Positions 1 to 45,190 of a DNA stretch of 45,190 nucleotides are shown here, piece by piece. The DNA lies in NCBI GenBank assembly GCA_029004515.1, contig JAQVYH010000010.1, positions 1-45,190 on the forward strand, read 5' to 3'. Source of the stretch: Eubacteriales bacterium. Lineage in GTDB: Bacteria; Bacillota; Clostridia; Monoglobales; UMGS1388. The notes under the pieces were generated by a model. That model was not told the DNA's origin. It ran no database searches and saw only the letters and a program-made list of their open reading frames with translations. The stretch's first letter is position 1; each line of letters opens with the position of its first letter. A program made the position numbers and the translations under genes.

Positions 1-755
1 CTCTTGAGGTATCTCAAATAGCAAGAACTATCGCCAGATGCTTAAGACTTAATGAAGATTTAACAGAAGCTATTTCCTTAGGGCATGACCTTGGGCACAC
101 ACCTTTTGGACACGCTGGAGAGGATAAACTTAGTGAAATTTGTCCTTATGGATTTGACCATGCAAAACAAAGCCTTAGAATAGTTGACTTTCTTGAAAGC
201 GGAAAAGGATTGAACCTTACATACGAAGTAAGAGACGGGATAGCAAATCACACTAGCTGTTATGTATCCGAGACCCCGGAAGGTCAAATTGTACAATTTG
301 CTGATAGAATTGCCTATGTCAATCACGATATAGATGATGCTGTCCGTGGTGGTATAATAACAAATGATGACATTCCAAAGGAATGTACTGATATTCTTGG
401 CAAAACTCATTCTGATAGAATAGATACAATGATTCGAGCAGTCATCAATGTCAGCATGAATAAAAGTGAAGTATCAATGGCAGAACCGATATATTCAGCA
501 ATGCTTAATCTAAGGACTTTTATGTTTGAGAATGTATATATTGACTCTGTTGCAAAAGCAGAAGAGGAGAAGGCAACTAAGATTATTGAAGCCTTATATT
601 TCTACTATATAGATCACCCTGAAGAAATCAAAGAATACAACGATGGTGATGATGTTCACAGAATTGTTTGTGATTATATTGCAGGTATGTCAGACTCATA
701 TGCTATAAAGACATATAAGGACATATTTGTACCTAAAGCATGGCATGTAGTGTAA
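1..755 (+). CDS. dgt: dGTPase-like HD-domain triphosphohydrolase, 5' end missing
   Basis: This is the 3' part of a deoxyguanosinetriphosphate triphosphohydrolase, which hydrolyses dGTP to deoxyguanosine and triphosphate and helps balance dNTP pools. The open frame runs from base 3 with no start codon, so the gene begins outside the window. The metal-binding HD motif is visible as HDLGHTPFGH about 30 residues into the fragment, followed by FDHAKQSLR and, further on, DRIAYVNHDIDDA, another conserved HD-superfamily motif of this family. The C-terminal helical part ends at TAA. It lies just upstream of dnaG, the usual order in many Clostridia, but a terminator separates them. Substrate preference for dGTP over other dNTPs is inferred from family only. 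Confidence 0.9.
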   Translation, partial: LEVSQIARTIARCLRLNEDLTEAISLGHDLGHTPFGHAGEDKLSEICPYGFDHAKQSLRIVDFLESGKGLNLTYEVRDGIANHTSCYVSETPEGQIVQFADRIAYVNHDIDDAVRGGIITNDDIPKECTDILGKTHSDRIDTMIRAVINVSMNKSEVSMAEPIYSAMLNLRTFMFENVYIDSVAKAEEEKATKIIEALYFYYIDHPEEIKEYNDGDDVHRIVCDYIAGMSDSYAIKTYKDIFVPKAWHVV

Positions 756-772
756 TAATATCAATCAATCGA

Positions 773-813
773 GATGATAAATGCTCAATTCACAGCATTT
801 ATCATCTTTTTTA
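773..813 (+). terminator. Intrinsic terminator after dgt
   Basis: A 13-bp stem (GATGATAAATGCT paired with AGCATTTATCATC) with a short loop is followed by a run of T. It ends the dgt transcript before dnaG. Confidence 0.85.
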
Positions 814-831
814 TGTCTATACAACGGTTTA

Positions 832-859
832 TTGTAGTATTTTGTATAAATTATATACT
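832..859 (+). promoter_or_regulatory. Candidate sigma-A promoter for dnaG-rpoD
   Basis: TTGTAG at 832-837 and TATACT at 854-859 are separated by 16 bp, inside the 230-bp gap between the dgt terminator and dnaG. Both boxes are imperfect. The rest of the gap shows no gene. Confidence 0.35.
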
Positions 860-987
860 TTTAGCCAAAATATTTATGAATATTCTATTCCTGTAACTAC
901 CCGGATGTGTTGAATAAAAAAAGGAATCGTGCTAAAGATGTCGAAAGTGTAATTACAAAGAAATAATTAAGTATAATAGGAGCAATT

Positions 988-2712
988 ATGCCAAGTTTTT
1001 TTTCTGAAGAATTTATTCAAGAAGTTATATACAGGAATAATATAGAGGATATTATCTCAAGCTATACTCCTTTGAAGAAAGCTGGTAGAAGTTTAAAGGG
1101 ATTGTGTCCATTTCACAATGAAAAGACACCCTCTTTCTCAGTTTCATCGGATAAGCAATTATATCACTGCTTCGGTTGTGGTGAGAGCGGCACTGTATTA
1201 AACTTTATTATGAAAATCGAAAATTTGGATTTTGTGGAAGCTATCAAGTTTTTGGCTGATAGAGCCGGTATGGAAATACCAGTTACAAGCTATGAAAAAG
1301 GACATTCGAGAGAACTTATGCAAGCTATCTATGATATCAATAAAGAGGCGGCGTTGTATTATCACAAACAGCTTTTTACCGAAGAAGGAAAAGTAGCACT
1401 TAGTTATATAAAAGGTAGGCAGTTATCTCTTGAAACTACAAAACATTTTGCTCTAGGTTATGCTCCCAAGAACGGTGGATTAGTTAAACATCTTATATCT
1501 TTAGGTTATGATGAAGACACTATTCTAAAAGCTGACCTGACAGCGTCAACAAACAGCGGAAGAATATATGAAAGATTTTCTAACAAATTAATGTTCCCCA
1601 TTATAGATAAGAGAAAAAATGTTATTGGTTTTGGCGGAAGGGTTTTAGACGATTCAAAACCTAAGTATATTAACACATCTGATACTCTTGTATATGATAA
1701 AGGCAGAAACCTATTTGCTCTGAATTTTGCAAAAGATTCTCCTGCTGATTATATAATTTTAGTAGAAGGATATATGGATGTTATTTCTCTACATCAAAGT
1801 GGTATTACATCAGCTGTTGCATCTCTAGGTACAGCATTAACTCCAGAGCAGGCAAAGGCAATTAAAAGAACTAAACCTGAAGTTGTAATTGCCTATGATA
1901 GCGACGAGGCTGGACAAAAGGCTACAAGAAGAGCTATCGAAATTTTGACAGATGCAGGACTAGTTGTTCGTGTATTATCGCAAAAAAACAGCAAAGATCC
2001 TGATGACTTTATTAAAGAATTTGGCGCAGGTGCGTATATTGAACTTATAAATCAAGCACCGGTACAAATAGAATATAAAATCGCTAAATTTAAAGAAAAA
2101 TACAATCTTTCTATCCCACAAGATAAAGTTGAATATCTCAAAGAATTAGCAATTGAATTAGCTAAATTTGATAGCGCTGTAGAAAGAGAAGTTTATGCAA
2201 AAAAAACTGCGTCTGAAACAGGAATATCTGAAGATGCAATTTTATCTGAAATTGAACGAGTTCTGCAAGAAAGAAATAAGAATGCTCGCTTCCAGAGAAG
2301 TTTCTCGAAGCCGGAACAACCTTCAGGTGCAGTTAAAAGCATGGCTAGTTCAGAAAAACTTTTGATTGCTCTTATGTGTAATGATCCGTCAGTTATTAAA
2401 GCCATAAAAAGCAAGATCGATTTGGATTGTTATTCTTCCCAAATTTATAGAGAGATAATCAGTAAGCTTTATGAAGGCATTGACGTGAAAATACTGTTAA
2501 CCAACCCGGATTTTTCGGATGTATTGGCAGATATTATATTTGGCGATATAAGCATTGAAAATGTTCAAAATTCGCTTAATGAAATTATAAGAACCGTGTT
2601 GTTGGAGCACAATAAGAGATTGCAACAGGATGCAATTAATAATGGTGATATCAACAAGCTTAATCAGTTAATTAACGAAAGCAGGAGGATTGATTCCGAT
2701 GGGAAACAATAA
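988..2712 (+). CDS. dnaG: DNA primase
   Basis: DnaG makes the RNA primers for lagging-strand synthesis and works with the replicative helicase. All parts are visible in 574 residues, a little shorter than the usual ~600. The N-terminal CHC2 zinc finger has C40, H43, C61 and C64. The RNA-polymerase core contains [10 protein letters not shown] and FGGRVL near 196-220. The TOPRIM fold has the catalytic Glu in LVEGYMDV (E260) and the DSD metal site at 304-306. A C-terminal helicase-binding region follows. ATG 988 is chosen because AGGAG sits at 978-982. The 3' end overlaps rpoD by 14 bp, so the two are translated from one mRNA as in the classical macromolecular synthesis operon, here without rpsU. 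Confidence 0.98.
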
Positions 2713-3853
2713 AAAACAAACTGAAATGTGTGAAGAGACTACAGACAATCTTACAAGAGAAGCTACACTCAGCATCGAAAGACAAAAACAAGCGCTTAAA
2801 CAGCTTATCGAAAAAGGTCGTAAAAAGAACCAATTATCTTACAGAGAAATTGCTGATACTTTGGAAGAAATTGAACTTGCACCGGAGCAAATAGAAAAGG
2901 TGTATGAACAAATCGAAAACTGCGGTATTGAGTTAGTTGGTGGAGATTTAGATGAGACAGAAGAAGACATTAAAATCGATGAAATTGAAGATGAAGAGAT
3001 AGACCTTACAATTCCAGATTCAATCACGATTGACGACCCTGTAAGAATGTATCTTAAAGAAATTGGTAAGGTTCCACTACTCACTTCTGAAGAAGAAATT
3101 GAACTTGCAAAAAAAATGATGGATGGGGATGAATACGCAAGAAAGCGTCTTTCAGAATCTAACCTTAGACTTGTTGTAAGTATTGCCAAAAGATATGTAG
3201 GTAGGGGTATGTTATTCCTTGATCTTATTCAAGAAGGTAACTTAGGCCTTATTAAAGCTGTAGAAAAATTTGATTATTCTAAAGGATACAAGTTCAGTAC
3301 TTATGCAACTTGGTGGATTAGACAGGCTATAACAAGAGCTATTGCTGACCAGGCAAGAACCATCAGAATTCCTGTTCATATGGTTGAGACAATTAACAAG
3401 TTAATCCGCGTTTCTCGTCAATTGTTGCAGGAATTAGGTAGAGAGCCTACCCCTGAAGAGATCGCTAAAGAACTTAATATTTCTGTTGACAAAGTTAGAG
3501 ATATTCAGAAAATTGCACAGGAACCGGTATCTTTAGAGACACCTATAGGCGAGGAAGAAGACAGCCACCTTGGCGATTTCATTCCAGATGACGATGCCCT
3601 TGCGCCTGCAGATGCTGCTTCATTTATGCTCCTTAAGGAGCAGTTAGTGGATGTTCTTTCATCATTATCAGACAGAGAAGAAAAAGTCTTAAGACTTCGT
3701 TTTGGTCTTGATGATGGTCGTAGCAGAACTCTCGAAGAAGTTGGTAGTGAGTTTGGCGTTACAAGAGAAAGAATCAGACAGATTGAAGCAAAAGCCCTTC
3801 GCAAGCTTCGCCATCCAAGTAGAAGTAAAAAACTAAAGGACTTTTTAGACTGA
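2699..3853 (+). CDS. rpoD: RNA polymerase primary sigma factor (sigma-70/SigA)
   Basis: This is the housekeeping sigma factor of 384 residues. A poorly conserved acidic N-terminal part (region 1.1-like) is followed by region 1.2 ([17 protein letters not shown]), regions 2.1-2.4 ([28 protein letters not shown]), region 3 and region 4 with the helix-turn-helix ([19 protein letters not shown]). ATG 2699 is preferred: AGGAGG at 2683-2688 lies 10 bases upstream, whereas the in-frame TTG at 2690 is only one base from it. It overlaps dnaG by 14 bp and shares a TGATG junction with trmK, so dnaG, rpoD and trmK are translationally coupled. Confidence 0.98.
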
Positions 3854-4521
3854 TGATTGAACTTACTCCTAGACTTAAAACTATAGCTGATTTAGCTTGT
3901 TTAAATGGTGTACCTACAACTGTTTGTGATGTTGGCACCGACCATGGATATATCCCTGTTTATTTAGCACAACTAGGTGCAGAGCATGTAATTGCTACTG
4001 ATATTAGTGCACCATCAGCTCAGAAAGCTATTGATAATGCAACTAAATATTCAGTAAGCGAGATTCTTTCTGTACGAGTTGGAGATGGTCTTAATACTGT
4101 TAAGCATAACGAAGCCGAATGCGTAATTATTGCCGGCATGGGTGGACTTATGATTACGAAGATATTATCGGCATACATTCCAAAGGGTGTAAAAAACCTT
4201 GTTTTGCAGCCAATGCGTTCGGGCTATGAGTTACGACAGTATCTAGTTGATAATGGATTTTCCATTACAAAAGAAGTTCTTTGTGAGGATGATAACAGAA
4301 TCTATAATATTATGCTTGTTGATTATGGAACAGGCGACAATAATGATTTTAATCTGAATTACGGCAAGATTGATAGATCTCCTTTGTATTATAAATACAT
4401 AGAAAAAAGGAAAATATCATTGAGTAAAAAAATCGATGGGATTATTACTGGAGGGGGAATACCCGATAGTATCCTTGTTAAAAGATTGACTCAGTTAGAT
4501 GAAATTTTGGAAGGCAGGTGA
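3853..4521 (+). CDS. trmK: tRNA (adenine(22)-N(1))-methyltransferase
   Basis: The TrmK family makes m1A22 in the D-arm region of some tRNAs, using S-adenosylmethionine. The 222-residue protein has the Rossmann SAM motif VCDVGTDHGYIP near residues 25-36, the acidic strand end ATDIS, and the family signature IIAGMGG followed later by LVLQPMRSGYELR. A coiled C-terminal segment follows. Its ATG overlaps the rpoD stop by one base (TGATG), and its own stop overlaps the region of the Nif3-family start. The order rpoD-trmK-nif3 is widely conserved in Firmicutes, which supports the call. Confidence 0.93.
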   Translation: MIELTPRLKTIADLACLNGVPTTVCDVGTDHGYIPVYLAQLGAEHVIATDISAPSAQKAIDNATKYSVSEILSVRVGDGLNTVKHNEAECVIIAGMGGLMITKILSAYIPKGVKNLVLQPMRSGYELRQYLVDNGFSITKEVLCEDDNRIYNIMLVDYGTGDNNDFNLNYGKIDRSPLYYKYIEKRKISLSKKIDGIITGGGIPDSILVKRLTQLDEILEGR

Positions 4522-4526
4522 TACCA

Positions 4527-5294
4527 ATGTACTCTGTAGAGGATATAGAAAATCTTATAGAAAAATGGGCACCAAAAAGCTTATGCTGCGAAGGCGACAA
4601 TGTAGGTCTTTTAGTTGGACGGAAAAATGCTGATGTAAAAGGTGTTTTGGTTGCTTTTGAGGTAACTTCCGATATTATAGATGAAGCTATTGAAAAAGGT
4701 GCTAATTTAATTGTGTGTCATCACCCGCTCATATTTTATCCACTGCTTAATCGCGTCACAGATTGCGAATATGTACAGGGATTGGTTCTTCGACTAATCG
4801 AGAATCATATTTCACTCATTGCAGCTCATACAAATCTTGATTGGGCAGAAAATGGCGTAACGCAGACACTTGCTGAAAATCTTGGAATTGAGATAATTGA
4901 TAATCTTAAAGAAAATGAAGGTGTGTATGGTAATATAGAACCTAGAACCCTTATGGATTTTGCAAATGATGTAAAAGATGAATTAAGTTGTCCACACCTT
5001 AAATATGTAGGTGAAAATCAAAAGCTAATTAAGACTGTTGCTGTAGTTAGTGGCGGTGGAGGAGATTATATAAAATATGCTCTTGAACATGGGTGTGACG
5101 CCTTTGTATCGGCAGATTTTAAGTATCATCAAGCCCATATGGCATATGAAAATGATATAGCAATCATAGATGCTGGGCATTTTGAAACTGAAAATATTAT
5201 ACTAAGTAAAGTTTATGATTATCTTTGCGATAACACAAATGGTGTTCATATTTTCTTATCTAGTAGAAACAAATCATTTTATAAATACATTTAA
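4527..5294 (+). CDS. Nif3-like dinuclear metal centre protein (YqfO family)
   Basis: Members of the Nif3/DUF34 family are hexameric dinuclear-metal proteins. Some have been given GTP cyclohydrolase I type 2 activity, but the physiological role is not settled. Metal ligands are visible: HHP (H65-H66), HTNLDWAENG near residue 105, and GHFETEN near the C-terminus. At 255 residues this is the short form, without the PII-like insertion of Bacillus YqfO. A GTG at 4518 overlapping the trmK stop is an alternative start; ATG 4527 is preferred because GGCAGG sits at a normal distance and family members usually begin just before this point. Confidence 0.9.
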   Translation: MYSVEDIENLIEKWAPKSLCCEGDNVGLLVGRKNADVKGVLVAFEVTSDIIDEAIEKGANLIVCHHPLIFYPLLNRVTDCEYVQGLVLRLIENHISLIAAHTNLDWAENGVTQTLAENLGIEIIDNLKENEGVYGNIEPRTLMDFANDVKDELSCPHLKYVGENQKLIKTVAVVSGGGGDYIKYALEHGCDAFVSADFKYHQAHMAYENDIAIIDAGHFETENIILSKVYDYLCDNTNGVHIFLSSRNKSFYKYI

Positions 5295-5300
5295 TAATTA

Positions 5301-5636
5301 TTGAGTAAGTCAGACTGTCGCGGAGGTGGCAATTGCCATCGATGAGGAAAGTCCGGGCTTCATAGGGCAGGGTGCCGGGTAACTCCCGGTGGAGGCGACT
5401 CTAAGGATAGTGCAACAGAAATAGACTACCGCTTGCGGTACAGGTGGAAAGGCGAGGTAAAAGCTCACCGGCGTATAGGTAACTATGCGGCCATGTAAAC
5501 CCCATCCGATGCAACACCAACTGGAAGGCTTGAATCGGCCCGATTACTTCCGAAAGGTGGCTTGAGTGGTGTAGAGATACATCACCTAGATAGATGACAG
5601 TTTAATACAGAACCCGGCTTATAGATTTGCTCAATT
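5301..5636 (+). ncRNA. rnpB: RNase P RNA
   Basis: This is the catalytic RNA of ribonuclease P, which trims the 5' leader of tRNA precursors. The diagnostic 5' conserved block GAGGAAAGTCCGGGCTTC is at about 5342-5360, ACAGAA follows near 5414, and the conserved 3' block ACAGAACCCGGCTTATAG is at about 5607-5625. The ends pair as P1: TTGAGTAA near 5301 with TTGCTCAA near 5627. The arrangement resembles the ancestral A type, though I have not folded it. It lies between the Nif3-family gene and lexA and ends before a strong terminator. Exact ends are uncertain by a few bases. Confidence 0.95.
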
Positions 5637-5649
5637 ACTATTAAAACAA

Positions 5650-5684
5650 ACGGTGTGTATCTACCAATGATACACACCGTTTTA
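5650..5684. terminator. Bidirectional terminator between rnpB and lexA
   Basis: A perfect 12-bp stem (ACGGTGTGTATC with GATACACACCGT) has T runs on both strands, so it can end rnpB on the + strand and lexA on the - strand. Confidence 0.88.
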
Positions 5685-5687
5685 TTA

Positions 5688-6281
5688 TTAGAAAATTCTA
5701 TGCAAGCCAAGAACCTTGCCTACAATATACACTTTGTCTGAAATTATTGGTTGATAGTCAGCATTTTCCGGTTGAAGTCTGATCATATTATTCTCGTTAT
5801 AATAAGTTTTAACTGTAGTAGCATCATCCACCATAGCTACTACAACGTCGCCATTTTCAGCTGTGCGCTGTTGTTTTACTATGATATAGTCTCCCTCGTG
5901 TATTCCTTTTTCAATCATGCTGTCGCCATGTACTTTTAGTATAAATAAATCATCTGAACTACCATAGATGTCAGGTAGCTGAATGTAGCCTTCTATATTC
6001 TCGAACTCCACTAATGGCTGACCTGCTACTATTGTTCCAAGCAATGGAGCTGATATGATTTTACTCCTCTGAGATTCAACAGGCATTATTGCTCTTTTTT
6101 TCTGTTCCATTCTGCTAATTAAGCCTTTTTCCGATAATCTTTTGATGTATCCTTGAACAGTAGAGGTAGAGGAGATTGACAATCCTTTGCATATCTCTCT
6201 CATAGATGGAGCAAATCCATTATTATTAACGTATTCAACGATATAATCATAAATTTGTTTTTCTCTTAATTCTTTATTCAT
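5688..6281 (-). CDS. lexA: LexA repressor (SOS response)
   Basis: LexA binds operators of SOS genes and cleaves itself when activated RecA-ssDNA appears. The 197-residue protein has the N-terminal winged helix-turn-helix (APSMREICKGLSISSTSTVQGYIKRL, about 24-49) and the S24-type C-terminal domain. The Ala-Gly cleavage site is A86-G87 (TIVAGQPL), with catalytic S121 (HGDSM) and K158 (TTVKTY). ATG 6281 abuts the stop of the recombinase gene, so lexA is probably cotranscribed with it. A likely target operator lies before dinB at 36773-36786. I see no LexA box directly upstream of lexA or of the recombinase gene. Confidence 0.97.
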   Translation of the reverse strand: MNKELREKQIYDYIVEYVNNNGFAPSMREICKGLSISSTSTVQGYIKRLSEKGLISRMEQKKRAIMPVESQRSKIISAPLLGTIVAGQPLVEFENIEGYIQLPDIYGSSDDLFILKVHGDSMIEKGIHEGDYIIVKQQRTAENGDVVVAMVDDATTVKTYYNENNMIRLQPENADYQPIISDKVYIVGKVLGLHRIF

Positions 6282-7283
6282 TTAATCACCTTTCTTTTCG
6301 TCAGAAAGAGGGTTTCTTTCCACCGCAGAGCGCAATCTTTCATCATCTAGATGAGTGTATATCTCTGTAGTGGATAGTGTTGCGTGTCCAAGAATCTCTT
6401 GTAATATTCTTATGTCAACATTGCCATATTTGTACATTAAGGTTGCGGCGGTGTGTCTTAATTTATGAGTGGAGTACTGCGTTGTGTCTATTCCTGCTAA
6501 ATCCATATACTTTTTTACTATATTCTGCACTCCACGCTGACCTAATCGAGTTTTGTTCTTATTAAGAAACAGAGCATCCTGATCCTTAACACCATCATGC
6601 GGTCTTACCTCAAGATATTTGTCGAGCGCTGAAACGCAAGAGTTATTCAAATATATTTTTCTTTGTTTGTTGCCCTTACCTGTGACGGTAAGAGAATTGT
6701 TTCTGATACTGCTTATATTAATGCCTACCAATTCTGATAATCGCATACCACAGTTTAAAAATAAAGTGAGTATAAGATAATCTCTTTCGGCATTTGGACC
6801 ATCAACAGCGCTTAGAAGAGCTTTGCTCTCAGTAAGTTCTAAATATTTAGGGAGCTTTTTTTCAACTTTAGGAAGCTCCAATCTAGCTGCAGGATTCTCT
6901 TCAATGTATTTTGCATTGTGCATATATTGGAAAAATGAGCGTAAGCTGGATATTTTTCTTGAACGGGACTTTGCAGTATTGTATCTCGCCCGTTTTAAAT
7001 ATGCCATATACTCGTGTAAATCCTGAATATCGATATCTTTTAAAATATCTAACGATATATCGCATATTTTTATATTTCTAAGTGATTCAATAGCCTCATC
7101 AGGATTGTTAGAATAAAAGCCTTTTGGCTCTGGAATCATACTAAAGTAAACCTTAAGAAATCGGAAGAAGGTACGAAGGTCAGAATGATATGCATCGGTA
7201 GTATTTTTTGATGTACCTTTAATAGTATCAATATGAATTAAGAATTCTCTTAAAAATTTAGGACAATCTGAGTAAGGTCTCAT
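6282..7283 (-). CDS. Tyrosine recombinase, XerC/XerD type
   Basis: This 333-residue site-specific recombinase has all expected active-site residues: R181 (NCGMRLSEL), K203 (TGKGNKQR), H273 and R276 (HKLRHTAATLM), H300 (LGHATLSTT) and the nucleophile Y309 (EIYTH). The N-terminal SAM-like core-binding domain covers about 1-130 and contains a longer linker (about 48-75) than typical 300-residue XerC or XerD. The family resolves chromosome dimers at dif, but stand-alone relatives exist and I cannot tell which role applies here. The start ATG 7283 has GGGGGTG upstream. Its stop touches the lexA start codon, which suggests an operon. Confidence 0.9.
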   Translation of the reverse strand: MRPYSDCPKFLREFLIHIDTIKGTSKNTTDAYHSDLRTFFRFLKVYFSMIPEPKGFYSNNPDEAIESLRNIKICDISLDILKDIDIQDLHEYMAYLKRARYNTAKSRSRKISSLRSFFQYMHNAKYIEENPAARLELPKVEKKLPKYLELTESKALLSAVDGPNAERDYLILTLFLNCGMRLSELVGINISSIRNNSLTVTGKGNKQRKIYLNNSCVSALDKYLEVRPHDGVKDQDALFLNKNKTRLGQRGVQNIVKKYMDLAGIDTTQYSTHKLRHTAATLMYKYGNVDIRILQEILGHATLSTTEIYTHLDDERLRSAVERNPLSDEKKGD

Positions 7284-7873
7284 TTTTTCACCCCCAAGAT
7301 AGATTTGTTAGATAATGCAATATAACAGGAAATATTTCGTTGTTTTATTTTTCATCAAATGACCTAAGGTATTAAAAAGAAAAAATAAAGCAACAGAAAC
7401 AAGTGGTAAATTTGAATGTTTTTTAATAAATATATTGAAACAAATATCATGAAGTTAAATAATAGAAAATCAAAGAAAGCAATAATATTATAGCTTGTAC
7501 AAAATTATTTCTCATAACTACTAATAAAAAACAGAAATAGATAATTTATTAATTAGTAGTGCGTATATTAATGATATGATAGTGCTTAAATATATAAAAG
7601 TCAGTAAAATAGCGGTTTATAAAGGGTACTCTCTTCCATCCAACTTCGTGAAATTTTTATTTCACGAAGTTGCGTATATTGAATATTTTGAGATTTTCCT
7701 CTATACCCTCTACTAGCGTCATATAGGTATTAAGTGTTTTCAATGAATTTCTTCTTGTTATACGTGTAAGTGATATCACAATCATTGTAAGCATCCCGCT
7801 GATGTTCATATCTATATCTTACTATTTTTAATATCACAGGTTGTAGTATCATCACCATGCTTCTTCAAATGCA
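7284..7873. other. Gene-poor gap between recombinase and znuB
   Basis: The 590 bases are very AT-rich and hold no convincing gene. The left part must contain the promoter of the recombinase-lexA pair. The right part (about 7600-7870) on the - strand carries short frames with some coding feel: one of 50 codons from 7809 (N-terminus MNISGMLTMIV) and another open stretch of about 90 codons broken by one TAA. Neither has a good ribosome binding site or a recognisable family. They could be decayed remains of a gene after znuB, such as a metal-binding lipoprotein or regulator, but this is speculation. Confidence 0.4.
7641..7672. repeat. Perfect 14-bp stem hairpin
   Basis: CAACTTCGTGAAAT is followed by TTTT and its exact reverse complement. 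No T run follows on either strand, so it is not a standard intrinsic terminator, though it may end or stabilise the znuCB transcript. Confidence 0.7.
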
Positions 7874-8677
7874 TTACCTTCTTATCAGCCTAGTTGCACT
7901 TGCTATTAAATATACAATCAGGTTAGAAAAAACTATTGTAGCACCTGTTGGTGTACTCCAAATTACTGATAGAATCATTCCGGTTATCAAACAAAATACT
8001 GATACGAAAATTGAAGATACTACTACTCCTCTGTATGACTTTAATATTTTCATAGAGGTCAGTCCTGGGAAAATTATTAAGCTGGAAACTAATAGCGCAC
8101 CCATCATCCTCATTCCCAGTACTACAGTTATTGCTGTTAAAATTGCAATAATGGTATTATAGAATTTTACATCAATTCCTATTGCCTGCGCATATGTTTC
8201 ATCAAATGTTACCATGAATATTCTATTATAGAACAAAAAGTATGTAACTACCACTGCTATCGATAGTATCACTGTCAAGATAACATCGTTTTTAGTTAAT
8301 GAAAGGATACTTCCAAACATATAATTGTTAACATCCATATTCATACCGGATGAAAGCGAAACAACCATGATACCAATTGCTAAGGCACTACTGGATATAA
8401 GTGCTATAGCTGCATCACCTTTTACACTCTTTTCGTTAATCTTCAAAAGAATAAACGAAGCAATGACAACACAAGGAATAGCTACATACATTGGGGTTAG
8501 GTTTAATGCAACAGCTATAGCCAAAGCACCAAAGCCTACATGGGATAAACCATCCCCAATCATTGAACATCGTTTTAGTACTAATGTCACGCCTAACAGT
8601 GACGAACACACCGACAGCAATATACCAACTATTAATGCTCTTTGAAAAAAACTATATGTTAACATTTGTTCCATCAT
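7874..8677 (-). CDS. znuB: Metal ABC transporter permease (ZnuB/MntB family, ABC-3)
   Basis: This inner-membrane permease of the ABC-3 family, 267 residues, forms the channel for Zn2+ or Mn2+ uptake. It is hydrophobic throughout with about eight to nine membrane segments. The family motif around GDGLSHVGFGALAIAV (about 42-57) is present, as is GMRMMGALLVSSLIIFPG near 185-202, typical of this family. Its ATG start overlaps the znuC stop, so the two are coupled. ATG 8674, one codon on, is an equally possible start. No solute-binding protein gene is next to it, so the metal cannot be read from context. Confidence 0.9.
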   Translation of the reverse strand: MMEQMLTYSFFQRALIVGILLSVCSSLLGVTLVLKRCSMIGDGLSHVGFGALAIAVALNLTPMYVAIPCVVIASFILLKINEKSVKGDAAIALISSSALAIGIMVVSLSSGMNMDVNNYMFGSILSLTKNDVILTVILSIAVVVTYFLFYNRIFMVTFDETYAQAIGIDVKFYNTIIAILTAITVVLGMRMMGALLVSSLIIFPGLTSMKILKSYRGVVVSSIFVSVFCLITGMILSVIWSTPTGATIVFSNLIVYLIASATRLIRR

Positions 8678-9381
8678 ATCATTTTACCTCTTAAGTATTT
8701 CTTTCCGACTTCGCTATCTATATACTCTTCCTTTGTTCCAAAAAAATGACCTTCTGTCCCTAAATGTAGAATTTTATTAGCATACTTTAAGGAGCTATCT
8801 ACATCGTGAGAAACCATAATCATCGTGATTTTTTGTTCTTTATTTAGAGATGCAATCAGCGAATATAACTCTTTGGTTATCTTATGATCAAGTCCTGTTA
8901 CTGGCTCATCAAGCAACAACACTCTTTTTGATGCACAAAGTGCTCTGGCTAACAGCACTCTTTGTTTCTGTCCACCAGAAAGTTCAATGTATTGTTTGTT
9001 TTTTATATCCAAAATATTAAATAGCTTCATCGCTTTATAAGCAGCGTCTTTGTCAGCTTTAGAATAAAAAAGAGTAGATTTAGAATTGCTAGATGTTCCT
9101 GTGATTACAATTTCAAAGACATTTGCAGGAAAATCTGATTGATGCTCTTTTAATTGAGGCAGGTAGCCAATATCTCTGTTAGAAAAATCATTAGAGAACT
9201 CAATTGTTCCATTCATTGGGCGGTTCATTGATAGCAGGGCCTTGATAAGGGTGCTTTTTCCAGTTCCATTTTCACCCAATATACATAGATAATCTGCTTC
9301 TTCTATACTTAAGTTAATATTTTCTACTACTACTTTTCCTGCATAACCCAAAGTAATATTTTTACAAGTTATTAGTGACAA
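8674..9381 (-). CDS. znuC: Metal ABC transporter ATPase (ZnuC/MntA-type)
   Basis: This 235-residue ABC ATPase energises import of Zn2+ or Mn2+ through the neighbouring permease. The Walker A motif GENGTGKST is at about 35-43, the signature LSGGQKQRVLLARAL near 133-147 and Walker B VLLLDEPVTGLD near 153-164, followed by the His-switch in VSHD. The start is TTG 9381: GAGGTG lies seven bases before it and no better start exists. The gene has a near-consensus promoter that contains a LexA-like box and is followed by a separate dyad (see those entries). Usual Zur or MntR control may act at the dyad. Confidence 0.9.
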   Translation of the reverse strand: MSLITCKNITLGYAGKVVVENINLSIEEADYLCILGENGTGKSTLIKALLSMNRPMNGTIEFSNDFSNRDIGYLPQLKEHQSDFPANVFEIVITGTSSNSKSTLFYSKADKDAAYKAMKLFNILDIKNKQYIELSGGQKQRVLLARALCASKRVLLLDEPVTGLDHKITKELYSLIASLNKEQKITMIMVSHDVDSSLKYANKILHLGTEGHFFGTKEEYIDSEVGKKYLRGKMI

Positions 9382-9401
9382 TTTGCTGCACCTCTATCTA
9401 G

Positions 9402-9414
9402 TTAGTATAACTAA
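9402..9414. promoter_or_regulatory. Dyad operator candidate before znuC
   Basis: TTAGTATAACTAA is a perfect 5-bp inverted repeat around ATA, placed just downstream of the -10 box, where it would cover the transcription start. Its TTAG/CTAA half-sites recall DtxR/MntR-family operators, but the match is loose. Confidence 0.4.
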
Positions 9415-9443
9415 ATATTACACAAACATTTGTTCGATGTCAA
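9415..9443 (-). promoter_or_regulatory. Sigma-A promoter of znuCB
   Basis: On the - strand TTGACA (9438-9443) is followed after 17 bp by TAATAT (9415-9420). This is a strong housekeeping promoter. The spacer is almost filled by the LexA-like box. Confidence 0.8.
9423..9436. promoter_or_regulatory. LexA-like box inside the znuCB promoter
   Basis: CAAACATTTGTTCG differs at one base from the perfect palindrome CGAACATTTGTTCG found at dinB, and it has the same position within a 17-bp promoter spacer. LexA control is inferred. Confidence 0.55.
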
Positions 9444-9486
9444 CAAATTATAGTCGTTTTCTTCAATGTAATATAAATTTAATTAC

Positions 9487-10146
9487 CTATCTATTTATAT
9501 CTACGATTGTATTTGGGACTTCTCCTACGATGATCGTACTAACTATAGGTATTTTGCACTTTCCATAAGTTTCTGCCCTTTTACCGGGAATTACAGCCAA
9601 TATTCTGTATGAAAACTCAACATAAATATCGTGTTTTGTCTGATTATAACCAACAGATTTAAATTCTGTTTTTATTTCTGTTTTGTTGTCACCTGATAAA
9701 ATCAGATTTACCCTCACTTTAGGACCAATATCTGATAAGAATACATTACCTGTCGCGCTTAATAACGGAATTGTAATGAACATATCGTCGCTGCTGTTAA
9801 TAGCTTCTTGTATTCTTATTACTAACTCGGTTTTAATTTTGGTAATTTCATATGTATTAGCTTCAATTGAAGTTATTTTACCTTCCTTTGAAGTGTTAAT
9901 ATTATATAACTTATCATAACTGACTTTATTTGAAGTTATATAATCCAAGACTTCGCCGTTTACAACTGTTTCTCCGATATATTCGGTTTTTGATTCTGCA
10001 ACTTCGAGCAATACTGGATAAACATTGTTATTCAATATATATATATAAAGAATAAGCAATATACTAACTAGTAGTAAGCTTAGTATTATGAATTTATTGG
10101 GTGTACGTTTTCTTCTTCCTATGTAAAAGTGCGTAATTTTAGGCAT
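9487..10146 (-). CDS. yunB: Sporulation protein YunB family
   Basis: YunB-family proteins are made in the mother cell in Bacillus and are needed for normal spore formation; the molecular role is not known. The 219-residue protein has one N-terminal membrane segment (about 20-40, after basic residues GRRKRTPNK) and an extracellular domain. Family features include NVYPVLLEVAESKTEYIGETVVNGEV near 46-71 and an ending close to IVPTIIVGEVPNTI-like (here IVSTIIVGEVPNTI). ATG 10146 has GGGGTG upstream. It is divergent from pdaB, another sporulation gene; a CATATAAT motif in the shared gap could be a sigma-E -10 box. Confidence 0.87.
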   Translation of the reverse strand: MPKITHFYIGRRKRTPNKFIILSLLLVSILLILYIYILNNNVYPVLLEVAESKTEYIGETVVNGEVLDYITSNKVSYDKLYNINTSKEGKITSIEANTYEITKIKTELVIRIQEAINSSDDMFITIPLLSATGNVFLSDIGPKVRVNLILSGDNKTEIKTEFKSVGYNQTKHDIYVEFSYRILAVIPGKRAETYGKCKIPIVSTIIVGEVPNTIVDINR

Positions 10147-10176
10147 CTATTTCACCCCATATTATTATATGCAGAG

Positions 10177-10204
10177 ACATATTATTAAGTAATAAACATA
10201 TATA
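10177..10204 (+). promoter_or_regulatory. Candidate sporulation sigma promoter for pdaB
   Basis: ACATATT (10177-10183) and CATATATA (10197-10204) with 13 bp between them resemble a sigma-E type promoter. The -10 is imperfect. Confidence 0.35.
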
Positions 10205-10223
10205 ATATTAGGAGGTTAAAAAA

Positions 10224-10982
10224 ATGAGATATATATTTATTAACAAGAGACTATCAATGATATATACCGCTGTTATTTTACTTATTTTTTCTATATTTTA
10301 CGTATTTGGCTCTGTTTCTCTCCCTACCTCCACTACCGCTAATCGCAAGATACCAATTTACCGTGTTAATCGGGATGATAATAAAATTGCGTTAACCTTT
10401 GATGTTGCGTGGGATGATAAAGATACAGAAGCGATTCTGGACGCTTTGGACAAATATAAAGTCAAAGCAAGCTTCTTTATCGTTGGTGAATGGCTTGATC
10501 ATTATCCGAAGTCATCACAGTTGATACTTAGCAGAGGGCATGAGATTTTAAATCATTCAGACACGCATCCCTACATGACCAAAATTAGCGAAACTGAGAT
10601 GTCTAATGAAATTTTGGATTGCGATAAAAGAATATTCAATCTAACGAAAAAAAAGCTAGGGTTATTCAGACCACCATACGGAGACTATAATAATTCGGTT
10701 GTATCAGTAGCTGAAAGTGTTGACCATAAAGTGATACAATGGGATGTTGATAGTCTAGACTGGCAGGATTTGTCAGCTCAGGAGATAACAAAGAGGGTTA
10801 TGGATAAGACTAAAAGCGGCTCAATAATATTACTCCACTTAGGGGCGAAAAATACACCAGAGGCCCTTGATATTCTATTACCGGAATTGATAAAAAAAGG
10901 GTATAAGCCAGTGAAAGTATCTAGTCTGATATACAAGGATAATTACACAATAGATCATGCTGGCATGCAAATAAGCAATTAA
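10224..10982 (+). CDS. pdaB: Polysaccharide deacetylase, PdaB-type sporulation protein
   Basis: This NodB-homology deacetylase has 252 residues. In Bacillus, PdaB is required for maintenance of the spore state and is thought to act on spore peptidoglycan. One N-terminal membrane anchor covers about 10-30. Motif 1 is LTFDVAWDDKDT near 59-70 (TFDxxxDD type, with Ala-Trp inserted as in PdaB proteins), motif 2 is HSDTHPYMT near 113-121, and motif 3 is RPPYGDYN near 150-157. A C-terminal LLHLGAKNTPEALD segment follows. ATG 10224 has AGGAGG at 10210-10215. The divergent yunB neighbour supports a sporulation role. Confidence 0.88.
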   Translation: MRYIFINKRLSMIYTAVILLIFSIFYVFGSVSLPTSTTANRKIPIYRVNRDDNKIALTFDVAWDDKDTEAILDALDKYKVKASFFIVGEWLDHYPKSSQLILSRGHEILNHSDTHPYMTKISETEMSNEILDCDKRIFNLTKKKLGLFRPPYGDYNNSVVSVAESVDHKVIQWDVDSLDWQDLSAQEITKRVMDKTKSGSIILLHLGAKNTPEALDILLPELIKKGYKPVKVSSLIYKDNYTIDHAGMQISN

Positions 10983-11008
10983 AAAAGGAGTTGTCTTATG
11001 ACAATCCC
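10981..11008 (-). terminator. Terminator reading leftward at the edge of the hairpin element
   Basis: On the - strand the stem GGGATTGTC/GACAACTCC with loop ATAA is followed by TTTTTT. It could end mutS2 transcription after the element is transcribed. Confidence 0.55.
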
Positions 11009-11279
11009 CAGACCGTCGAAAAAGTCGTTCAACCACAAGCAAAATAGATAAAATTTACCTTTTGCTTATTCTATAAAAAATAATAATATATAATTATAAT
11101 GGCGTAGGTTTTATCGAAAAACCTACGCCATTGCTTGCTTTCACCCTTCCCGCCCTCTACCGTACCCTCGTACGCCGACGATGTCGGGAATGTCGAATTT
11201 AACTTCCTTTTTTCGCAGTCTGCCAGCGTGTCTATGGGTTTATCGACACGCTGAGGATTTGTCTTATGACAAATCCTTT
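10986..11279. repeat. GC-rich multi-hairpin intergenic element with matching palindromic ends
   Basis: Between pdaB and mutS2 lies about 290 bp unlike its surroundings. Each end carries nearly the same palindrome: AGGAGTTGTCTTATGACAAT at 10986 and AGGATTTGTCTTATGACAAA at 11254. Inside are a 14-bp hairpin (GGCGTAGGTTTT, about 11100-11132), a small CCGAC/GTCGG hairpin near 11175, a GCGTGTC/GACACGC hairpin at about 11225-11253, and a GC-rich core at 11140-11190 in an AT-rich genome. A - strand frame of about 65 codons is open but has no start. It could be a mobile intergenic repeat (MITE-like) or a structured RNA. No transposase is present. Confidence 0.55.
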
Positions 11280-11282
11280 AGT

Positions 11283-13643
11283 CTATTTTAATGTAACTAT
11301 TGTAACTCCGGCTTCTCCCTCACCAAAAGTTCCAAGACGATATTCACTAACGGATGGATGACTTTTGAGCATTTTGTGTATACCTGCTCGAAGAACCCCA
11401 GTTCCTTTACCATGAATAATAGTGATTGTGTGAAGTGCTGACATGAGTGCATCGTCAATAAATCTTTCTGAGAGCAAGATAGCCTCCTCCAAAGTATATC
11501 CGCGAAGATCAAGTTCCATTTTTGCTGTTCTGTCGCTTAATCCTCCTCCTTTTTTGCTACGAACATAGTCAGTAGGAGTTTTTTGCTTTACATCTTGCAC
11601 CAATCTGATATTACTGATATTTGATGTTATTTTCAAAATTCCAACTTGGATAACAGCGTTACCATTACTATCTGGTTTTGATAAAACAGTACCTACTTGG
11701 TCAATATCTACCAGTTTTACGGTTGCACCAGGCAAAAGAGTCTTTGGTGGCGGTGAGTTATCAATATTCTTCTTAATAACTGGAGCATCCATTTCCTTAA
11801 TTTTTTCTTTTGCTTTATTTATCGCTTTATTTGCTGAAATAGAATCTTTTTCTTTTTGAGCAGCTCTAATCTCGTCTATTAATGCAGATACTTCAACTTT
11901 AGCTCTTTGTACAATGAGTTTTGCTTCTTGTTTAGCATCCATTAGGATTCGTTCCTTTTGACTGCTTAATCTATCTTTGTCAGTTAATAATTGCTCTTTT
12001 AACTTTTCAATCTCAAGTCGATATCTTTCCGCTAACTCCCTTTCGGATTCTGCTTGTTGTCTAGATTTTTCGAGGCTTTGCAATACATCCTCAAAGTTAA
12101 CATTTTCATCGGTAAGCAGTTGTTCCGCTTTGTTAATTATGTTGTCAGACAGCCCAAGTCTTTTGGATATAGCAAAAGCATTACTTTTTCCTGGAATACC
12201 TACAAGTAATTTGTAGGTAGGCTTTAGTGAATTAACATCAAATTCACAGCCGGCATTTTCTACCTCATTGTTTGTCAAAGCGTATAGCTTTAATTCGCTA
12301 TAATGGGTTGTGGCAAATGTGATTGCCCCCATGCTTTTAGAGTATTCCAGGATTGAAACAGCGAGCGCGGCTCCCTCAATAGGGTCTGTACCTGCACCTA
12401 GCTCATCGTATAAAACCAAAGTGCTGTTGTCAATATTGTTTAATATATGAACGATGTTTGTCATATGTGCTGAAAATGTACTTAAGCTCTGTTCAATACT
12501 TTGCTCATCACCAATATCTGCATAGATTTTGTTGAATATAGGAATATTTGACCCCTCAGAGACTGGGACAAGGATTCCAGAGGCTGCCATTATCGAAAAC
12601 AAACCAACGGTTTTTATTGTTACAGTTTTACCACCGGTATTAGGGCCAGTAATAACGAGAGTTCTGATGTTCTCTCCCATTTCTATTGTTATGGGTACCA
12701 CCGTAGCTGGGTTTAGTAACGGATGGCGACCCTTTTTAATACAAATGATACCTTCGTTATTAATCTTTGGCATAATGCCTCTTATATTTGTTGAATATTG
12801 TGCAAGCGTGAAGATGAAATCAATTTCTTTTATTATAAGATAATCTGATTTGATGTTATCATTAAATTGAGATACCATTGCAGTAAGTTCGCTTAAAATT
12901 CTGTCTATTTCTGCTTTTTCTTTATTTTCAAGTTCTCTAAGGACGTTATTTGCTTCAACTGCTACGCTTGGCTCAATAAAAACAGTTGCACCTGATGCAG
13001 ACATATCGTGCACAATACCACCTATTTCACTGCGGTATTCTGCCTTGACAGGAATAACATATCTTCCATTTCTTATAGTAACAATGGCTTCTTGAAAATG
13101 AGTTTTATGAGAACTGCTATGTAATAGTTTATTTAATTCCGATTTAATCTTGTCATTAGTTGAGTGCATCTTTCTTCTTATTGCTGATAGTGTAGGACTG
13201 GCATTGTCGGCAATCTCTGTGTCCGATATAATCGCATCTTTAATAGCCGTTTCTAATGCGGTTGCTGGCAAGAGAGCATTAAAGTAGCTATCTAGCGACA
13301 TAGGCTCTCTTTTGTCATCTCTATAAAAAGAGACTAAAGCTTTTGATATACCGCAAACCCTCGCTACATCTAAAAGCTCTGTCATATTTAAGTTTGCATA
13401 AACTTCAGCTCTTTTAAGACTTCCTGCAATATCCTTAAGTCCCCTTGCATAAGGGAATTGTTTTTGTGTCATCAAGAAGCATGCGTCTGAAACTTGTTGC
13501 ATATTATTTCTCACTAGCTCCAAATCCGCTTCAGGTGCTATCTCCAGGCATCTGGCCATTGTGATATCATTAGACGCAAGTGCAGCTATTTTATCTTTTA
13601 TTTTATTAAATTCAAGACTATTGATAGTTTTATCCTCAATCAT
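11283..13643 (-). CDS. mutS2: Endonuclease MutS2
   Basis: MutS2 is a MutS-like ATPase not involved in classical mismatch repair. In different bacteria it suppresses homologous recombination or, in Bacillus, acts on collided ribosomes. The 786-residue protein has the core/clamp region, Walker A GPNTGGKT at 333-340, the MutS signature around YDELGAGTDPIEG near 415-427, a coiled-coil linker at about 515-620, and the C-terminal Smr nuclease domain (LDLRGYTLEEA to HGKGTGVLRAG, about 710-786). ATG 13643 is used. Length and order match the family well. The small bofC-like gene lies just upstream on the same strand, about 70 bp away. Confidence 0.97.
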   Translation of the reverse strand: MIEDKTINSLEFNKIKDKIAALASNDITMARCLEIAPEADLELVRNNMQQVSDACFLMTQKQFPYARGLKDIAGSLKRAEVYANLNMTELLDVARVCGISKALVSFYRDDKREPMSLDSYFNALLPATALETAIKDAIISDTEIADNASPTLSAIRRKMHSTNDKIKSELNKLLHSSSHKTHFQEAIVTIRNGRYVIPVKAEYRSEIGGIVHDMSASGATVFIEPSVAVEANNVLRELENKEKAEIDRILSELTAMVSQFNDNIKSDYLIIKEIDFIFTLAQYSTNIRGIMPKINNEGIICIKKGRHPLLNPATVVPITIEMGENIRTLVITGPNTGGKTVTIKTVGLFSIMAASGILVPVSEGSNIPIFNKIYADIGDEQSIEQSLSTFSAHMTNIVHILNNIDNSTLVLYDELGAGTDPIEGAALAVSILEYSKSMGAITFATTHYSELKLYALTNNEVENAGCEFDVNSLKPTYKLLVGIPGKSNAFAISKRLGLSDNIINKAEQLLTDENVNFEDVLQSLEKSRQQAESERELAERYRLEIEKLKEQLLTDKDRLSSQKERILMDAKQEAKLIVQRAKVEVSALIDEIRAAQKEKDSISANKAINKAKEKIKEMDAPVIKKNIDNSPPPKTLLPGATVKLVDIDQVGTVLSKPDSNGNAVIQVGILKITSNISNIRLVQDVKQKTPTDYVRSKKGGGLSDRTAKMELDLRGYTLEEAILLSERFIDDALMSALHTITIIHGKGTGVLRAGIHKMLKSHPSVSEYRLGTFGEGEAGVTIVTLK

Positions 13644-13714
13644 ATATTACCTCTCATGCTAAATATTATTTACTTATCTAATAATAATATTATTCGCTGT
13701 ATTTGTCAATGATA

Positions 13715-14035
13715 TTATTCAGCGAAGCTTTCAATCATGTAAGGCAATTCTTTAGAATCACAATTAATTCCTTTTTTAAGTTTCGTTCTAGTAGAAGATG
13801 GCAAAGTAGTCACATCAGTTTCTAATTCCTTATATAATACATCACCTTTGTATATATTTATTGTTTCATCCTCTTCTATTAGTGTAAATTCATCTTCTGT
13901 TTCTGCTTTATATGTTGATATGGTTGTATTGACAGTATTTTTTTGATATATCGTCTTAATCCCTTTGCTTACTAGAAATGTTATAATGAATGCGTATGCA
14001 ATCATAGCTAAGCATAATAACCATTTTTTAAACAT
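13715..14035 (-). CDS. Small membrane-anchored protein with BofC C-terminal-like domain
   Basis: The 106-residue protein starts with a membrane segment or uncleaved signal (about 5-25). Its C-terminal half (about 50-106) carries IYKGDVLYKELETDVTTLP, then KLKKGINCDSKELPYMIE, which matches the pattern of the BofC C-terminal domain: LETD, LP and an LKKGI..S.EEL..L.E core. BofC in Bacillus is a forespore protein that slows SpoIVB signalling; only this domain is present here, without the N-terminal part, as is common in Clostridia. ATG 14035 follows GAGGTG. Function in sporulation is inferred; the similarity is by eye. Confidence 0.65.
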   Translation of the reverse strand: MFKKWLLCLAMIAYAFIITFLVSKGIKTIYQKNTVNTTISTYKAETEDEFTLIEEDETINIYKGDVLYKELETDVTTLPSSTRTKLKKGINCDSKELPYMIESFAE

Positions 14036-14082
14036 AATATCACCTCATATATAACCTGTCCAAAAATTTAACATATATGTAA

Positions 14083-14110
14083 TTGATTTTATTATATAAT
14101 GTGTTATAAT
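14083..14110 (+). promoter_or_regulatory. Candidate sigma-A promoter of the PBP gene
   Basis: TTGATT (14083-14088) and TATAAT (14105-14110) are separated by 16 bp, 40 bp before the chosen start codon. Confidence 0.55.
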
Positions 14111-14149
14111 AAATTTGTATATTTTTAGCATTTCGAGAAGGTGATACTT

Positions 14150-16498
14150 TTGAAAAAAGCAAGGAAAAGTTTAAATCCTAATGTTCTCAAATTCATAAAG
14201 ATTTTTTCAATTGCATTTTGTGCAATTATAGTGGTATGTTTTCTTATCTTAATCGGAGCTATAACAGGTATTATAGATACTACTGCTAATTTGGATTTGG
14301 ATAGGTTTCAGTTGAAATTAACCTCTTACATCTATTACATTGACCCAGAAACCGGGGATGAGGTTGAATATGCAGGATTGTTCTCTGATGAAAACAGAAA
14401 ATGGGTTGATATTGAAAGCATTCCTGAAGTTATGCAGGATGCTATAGTATCTATTGAAGATGAACGCTTTTATGACCATATAGGTGTGGATTTTTTAAGC
14501 ACCGGTAAAGCGGTATTTCTTCATTTATTAGGCATGGATACACGTGGTGCCAGTACTATTACTCAACAGCTGGTGAAAAATATAACTCATTATGATGAGG
14601 TCTCTGTAACAAGAAAGGCTGTTGAAATACTACGTGCTCTGAACGTTGAAAGAAAATGGACAAAAGATCAGATTCTAGAAATGTATTTGAATACAATCTA
14701 CCTAAGTAACGGGTGCAACGGTGTTGCCGCAGCATCTGAATATTATTTTGGAAAAGATATTTCTCAGGTATCTACTGCTGAAGCTGCTCTACTCGCAGGT
14801 ATCACTCAATATCCAAGTTTATATGATCCAATACACAGCTTTAAAGCGAGCAAAGAGAAACAAGAACTTGTATTATCGAAAATGTTACAACTTGGAAAGT
14901 TATCAAAAACAGAATACAATGATGCCCTCAAAGAAGAGCTCGTTATTCAAAAAGGTGATGTTCTCACAAGAACTCCATCTGTATACTCATATTTTTCAGA
15001 TATGATAATTGATAATGTTTCACAAAAGTTGGTTGAAGAAAAGGGATATTCCAAAGCAGCAGCAACTGCTCTGTTATTTAATGGCGGACTTAAGATATAT
15101 GCAACAATAGATCCTAACGTTCAAGATTCACTAGAAAAAGTGTTTACTGATACAAGTAACTTCCCACAAACAAATCAAAAAGTGCCTCCTCAGTCTGCAA
15201 TGATCGTTATGGATCCGCAAAACGGTGAAATTAAAGGTATTGTGGGCGGAGTTGGAGTAAAAAACCAACGAAGAACACTGAATAGAGCAACTCAGGCGTA
15301 TAGACAGCCCGGTTCGACTATGAAACCGATCGGTGTTTATGCTCCCGCTATAGAAAAGGGAGTTATTGGAACAGATACCCATATAGTTGACCAACCTATT
15401 AATATTAATGGATGGAAGCCAAAAAATTATGGACAGAAGTATTATGGTGATGTAAGCATAAAATACGCAGTGGCACAATCGCTCAATTCAGTTGCTGTTC
15501 AGGTGCTTCAACAGGTTGGTGTTGATTACTCATATAAATTCCTTACAGAAAAGCTCGGCATTACAACTTTGGTTGACTCACGAAAAGAAGATCACGGCTA
15601 TGTTTCAGATAAAAACTTAAGTTCATTAGCACTCGGTGGTTTGACAGATGGTGTTTCATTGTTGGAGATAACTGCTGCTTATGCTACATTCGCTAATAAT
15701 GGCAAGTATCATGAACCCCACGCTTATACCAAAGTCTTAGGTAATGATGGTACGGTGCTACTCGAATATTCAGATGACGAATCTCGCAAGGCAATGTCTG
15801 CTAATACAGCTTACAGTATGGTTTCCCTTCTCAAGGGAGTTGTTCAGGGCGGTACAGGTTCTTCTGCTAATTTCAGAGGTGACCTAGATATTTGTGGTAA
15901 GACGGGTACAACAGACAAAGATATGGACAGATGGTTTGTTGGCTTTACTCCATATTATGTAGCTGCAAGTTGGTATGGATATGATATACCAAAGAGCATT
16001 GCCGGTGTTTCTGGCAATCCTGCAATTCCTGCATGGAAAAAGGTAATGACAGAAATACACAAAGACTTACCGGCTAAAAGATTTGAAGTACCTAAAGGAT
16101 ATAATCGCACAGTTACTGACCTTTCGTATTATTGTACAGAAAGCAAGGCAATAGCTAATCAGGGATGTTTTGCTGATGGTACTGCAGTAATGGGCGTACC
16201 TGAAAATGATGATATCTGTACGATTCACGGAGCTGTTTCGGTTGATACCTCAACCAATATGCTTGCTACAGAAAACTGTCCTAAAGAGAGTGTAACCACG
16301 ATATATTATAAATCATCTGATGTTTCTGATGGCTTAATTCACTCGTCAGATGGCAACTTTACAAATAAATATTGTAATATTCACGGTAGCGTTAGTACAG
16401 ATCAAGGAGGCATTCCTTCTAATAATACTCAAAGCAATACTAACCAGAAACCTCCTTCCAACGAAGTCTCAGATGCGCCGGTAGTTATGATTGACTAG
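14150..16498 (+). CDS. Class A penicillin-binding protein (PBP1A family)
   Basis: This bifunctional peptidoglycan synthase polymerises glycan chains and cross-links them outside the membrane. A basic N-terminus precedes one membrane segment (about 17-42). The GT51 transglycosylase domain has the catalytic Glu in EDERFYDH (about E103) and GASTITQQLVKN (about 134-145). The transpeptidase has STMK (389-392, Ser nucleophile), SLN in AQSLNSVA and KTGTT. A flexible Asn/Pro/Ser-rich tail ends the protein, preceded by a Cys-containing segment (YYCTESKAIANQGC). Start TTG 14150 is preferred, because AAGGTG lies six bases before it; GTG 14141 would leave no spacing. A terminator follows directly. Confidence 0.95.
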   Translation: MKKARKSLNPNVLKFIKIFSIAFCAIIVVCFLILIGAITGIIDTTANLDLDRFQLKLTSYIYYIDPETGDEVEYAGLFSDENRKWVDIESIPEVMQDAIVSIEDERFYDHIGVDFLSTGKAVFLHLLGMDTRGASTITQQLVKNITHYDEVSVTRKAVEILRALNVERKWTKDQILEMYLNTIYLSNGCNGVAAASEYYFGKDISQVSTAEAALLAGITQYPSLYDPIHSFKASKEKQELVLSKMLQLGKLSKTEYNDALKEELVIQKGDVLTRTPSVYSYFSDMIIDNVSQKLVEEKGYSKAAATALLFNGGLKIYATIDPNVQDSLEKVFTDTSNFPQTNQKVPPQSAMIVMDPQNGEIKGIVGGVGVKNQRRTLNRATQAYRQPGSTMKPIGVYAPAIEKGVIGTDTHIVDQPININGWKPKNYGQKYYGDVSIKYAVAQSLNSVAVQVLQQVGVDYSYKFLTEKLGITTLVDSRKEDHGYVSDKNLSSLALGGLTDGVSLLEITAAYATFANNGKYHEPHAYTKVLGNDGTVLLEYSDDESRKAMSANTAYSMVSLLKGVVQGGTGSSANFRGDLDICGKTGTTDKDMDRWFVGFTPYYVAASWYGYDIPKSIAGVSGNPAIPAWKKVMTEIHKDLPAKRFEVPKGYNRTVTDLSYYCTESKAIANQGCFADGTAVMGVPENDDICTIHGAVSVDTSTNMLATENCPKESVTTIYYKSSDVSDGLIHSSDGNFTNKYCNIHGSVSTDQGGIPSNNTQSNTNQKPPSNEVSDAPVVMID

Positions 16499-16502
16499 AT
16501 TT

Positions 16503-16540
16503 AAAAATCCGTTCATTATGGAATGAACGGATTTTTTTTA
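16503..16540 (+). terminator. Intrinsic terminator after the PBP gene
   Basis: AAAATCCGTTCATT and AATGAACGGATTTT form a perfect stem around ATGG and run into eight T. Confidence 0.9.
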
Positions 16541-16608
16541 TTTGCATAAATATTTTTTAAAATACTGCAAATGATATTAGTGAACCTAATATGAAAGGAT
16601 TGAACTAT

Positions 16609-17616
16609 GTGAGAAAAATAATTAGTTTAGTAATTGCAATATCAATGTTATCAGTAATTGCCACAGGATGTATGGGTAAGAACCAAGACAATAATCTACC
16701 TAAAATAGGTGTGTGTCTATATAAATATGACGATACCTACATTTCAACTGTAAGACAGGCGTTAGAACAAGGCTTTAAAAACAAGGCTACATTGTATCTT
16801 AATGACGGTAAAGGTGACCAAGGTACACAGAACGATCAGGTAGATCTATTAATTCAGAAGAATGTAGATGTATTACTTGTGAATATTGTAGATGTTGGCG
16901 CCGCACAAACGATTGTAGACAAAGCAAAGAATGCTGACATTCCTATTCTATTCTTCAATAGAGAGCCTGACCAGTCTGTTATTAAAAGTTATGATAAAGC
17001 AAGATTTGTAGGAACGAATGCAAAGGATGCAGGCGTAATTCAAGGTGAAATAATTACAAAGACTTGGAGCAGCGGCGAGTACGACACTAATAAAGACGGT
17101 GTAATGCAGTATGTAATGTTAAAAGGTGAACCTGATAACCCCGAGGCTGTTGCTCGAAGCGAGTGGTCAATTAAGACAGCTGAAGAAAATGGAATCAAAA
17201 CCGAAGAGCTAGGCATACAGGTATGTAACTGGGATACCGAAACTGCTAACAGAGCTATGGAAGCATGGCTATCTAAATTTGGCGATAAAATTGAATTCGT
17301 TGTATCTAATAATGACTCCATGGCACAGGGTGCTATAGCAGCTTTGCAGGCATCCAACTATAACAAGGGCGGGGATAGCAAACATATTCCTGTTGTTGGT
17401 GTTGATGCTACTGATGCTGCAAAAGACCTCATTGCTAAAGGATATATGACAGGTTCAGTTCTACAAGATGGACAGGCTATGTCAAATGCATTGATTGCGA
17501 TAGCACTTAATGCATATAACAAGAAGGAATTCATTGAAAATACTGAATACGAATACGACGCTACAGGCATCGCTGTCAGAATCCCATATAAGCCTTATGA
17601 AGGCACAGAAAAATAA
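16609..17616 (+). CDS. mglB: Galactose/glucose ABC transporter substrate-binding lipoprotein
   Basis: This is the sugar-binding protein of an Mgl-type importer, anchored outside the membrane. A lipoprotein signal is clear: VIATGC with the lipobox Cys about 21 residues from the start. The type I periplasmic-binding fold follows. Features typical of galactose-binding MglB are the calcium-loop-like segment DTNKDGVMQYVMLKGEPDNPEA, the EFVVSNNDSMAQGAI segment and VVGVDATDAA. Start GTG 16609 is chosen because AAAGGA lies about nine bases before it; ATG 16591 has no ribosome binding site. mglA and mglC follow at once. Glucose binding is equally possible. Confidence 0.9.
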   Translation: MRKIISLVIAISMLSVIATGCMGKNQDNNLPKIGVCLYKYDDTYISTVRQALEQGFKNKATLYLNDGKGDQGTQNDQVDLLIQKNVDVLLVNIVDVGAAQTIVDKAKNADIPILFFNREPDQSVIKSYDKARFVGTNAKDAGVIQGEIITKTWSSGEYDTNKDGVMQYVMLKGEPDNPEAVARSEWSIKTAEENGIKTEELGIQVCNWDTETANRAMEAWLSKFGDKIEFVVSNNDSMAQGAIAALQASNYNKGGDSKHIPVVGVDATDAAKDLIAKGYMTGSVLQDGQAMSNALIAIALNAYNKKEFIENTEYEYDATGIAVRIPYKPYEGTEK

Positions 17617-17632
17617 AAAGGTGTGAATAGCA

Positions 17633-19132
17633 TTGAACGATAAGTATTTGCTAGAGATGAACAATATAAACAAATCGTTTCCTGGCGTAAAAGCTTTGGA
17701 TAATGCAATGCTGAAGCTAAAAGGTAGCTCGGTACACGCTTTGATGGGTGAAAATGGCGCTGGCAAGTCAACTTTAATGAAGTGTTTATTCGGAGTATAT
17801 AAAAAAGATAGCGGTAATATCATTATAGATAATATCGAAACTAATTTTGACAATCCTAAACAAGCTCTTGATAATGGCGTTACTATGGTTCATCAAGAGC
17901 TCAATCAGGTATTAAAAAGAGATGTAGCAGATAACATCTGGTTGGGTAAATATCCAACAAAATATCGCGTAATTGATCGTCAGAAAATGATAGATGAGAC
18001 ATTAAAAATATTTGATGAATTAGGAATTAAAATAGACCCTAGAGAAAAAATGTCGCAATTATCAGTGTCTGATAGACAAATGGTCGAAATTGCAAAAGCT
18101 GTGAGTTATAATGCGAAAATTTTGGTACTTGATGAGCCTACCTCCTCCCTTAATGGTGAGGAAGTACAGCATTTGTTCAGAATTATTAATAGCCTAAAAG
18201 AAAAAGGCTGTGGCATTATATATATTTCTCACAAAATGGAAGAAATTCTTGAAATATCCGATGAAGTTACAGTTATGAGGGATGGTAAATGGGTATCCAC
18301 CACACCATCCTCACAGCTAACTAATGCACAAATAATAAAAATGATGGTCGGAAGAGATTTAACTAATAGGTTTCCACCTAAAAACAATAAACCGGCAGAA
18401 GTAATACTAGAGATAAGCAACCTATCTGCAAAACAAAAAAATTCTGTAAAAGATGTTTCGTTCGAACTAAAAAAAGGCGAAATATTAGGTATTGCAGGTT
18501 TGGTAGGCTCAAAGAGAACAGAACTGTTAGAACTACTTTTCGGAATGAGAAAGATTTCATTTGGAAATATTAAGCTAGACAACAAAAAAATCACTAATAG
18601 AAGCCCTAAAGAAGCAATCAATAATGGTTTTGCGTTAATTACAGAAGAAAGACGATCAACTGGTATCTTTGCAGGTCTTAGTGTATCGTTTAATTCTGTA
18701 ATTGCAAGCATAAAAGATTACACAAGATATGGCGTGCTCAGCAATAAAAAAATATCAGATGACACACAATGGGTAATATCCAGTATGAAAGTAAAAACCC
18801 CTGGACAAAAGACCCGTATGAAGAATCTATCAGGTGGTAATCAACAAAAGGTAATAATAGGGCGATGGCTTTTAACAAAACCGGAAATTCTCCTTTTAGA
18901 CGAGCCTACCAGAGGTATTGATGTTGGAGCTAAGTATGAGATTTATCAATTAATCATTTCATTAGCTGAAAAAGGGAAAGGCGTTATTATTGTATCTTCT
19001 GAGATGCCTGAAATACTAGGTATATCCGACAGAGTATTAGTAATGTCAAATGGCCGAGTTGCCGGCATAAAAGAAAATGACGGCAATTTAAGTCAGGAAG
19101 AGATAATGACCCTGGCGGCAAAATATGTTTAG
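17633..19132 (+). CDS. mglA: Galactose/methyl galactoside ABC transporter ATPase
   Basis: This tandem ATPase of the CUT2 sugar-import family has 499 residues. The first half has Walker [10 protein letters not shown] (about 38-46), signature [14 protein letters not shown] and Walker [12 protein letters not shown]. The second half has a degenerate Walker A region ([16 protein letters not shown]), signature [16 protein letters not shown] and Walker [16 protein letters not shown]. This asymmetry is normal for MglA and RbsA. The start is TTG 17633 with AAGGTG nine bases upstream. The gene begins 16 bp after mglB and ends 12 bp before mglC, forming a compact operon. Confidence 0.93.
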
Positions 19133-19144
19133 GAGATATTAATT

Positions 19145-20158
19145 ATGGAACAAACTAATAACAAAATTAAAGAGACACTGTTAAACTACTCTTTATATAT
19201 AGTTCTCGGATTCTTAATTTTAGTTGTAATCATCAGGGATCCATCATTTATCTCTGTTAAAAATATTACTAATATTTTAAGCCAAGCATCAACACGAGGC
19301 ATACTGGCATTAGGTGTTGCAGGACTAATCGTATTGCAAGGTACTGACCTGTCTGTTGGTAGGGTTTTGGGTCTGGCGGCGATTATTTCTGCTTCTTTAT
19401 TACAATCAACTACCTATGCATCCAGAATGTATCCAAACCTACCAGCTCTCCCACTAATACTACCTCTTATTATTGCAATATTTGTTGGTGGAATATTTGG
19501 ACTTATAAACGGATTTGGTGTAGCAAAATTAAAAGTACACGCTTTTATTATAACACTGGGAACACAGCTAATTGCATATGGTGTATCCTGTATATACATT
19601 GATAGACCGCCATTAGGTGCCCAGCCGATTGCAAATTTAGACGATAGATATGTTAATCTTGTTACGGGTAGTTTTAATATATTTGGCTTAGAATTACCAT
19701 TTCTAATTCTGTATCTTTTTATTATTGCATCTATAATTTGGTTTATGTGGAATAAAACAACCCTTGGTAAGAATATGTTTGCTATTGGTGGTAATCCTGA
19801 TGCTGCTGCAGTATCAGGTGTAAATTTAGCAAAGAACATTATGCTTATATTCATAATATCTGGACTATTGTACGGACTTGCAGGCTTTCTTGAGGCAGGG
19901 CGAGTCGGGTCAGCAACGAGTAATACCGGTATAAACTATGAGCTTGATGCTATTTCCGCCTGTGTAGTAGGTGGTGTATCTTTCTCTGGCGGCGTGGGTA
20001 CAATACCGGGCGTGCTGATAGGAACAATCATTTTACAATTCATAAATTATGGATTAAATTTCATAGGAATTAGTCCATATTGGCAGTATATAATTAAAGG
20101 ACTTATAATAATTCTTGCTGTATCAATTGATGTTAGAAAATATCTTGAGAAAAAATAA
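19145..20158 (+). CDS. mglC: Galactose ABC transporter permease
   Basis: This CUT2-family permease of 337 residues has about ten membrane segments. The conserved loop GLINGFGVAKLKVHAFIITLGT (about 119-141) and the C-terminal ACVVGGVSFSGGVGTIPGVLIG segment are typical of MglC and RbsC permeases. With MglB and MglA it completes a galactose/glucose importer. AGGAG precedes ATG 19145. The operon ends in a strong terminator. No sugar-utilisation enzyme or sugar regulator is next to it. Confidence 0.92.
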   Translation: MEQTNNKIKETLLNYSLYIVLGFLILVVIIRDPSFISVKNITNILSQASTRGILALGVAGLIVLQGTDLSVGRVLGLAAIISASLLQSTTYASRMYPNLPALPLILPLIIAIFVGGIFGLINGFGVAKLKVHAFIITLGTQLIAYGVSCIYIDRPPLGAQPIANLDDRYVNLVTGSFNIFGLELPFLILYLFIIASIIWFMWNKTTLGKNMFAIGGNPDAAAVSGVNLAKNIMLIFIISGLLYGLAGFLEAGRVGSATSNTGINYELDAISACVVGGVSFSGGVGTIPGVLIGTIILQFINYGLNFIGISPYWQYIIKGLIIILAVSIDVRKYLEKK

Positions 20159-20217
20159 AAAAAGGGGCTGTAGCAAAACAATTTTTACAATCGGGTTGAC
20201 TACAGCCCCTTTTTAGG
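20159..20217. terminator. Bidirectional terminator after mglC
   Basis: GGGGCTGTAG and CTACAGCCCC pair across a ~32-base loop and are flanked by A and T runs on both sides, so the element can stop transcription in both directions. Confidence 0.82.
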
Positions 20218-20295
20218 ACTGACGAAAAATGTGCGCTAAAACCTTCATATCGCACTTTTGCTATGCAAAACACTTGCGTTCAGGCACTTAGTTGC

Positions 20296-20317
20296 AACAT
20301 TTACTATAGTAAATGTT
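20296..20317. repeat. 22-bp perfect palindrome downstream of paaK
   Basis: The half-site AACATTTACTA is followed at once by its exact reverse complement. It lies in the ~160-bp gap between the mglC terminator and the paaK stop. There is no T run after it, so it could be a protein-binding site or an RNA hairpin at the paaK 3' end. Confidence 0.55.
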
Positions 20318-20377
20318 TTACAGGATGAAGTTTGTTCATACAATAGGTCTGCGCATTTTGCTACATCCCCTTTTGTA

Positions 20378-21685
20378 TTAGTCATGAAGCTTTCTCTTAT
20401 CGACAACTCTAACAGCTTTACCTTCGCTTCTTTGTATAGTTTTAGGTGGAACAAGGTGAACCTTGGCACTAATACCAAGCATCTTCTGCATTTCTGCAGC
20501 AAGGGCCTTTTCCTTTTCCATAATGTCCTTTACTGTATCTGAGAACTGCTCTGGTGGAAGTTCAACGTTTACATCAAGAGTATCTGTGTTATTAATACGG
20601 TCTATTTCGATCTGATAATTAGGTGTATATCCCTCAGCAAGAAGAACAGTTTCAATCTGTGATGGGAATACATTTACACCTCTTATAATAAGCATATCAT
20701 CGCTTCTACCCATTGGTTTGGTCATTTTAATAAGCGTTCTGCCGCAGGAGCATTTCTCTCTTGAAAGAACACAAATATCACGAGTTCTGTATCTAAGAAG
20801 TGGGAATGCTTCCTTTGTGATACTGGTGAAAACAAGTTCACCTTTTGAACCTTCAGGAAGTACTTCACCTGTATCTGGGTCAATAATTTCGGCGATAAAG
20901 TGGTCTTCATTAATATGCATACCAGTCTGTTCGCAGCATTCATAAGCTACTCCAGGACCACTTGTTTCTGTGAGTCCATAAATATCATAAGCCTTGATTC
21001 CAAGTGTTTTTTCAATGTCTTTACGCATTGCTTCTGTCCAAGGTTCAGCACCGAAAATTCCATATTTAAGGCTATTATCATCACCGGTAAGACCTAGTTC
21101 GTGTAAAGACTCTCCAATATATGCTGCGTATGATGGTGTACAGCATAAAATTGTGGCATTAAGATCCTGCATAAATTGGATTTGTCTATCTGTATTTCCG
21201 GATGACATTGGAAGTGTAAGGCATCCTACTTTGTGAGAACCACCATTAAGGCCAAATCCGCCTGTAAACAAGCCATATCCGTATGCAACCTGGCATATAT
21301 CATCTTTAGTACCACCAACTGCAACAATTGCTCTTGCACAGCAATCTTCCCACAGCTCAATATCGTTTTGTGTGTAAAAAGCTACTACTCTTGTACCAGT
21401 TGTACCACTTGTAGAATGGATTCTGACACAATCTTTTAGTGGAACAGCAAGGAGTCCATATGGATAAGCATCTCTTAAATCAGATTTCGAAAGGAATGGC
21501 AATTTATGCAAATCTTCGATTCCTTTAATGTCATCTGGTTTTACACCCTGTTCATCCATAAGATTTCTGTAGTACTCTACATTCTCGTACACATGCTTGA
21601 CCTGTTTGACCAATCTTTCGCTCTGTAGAGCCTTAATTGTCTCAAGGGATGCAGTTTCGATCTCTTTCTGGTAATAATTTGCCAT
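20378..21685 (-). CDS. paaK: Phenylacetate-CoA ligase
   Basis: This 435-residue adenylate-forming enzyme makes phenylacetyl-CoA (or an aryl-acetyl-CoA analogue) from the acid, CoA and ATP. The phosphate-binding loop HSTSGTTGTRV is at about 90-100. YGLTETSGPG and LLRYRTRDI are the adenine and hinge motifs, and LIIRGVNVFPSQIE is typical of PaaK. In anaerobic Clostridia such enzymes often accompany oxidation of aromatic amino acids by indolepyruvate-type oxidoreductases, but none is next door. Start ATG 21685 has GGGAGG before it; a TTG at 21700 is unlikely. A T-box leader controls it (see below), with a Phe specifier. Confidence 0.92.
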   Translation of the reverse strand: MANYYQKEIETASLETIKALQSERLVKQVKHVYENVEYYRNLMDEQGVKPDDIKGIEDLHKLPFLSKSDLRDAYPYGLLAVPLKDCVRIHSTSGTTGTRVVAFYTQNDIELWEDCCARAIVAVGGTKDDICQVAYGYGLFTGGFGLNGGSHKVGCLTLPMSSGNTDRQIQFMQDLNATILCCTPSYAAYIGESLHELGLTGDDNSLKYGIFGAEPWTEAMRKDIEKTLGIKAYDIYGLTETSGPGVAYECCEQTGMHINEDHFIAEIIDPDTGEVLPEGSKGELVFTSITKEAFPLLRYRTRDICVLSREKCSCGRTLIKMTKPMGRSDDMLIIRGVNVFPSQIETVLLAEGYTPNYQIEIDRINNTDTLDVNVELPPEQFSDTVKDIMEKEKALAAEMQKMLGISAKVHLVPPKTIQRSEGKAVRVVDKRKLHD

Positions 21686-21711
21686 AGTCTTTCCTCCCAA
21701 ATTATTAGGGA

Positions 21712-21975
21712 CAAAAAAATCGCCCCCAGATTTTATCTGAGGACGAGTTAAACCCGTGATACCACCTCAATTTACAACCGTCTCGCAACGGTTGCCTCGC
21801 CGGGTACAATCAATACCCTTATGCTGTTACGGGCACTCCCGTCTACCTCTACTAGAAACTTTCAAGGAGAAGCTCTCAAGATGAATTCACCTTCTCTATT
21901 GCAACTGTCTCGCACCATACGACAGCTCTCTCAATGCCATTCAAGAGGTTACTTGTTCTTGGTCATAGCTTTTTA
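21712..21975 (-). promoter_or_regulatory. T-box riboswitch leader, probable Phe specifier, upstream of paaK
   Basis: Read on the - strand, the leader begins with a Stem I (AAAGCTATGACCAAGAACAAGTAA), continues through GGTGCGAGACAG and reaches a specifier loop GGTGAA-TTC-ATC (codon at 21885-21883), reading UUC = Phe. The T-box core AGGTGGTATCACGGG is at about 21753-21767; its UGGU would pair with the ACCA end of an uncharged tRNA whose discriminator base is A, as in tRNA-Phe. The terminator follows. Uncharged tRNA-Phe should allow read-through into paaK. The specifier was placed by eye; other frames of the loop would read differently. Confidence 0.88.
21714..21746 (-). terminator. T-box terminator before paaK
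   Basis: On the - strand CGTCCTCAGAT pairs with ATCTGGGGGCG around a short loop, then ATTTTTTT. It competes with the antiterminator that contains the T-box core. Confidence 0.87.
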
Positions 21976-21979
21976 AAGA

Positions 21980-22008
21980 ATTATATCATTACTTAATTTA
22001 AAAGTCAA
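21980..22008 (-). promoter_or_regulatory. Sigma-A promoter of the T-box/paaK transcript
   Basis: TTGACT (22003-22008) and TATAAT (21980-21985) are 17 bp apart on the - strand, placing the transcript start just before Stem I. Confidence 0.8.
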
Positions 22009-22037
22009 TGGTTATAAACAAAATAATATATTCTTAA

Positions 22038-22946
22038 TTATTTGTCAAACAAAGCCTTAACAAAGTCCTTAGGATCAAATGGTAATAAATCATCAATCTG
22101 CTCACCTACACCTACAAATCTAACAGGAATATTCTGTTCGGACTTTATTGCAATTACTATACCACCCTTTGCGGTACCATCAAGCTTTGTAAGTACAATA
22201 CCAGTAATGTCAGCTACTTCGCCAAATAGCTTTGCCTGGCTTAAGGCGTTTTGACCTGTTGTTGAATCTAAAACCAAAAATGTTTCGTGAATGGCATCTG
22301 GAGTTTCTCTATCAATAACACTTTGAATCTTTCTGAGCTCATCCATAAGATTCTTTTTATTATGAAGCCTTCCAGCTGTATCACAAAGAACAACATCAAT
22401 TCCTCTTGCCTTGGCAGAGCTAAGTGCGTCGAAAACAACAGCGGCAGGATCACTGCCCTCTTGTTGCTTTACTATTGGAACATCACATCTTTCTGCCCAC
22501 ACAGCAAGCTGGTCAATAGCTGCCGCTCTGAAAGTATCAGCGGCTGCAAGCATTACCTTTTTTCCTTGGGACTTATAGTAGCTGGCAAGCTTACCAATTG
22601 TTGTAGTTTTGCCAACACCATTTACACCGATAACAGAGATTACGAGGAGTTTTCCATCGGTATCTTCCAGTGGCTCCTCTTCCATCATTTCGCTAACAAT
22701 CTCTGCGATGGCTCCATCCAGTTCATCACTTTCAGTTAAGTGTTCTTCTTTTACCTTTTCGCGTAGCTTTTCGATAATTTTTGAAGAGGTTTCTACACCG
22801 ACATCAGACATTATAAGAACTTCTTCTAGTTCCTCATACAGTTCTTCGTCAATTTTCTTAAAGTATTTAAAAACCTCATTAGTTCTTTCAGATATAACAC
22901 TTTTGGTCTTTGTAAGACCATTTTTTAATTTATCAAAAAATGACAC
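22038..22946 (-). CDS. ftsY: Signal recognition particle receptor FtsY
   Basis: FtsY is the membrane-associated SRP receptor GTPase that delivers ribosomes to the translocon. The 302-residue protein has the N domain (about 1-95) and the G domain with G1 GVNGVGKT (107-114), AADTFRAAAIDQL, G3 DTAGR near 189 and G4 TKLDGTAKGG near 250. The acidic A domain of enterobacterial FtsY is absent, as usual in Firmicutes. Start GTG 22946 overlaps the smc stop (TAGTG), so translation is coupled. It is the last gene of the nifS-thiI-pncC-smc-ftsY run. Confidence 0.97.
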   Translation of the reverse strand: MSFFDKLKNGLTKTKSVISERTNEVFKYFKKIDEELYEELEEVLIMSDVGVETSSKIIEKLREKVKEEHLTESDELDGAIAEIVSEMMEEEPLEDTDGKLLVISVIGVNGVGKTTTIGKLASYYKSQGKKVMLAAADTFRAAAIDQLAVWAERCDVPIVKQQEGSDPAAVVFDALSSAKARGIDVVLCDTAGRLHNKKNLMDELRKIQSVIDRETPDAIHETFLVLDSTTGQNALSQAKLFGEVADITGIVLTKLDGTAKGGIVIAIKSEQNIPVRFVGVGEQIDDLLPFDPKDFVKALFDK

Positions 22947-25900
22947 TACCTTACAACCTCCTCAAGGTTAAGTTCAAGCACACTTGATACACCTTTCTCC
23001 TGCATTGTAACACCATATAACATGTTAGAAAGTTCCATTGTGCCTCGTTTATGAGTAATAAGTACAAACTGAGTTTTGTCGCTGAATTTCTTGATATAGT
23101 TAGCATAACGTGTTACATTAACATCATCAAGTGCAGCATCGATCTCGTCGAGAATACAGAATGGTGTAGGTCTTACTTTAAGAATAGCTAATAGTAGAGC
23201 TATAGCTGTAAGAGCTTTTTCACCACCGGAAAGAAGCTGCATATTTTGTAATTGCTTTCCTGCAGGCTGAACATCAATTTCAATACCGCTTTCAAGCACA
23301 TCATCTGGGTTAGAAAGACGAAGTGATGCTCTTCCTCCCTCAAATAATTCTGCAAAAACCTTGTTGAATTCACTATCGATGGTTTCAAACTGCTCGGAGA
23401 ATATCTTCTTGATAACAGATTGCATTTCTGAAATAACCTTTTCAAGGTCTAGCTTTGCTTTAACTAAGTCATTGCGCTGTGTATCAAGGAACTCATATCT
23501 TTCGCTTACATTCTTGTATTCTTCAATAGCATCAACATTAACATTTCCAAGACCACGGATTAATCCTTTTAATTCGTTTACTCGTCTTTGTGCCTTGTGA
23601 TAAGAGCCAATATCAGTTCTGTATTTTTCAGCCTCTGTAAGTGTAAGCTCATATTCATCCCATAGCTTATTAACTATATTTTCAAGTTCAAATTCAGCTT
23701 TGGCACTGCGATTTTCAAGTCTGGCAAGGTCCTGCTTAACTAGCATAAGCTGTTCCATCTTTTCCTTGGACTTATCGCGCTTTGCTTTAACTTCCTCGTC
23801 AGTTGCCTTTCTGCTTTCTACAGCTTGTTTTGTTGATTCTACAAGTTCCAACAGTAGTTCATCCTGATCAGATATCTGTGAATTTTTAAATTCAATATCC
23901 TGTTCAAACTCTTCGATTTCTTCGTTTGACTCTTCAATTTCTAATGATTTAGCCTCAATCGATGCCTTTTCAGCCTCAATCTGTACTTCTATCATTCTCT
24001 GTTTTTCAAAGAGCATAGAGATATCCTTTTGAACATCAGAAAGTTCAATTCTAAGGTTAACTTGTTCTGTCTTAAGCTGTTCCTTCTTAGTTGCAGTTCC
24101 TTCTCCACCAATCTTAATAGCCTCAGCCTTGCTTCTCATTATTTCGATTTCATTTTCAGCAAGTTCTATAGCATATTTAAGCTTGGATTCCATAGCAACC
24201 ATCTCAGCGTTGGCTTCTTCGATTAACCCCTTTTCTTTGTTTAGAGAATACACTACACTTATCGAATCATCGTATAGCTGCTGAAGATGTGTTTGCTCTA
24301 CAGATAAAAGCATAGATTTAGCTTCTGCTTCGCGAAGAGTAGCTGATACCTTATCATATTCAATTTCTAATGTTGTAAGTGACAACTGGGTTGTTTCAAT
24401 AGTATTCTTAAGAATTTCTATAGCTTTCTGCGCGGTATCCATCTTCTTTTGAAGTTCTTTAATTTCAGATGCTCTGGTAAAAATTCCAGCAGATAGATTC
24501 TTACTACCACCTGAAATAGTACCGCCTGGAGCTAACAATTCACCATTAAGTGTTACTATTCTGAACTTATATTTGTATTTTGATGCAGCCTTCACAGCAT
24601 TATCAATATTATCAAACACTGCAATCCTTCCAAGTAAGCTGCGAGCAATACCATTATATAGATTGTCACATTCTACAAGATTAGATGCAATGTCGATATA
24701 ACCATCGCATTTATCTACGTCCTTTTCGTGGATAGAATCACCTGAAGCAGTGCTTAAAGGAAGAAACGTTGCTCTTCCTCCATTAGTGGATTTGAGATAT
24801 TCGATAGCTTTCTTTGCATCATCTTCAGATTGAGTAACTACAAACTGCATTGATGAGCCAAGTGCTGTTTCAATTGCAGTGCTATATTCCCTCGATACAG
24901 TAATAAGGCTAGCCACTGTACCGAGTATTTTAGCCGACTGTAGTTCTGACTTTGACGCGCGCATTACAGATTTTACGCTACGGCTATATCCTTCGTAGTC
25001 TTTTTCCATATCTGAAAGCATTCTGAATCTTGCGCCATTTTCATTAAGAGCATTTTCAAGAATTCGTAACTTGTCATATGAATCTTTAAGGTCTTCTCTT
25101 GCTTTTTCTAATTTGCTGCCTGTTGTGGAATTGAGCTTTTTATATTCTTCTACAAAAGAGTTGTTCTCGGTGATTTTATCATCATTCTCTTCAAGTTCTC
25201 TCTTTCGTTCATCTATAAGCTCTTCTTTAGGAGTTATTTCAGCTAGTATAGTATTAATTCTGGATTCATTAGCAGACAATTGTGCTGTAATATTACCACG
25301 CTCTGTGCGCAATTCTGTAAGCCCGTTCATAAGAGCTATGATTTCATTTTGAGCATTCTCAAGATTGCCCATATCCTGTTGGGTAACCTCTTCTACAGCC
25401 TTGAGTTCATTATCTAAAAGTGAAATTCTTGCAATTAATTCCTTTTCCTTTGATTTTAGCTCATTATTATTTAGCTCATCACCATTTGCTGCAATTAAAT
25501 CTTCGATATGCTTGTGAGATACCTGAATTTCGTCTTTTAAGCGTTGAACGGTTTGTTTTTTAAAATCCATCTTGTTTTTTATAAACTCTATTTCTGAGAG
25601 GATTTCATGCTGCTTTTCACGAGTTTCCTGTTCTTTTGCGCGAAGCATTTCTGCCTGTTCATCGCTTAACTTTGATTTCTCGTATAACCTTACAATTTCT
25701 TCTTCTATCAGCTTTATTTCAACCTCTATATCATTAGAGCTTGCTAAAACCTCGTCATATACTTTTTTAGCTTCATTTGCAGCTACAGTAAAACGATCTA
25801 CACCTTCAAGGAAGGTATTGACTTCCAAACCTTTAAGCTCTTCTTTATATATCAGATATTGTTTAGCTTTTTCAGATTGTTCTTGTAGCGGTGCAATCTG

Positions 25901-26500
25901 ATTCTCAAGTTCAATAATAATATCATTTATACGAGTTAGATTATCCTGAGTATGTCCAAGCTTTCTTTCTGCTTCTTCTTTCCTGTATCTGTATTTAGAC
26001 ACACCAGCAGCTTCCTCAAACATCTGTCTTCTGTCTTCGGAACGAATAGATAGAATCTCATCAATTTTACCCTGACCAATAATGGAATATCCATCTCTAC
26101 CAAGACCAGTGTCCATGAATAGTTCATGAATCTGCTTTAGTCTGCAAGGAGTTTTGTTGATAAAATATTCACTTTCACCTGAGCGATAAAGCCTTCTTGT
26201 AATGGTGATTTCGGCATAGTCTGATGCAAGAATGCCAGCTGAGTTATCTATAGTAAGCGATACCTCTGCAAATCCAACGGATTTTCTTGCTTTAGTACCT
26301 GCAAAGATAATATCCTGCATATTACCACCACGAAGGGATTTTACGCTCTGTTCGCCCATAACCCATCTGACAGCATCAGAAATATTACTCTTACCACTGC
26401 CATTAGGGCCAACGATAGAAGTAATACCATCTATAAAGTTTAGTTCAGTTTTATCTGCAAAGGATTTAAAGCCTTGTGCCTCTAATTTTTTTAAATACAA
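22946..26500 (-). CDS. smc: Chromosome segregation protein SMC
   Basis: SMC forms a condensin ring with ScpA and ScpB that compacts and separates chromosomes. At 1184 residues it is full length. The N-terminal head has Walker A GPNGSGKS (31-38) and the Q-loop region; two long coiled coils (about 165-500 and 670-1020) flank the hinge (about 515-635, with GTVASLITV and GGRATFLPL). The C-terminal head has LSGGEKALTAIALLLA and Walker B CILDEIDAALDDVN. Start TTG 26500 follows AGGAGG by eight bases and gives the canonical MYLKKLE N-terminus. scpA and scpB are not in the window. Confidence 0.97.
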   Translation of the reverse strand: MYLKKLEAQGFKSFADKTELNFIDGITSIVGPNGSGKSNISDAVRWVMGEQSVKSLRGGNMQDIIFAGTKARKSVGFAEVSLTIDNSAGILASDYAEITITRRLYRSGESEYFINKTPCRLKQIHELFMDTGLGRDGYSIIGQGKIDEILSIRSEDRRQMFEEAAGVSKYRYRKEEAERKLGHTQDNLTRINDIIIELENQIAPLQEQSEKAKQYLIYKEELKGLEVNTFLEGVDRFTVAANEAKKVYDEVLASSNDIEVEIKLIEEEIVRLYEKSKLSDEQAEMLRAKEQETREKQHEILSEIEFIKNKMDFKKQTVQRLKDEIQVSHKHIEDLIAANGDELNNNELKSKEKELIARISLLDNELKAVEEVTQQDMGNLENAQNEIIALMNGLTELRTERGNITAQLSANESRINTILAEITPKEELIDERKRELEENDDKITENNSFVEEYKKLNSTTGSKLEKAREDLKDSYDKLRILENALNENGARFRMLSDMEKDYEGYSRSVKSVMRASKSELQSAKILGTVASLITVSREYSTAIETALGSSMQFVVTQSEDDAKKAIEYLKSTNGGRATFLPLSTASGDSIHEKDVDKCDGYIDIASNLVECDNLYNGIARSLLGRIAVFDNIDNAVKAASKYKYKFRIVTLNGELLAPGGTISGGSKNLSAGIFTRASEIKELQKKMDTAQKAIEILKNTIETTQLSLTTLEIEYDKVSATLREAEAKSMLLSVEQTHLQQLYDDSISVVYSLNKEKGLIEEANAEMVAMESKLKYAIELAENEIEIMRSKAEAIKIGGEGTATKKEQLKTEQVNLRIELSDVQKDISMLFEKQRMIEVQIEAEKASIEAKSLEIEESNEEIEEFEQDIEFKNSQISDQDELLLELVESTKQAVESRKATDEEVKAKRDKSKEKMEQLMLVKQDLARLENRSAKAEFELENIVNKLWDEYELTLTEAEKYRTDIGSYHKAQRRVNELKGLIRGLGNVNVDAIEEYKNVSERYEFLDTQRNDLVKAKLDLEKVISEMQSVIKKIFSEQFETIDSEFNKVFAELFEGGRASLRLSNPDDVLESGIEIDVQPAGKQLQNMQLLSGGEKALTAIALLLAILKVRPTPFCILDEIDAALDDVNVTRYANYIKKFSDKTQFVLITHKRGTMELSNMLYGVTMQEKGVSSVLELNLEEVVR

Positions 26501-26532
26501 AGCTACACCCTCCTATTTCTAAAATTTATCCT

Positions 26533-26994
26533 CTAATTATAGCATTTATTGACATGATTTACAACCATCTCTATAGCTTTTTCAACAGTTTTATGGCGAA
26601 TTTCTGTTCGATCACCATCAAGATTCAACTGATAGTATATATGCTCGAATTTACTACATAGAGAAATGTAAACAAGTCCGACAGGTTTATCCTTTGTTCC
26701 CCCGTCAGGACCTGCTATTCCTGTAATAGAAACGCCAATATCAGATTGTGCTTTATCCATAACCCCTTTTGACATTTCAAGTGCTGTTTCTTTGCTTACA
26801 GCACCAAAGCTGTGAAGAGTATCGTTATTTACACCTATAAGTTGATTTTTTGCATCATTTGAGTAGGTGACAAAGCCCATATCAAAAACAGATGAAGAAC
26901 CTGCAAAGCTTGTAATATATGATGCTAAAAGTCCGCCGGTACACGATTCTGCAGTTGAAATTTTTAGATTATGGTTTAATAACAATTCAATCAT
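26533..26994 (-). CDS. pncC: Stand-alone CinA C-terminal (PncC, nicotinamide-nucleotide amidase)
   Basis: The 153-residue protein is the CinA C-terminal domain only. This domain deamidates nicotinamide mononucleotide to nicotinate mononucleotide, recycling NAD. Its motifs are TAESCTGGLLASYIT (about 14-28), MGFVTYSNDAK and TGIAGPDGGTKDKPVGLVYI. The COG1058 N-terminal domain found in full CinA is missing, which is normal for PncC. Its ATG overlaps the thiI stop by one base, and smc follows 32 bp later, so it sits inside the nifS-thiI-smc-ftsY run. Confidence 0.9.
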   Translation of the reverse strand: MIELLLNHNLKISTAESCTGGLLASYITSFAGSSSVFDMGFVTYSNDAKNQLIGVNNDTLHSFGAVSKETALEMSKGVMDKAQSDIGVSITGIAGPDGGTKDKPVGLVYISLCSKFEHIYYQLNLDGDRTEIRHKTVEKAIEMVVNHVNKCYN

Positions 26995-28154
26995 TAATAA
27001 TCCTCTCTCTTGAGTTGAATGGTCTCTGTTCCATCAATAGCTTTTTGAACAAGACCTTCAAAATCAACCTTTTCTTCTGAAAGCTTAATTTTATCAAGCC
27101 TAGGCTTGGTATTTGGATGCTTTGGTGTAAATACTGTACAACAATCTTCATAAGGTAATATTGAAGTTTCAAAAGTACCGATTTTACGAGCTATAGTAAC
27201 GATTTCTTCTTTATCCATACCGATTACAGGTCTGTATACAGGTAAACTACAAACTGCATTGGTTACAACAAGGCTTTCCATTGTCTGTGATGCAACCTGT
27301 CCAACACTTTCACCTGTTATAAGTGCCAAAGAGCCATTCTTTTTAGCGATCCTATCAGCTATAGTCATCATAAATCTACGCATAAGAATTGTTAGTTGCT
27401 CTTCAGGACATTTATCGTTAATTTCAAGCTGTATTTCTGTAAATGGGACGATATGAACGTTCATCGTGCCACAATAGGAGGTCAGAATTTTTGCCAAATC
27501 CATAACCTTTTCTTTCGCTCTTTCAGATGTATAAGGATAGCTATAAAAATGTACAGCTTCTAATTCTACACCCCTTTTAGCAATCATATATCCTGCTACA
27601 GGGCTATCGATACCACCGGATAACAAAAGAGTTGCCTTGCCATTGGAGCCTGTTGGCATACCGCCAACACCAGCGATTTTATTGAGATAAATATATGCAC
27701 CAAAGTCTCTTACCTCAACCTTTACAGTTATATCAGGATTGTGAACATCAACTGTAAGGCGTGGATTAGTACTTAAGATTGCGCCGCCTGTATTCGCACA
27801 AATATCAGGTGATTTGAAAGGAAACCTTTTGTCTGCTCTTTTGGCTTCAACTTTAAAACTACCTGTTTTATCCTTCATAAGTTGCGCTGCATGTTCCTTG
27901 ATTTTTTCCAAGTCTTTTTCTACAACATCGGCTATTGCAACAGAAACAATACCAAATACTTTACTAACCTTTTCAGCTATTTCTTCAGTTCGTTCTTCTT
28001 CGCATTGAATATAAACTGTAGCCTGCGCAGTTTTTACAGAAACATCATCGCCAAGGGCTCTTTGAATGTTTTTTACAAGTCTTTTTTCGAACAAGGGACG
28101 ATTCAATCCCTTTAAAATAATTTCACCATATTTTGCAAGTATTATTTTCTCCAC
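26994..28154 (-). CDS. thiI: tRNA 4-thiouridine synthase ThiI
   Basis: ThiI transfers sulfur from a cysteine desulfurase to U8 of tRNA and, in some bacteria, to ThiS for thiamine synthesis. The 386-residue protein has a ferredoxin-like N-terminus and a THUMP domain (about 60-165), then a PP-loop adenylation domain with SGGIDSP at 179-185. The C-terminal rhodanese domain of E. coli ThiI is absent, as in Bacillus, where a dedicated NifS-type desulfurase hands over sulfur directly. nifS lies immediately upstream, so the pair forms a complete s4U8 system. Start is GTG 28154 with AGGAG upstream. Confidence 0.95.
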   Translation of the reverse strand: MEKIILAKYGEIILKGLNRPLFEKRLVKNIQRALGDDVSVKTAQATVYIQCEEERTEEIAEKVSKVFGIVSVAIADVVEKDLEKIKEHAAQLMKDKTGSFKVEAKRADKRFPFKSPDICANTGGAILSTNPRLTVDVHNPDITVKVEVRDFGAYIYLNKIAGVGGMPTGSNGKATLLLSGGIDSPVAGYMIAKRGVELEAVHFYSYPYTSERAKEKVMDLAKILTSYCGTMNVHIVPFTEIQLEINDKCPEEQLTILMRRFMMTIADRIAKKNGSLALITGESVGQVASQTMESLVVTNAVCSLPVYRPVIGMDKEEIVTIARKIGTFETSILPYEDCCTVFTPKHPNTKPRLDKIKLSEEKVDFEGLVQKAIDGTETIQLKREDY

Positions 28155-28159
28155 TTTAA

Positions 28160-29284
28160 CTATCTCCTGACTTTCATTATCTTTATTAACTTTGTTGCTT
28201 CTTCCTCTATAATAGTTCTTGCCTCGACTATATCTTCTATTGTTAATTCGTGCGAAAAGCTTATTCTTATGCTAGAATCTATAAGATTACGCCTTATAGC
28301 CATGGCTGTTAAGACATGGCTAAGTTCAGGATGATTAGATGCACACGCTGAACCTGATGAAACATAGATACCTCTCATAGCAAGAGCATTAAGGAGTACT
28401 TCGGATTTTAATCCTTCAAAACCTATTGATAAAATGTATGGTGAACAATTATCTGATGATAAAATTTCACCAACATTGATTTTTCTCATTTCTTCGTTAA
28501 GCTTATCAACATAATTATAACGTTCTTTACTGTTATATCCATCAACTGCGGCTCCAAAAGCGGATATTCCAGGAACATTCTCTGTTCCGGAGCGCAAGTC
28601 GTTTTCTTGTCCACCGCCGATTATGAAAGGCTTAATTCGTATGCCTTTTTTTATGTAAAGAGCACCGCAACCCTTCAATCCTCCGATTTTGTGTGCTGAG
28701 ACACTAATCAAATCGGCATTAAATTTATCTGGAATTTTACAAAAACCCTGAACACTATCTGTATGAAAAATAGCCTTGGATTTTTCTTTAACTATGCGAT
28801 ATATATCATTAATCGGTTGAATTGACCCAACCTCATTGTTAACGTGAATTATACTTACAAGTAATGTATTATCATTTAGGCTGTCGCTCAGTTCATCCAT
28901 ATTTATTATGCCCTTGCTATCACAGCCAATGTATTTGACATCATAACCTTCATTTTCGAGCTGTTTAAAGATATTTAAAACAGACTTATGTTCGATTTTA
29001 GATGTTATGATTCTGCCTTTTGTTCTCATCATTGTCAAAGAACCTAATATGGCCATGTTATTACTTTCACTACCACAAGATGTAAAAGTGATTTCGCTTG
29101 GTGAAACAGACAGCTTTTCTGCAATTATACCACGAGCATTTTTAACTAGTTTTTCCGCATTGAAGCCTAGTGTATGTCGTGATGATGGATTACCAAAATC
29201 AGTATCAAAAGCATTTATAGCGGCATTTTTTGCCTCTGTAGATGGCTTTGTTGTTGATGCATTATCAAGATATATGCACTTCAA
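28160..29284 (-). CDS. Cysteine desulfurase, NifS/IscS family
   Basis: This PLP enzyme removes sulfur from cysteine as a persulfide. The 374-residue protein has the PLP Lys in SAHK (K199), the HTDSVQG motif at 174-180 and the catalytic Cys C314 in the short loop SSGSACAS. Adjacency to thiI, five bp apart, indicates that its main partner is ThiI, as for NifZ of Bacillus, rather than an Fe-S scaffold; no iscU is nearby. Start TTG 29284 lies nine bases after AAGGAG. It is the first gene of the nifS-thiI-pncC-smc-ftsY run. Confidence 0.94.
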   Translation of the reverse strand: MKCIYLDNASTTKPSTEAKNAAINAFDTDFGNPSSRHTLGFNAEKLVKNARGIIAEKLSVSPSEITFTSCGSESNNMAILGSLTMMRTKGRIITSKIEHKSVLNIFKQLENEGYDVKYIGCDSKGIINMDELSDSLNDNTLLVSIIHVNNEVGSIQPINDIYRIVKEKSKAIFHTDSVQGFCKIPDKFNADLISVSAHKIGGLKGCGALYIKKGIRIKPFIIGGGQENDLRSGTENVPGISAFGAAVDGYNSKERYNYVDKLNEEMRKINVGEILSSDNCSPYILSIGFEGLKSEVLLNALAMRGIYVSSGSACASNHPELSHVLTAMAIRRNLIDSSIRISFSHELTIEDIVEARTIIEEEATKLIKIMKVRR

Positions 29285-29314
29285 AAGTGAACACTCCTTT
29301 AGTTTCTAAAAAGC

Positions 29315-29355
29315 AAAAACAGGGTTGTCCCATTTTGCAATGAAACAACCCTCTA
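29315..29355 (-). terminator. Intrinsic terminator after yebC
   Basis: On the - strand AGGGTTGT and ACAACCCT pair around a ~16-base loop, followed by GTTTTTG. Confidence 0.75.
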
Positions 29356-29358
29356 TTC

Positions 29359-30084
29359 TTATTCTTCCCAGTTATGCCATACATTCTGAACATCGTCATT
29401 ATCTTCAAGCATATCGACAAGTCTGTTCATATTAAAAATGTCTTTTTCATCTGTAAGAGCAACTGTTGTCTGCGGAACATACTGAACCTCAGCCTGTGCA
29501 AACTCATAACCTTTTTTGTCTAAAACATCATATACTGCTGAAAAGTCGTTAGGGTCGGTAACGATTTCAAAATAATCTTCTTCAGCGGCAAAATCAGTAG
29601 CACCAGCATCAAGAGCATCCATCATAACTGTATCTTCATCAAGAGAAGCATTTCTTTCAATTACCATAATGCCTTTTTTATCAAACATAAATCCAACTGA
29701 GCCAGTCTGACCAAGATTACCACCATTTTTATCAAAATAATGACGCATATCAGCAGCGGTTCTATTTTTGTTATCTGTCATGGCTTCTACCATAACAGCA
29801 ACGCCACTTGGGCCGTATCCTTCATATGTTATTTCTTCATATGATGCACCACCAGCGTCACCTGAACCTTTCAGAATACTTCTTTTAATATTATCATTTG
29901 GAAGGTTGCTAGCTTTTGCTTTTGCAATAGCATCACGTAGTTTAGAGTTAGTCTCAGGGTCTGGACCACTTTCTCTTACAGCTACAATAATGTCACGAGA
30001 GATTTTAGTGAAAATCTTACCTCTCTGTGCATCTGTCTTTTCTTTCTTTCTTTTGATTGTTGACCATTTGGAATGTCCTGACAT
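29359..30084 (-). CDS. YebC/PmpR family protein
   Basis: The 241-residue protein begins with the family hallmark SGHSKWSTIKRKKEKTDAQRGK and includes EITYEGYGPSGVAVMVE near 81-97 and DNKNRTAADMRHYFDKNGG near 103-121. YebC proteins were called DNA-binding regulators; some members have since been linked to relief of ribosome stalling at proline stretches, so the exact role here is open. AGGAGG precedes ATG 30084. The unknown 202-residue membrane-anchored gene lies about 30 bp upstream on the same strand, probably in one transcript. Confidence 0.93.
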   Translation of the reverse strand: MSGHSKWSTIKRKKEKTDAQRGKIFTKISRDIIVAVRESGPDPETNSKLRDAIAKAKASNLPNDNIKRSILKGSGDAGGASYEEITYEGYGPSGVAVMVEAMTDNKNRTAADMRHYFDKNGGNLGQTGSVGFMFDKKGIMVIERNASLDEDTVMMDALDAGATDFAAEEDYFEIVTDPNDFSAVYDVLDKKGYEFAQAEVQYVPQTTVALTDEKDIFNMNRLVDMLEDNDDVQNVWHNWEE

Positions 30085-30115
30085 AAATAAACCTCCTGTA
30101 ACATATGTTCTATGC

Positions 30116-30724
30116 CTAATTTATCATCTGTCGAAGAACCTTGTGTGCATTATTGTACATTTTCAATTCTTCGTCTTTAGCTTTTGTTGGGGTAACTCTT
30201 ATACACACATTGTATTCGTTAGTAGAAAGGTCCAAAAGAGCCATATCATCTTCATCAACCTTAAAATACCCTAAATCATTGTCGTACTGCTTAAGACTTG
30301 TGAATGTTCCAAAACTCTCTAAGTAATCCTTAACATTATCCTTAAAGATTATAAGCTGATTCTGGGCGGTCATTAAATTGACCTTTAAATGCTCTTCAGA
30401 AGCAGCTTCAAGTTCTGGATTCATGGTTCCCGTTGTGTAATTTGAAAATTGTACAACAGTAAAATCAATGACTTTTTTGCCATCACCATTTACATCTTCA
30501 ATATACTTAGAATATTCATTTTCAAATTTCTGCTGATATTCACTATCAACGAATACATCAGAAACAACCATGACACTCAAATCAGGATCAACCTGATTTA
30601 AACAGCTGACAACAGTTATCACTACTGCTATTATAGCGCAAACGACAGCAAAAGCATGCCATTTGTAATAATACCAGTAATATGAAATCTTTTCACCAAG
30701 ATTCATACCCTCTGTATGTTTCAT
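30116..30724 (-). CDS. Unknown protein with one N-terminal membrane segment
   Basis: I do not recognise this 202-residue protein. A short cytoplasmic N-terminus with an aromatic run (ISYYWYYYKWH, about 13-23) leads into one membrane segment (about 23-42), followed by an acidic soluble domain without Cys pairs or obvious catalytic motif. By topology the domain lies outside the cell. ATG 30724 follows AAAGGG. It probably shares a transcript with yebC. Just upstream, bases 30744-30763 repeat the end of lysS, showing that the region in front of this gene was rearranged. Confidence 0.8.
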   Translation of the reverse strand: MKHTEGMNLGEKISYYWYYYKWHAFAVVCAIIAVVITVVSCLNQVDPDLSVMVVSDVFVDSEYQQKFENEYSKYIEDVNGDGKKVIDFTVVQFSNYTTGTMNPELEAASEEHLKVNLMTAQNQLIIFKDNVKDYLESFGTFTSLKQYDNDLGYFKVDEDDMALLDLSTNEYNVCIRVTPTKAKDEELKMYNNAHKVLRQMIN

Positions 30725-30743
30725 ATTATCAACCCTTTAAGTT

Positions 30744-30763
30744 TGACTTCATCGTTGGGAATA
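30744..30763. repeat. 20-bp direct repeat, left copy (lysS 3'-end remnant)
   Basis: The 20 bases are identical to 33434-33453 inside the lysS 3' end and encode the same FPTMKS residues on the - strand. The pair bounds a 2.69-kb segment. Confidence 0.85.
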
Positions 30764-31131
30764 CACCGTATGCCCACATGTAAGCACTTACAGACTATTA
30801 TAACTCATAAACACAGGATTTGTCAACACTTGATACTCCATAATTCTCCTTATATCTCTATCACAAAATTTTGTATATGTTGTCGTAAAGCCTAGCAGAT
30901 TTAATTTAACTACTTACTTTCGGATATATGGATTTGTATTTCAATACCAAATGTAAACTATTCTCAAACAAAAAGGACACCATCACCAATAAAGGTGATA
31001 AGGTCCTGATTATTTTACTATATCAAGGCTAGTAATTTGTCGTAAATCTGTCGCAAAATTTAAATATCCAATTTCTAATTTACATATTCATTATGCTGTA
31101 TATTGCATGAAAAGTCAATAAGCAGGCGCGG
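30764..31131. other. Non-coding stretch left of the copper-amine-oxidase-domain gene
   Basis: About 370 AT-rich bases with no gene. It holds one terminator (30970-31007) and three short TGTCG(T/C)AAA words near 30890, 31038 and 31050 whose meaning is unknown. Confidence 0.6.
30970..31007 (-). terminator. Intrinsic terminator of the copper-amine-oxidase-domain gene
   Basis: On the - strand AGGACCTTATCACC and GGTGATGGTGTCCT form a stem with an internal loop, followed by TTTTTG. It lies about 125 bp after the stop codon. Confidence 0.75.
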
Positions 31132-33054
31132 TTAGTCCTCTGTGTACGGTGACACGTTAGGCTCTATCCATGCTTTGCCGTCGCGCCAGTCTACATCGAA
31201 GTCAAACAGCTTTGCGATGTCCCTCAGCTTAATATAGTTGTTGCCCCCGATGGTGTATGCGGTCAGCCCAGTCACTGCATCACCGGTGTCACCCCATACA
31301 AAGTTAGTCGTGCTTGATTGAGCGGTTTTATCGGTAGCATCAATATTCTCGAGCTCACCGCCAACAAAATTGTAACTCATTTTGTTATACAGCTTCGCCT
31401 TGCCGTCCTCCCAGCGCACATCAAAGCGTGTTTTCAGGAGTGCACCCACATCACGGAGCTTGACATAATTATTTTCGTTGATACTGTAAGCTGGAAGATT
31501 AACCTCCGCACCATTCAGCATAAAAGCAGTTTTAGTCTGCTTGGCGGTGACAGTCGCAGATGGAGCTATTGTGGGGGAAGGTGCGTCTGAAAGCGCATTA
31601 GGCTTTATAAAAACGACTTTGGATAAGTCGGGAGCGGAACCCTTTGAGACTTCAGCAAATACTCCACTACCTGTGCCTTTTACAAGGTAACTTTGGTTGT
31701 CATAAACCCTTATTGTACTGAATCCTGACTTTGGATATGTGTTGATTCTATACGTTAGCTTATTAATATCCGCGTGCAATTGCAGATCCGCTGCACATAA
31801 ATTGCTGCATACCACATAACGATCCCAATACTCAATTGTATATTCAGGTCCTTCTTCTTTATCTTCACCTACGAGTGTAACCTTAAATGGTTTATCAGGC
31901 TTTTTTTCTGATAGAATAAGCCAGTAATTATATCCTTTATCAGGGTAAACCCATCTATCACCAATTTTCATATAGTATTCACCGGACTCAATAACTGTGG
32001 CGTTGGCGTCTGGTGAGGTTGACGTAGATGGTGTCGATTCGACCTTTTCCGAAGCAGTCACTTTCTGTTCGACTGAAAAATCACCCATGCTTATTTTAAC
32101 AGTGGAGGTACTGGAAGGGATTACATATTCGCCTCCTTGATACATTCTCTGACCACCAACTGAAATGTTGAGGCAGTCGCCACTGAGTACCTCTGAGGTT
32201 CCGTCCTTATAGTTAGTCTTAACAGAGTAGTCACCTGTGGAGAAGGTCGAGCTACCCGCATCAGGTTCGTCAATCACTTCAACAGAAGAAACAAACGGCG
32301 TAACTGTAAACGGAATGACAATACTCTTGTTCCCAACAACTACCCAAAGGTCTTTCTCTCCTGGAACCCAGAAGCGATATCCCTTCGTGATTTGAGAACC
32401 ATGCTCTTTATATTTCATTCCGCGTGACCCAGCATAGTAGGTAAGATCATCCCAATCTAAATTTTGGTAGGCGAGTTCTTCACCATATGATCCGATACCG
32501 GCACGGACTATAATTGACGTCGGGTCAAATGCATCCGCTCCTTGGCGGTAGGATGTCTGAGACATTGATGAGGCGAGTGTGAACTCACTAATGTTTTGCC
32601 AATCAACATCTGGCAATACACCTATTCGCATAGAACAAACGGCGGTTTTAGATGATGGAAACTTAACACCTGCTTTATCCGCAGCTGTTTTCCATCCCTT
32701 GTATTCCGAGTCTGTCATTTCACATTGCAATGTTAAGGTGAAATACCCTACTTGGTCGAATACATATCCTTCTTGCAGTGGCATACCGTTTAGCCACCAT
32801 TTAGGATTGTACCCAAAGTGAGCTTCGTTTGCGCCGCTGTAGTAGTACCCAATTGTAGCTCTGATGTTTTCAAATCTTTCGCCAACTTTAAAGGTGTCCG
32901 CGGGAGTACCCGAAAACCCTTTACTTGAAACGATATGGTATTTGCCGGTTAGTGAATCGAACACACAAGGTGAGCCCGCCGCCAGTGCCGTTGAAGGCAT
33001 TAAGGCAAGCACCATGCACAAGGTGAGCAGTATGCCCATAATTTGTTTTCTCAT
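31132..33054 (-). CDS. Secreted protein with copper amine oxidase N-terminal-like domains
   Basis: The roughly 640-residue protein has a clear signal peptide (MRKQIMGILLTLCMVLALMPSTALA, cut near ALA-AG). The middle (about 260-345) looks like a bacterial Ig-like domain. The C-terminus (about 510-635) has paired modules of the copper-amine-oxidase-N type: AYSINENNYVKLRDVGALL and AYTIGGNNYIKLRDIAKLF, each followed by a W/DG strand (VRWEDGKAKLY, VDWRDGKAWIE). Such domains are common on Firmicute surface proteins and do not imply amine oxidase activity. Start ATG 33054 is preferred for spacing to GGAG; ATG 33057 is possible. GC looks higher than the neighbours, and it lies between lysS-tail repeats, suggesting acquisition. 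Confidence 0.85.
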   Translation of the reverse strand: MRKQIMGILLTLCMVLALMPSTALAAGSPCVFDSLTGKYHIVSSKGFSGTPADTFKVGERFENIRATIGYYYSGANEAHFGYNPKWWLNGMPLQEGYVFDQVGYFTLTLQCEMTDSEYKGWKTAADKAGVKFPSSKTAVCSMRIGVLPDVDWQNISEFTLASSMSQTSYRQGADAFDPTSIIVRAGIGSYGEELAYQNLDWDDLTYYAGSRGMKYKEHGSQITKGYRFWVPGEKDLWVVVGNKSIVIPFTVTPFVSSVEVIDEPDAGSSTFSTGDYSVKTNYKDGTSEVLSGDCLNISVGGQRMYQGGEYVIPSSTSTVKISMGDFSVEQKVTASEKVESTPSTSTSPDANATVIESGEYYMKIGDRWVYPDKGYNYWLILSEKKPDKPFKVTLVGEDKEEGPEYTIEYWDRYVVCSNLCAADLQLHADINKLTYRINTYPKSGFSTIRVYDNQSYLVKGTGSGVFAEVSKGSAPDLSKVVFIKPNALSDAPSPTIAPSATVTAKQTKTAFMLNGAEVNLPAYSINENNYVKLRDVGALLKTRFDVRWEDGKAKLYNKMSYNFVGGELENIDATDKTAQSSTTNFVWGDTGDAVTGLTAYTIGGNNYIKLRDIAKLFDFDVDWRDGKAWIEPNVSPYTED

Positions 33055-33057
33055 CAT

Positions 33058-33421
33058 TTTTCTCCTTTAGTATTAAATTTATGTTGGGTATGTATTTAAC
33101 TATTTATTCCGCGCTAGTCAATATGTATAAAAAGTATATAGCGGATACCCTGGGACGAAGAAAGTTTATTCTCAATCAGATACACCGACATATTGAAGTG
33201 TTACAACTCACTCATAACCTAATCTATCGTCAACATGACAGCTGATATACATAACTAAGCAACTTCCTACAAGAAAAAGAAAAGCTTAGCAAATCTTGTA
33301 GGAAAAATCGATATATATACTAATGAACTCTTGCGAATCAGCAAGAGTTCATTTTATTAATTTTTCCGTAAGACTTATTATTTTATAGTATGCGCCTTAA
33401 AAACCCCATCAATAAGTGTTT
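33058..33421. other. Non-coding stretch between the secreted-protein gene and lysS
   Basis: No gene is seen in these 360 bases. Two hairpins stand out: TGAACTCTTGC/GCAAGAGTTCA at about 33324-33351, with T-rich sequence on its + side, and CTACAAGA/TCTTGTAG at about 33265-33299. Either could end lysS transcription, but neither has a good T run on the - strand. Confidence 0.5.
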
Positions 33422-34909
33422 TTACTTGTCAAGTGACTTCATCGTTGGGAATAAGAGAACATCTCTGATTGCCTGTGAATCAGTAAGAAGCATACACATA
33501 CGGTCAATGCCATAACCGATACCGCCTGTTGGAGGCATACCAATTTCAAGGGCGTTCATGAAGTCTTCATCTGTTGTGTTGGCTTCTTCATCACCCTGTG
33601 CAAGAAGTTCTTCCTGCGCTTTAAATCTTTCTCTCTGATCAATTGGGTCGTTAAGCTCTGAATATGCATTTGCCATTTCCCAACCATTCATAAAGAATTC
33701 AAATCTTTCTACATAATCAGGATTTTCAGGCTTACGCTTTGTAAGCGGTGAAATCTCAACAGGATGATCCATAACAAATGTTGGCTGAATCATATGTTCT
33801 TCTACAAATTCTTCGAAGAATGTATTTAAAATATCACCTTTCTTATGGTGAGGCTCATATTCAACATGATGCTCATCAGCAATCTTTCGAGCTTCTTCAA
33901 TAGAATTAATTTCATTGAAGTCGACACCTGAATGCTTCTTAACGGCATCAAGCATAGTGATTCTTTCAAAAGGCTTACCGAGATCCATCTCTACGCCATT
34001 ATAAACAATCTTTGTTGTACCAAGGACTTCCTGTGCAACATAACGATACATGTTTTCTGTAAGGTCCATCATACCATGATAATCTGTATATGCCTGATAT
34101 AACTCCATAAGAGTAAATTCAGGGTTATGACGAGTGTCAAGTCCTTCGTTTCTAAATACTCTGCCAATTTCGTATACTCTTTCAAGTCCACCTACGATTA
34201 AGCGCTTTAAGTATAATTCAAGAGATATTCTAAGTTTTAAATCTTCATCAAGAGCATTAAAATGAGTTTCAAAAGGTCTTGCTGCTGCACCACCTGCATT
34301 TGAAACAAGCATTGGGGTTTCAACTTCAATAAAATTCTGTTCTGTTAAAAACTTTCTGATTGTTGCAATTATCTTGGAACGCTTGATGAATGTATCTTTA
34401 ACATCATCGTTCATAATCAGGTCAACATATCTCTGGCGATAACGAGCGTCAGTATCTGTAAGACCGTGGAATTTTTCCGGAAGGGTCTGCAGACTCTTGC
34501 TTAAAAGGGTAACTTCGGTTGCATGAATTGAAATTTCTTCAGTCTTTGTCTTAAATACTGTACCCTTAATACCTACAATGTCACCAATATCAAGCTTTTT
34601 AAACGCTTTGTATGGGTCTTCTCCAATTGCATCTCTTGTAACATAAATCTGGATTCCGCCTTCAAGGTCCTTAATATTACAAAATGATGCCTTACCCATT
34701 ACACGCTTAAACATCAATCTACCTGCAACAGACACCTCTTTACCTTCAAGAGCATCATAGTTGTTCTTCACTTCTATAGAATGATGAGTTTGATTATATT
34801 TTGTTATTTCAAATGGATCATTTCCGCTTTGCTGTAATTCCGCAAGCTTATCTCTTCTAACTCTCAAAATTTCATTGAGGTCAAGTGATCCGTTTTCCAT
34901 TTCTGCCAT
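33422..34909 (-). CDS. lysS: Lysyl-tRNA synthetase (class II)
   Basis: LysRS charges tRNA-Lys. The 495-residue class II enzyme has the N-terminal OB-fold anticodon-binding domain (about 50-145, with [21 protein letters not shown]), motif 1 around FIEVETPML, motif 2 [20 protein letters not shown] and motif 3 [13 protein letters not shown] near the end. Start ATG 34909 is preferred: GGAGG lies nine bases before it, while an upstream TTG at 34927 would begin inside that site. greA is 18 bp upstream, a common pairing. The last 20 bases before the stop region are duplicated at 30744. Confidence 0.97.
33434..33453. repeat. 20-bp direct repeat, right copy (within lysS 3' end)
   Basis: Identical to 30744-30763. 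This copy belongs to the intact lysS coding sequence (FPTMKS). Confidence 0.85.
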
Positions 34910-34927
34910 TATTGTTAACCTCCGCAA

Positions 34928-35401
34928 TTATTTTTCGATTGATAAAATCTTGTATTCGCATACTCCGGATGGAGTTTCAACTGACACTTTATCTCCTACT
35001 TTTTTACCAATAAATGATGCACCAACTGGTGATTCGTCAGAAAGCTTACCCTTAAATGGATTTGCTTCGGTAGAACCAACGATTGAGTACTCAACAGTTT
35101 CTTTGTAGGTTATGTCTTTAACCTTTATTTTACACCCAACTGAAACCTTTTCTGTATCGATTTCTTCTTCGTCAATAAGCTTAACATTCTTAAGCATAGC
35201 TTCAATTTGAGCAATTCTAACTTCCATCTGTGCCTGTTCGTTCTTAGCTTCGTCGTATTCGGAGTTTTCAGAAAGGTCACCAAATCCTCTTGCTTCTTTA
35301 ATCTTTTCTGCTACTTCGTTTCGACCAACAGTCTTAAGATGTTCAAGTTCTTTTTCGAGTTTTTCAAGACCTTCATAAGTCAGAGTTATCTGTTTAGCCA
35401 T
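34928..35401 (-). CDS. greA: Transcription elongation factor GreA
   Basis: GreA rescues backtracked RNA polymerase by stimulating transcript cleavage. At 157 residues it is of normal length. The N-terminal coiled coil (about 1-75) includes [20 protein letters not shown] and the tip segment [15 protein letters not shown] with the acidic residues that reach the active site. The C-terminal FKBP-like domain has [21 protein letters not shown]. It is the first gene of a greA-lysS operon with a consensus promoter. Confidence 0.97.
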
Positions 35402-35453
35402 AATACACGCTCCTATTTGATTGGTTTATTTTGCATAATTATCCAATTAAGAT

Positions 35454-35482
35454 ATTATACTCGCTTTTCATGGTTATGTCAA
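35454..35482 (-). promoter_or_regulatory. Consensus sigma-A promoter of greA-lysS
   Basis: TTGACA (35477-35482) and TATAAT (35454-35459) are exactly 17 bp apart on the - strand. The -35 box overlaps the dinB stop codon. Confidence 0.85.
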
Positions 35483-36747
35483 GCATTTTTGACATTATTG
35501 TTTCTAATGGTCGAAAGTGAAAACTCGGGAGAAAACGCAACAATTTTAGTGTTGTTATGAGCTGAATTATGAAGGGTGCTGCATGGCATCAAAACGCTTT
35601 CGCCAAACCTTCTCCTTACGTCATCAGCAGCATCGTCAAAAGTGTTCCAAACAACCTCCTTAGCTCCTGTCCATACATTGTTTTGTATGACTTTATCAGA
35701 TTTAAGTCCCCAAAATGCAACACCAACTCTTCTTATAGGCGTTTTAGTCCACATTTCTGTCAAGAGTTCGCATGCTGTATTCACTAATGTATATGTGCAA
35801 TTAGAGTGTCCGATAATGGTGTTTTGATGAGTGTTTTCCACTCTTTCTCTTGAAAACAAATTAACTGTAACACCGCTAGCAGTAAGATTCTTCTCTCTCA
35901 GCCTAACACATAATTTTTCGCATAGGGTTATAAGGTATGTTCTAGTATCTTCATAAGTGTTTACATCACGAGGAGTTGTATAGGACATACTCATACTTTT
36001 TGGTGGTGAGACTTCGGTTTTTACTTCACTTAGATCTAATCCATTAGCCGCTGCAATTAAGATTTCTGCGCTGCTTTTTAAAATCGGTCGTAGTGATTCT
36101 GGAGATGCTTTTGCAAGATCGCCTATTCGCAAAATCCCTGCTTTGTTAAGCTTGCTTGCTGTTTTTTTCCCAACTGAAAACAGGTCTCCCACAGGCAAAG
36201 GCCACATTTTATCTTTTATCATATAAGGATATAGCTCGTGGATTCGGTCGGGCTTTTCAAAATCACTCGCCATCTTTGCAAGAAGTTTGTTTGTAGATAT
36301 TCCCACATTAACAGTGAACCCTAAATTATCTTTTACCGCCTTGCTTATAGCTTTTGCACATTCGTAAGGATTACCATAAAACCTTTCCATATCGCTATAG
36401 TCCACAAAACATTCATCAACTGAAAATTGTTCTACACTAGGAGAAAAATTTAATAATAAATTATAAAAATCTATACTCTTTTGTGCGTATATATTATCTG
36501 ACATAGGCAATACGACAAGCTCCGGACATTTCTTTTTTGCCAGATGCAAGGGTTCTCCTGTTTTGATTCCGCAACGAGATGCAGGGATAGATTTAGCCAG
36601 CACTATCCCGTGTCTTGTGCTTTCCCTACCGCTTATTACTGAAGGTATGAGTCTGGGATCAAACCGACTTCCTCTTTCTACCATATCTGCTGCTGTCCAT
36701 GATAAAAAAGCTGAATTTGCATCTATATGAAAAATTGTTCTGCTCAT
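35479..36747 (-). CDS. dinB: DNA polymerase IV (Y-family translesion polymerase)
   Basis: DinB copies damaged DNA during the SOS response. The 422-residue protein has the catalytic acidic residues in FHIDANSAFLSW (D9) and FSVDECFVDYSD (D111, E112), the helix-hairpin-helix near 185-205 (VGKKTASKLNKAGILRIGDLA) and the little-finger domain at about 235-345. No beta-clamp motif is obvious at the C-terminus. Start ATG 36747 is preferred: GAGGTG is six bases before it; a GTG at 36756 is part of that site. A perfect LexA box lies in the promoter. Confidence 0.94.
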   Translation of the reverse strand: MSRTIFHIDANSAFLSWTAADMVERGSRFDPRLIPSVISGRESTRHGIVLAKSIPASRCGIKTGEPLHLAKKKCPELVVLPMSDNIYAQKSIDFYNLLLNFSPSVEQFSVDECFVDYSDMERFYGNPYECAKAISKAVKDNLGFTVNVGISTNKLLAKMASDFEKPDRIHELYPYMIKDKMWPLPVGDLFSVGKKTASKLNKAGILRIGDLAKASPESLRPILKSSAEILIAAANGLDLSEVKTEVSPPKSMSMSYTTPRDVNTYEDTRTYLITLCEKLCVRLREKNLTASGVTVNLFSRERVENTHQNTIIGHSNCTYTLVNTACELLTEMWTKTPIRRVGVAFWGLKSDKVIQNNVWTGAKEVVWNTFDDAADDVRRRFGESVLMPCSTLHNSAHNNTKIVAFSPEFSLSTIRNNNVKNA

Positions 36748-36765
36748 AAAAAACACCTCAATATT

Positions 36766-36794
36766 ATTTTATCGAACATTTGTTCGATTGTCAA
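36766..36794 (-). promoter_or_regulatory. Promoter of dinB
   Basis: TTGACA (36789-36794) and TAAAAT (36766-36771) are 17 bp apart on the - strand, with the LexA box in the spacer. Confidence 0.78.
36773..36786. promoter_or_regulatory. LexA (SOS) box at dinB
   Basis: CGAACATTTGTTCG is a perfect palindrome matching the Gram-positive SOS box CGAAC-N4-GTTCG. Bound LexA would block the promoter. Confidence 0.9.
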
Positions 36795-36815
36795 TATCAA
36801 GATGAAATTTTTTAT

Positions 36816-36846
36816 AAAAAAAGAGAACGAATTTTATTCGTTCTCT
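36816..36846 (-). terminator. Intrinsic terminator of the GH9 gene
   Basis: GAGAACGAA and TTCGTTCTC pair around a five-base loop, followed by seven T on the - strand. It is preceded by the 14-base word CGACGGTCTG-containing motif also seen at 11009-11022. Confidence 0.88.
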
Positions 36847-36865
36847 CAGACCGTCGAAAATCTAA

Positions 36866-39265
36866 TTAATACAAATCAGCCATCGTGGATAATAGTCTGG
36901 CTGTTGAGTTTACCCACACTTCGTAATATGTAGCAGCGTTCATCACAGGCATAAATGGCAAATCGTGGTCATCCTGAGTTTGTATACCTACAGGCACTTC
37001 ACCTACCATATCAAACATAAACTCTGTATACATAGGGGTAAAGTCATAACCCTCACCATACATATATGAACGAGCGAAAGGATTCTTTCCCAAAATCCAC
37101 TCAATTTGATCTCTTGCGATCTTAAGCAAGCTATCATCGCCAAGAGCTATAGCTGTTTGGGTTATAGCCTTTGCCTTGCTTAATATTACGCTAAAGTAGC
37201 CCCTAAGACTGAATGCAACAGGGAATCTTCTTAAATAATACTCATCACTAAGCTTAATGCCGTTTCTAACCTGTGCATTGTGTTCTTTAATTGCAGCCTC
37301 GCCTTGAAGTGCATGTAAAATACATCCCTCGCATTCTTCTTCTTTTGTAGCAATTTTATATATAGCTGCAGGAATCAACCCATAAGGCTGGATGTATTCA
37401 TATGTTTTTTTAATATACTCTGAATACAATTCCAAACTTTTTTTCCATTGTGGATTCTGCATGTTTTCGGGAGCAAATCTTATCATCATTGATATAGGCT
37501 TAACAAAAACGCACTCATGTCCTTGGTGGAAAAATGCTACAGGCACGCTTTTTTCACGATTAGAATAGAAGAAGCCTATCATAGGAATATCCCAATCAGT
37601 GTATTCAGTCTGCTGGCATTCAAGCACAACATCTACAAATTCGTTAGCTTGCTGTATATATTTATCGTCTCCGGTAAGCTTGTATAATTCAATCGCAGCT
37701 GTTGCCATTTTACCATTAAGCATCACTTCGTTGCCCATATAGTTCTTTTTTCTGCGGCCCTTGACATTACTCTCCTGTCCAGTTGCCATAAATGCACTAC
37801 TAGGCACGCCAGGAACAGATGCACGGATTTTGCACCCTTCCAAAGCAAAATCATAGTCTTCTATTGCACACTTAAGACAATAATCAGCGTATTCATCATC
37901 TATGCCTCTAAATAATCTTGCACCAAGCGCTTCTGCCTCTGCTCCTGCTGCATTGACACCGGCGAAATTGCCAGCTTCACTATTCAGGTCATCAACATCT
38001 CCAACTATGTTTTGTGTCCACAGGCCAATAGTTGTCCACATACATCTGAATCCATCACCAAATCTGGTGCGCATCATCCAAGAAAGGCCCCATCTTGCCT
38101 CATCTAAAAGTCTTTCAAATAACTGTTCATTATCTCTTACTTTATCTGCCAGCTCAAGCATTGCTTGTACCGATAGCGCAGTGTTTGATAGCCCCTGGCT
38201 AAGGTCACCTGCATCGTGCCATCCGCCTGCAGCCAAAACCTTTCTTCCGTCAGGGTGTACACAAAAACTGTCCATATGACACATTGTGTGTGAGCCAGGC
38301 AGATCAAAACCGCATCGCTCTTGCATAAAAAAGTTAATAATCTTCCATGTTGGAGAATCATAACATTCATTTGATACAATAAAGGGTTTTGTTTTTGTAG
38401 TTGCAGTCTGTATATAATATTTGCCCTCTTCTTCAAGGCCTGTAAAGTCAAGCATATTAAGCTTTTCGCCATCAAGAATCATAGGCATACCTTCTCCGCT
38501 AAATACAACCTGATTAGTATTATATTCCAATATTTCGAAATGAAGATTCTCGCCTTGTGAAATGGCTGTCTTCTTATCAGTTGGTCTGTACCCACTATGA
38601 CAAAAAGCGATTCTGTCGCCAAGACCCCAACCTTCATAATGTTCAGCATCTACGAGGGACAATTCTAATTTGTTAAAATAAAGAACGGACCTATCTGAAA
38701 TATCAGGCTGGCTACCGTGGATATTATATCCTATCATAAGTGCAGAAACGCAATCTCTTGGAATATAAGGGATTTCCCACGAAATCTGCGACCATTTTTT
38801 ATTAGGTATGTTGATATGGTGAACTCCCTCAAATCTTTCATCTCTCGGATACGTGTTTTCTCCACCGTTTACCATAGAAAGAGACAGCCAGACATTCCTA
38901 CTGCCCGGACAATCAGGATAAACCCATACAGATACCCTGTTGTATTCACTCCAGTCAGCAGAATTACCCTTAAATACAATGTTGGCTCTTGTGTAGCTTC
39001 TGTGGCTTTTAGGTTTAAATGGCAATGTTGACGGAACGTCTAGCTTTAATGATGTTGTATCATATAAAGAAAAGTCGTTACTTACAGACAGCGTTCCGGG
39101 TCCAACATATTCAATATTTTCCTTTGACTCCATACTACTGAGAAGAAGTGATTTATGTACATGCTTTTGGGCCATTCTCTTACTTGCACCATCATCTTCA
39201 TTTGCTTTCATAGCTTTCCACGCATAGTTGCTTTCGTGTAGCAGTTTTTCTAATTCTTTTTTCAT
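36866..39265 (-). CDS. Glycoside hydrolase family 9 enzyme without signal peptide
   Basis: GH9 enzymes are inverting beta-glucanases (cellulases, cellodextrinases, some exo-glucosaminidases). The 799-residue protein has an N-terminal beta-sandwich resembling a carbohydrate-binding or galactose-binding-like module (about 50-205), a CelD-type Ig-like domain (about 215-300, IVSNECYDSPTWKIINFFMQERCG at the join) and the catalytic (alpha/alpha)6 barrel. The catalytic base motif GGWHDAGDLSQG is at 348-359, and the proposed acid Glu is in YYEVWVNSTA near the end. The N-terminus (MKKELEKLLHESNYAWK) is charged and lacks a signal peptide, so it is likely cytoplasmic. ATG 39265 follows GAGGTG. Substrate is not predictable. 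Confidence 0.88.
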   Translation of the reverse strand: MKKELEKLLHESNYAWKAMKANEDDGASKRMAQKHVHKSLLLSSMESKENIEYVGPGTLSVSNDFSLYDTTSLKLDVPSTLPFKPKSHRSYTRANIVFKGNSADWSEYNRVSVWVYPDCPGSRNVWLSLSMVNGGENTYPRDERFEGVHHINIPNKKWSQISWEIPYIPRDCVSALMIGYNIHGSQPDISDRSVLYFNKLELSLVDAEHYEGWGLGDRIAFCHSGYRPTDKKTAISQGENLHFEILEYNTNQVVFSGEGMPMILDGEKLNMLDFTGLEEEGKYYIQTATTKTKPFIVSNECYDSPTWKIINFFMQERCGFDLPGSHTMCHMDSFCVHPDGRKVLAAGGWHDAGDLSQGLSNTALSVQAMLELADKVRDNEQLFERLLDEARWGLSWMMRTRFGDGFRCMWTTIGLWTQNIVGDVDDLNSEAGNFAGVNAAGAEAEALGARLFRGIDDEYADYCLKCAIEDYDFALEGCKIRASVPGVPSSAFMATGQESNVKGRRKKNYMGNEVMLNGKMATAAIELYKLTGDDKYIQQANEFVDVVLECQQTEYTDWDIPMIGFFYSNREKSVPVAFFHQGHECVFVKPISMMIRFAPENMQNPQWKKSLELYSEYIKKTYEYIQPYGLIPAAIYKIATKEEECEGCILHALQGEAAIKEHNAQVRNGIKLSDEYYLRRFPVAFSLRGYFSVILSKAKAITQTAIALGDDSLLKIARDQIEWILGKNPFARSYMYGEGYDFTPMYTEFMFDMVGEVPVGIQTQDDHDLPFMPVMNAATYYEVWVNSTARLLSTMADLY

Positions 39266-39367
39266 AAAATATCACCTCTTGACAATGTTCCAATTGATTA
39301 TAACTATAATTCTAACATTATTCAACACCTATTCGAAACTTTAACATATTTGTCACAATTCAAAAAA

Positions 39368-39396
39368 AAACTCCCCTATAGGGAGTCTTTTTTTTA
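39368..39396 (-). terminator. Terminator after the Cys-rich gene
   Basis: On the - strand AAAAAAAGACTCCCTATAGGGAGTTTTTTTTT: the stem GACTCCC/GGGAGTT around TATA is followed by a T run, 2 bp beyond the stop codon. Confidence 0.85.
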
Positions 39397-39397
39397 A

Positions 39398-40216
39398 CTA
39401 CTTTTTACAACCGCATCCTTCGCCACGCTGAATTGGCTCAAACTCATCAGCAAGTGGTGGGAAGAATTCATCCATTGGGAAACGAAGTGAATTAAACAGG
39501 TCACAAGGGTTCTCTTCAGTTGCAACAATGCATTCTTTCTGTGGGTAACAGAAATCTACTGCAGGGATAGACAACTGAACATTTCTCTCAATCTTTACGA
39601 TTGTGAACAAACCAAGAGTTACAAGAACAATCTTGTCACCATGTGATACAAGTTCATCATCAAAACAGTCAGATACGCTTGCTGGAACAGTTGCAAGGTC
39701 ACAATCACAGCAACATGTGCAATGGCATCTCTCAACTACTTTAGCAGAAAGAGCGATAGGGTCTACTACCTCTACTACTGCTTTTGGCATATTGTTCTTT
39801 TTCCACATTTCAGGTATTTGAGCGCCTGGGTTGTATTTCGATGTGTAAATTTTTGCATTACCTTCAGATCCAAAAAGAATTACCTTTTTATCAAAGGTAG
39901 CAAGTCCGTTAATAACTGTTGGTCTCGATACTCCTCTGAAAACCTCGAGGGTTACATTGAAAAAGTATTTAATATCAACTGTGTAGTATCCTCTGTTGAA
40001 TGGCACAGGTTCTAGGGTTGGAAATACCCAGATAACCTCTGCGGATTTAACTCTTACATTAATAGCCTGATTAATAAGTTCCTGATCACATCTTGTAAGG
40101 ATTACTCTTAAATCTTCAAGACAATCCTTTTCTCTACATACATCATAGACCTTATCTGTGTGAATACATACAGGTTCGTTGTGATTAGGACAGTTATTAT
40201 TCTGTCGCTCTGACAT
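39398..40216 (-). CDS. Cys-rich protein of unknown function, spore-coat candidate
   Basis: I do not recognise a named family. The 272-residue protein has no signal peptide or membrane segment. It is rich in Cys, including the cluster RCHCTCCCDCD (about 170-180) and the C-terminal GCGCKK, with further Cys near the N-terminus (NCPNHNEPVC, DVCREKDC). Between them lies a beta-rich region (YYTVDIKYFFNVTLEVF). Cytosolic proteins with such Cys clusters in spore-formers are often coat proteins cross-linked by disulfides; that is inference. ATG 40216 is preferred because AGGAGG lies at the right distance; upstream ATGs overlap it. The divergent neighbour at 40315 may share its timing. Confidence 0.75.
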   Translation of the reverse strand: MSERQNNNCPNHNEPVCIHTDKVYDVCREKDCLEDLRVILTRCDQELINQAINVRVKSAEVIWVFPTLEPVPFNRGYYTVDIKYFFNVTLEVFRGVSRPTVINGLATFDKKVILFGSEGNAKIYTSKYNPGAQIPEMWKKNNMPKAVVEVVDPIALSAKVVERCHCTCCCDCDLATVPASVSDCFDDELVSHGDKIVLVTLGLFTIVKIERNVQLSIPAVDFCYPQKECIVATEENPCDLFNSLRFPMDEFFPPLADEFEPIQRGEGCGCKK

Positions 40217-40265
40217 AGCCATACCTCCTATAACTTTTATATTACAGTACATAATATGATAATCA

Positions 40266-40294
40266 TGAATTAAAGTGTTCGCACGGCATATAAT
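40266..40294 (+). promoter_or_regulatory. Candidate sigma-E-like promoter of the propeller/repeat gene
   Basis: TGAATTA (40266-40272), 14 bp, then CATATAAT (40287-40294) resembles mother-cell sigma-E promoters; the -10 differs from CATACAAT at one base. Confidence 0.35.
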
Positions 40295-40314
40295 TTACGG
40301 AGAGGTGTATATAT

Positions 40315-41673
40315 ATGAATACAATAATCAAACTTTCAAACAACCAAACCTGGATATTTTATTATAACAATGACAACGGAATATGTTTCTCAAGATTAAA
40401 TTCGCAAGGTAAAGTGTGCGATACTAGCATACTGTCTGGTAATTGCCCTGATGATTTTGATGTAATATGTGATAGTCAAGATAATATCCATCTGTGCTGT
40501 CAAAACAACGTCGGGGATATAATCTATTACCGTTGTACTAATCATTATTGGAATAAAACGGTATTGTTACATAGCAAGTCAAACACTACTAACAATAAAC
40601 AATTCAAACTTTTTACAGTTAATAATTGGATCAGCATATTATACACATTGGAGTATAGAAATAAAAATATGCTTGTGCACCATATACCGCAGCTTAGCGC
40701 TCAGCCAACTGTAATTGACTATATTGGTAAAGCTTATGCTGCATCATGTGATGTGGAAGGGAACATTGCCATATTTTATGATAGCGAGTTGAATTCAGCC
40801 TTTGGTTATAAAGAATACAAGTTGTCACAAAAAAGTTGGTCAGACTTTACTCCAAAGCCAGAATTTGACAGGAGCGATACTGTAGTATCCCTTTTCGATA
40901 ACAACAATGATCTTAACGTTGTATTCTCCAAGAATAAGGAAGTACATTATAGTGACAAACATGACAACACTCTTTTGTCAACAGGCACAAGACCGCTGAT
41001 TCATATTCTGAACAATATGCAAGTCATACAGTGGAACTATAAAGGGAAGATTCACAGCGCAATTTCAAGAGACGGTGTCTCATCATGGGAAAAATCCGGT
41101 GAATACAACATTGGTAATAACTATAAATTAATTGATATTTACAAAATATCTAGCAACTATCCTCAAATAGCACTAAAAGGCGAATATATATATGGTTATA
41201 TGGCGGACAATCGGGTAAATCTTTTAGGACTTAATGATTTCACTAATGGAGTTGACGATGATACTGAGGAAGTTATTATGAGCAATGTTTTAGAAGATAA
41301 TTACTACAAAGATGACAATTATGAGACGAATCGTTATGAAGTAAATCCTCATGAAATAAATCCTCATAAAGTAAATCCTCACGAAGTAAATCATCATGAA
41401 ATAAATCCTAATAAAGTAAATCATCATGAAGAAAACCATTATGAAGAAAATCATTATGAAGAAAATCATTATCAGGAAATGATTAAACCGCAAGAAGCAG
41501 CCCCTCAGGAAATAGACTACAGTTCGATTGAAACGACACTTGCAAACATAGAAAATATTCTAGAAAAAATACACTTGCAAATCTCTTCGCATGAAAACAG
41601 CTTGTTGGAAATTGGGAGAATAATAAAAGAACTGCCCATTGGCAGTTCTAAAAAAAGCAAATTTAGTCGATGA
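40315..41673 (+). CDS. Unknown propeller-like protein with 5-residue repeats
   Basis: I do not recognise a family. The first ~310 of 452 residues show repeated blade-like pieces, each a short aromatic strand followed by D/N-rich turns (QTWIFYYNNDNGICFSRL, GDIIYYRCTNHYWNKT, GKIHSAISRDGVSSWEKSG), suggesting a beta-propeller. A Tyr/His/Glu/Asn-rich stretch of 11 five-residue repeats (xYExN, PHEVN, HYEEN types) fills about 335-389. A short coiled coil (TLANIENILEKIHLQI) ends the protein. No signal peptide. ATG 40315 follows GGAGAGGTG. Position opposite a Cys-rich gene and a sigma-E-like promoter hint at a spore surface role. Its last 11 bp overlap nrdR. Confidence 0.75.
   Translation: MNTIIKLSNNQTWIFYYNNDNGICFSRLNSQGKVCDTSILSGNCPDDFDVICDSQDNIHLCCQNNVGDIIYYRCTNHYWNKTVLLHSKSNTTNNKQFKLFTVNNWISILYTLEYRNKNMLVHHIPQLSAQPTVIDYIGKAYAASCDVEGNIAIFYDSELNSAFGYKEYKLSQKSWSDFTPKPEFDRSDTVVSLFDNNNDLNVVFSKNKEVHYSDKHDNTLLSTGTRPLIHILNNMQVIQWNYKGKIHSAISRDGVSSWEKSGEYNIGNNYKLIDIYKISSNYPQIALKGEYIYGYMADNRVNLLGLNDFTNGVDDDTEEVIMSNVLEDNYYKDDNYETNRYEVNPHEINPHKVNPHEVNHHEINPNKVNHHEENHYEENHYEENHYQEMIKPQEAAPQEIDYSSIETTLANIENILEKIHLQISSHENSLLEIGRIIKELPIGSSKKSKFSR
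41317..41481 (+). repeat. 15-bp tandem repeat, 11 imperfect units, in frame
   Basis: Units of the type CATCATGAAGTAAAT encode five residues each (NYETN, RYEVN, PHEIN, PHKVN and so on to HYQEM). Units 7-9 are most alike (HHEEN, HYEEN, HYEEN), suggesting recent expansion by slippage. Confidence 0.9.
41622..41649 (-). terminator. nrdR terminator inside the convergent gene
   Basis: On the - strand AGAACTGCC and GGCAGTTCT pair around AATG and are followed by TTTATT. The site lies within the coding sequence of the convergent repeat-protein gene. Confidence 0.75.
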
Positions 41674-42130
41674 CAGTATTGTCATTGATAATAGACTGAA
41701 GTTCATCAAAAAATGACTGAATATCTTTAAATTCACGATAAACAGAAGCGAATCTAACATATGCAACTGCGTCGATATCACGAAGTCTTGTAAGGATAAG
41801 ATCACCTATTTCTTCAGATGTAATCTCACGTCGTTGCATCTCATATATTTTATTTTCAACGGAGTCAACCACTTTTTCAAGTTGCTTAATTCCGATAGGG
41901 CGTTTCTCGCATGCACGCATTAGTCCCATTATGAGTTTATTGCGATCAAAAGGCTGACGAGAACCGTCTTTTTTTATTACAGCAAGTGAAACACCTTCAA
42001 CTTTTTCATAAGTACTAAATCGTTTTCCACACTCAAGGCATTCGCGGCGTCTTCTTATGGTCTCCCCATCTTCACTTGTTCTGGAATCTATAACCTTGCT
42101 TTCTAGACAACCGCAGTACAGGCATTTCAT
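41663..42130 (-). CDS. nrdR: Transcriptional repressor NrdR
   Basis: NrdR senses nucleotide levels through an ATP-cone and represses ribonucleotide reductase genes. The 155-residue protein has the zinc ribbon C3, C6, C31, C34 (MKCLYCGC and CLECGKRFSTYE) and the ATP-cone from about 46 to 136 (VIKKDGSRQPFDRNKLIMGLMRAC, then REFKDIQSF after it). Start ATG 42130 gives the canonical N-terminus and has AGGAG upstream; longer frames exist but lack support. Its promoter contains an NrdR-box candidate, so autoregulation is likely. No ribonucleotide reductase gene is in the window. Confidence 0.96.
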   Translation of the reverse strand: MKCLYCGCLESKVIDSRTSEDGETIRRRRECLECGKRFSTYEKVEGVSLAVIKKDGSRQPFDRNKLIMGLMRACEKRPIGIKQLEKVVDSVENKIYEMQRREITSEEIGDLILTRLRDIDAVAYVRFASVYREFKDIQSFFDELQSIINDNTVID

Positions 42131-42156
42131 AATGAACACTCCTAACATATCAATAA

Positions 42157-42172
42157 TTACTATACATAGTGT
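42157..42172. promoter_or_regulatory. Candidate NrdR box before nrdR
   Basis: On the - strand ACACTATGTATAGTAA matches the NrdR box pattern ACACwATATNTwGTGT except at the last two and one central base. It sits just downstream of the -10 box. Confidence 0.55.
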
Positions 42173-42176
42173 GTTC

Positions 42177-42205
42177 ATTATACCACGAGTTTTACATAAA
42201 TACAA
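42177..42205 (-). promoter_or_regulatory. Sigma-A promoter of nrdR
   Basis: TTGTAT (42200-42205) and TATAAT (42177-42182) are 17 bp apart on the - strand. Confidence 0.7.
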
Positions 42206-42245
42206 ATGAAATTTTAATTACAATTGGTTGAATAGTATGTAAGAT

Positions 42246-42530
42246 TTATGATGTGACTATTTCTTTATTGTTATCCGAATTATCATAAAGAGTATATCTC
42301 TTTGTTTCAACAATTATTATGTCATCACCAATTTTTTTTATTTGTTTCCACGGAATTACAATGTTTTCTGATTTTGAAAAAAAGCCTTTGCCTCCCCCTT
42401 GTCCAGGTACTATTAAAGATAACAATCTGCCAGTAACTATATCAATTTCACAGTCACAAACAAAACCGAGTCTTTTGCCATCAAACACATCAATTACTTC
42501 CTTATTTCTTAAATCCTGTAATTTGTCCAT
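42246..42530 (-). CDS. PRC-barrel protein of the YlmC/YmxH sporulation family
   Basis: The 94-residue protein is a single PRC-barrel domain: LRNKEVIDVFDGKRLGFVCDCEID, then GRLLSLIVPG and IVIPWKQIKKIGDDIIIVE. This is the YlmC/YmxH family of Firmicutes, sporulation-associated but of unknown mechanism. GGAG precedes ATG 42530. nrdR follows after about 115 bp, an order seen in several Clostridia; the two have separate promoters here. Confidence 0.85.
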   Translation of the reverse strand: MDKLQDLRNKEVIDVFDGKRLGFVCDCEIDIVTGRLLSLIVPGQGGGKGFFSKSENIVIPWKQIKKIGDDIIIVETKRYTLYDNSDNNKEIVTS

Positions 42531-42592
42531 CTTCTCATCTCCTCAACTAATTATATTGTAAACAAGATGGAATTATGATAAGCGACCTATTT

Positions 42593-43609
42593 TTATATTT
42601 CTGACCATGTTTTGTATACTTGGTATACATTTTCAGGCTTAGCATTAAGTCCGAATTCACACTGAGCAACGCATCCACCATTCTGCCACAAATTATCTTT
42701 TACCTGTTTTACAGCCTGTGCAATTTCTTCAGTAGACGCATTAGGGAGCATATGTTGCCTATCGATTTCTCCCCAGAAAGTTATTTTGCCTTTAAACTGC
42801 TGTAAATCATTAAAATCCATACAAAACAGTTGTGCATTAACCGCATCAAGTCCAAGCTCTACAAGATGTGGAAGAATTTCTAATATATACCCATCGGAGT
42901 GCATTAAAATCTTTTTGCCGTAACTATGAGCAATATCAATATAATCCTTATACATCGGTTTGAAAATCTCACACCATAGATTTGGATTAATAAGTAATGA
43001 TTTTTGACATCCCCAATCATCCATAAAAAACAAGCAATCTATATCGGTTTGTGCCCATAATGTCAGCAATTCACTGTAATATTTATGCATCATACCAATA
43101 AATTCAAGCATATTGTCAGGCTTGGTGATAAGGTCGCAATACAAATTTTCGGTGCCTCTTATAAACTGTAATTGCTCAAAGGGTCGGGGACAACATCCAC
43201 CGATTAAAAATTCATCTTTAGCTGCGCAATATTCATTTATCTTTTTTTGATTAATTGTCAGATTCTCAACAGGGATATGAATTTTGTCTATTCCTTCCCA
43301 ATCGTAATCGTCGTCACTAATGATAGGATTTTTAACCTCTCCTATTGCACCATTATTCAAATTTTCAAAAGTACAACACCATTCATCAATATATATGCCT
43401 TTCATATTAGGGTTGCCATAGGTCGGAGGAGTTTGTGAACAAAATCCCGGTGTGCCAAACAAAATATCCTCAGGGAAATCATTAAACAGCTTACTCAGTT
43501 CTTCTTTATGATAGATTTCAGCATAATTAAGATATGATATGGTTCTGGGAACAATGCCCGTATCGTTTTTAAACTCTAATGTTTTGTATACCAGTTCTCT
43601 TGGTTTCAT
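42593..43609 (-). CDS. Uroporphyrinogen decarboxylase-family protein
   Basis: The 338-residue protein has the URO-D (beta/alpha)8-barrel pattern: MKPRELVYKTLEF at the N-terminus, FFMDDWGCQKSLLINPNLWCEIFKPMYKDYID near 205-236, KKILMHSDGYI near 243-253 and GLDAVNAQ near 264. The family contains true HemE and many cobalamin-linked methyltransferases (MtaA, CmuA type). True HemE residues are not evident and no haem genes are nearby, so a methyltransferase-like role in one-carbon or aromatic ether metabolism is more likely, but no corrinoid protein is adjacent. Start ATG 43609 follows GAGGTG by six bases. Confidence 0.82.
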   Translation of the reverse strand: MKPRELVYKTLEFKNDTGIVPRTISYLNYAEIYHKEELSKLFNDFPEDILFGTPGFCSQTPPTYGNPNMKGIYIDEWCCTFENLNNGAIGEVKNPIISDDDYDWEGIDKIHIPVENLTINQKKINEYCAAKDEFLIGGCCPRPFEQLQFIRGTENLYCDLITKPDNMLEFIGMMHKYYSELLTLWAQTDIDCLFFMDDWGCQKSLLINPNLWCEIFKPMYKDYIDIAHSYGKKILMHSDGYILEILPHLVELGLDAVNAQLFCMDFNDLQQFKGKITFWGEIDRQHMLPNASTEEIAQAVKQVKDNLWQNGGCVAQCEFGLNAKPENVYQVYKTWSEI

Positions 43610-43670
43610 TCCAATCACCTCAATCATACAATAACATACTTACGATATTTATTCAATCAAATTTCATATG

Positions 43671-43699
43671 TTGACAAAAATATTTATATAGATTATAAT
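43671..43699 (+). promoter_or_regulatory. Consensus sigma-A promoter upstream of rpmE
   Basis: TTGACA (43671-43676) and TATAAT (43694-43699) are exactly 17 bp apart, pointing at rpmE about 155 bp away. Confidence 0.8.
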
Positions 43700-43782
43700 A
43701 TAAATACCATATTGATAATAATACATAATATATTAAACGGGTAATTTGTAAACAAATTGTTAAACTTTTTTAGTAAAAAGCC

Positions 43783-43811
43783 TTGCAATATTTGTTAATA
43801 TATGATACAAT
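43783..43811 (+). promoter_or_regulatory. Second promoter of rpmE
   Basis: TTGCAA (43783-43788) and TACAAT (43806-43811) with a 17-bp spacer lie 47 bp before the rpmE start codon. Confidence 0.55.
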
Positions 43812-43857
43812 ATCATGCGGTTAATAATTATAAGTTTATATAAATGAGGTGAAACAA

Positions 43858-44058
43858 ATGAGAGAAGGAATACATCCAAATTACAATCAGACTTCAATAA
43901 CATGCGCTTGTGGCGAAGTTATCGCAACAGGTTCAACAAAGTCTAACATCCACGTTGAAATTTGTTCAAAGTGTCACCCTTTCTTTACAGGTAAACAGAA
44001 ACTTGTAGATACAGGCGGCCGTGTTGACAGATTCAAAAAGAAATTTAACATTGATTAA
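43858..44058 (+). CDS. rpmE: 50S ribosomal protein L31, zinc-binding form
   Basis: L31 lies at the subunit interface of the ribosome. The 66-residue protein carries the four zinc ligands C16, C18, C36 and C39 (TCACGE and ICSKCHPF), so this is the zinc-containing (C+) form, not the zinc-independent paralogue. Start ATG 43858 follows GAGGTG; a GTG at 43849 is part of that site. Two promoters and a terminator make it a single-gene unit. Confidence 0.97.
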
Positions 44059-44063
44059 TTCAA

Positions 44064-44105
44064 AAAATAGCCTTACACAGTATTGTGTAAGGCTATTTTT
44101 TTATT
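44064..44105. terminator. Bidirectional terminator after rpmE
   Basis: AATAGCCTTACACA and TGTGTAAGGCTATT form a strong stem with A and T runs on both sides, serving rpmE on + and the lipoprotein gene on -. Confidence 0.9.
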
Positions 44106-44116
44106 TGAATAATATT

Positions 44117-44677
44117 TTATTGCGATGAACTAAATCTTCTGTTTATTCCTCCGGTAGTTATTGAATCTGTATCATACACCACTTCCTGTGCATATCCATG
44201 AGTTTCTTTATCATATGAATAATTAATCAATTTAAGGCCAGCTCCGGTTGATATTGTTACCGTTACTTTTGTGTCCGTGCCATCATTCATGTAATAATCA
44301 GATACATCAAACTCAACATTGCCTAGCTGAACGTAATCATCATAAAGAATATATGCATCATCTGCATTCTCAGTAATATAAAGTGCCCATTTTTGTCCGT
44401 CATCCCATACGAATTCACCATTCTGATCTTTTTGGGCAGATGTTGAAAGAACAATTGTTTCATCCTTTTCATCCCCATCAATATCACCTGTATATGATGA
44501 GACTTCTGTATACTTTTTGAGCTCTTCAGGTAATTTCTCTGATGAGATATTGACCTTCTCAATTATAGCAGGTGCATTTGGTGTCTCTTTATTATTATCA
44601 ATTTTAGAAGCATCATTGCAACCAACAAAGAGCAAAGGGACAAGCATAATAATCCCAACAAATTTTGAACTAATCAT
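44117..44677 (-). CDS. Lipoprotein of unknown function
   Basis: The 186-residue protein has a lipoprotein signal (MLVPLLFVGC; lipobox Cys about 20 from the start), then an Asn/Lys-rich linker. The folded part begins with YTGDIDGDEKDETIVLST, an Asp-rich calcium-loop-like motif of the type found in FG-GAP/VCBS modules, followed by beta-rich sequence. I do not recognise a family. ATG 44677 is preferred, six bases after GAGGA; ATG 44683 would leave no spacing. It likely ends at the bidirectional terminator after rpmE. Confidence 0.78.
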   Translation of the reverse strand: MISSKFVGIIMLVPLLFVGCNDASKIDNNKETPNAPAIIEKVNISSEKLPEELKKYTEVSSYTGDIDGDEKDETIVLSTSAQKDQNGEFVWDDGQKWALYITENADDAYILYDDYVQLGNVEFDVSDYYMNDGTDTKVTVTISTGAGLKLINYSYDKETHGYAQEVVYDTDSITTGGINRRFSSSQ

Positions 44678-44717
44678 AATCATTCCTCATTTCTCAGTTT
44701 ATATAACTATATTATAA

Positions 44718-45190
44718 TCAAGTATTTTTCATAACTACTTCTTCAATGATGTCTGCAACATCTTCACAAGCATCTAAGCAACTTTCCATATGCTCATATA
44801 CATCAGTCCAGATAAACAATTCTCTGTCAGAGCATCCAGATACAGAAAGACCTCTTACTCCATCAACTAAAAGCTTGTCCCCTTCGCTTTCATAATTGTT
44901 TACAGCAACGATGCACGAATTAATATGTTCAGCGTTCTTGTAGTGTTTGAATTCAGTTAAAACAACATTGAGCGCCTGTGCACACGAAACAATAACTTTA
45001 GAGAATTCAGCAATGTCATCACGAAGTTCTGTGACATTGTACATATAAATACGGAGTAAAATATCTTCCATAGAATCTACAACAGTATCAAGCGTTTGAG
45101 CTAATGAGATGATGTCCTCTCGCTCGATAGGAGTAATAAACTCACGAACTAAGAGTCTTGTTATTCCATGTTTAGCACAGTCTGCCTCAT
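44718..45190 (-). CDS. DUF47/PhoU-like protein, 5' end missing
   Basis: The frame is open from the window edge (first codon at 45188) to the stop at 44718, about 157 residues. The upstream part reads EADCAKHGITRLLVREFITPIEREDIISLAQTLD in pieces typical of DUF47 (PhoU-like, Pit accessory): FITPIEREDI, then DTVVDSMED with the conserved D..D pattern. The C-terminus has VYEHMESCLDACEDVADIIEEVV, the metal-binding-like E/D helix. Such proteins usually sit upstream of a PitA phosphate permease gene; none lies downstream here, so one would have to lie elsewhere. The real start lies outside the window. Confidence 0.88.
   Translation of the reverse strand, partial: EADCAKHGITRLLVREFITPIEREDIISLAQTLDTVVDSMEDILLRIYMYNVTELRDDIAEFSKVIVSCAQALNVVLTEFKHYKNAEHINSCIVAVNNYESEGDKLLVDGVRGLSVSGCSDRELFIWTDVYEHMESCLDACEDVADIIEEVVMKNT

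Follow-up and report, generated by a model that had tools for sequence, protein, structure and literature searches.

A phenylalanine-type T-box leader upstream of a phenylacetate-CoA ligase family gene, and its Phe and Tyr counterparts among Clostridia

The window analyzed here, a stretch of 45,190 nucleotides from the genome of a Eubacteriales bacterium (assembly GCA_029004515.1, contig JAQVYH010000010.1, positions 1 to 45,190), carries a T-box leader between ftsY (22946-22038) and paaK (21685-20378) on its minus strand; elsewhere in the window, at 5302-5637 (+), lies an RNase P RNA of class A (268 bits). The features of the locus are as follows:

20378..21685, minus strand: paaK, phenylacetate-CoA ligase family, 435 aa (TIGR02155, 538.3 bits; PDB 2y27)
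21720..21746, minus strand: intrinsic terminator of 12 pairs, then a T run (-17.8 kcal/mol, z -6.3)
21736..21975, minus strand: T-box leader (RF00230 covariance match), Stem I to antiterminator
21738..21768, minus strand: antiterminator hairpin with a 7-nt bulge containing UGGU (predicted, -9.0 kcal/mol)
21761..21764, minus strand: T-box bulge UGGU, unpaired in the predicted antiterminator fold
21883..21885, minus strand: specifier codon UUC (Phe), read from the sequence in the context GAA-UUC-A
21980..22008, minus strand: leader promoter TTGACT-17-TATAAT, with 11/12 consensus matches, ending just 5' of the T-box leader

The minus-strand segment 21975-21736 matches the full RF00230 model at 130.4 bits (E 7.8e-29), above the gathering score of 93, and the same leader scores 204 bits with a covariance model of its relatives, for which the window supplied one of 18 training rows. 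The Stem I specifier loop holds a codon of NNC type, UUC, followed by a purine (A); T-box specifier codons are usually NNC. The fold of the whole leader beats 200/200 shuffles (z -3.0), compensatory changes occur at 22 of the 44 predicted pairs when 18 leaders are aligned, and the 3' strand of the antiterminator doubles as the 5' strand of the terminator, so that the two folds are predicted to compete. Judged from its letters, the UGGU bulge would pair with the ACCA of a tRNA bearing A73. The promoter is the best of seven promoter-like matches in the region, a class not above chance (6.4 expected). The paaK leader RNA is an ordinary T-box: the promoter, Stem I, TTC after GAA, TGGT and terminator described in a preliminary description of this DNA are all present, at the positions given there (21712-22008) and on the minus strand, which that description left unstated.

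The next minus-strand gene after the leader is paaK, whose best start is the ATG at 21685, preceded by GGGAGGAAAG. No further gene on the same strand follows before a convergent galactoside-permease gene, in agreement with the initial view that the leader precedes paaK and nothing else, and no phenylacetate-catabolism gene was found among the typed neighbours of paaK. The product aligns over its full length with TIGR02155, at a score (538.3 bits) under the equivalog cut-off of 646.3; its top PDB match is the Burkholderia PaaK 2y27 (E 2e-127), and it also matches solved Bacteroides phenylacetate-CoA ligases. These similarities make it a PaaK-like ligase, short of a certified equivalog, with phenylacetate as its probable substrate.

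The genome that contains the window is a fragmented assembly with an estimated contamination of 5.8%, in which a genome-wide search returned six T-boxes. One of these is the paaK leader, with its specifier UUC; another, Phe by its UUC-A reading, heads an operon with DAHP synthase (aroF) and prephenate dehydratase (pheA); those of trpE and trpB read UGG; one before an ileS-like gene, named from its first residues, reads AUC; and one (L007:397-161(-)) lies at the edge of a contig, before a helix-turn-helix gene, and probably reads AUC. The visible Phe regulon of this genome is de novo phenylalanine synthesis plus paaK. Since the shikimate-route pheA is also present in the organism, a phenylacetate route would be salvage and not the sole source of phenylalanine. 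The genome has a single copy of close PaaK and one IorAB pair, iorA being split by contig ends, with its halves at the start of two contigs (G000 C117:1-1071 and C78:1-672; L104, L105) and IorB on C78; this IorAB adjoins a second AMP-forming acyl-CoA ligase, on C117, and an ACT-domain protein. The proposed search for an indolepyruvate-type oxidoreductase with a T-box of its own came out in favour of the initial view: IorAB is encoded in the genome and is under a Tyr T-box in relatives, but a search of this genome's own iorAB locus, split over the two contig ends, found no T-box. Among the tRNA loci scanned in this assembly (30/38; L208-L237), tRNA-Phe, tRNA-Ile and tRNA-Ala are absent, perhaps lost with unassembled rRNA clusters.

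Surveys of the genus and family contained this genome alone, and the order and class were sampled instead. A T-box lies immediately 5' of paaK at 17 of the 80 closest loci of this gene, and its specifier is UUC at all 17; at many others, iorA-iorB-paaK-ACT form one cluster. A covariance model (R1) built from paaK leaders was used to search 51 genomes of the order and 391 genomes sampled evenly across the class, and its stronger matches were read together with their downstream genes; the counts that follow, coming from a model derived from paaK leaders, are uninformative on true frequencies. The search retrieved 138 distinct T-boxes in Clostridia. Every one of the 35 distinct T-boxes directly 5' of paaK carries the specifier UUC, and one further UUC leader heads aroF (in G205, where it sits on aroF instead of paaK). 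The 63 clean UAC leaders, beside which stand two ambiguous cases, are followed first by a sodium:solute symporter (47) or by a second acyl-CoA ligase (16), the latter usually succeeded by iorA-iorB; a UAC leader directly 5' of paaK was found 0 times among the 138. Ile leaders, and leaders in which an inserted base displaces the specifier read (L267, L292, GAAUUACN), are left out of the clean UUC and UAC counts. With L267 and L292 set aside, the specifier agrees with the kind of first gene without exception, 36 UUC vs 63 UAC (Fisher p 8e-28, a value overstated by the relatedness of the leaders). The specifiers of paaK leaders and of symporter or ligase leaders differ at the second codon base only (UUC/UAC), and TyrS leaders, serving as a positive control with genes named from their first residues, align in the same frame and read UAC. 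The preliminary description had read a Phe specifier here; the aligned codon is indeed UUC, and it is conserved throughout the paaK-first set.

Both types, UUC on paaK and UAC on symporter, ligase or iorAB, occur together in 10 genomes (G030, G034, G039, G042, G066, G109, G183, G245, G265 and G393); 14 operons that begin with a UAC leader and contain iorAB have paaK at a later position. At one locus (L308) a Phe-T-box paaK-ACT pair is followed by DAHP synthase (aroF), prephenate dehydratase (pheA) and AroB, and at another (L303) by prephenate dehydratase (pheA) and AroB; R1 detected no second T-box in the gap of ~300 nt before these downstream genes. By this gene order, and not by regulation alone, paaK is grouped with phenylalanine synthesis. 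The symporters under Tyr T-boxes (PF00474; L072:3975-5531, L065, L180, L189 and others) often stand before ligase-iorA-iorB; their nearest NCBIfam model is PutP, below its cut-off, and they possibly import an aryl acid or tyrosine. In the genome of the window this symporter is represented by distant homologues alone (27% and 25%).

A tree of the leaders, computed with the specifier columns taken out, requires eight changes between Phe and Tyr, four of them forced by well-supported branches. The AU test weakly rejects a single clade for the Phe leaders as a whole (p 0.034; p 0.12 once L025 and L034 are set aside). Given this p 0.12 and the long branch of the window row, the tree favours, but does not prove, a separate switch to Phe in the lineage of the window. 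We consider it somewhat more probable than its negation that a reductive aryl-acid pathway is shared among Clostridia and divided over one T-box lineage by repeated one-base UAC/UUC switches, with Phe control on paaK and Tyr control on the symporter, on iorAB and on a second ligase, whose substrate is probably 4-hydroxyphenylacetate.

Other acid-activating enzymes also lie near amino-acid T-boxes. Probable AUC (Ile) T-boxes precede a fused HTH-cupin-AMP-ligase of 764 aa (L064:10657-10413(-), L074:10456-10211(-), L166, L167, L170, L173 and L201), and the genome of the window has one such T-box before its helix-turn-helix gene (L007); these pairings suggest a parallel route that would lead from a branched-chain acid to isoleucine. 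CUC (Leu) T-boxes were seen at L057:7881-8134 (CUG as aligned), L166:1358-1594, L167:6092-6329, L170:14370-14617 and L171-L178; the L057 operon holds a 2-isopropylmalate-synthase-like gene and then a fused acyl-CoA ligase, and at most of the other Leu loci a distant acyl-CoA ligase lies ~2.3 kb downstream. CAC (His) T-boxes, which score high with the model of paaK leaders, precede apparent binding proteins of amino-acid ABC transporters (L294:6497-6748(-) and L296:49-297(+)).

A T-box opens when the charged form of its tRNA runs short. In the mechanism that we propose, a shortage of phenylalanine would leave uncharged tRNA-Phe (anticodon GAA) to pair with the UUC specifier, its ACCA end would pair with UGGU, and the antiterminator would then prevail over the terminator, allowing transcription of paaK. 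PaaK would convert phenylacetate, drawn from the fluid of gut or rumen, to phenylacetyl-CoA, IorAB would carboxylate this reductively, with CO2 and reduced ferredoxin, to phenylpyruvate, and a transaminase would complete the route to phenylalanine. Such a conversion agrees with the presence, in a genome that encodes IorAB, of an acid-CoA ligase that Phe shortage would induce, and the biosynthetic reading follows both from the opening of the T-box on starvation and from the tendency of AMP-forming ligases to favour acyl-CoA synthesis. Phenylalanine synthesis from phenylacetate has been described for the rumen (PMC7356843). For a Bacteroides IOR encoded beside an arylacetate-CoA ligase, a biosynthetic role was suggested on the ground that ligases of the AMP-forming type favour the formation of acyl-CoA, and a reverse IOR has been proposed for methanogens and Bacteroides (PMC13285125). 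From the switch itself, in sequence and structure, and from its pairing with paaK across relatives, we infer the switching, the substrate and the direction of flux, and a transcription-attenuating Phe T-box combined with phenylalanine synthesis from phenylacetate by PaaK and IorAB is in our estimate the best explanation, with a probability of roughly 0.85.

Alternatives that accept the T-box differ in what PaaK would do. The enzyme might serve the degradation or fermentation of phenylalanine, IorAB oxidizing phenylpyruvate and PaaK handling the resulting phenylacetyl-CoA, as would accord with the oxidative action of related 2-oxoacid:ferredoxin oxidoreductases in gut acetogens (PMC13290082) and with the link between a Bacteroides IOR and phenylacetate formation (PMC13285125). 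The oxidative gut strains, however, have phosphate butyryltransferase and butyrate kinase downstream and no AMP-forming ligase (PMC13290082); the T-box would open on amino-acid shortage, when breakdown is self-defeating; and the grouping of Phe-T-box paaK with aroF, pheA and aroB points the other way, so that we regard degradation as improbable. The claim of the preliminary description that the ligase feeds synthesis rather than degradation accordingly gains comparative support, from UUC on paaK and from these neighbours in relatives, which suggest a biosynthetic role. Slightly less improbable, and still unlikely, is a starvation-induced T-box whose CoA thioester goes to a use other than phenylalanine (4-hydroxyphenylacetate, another aryl acid or a secondary product). 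The score of PaaK below its equivalog cut-off leaves room for this, as do the UAC operons that include paaK as a later gene, in which PaaK could also come under Tyr control; against it, the specifier is UUC whenever paaK is first and UAC if the symporter or the other ligase is first, as expected if the ligases differ in end product.

The specifier might instead have been misread, the leader sensing another tRNA through the frames AUU or UCA. Sequence alone cannot prove the frame, and tRNA-Phe is missing from the assembly, but UUC occupies the usual frame, at 2-4 nt from the bulge end, and accounts for 99% of Phe specifiers in TBDB (PMC7778990); the restriction of the difference between paaK and symporter or ligase leaders to the second base, and the frame shared with TyrS leaders, likewise tell against a misreading, which we hold to be very improbable indeed.

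The direction in which ligase/IorAB pairs of gut anaerobes work, toward aromatic amino acids or away from them, is a question raised for Bacteroides (PMC13285125). An RNA switch that senses starvation through tRNA, and whose codon can be read, informs both direction and end product from sequence; its specifier also offers a route to assigning ligase substrates. Our analysis points to recycling of phenylacetate, and perhaps of 4-hydroxyphenylacetate, by Clostridia of the rumen and gut; these compounds give rise to such host-relevant metabolites as phenylacetylglutamine and p-cresol. No T-box on paaK is named among the targets in Wels 2008 (PMC2494555), in the TBDB paper (PMC7778990) or in full-text literature searches, and the literature searched, a body that lies outside the TBDB tables and subscription T-box surveys, describes no aryl-acid pathway divided between Phe and Tyr T-boxes.

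In its Stem I, specifier loop, UGGN bulge, antiterminator/terminator switch and NNC specifier, the leader resembles Phe-class RF00230 T-boxes and differs from those in the papers searched in its target gene, here a phenylacetate-CoA ligase. The ligase shares its family with catabolic Burkholderia PaaK (2y27/2y4o), which it matches over the whole length, whereas its typed neighbours are free of catabolic genes and its control is of the amino-acid-starvation type. With the reductive aryl-acid route (the reverse IOR of methanogens and the rumen synthesis of phenylalanine from phenylacetate) the system has in common an aryl-CoA ligase, IorAB and an anaerobic habitat; it differs in occurring in Clostridia and in its link to Phe and Tyr through T-box specifiers, which supply independent evidence on the direction and product of the route.
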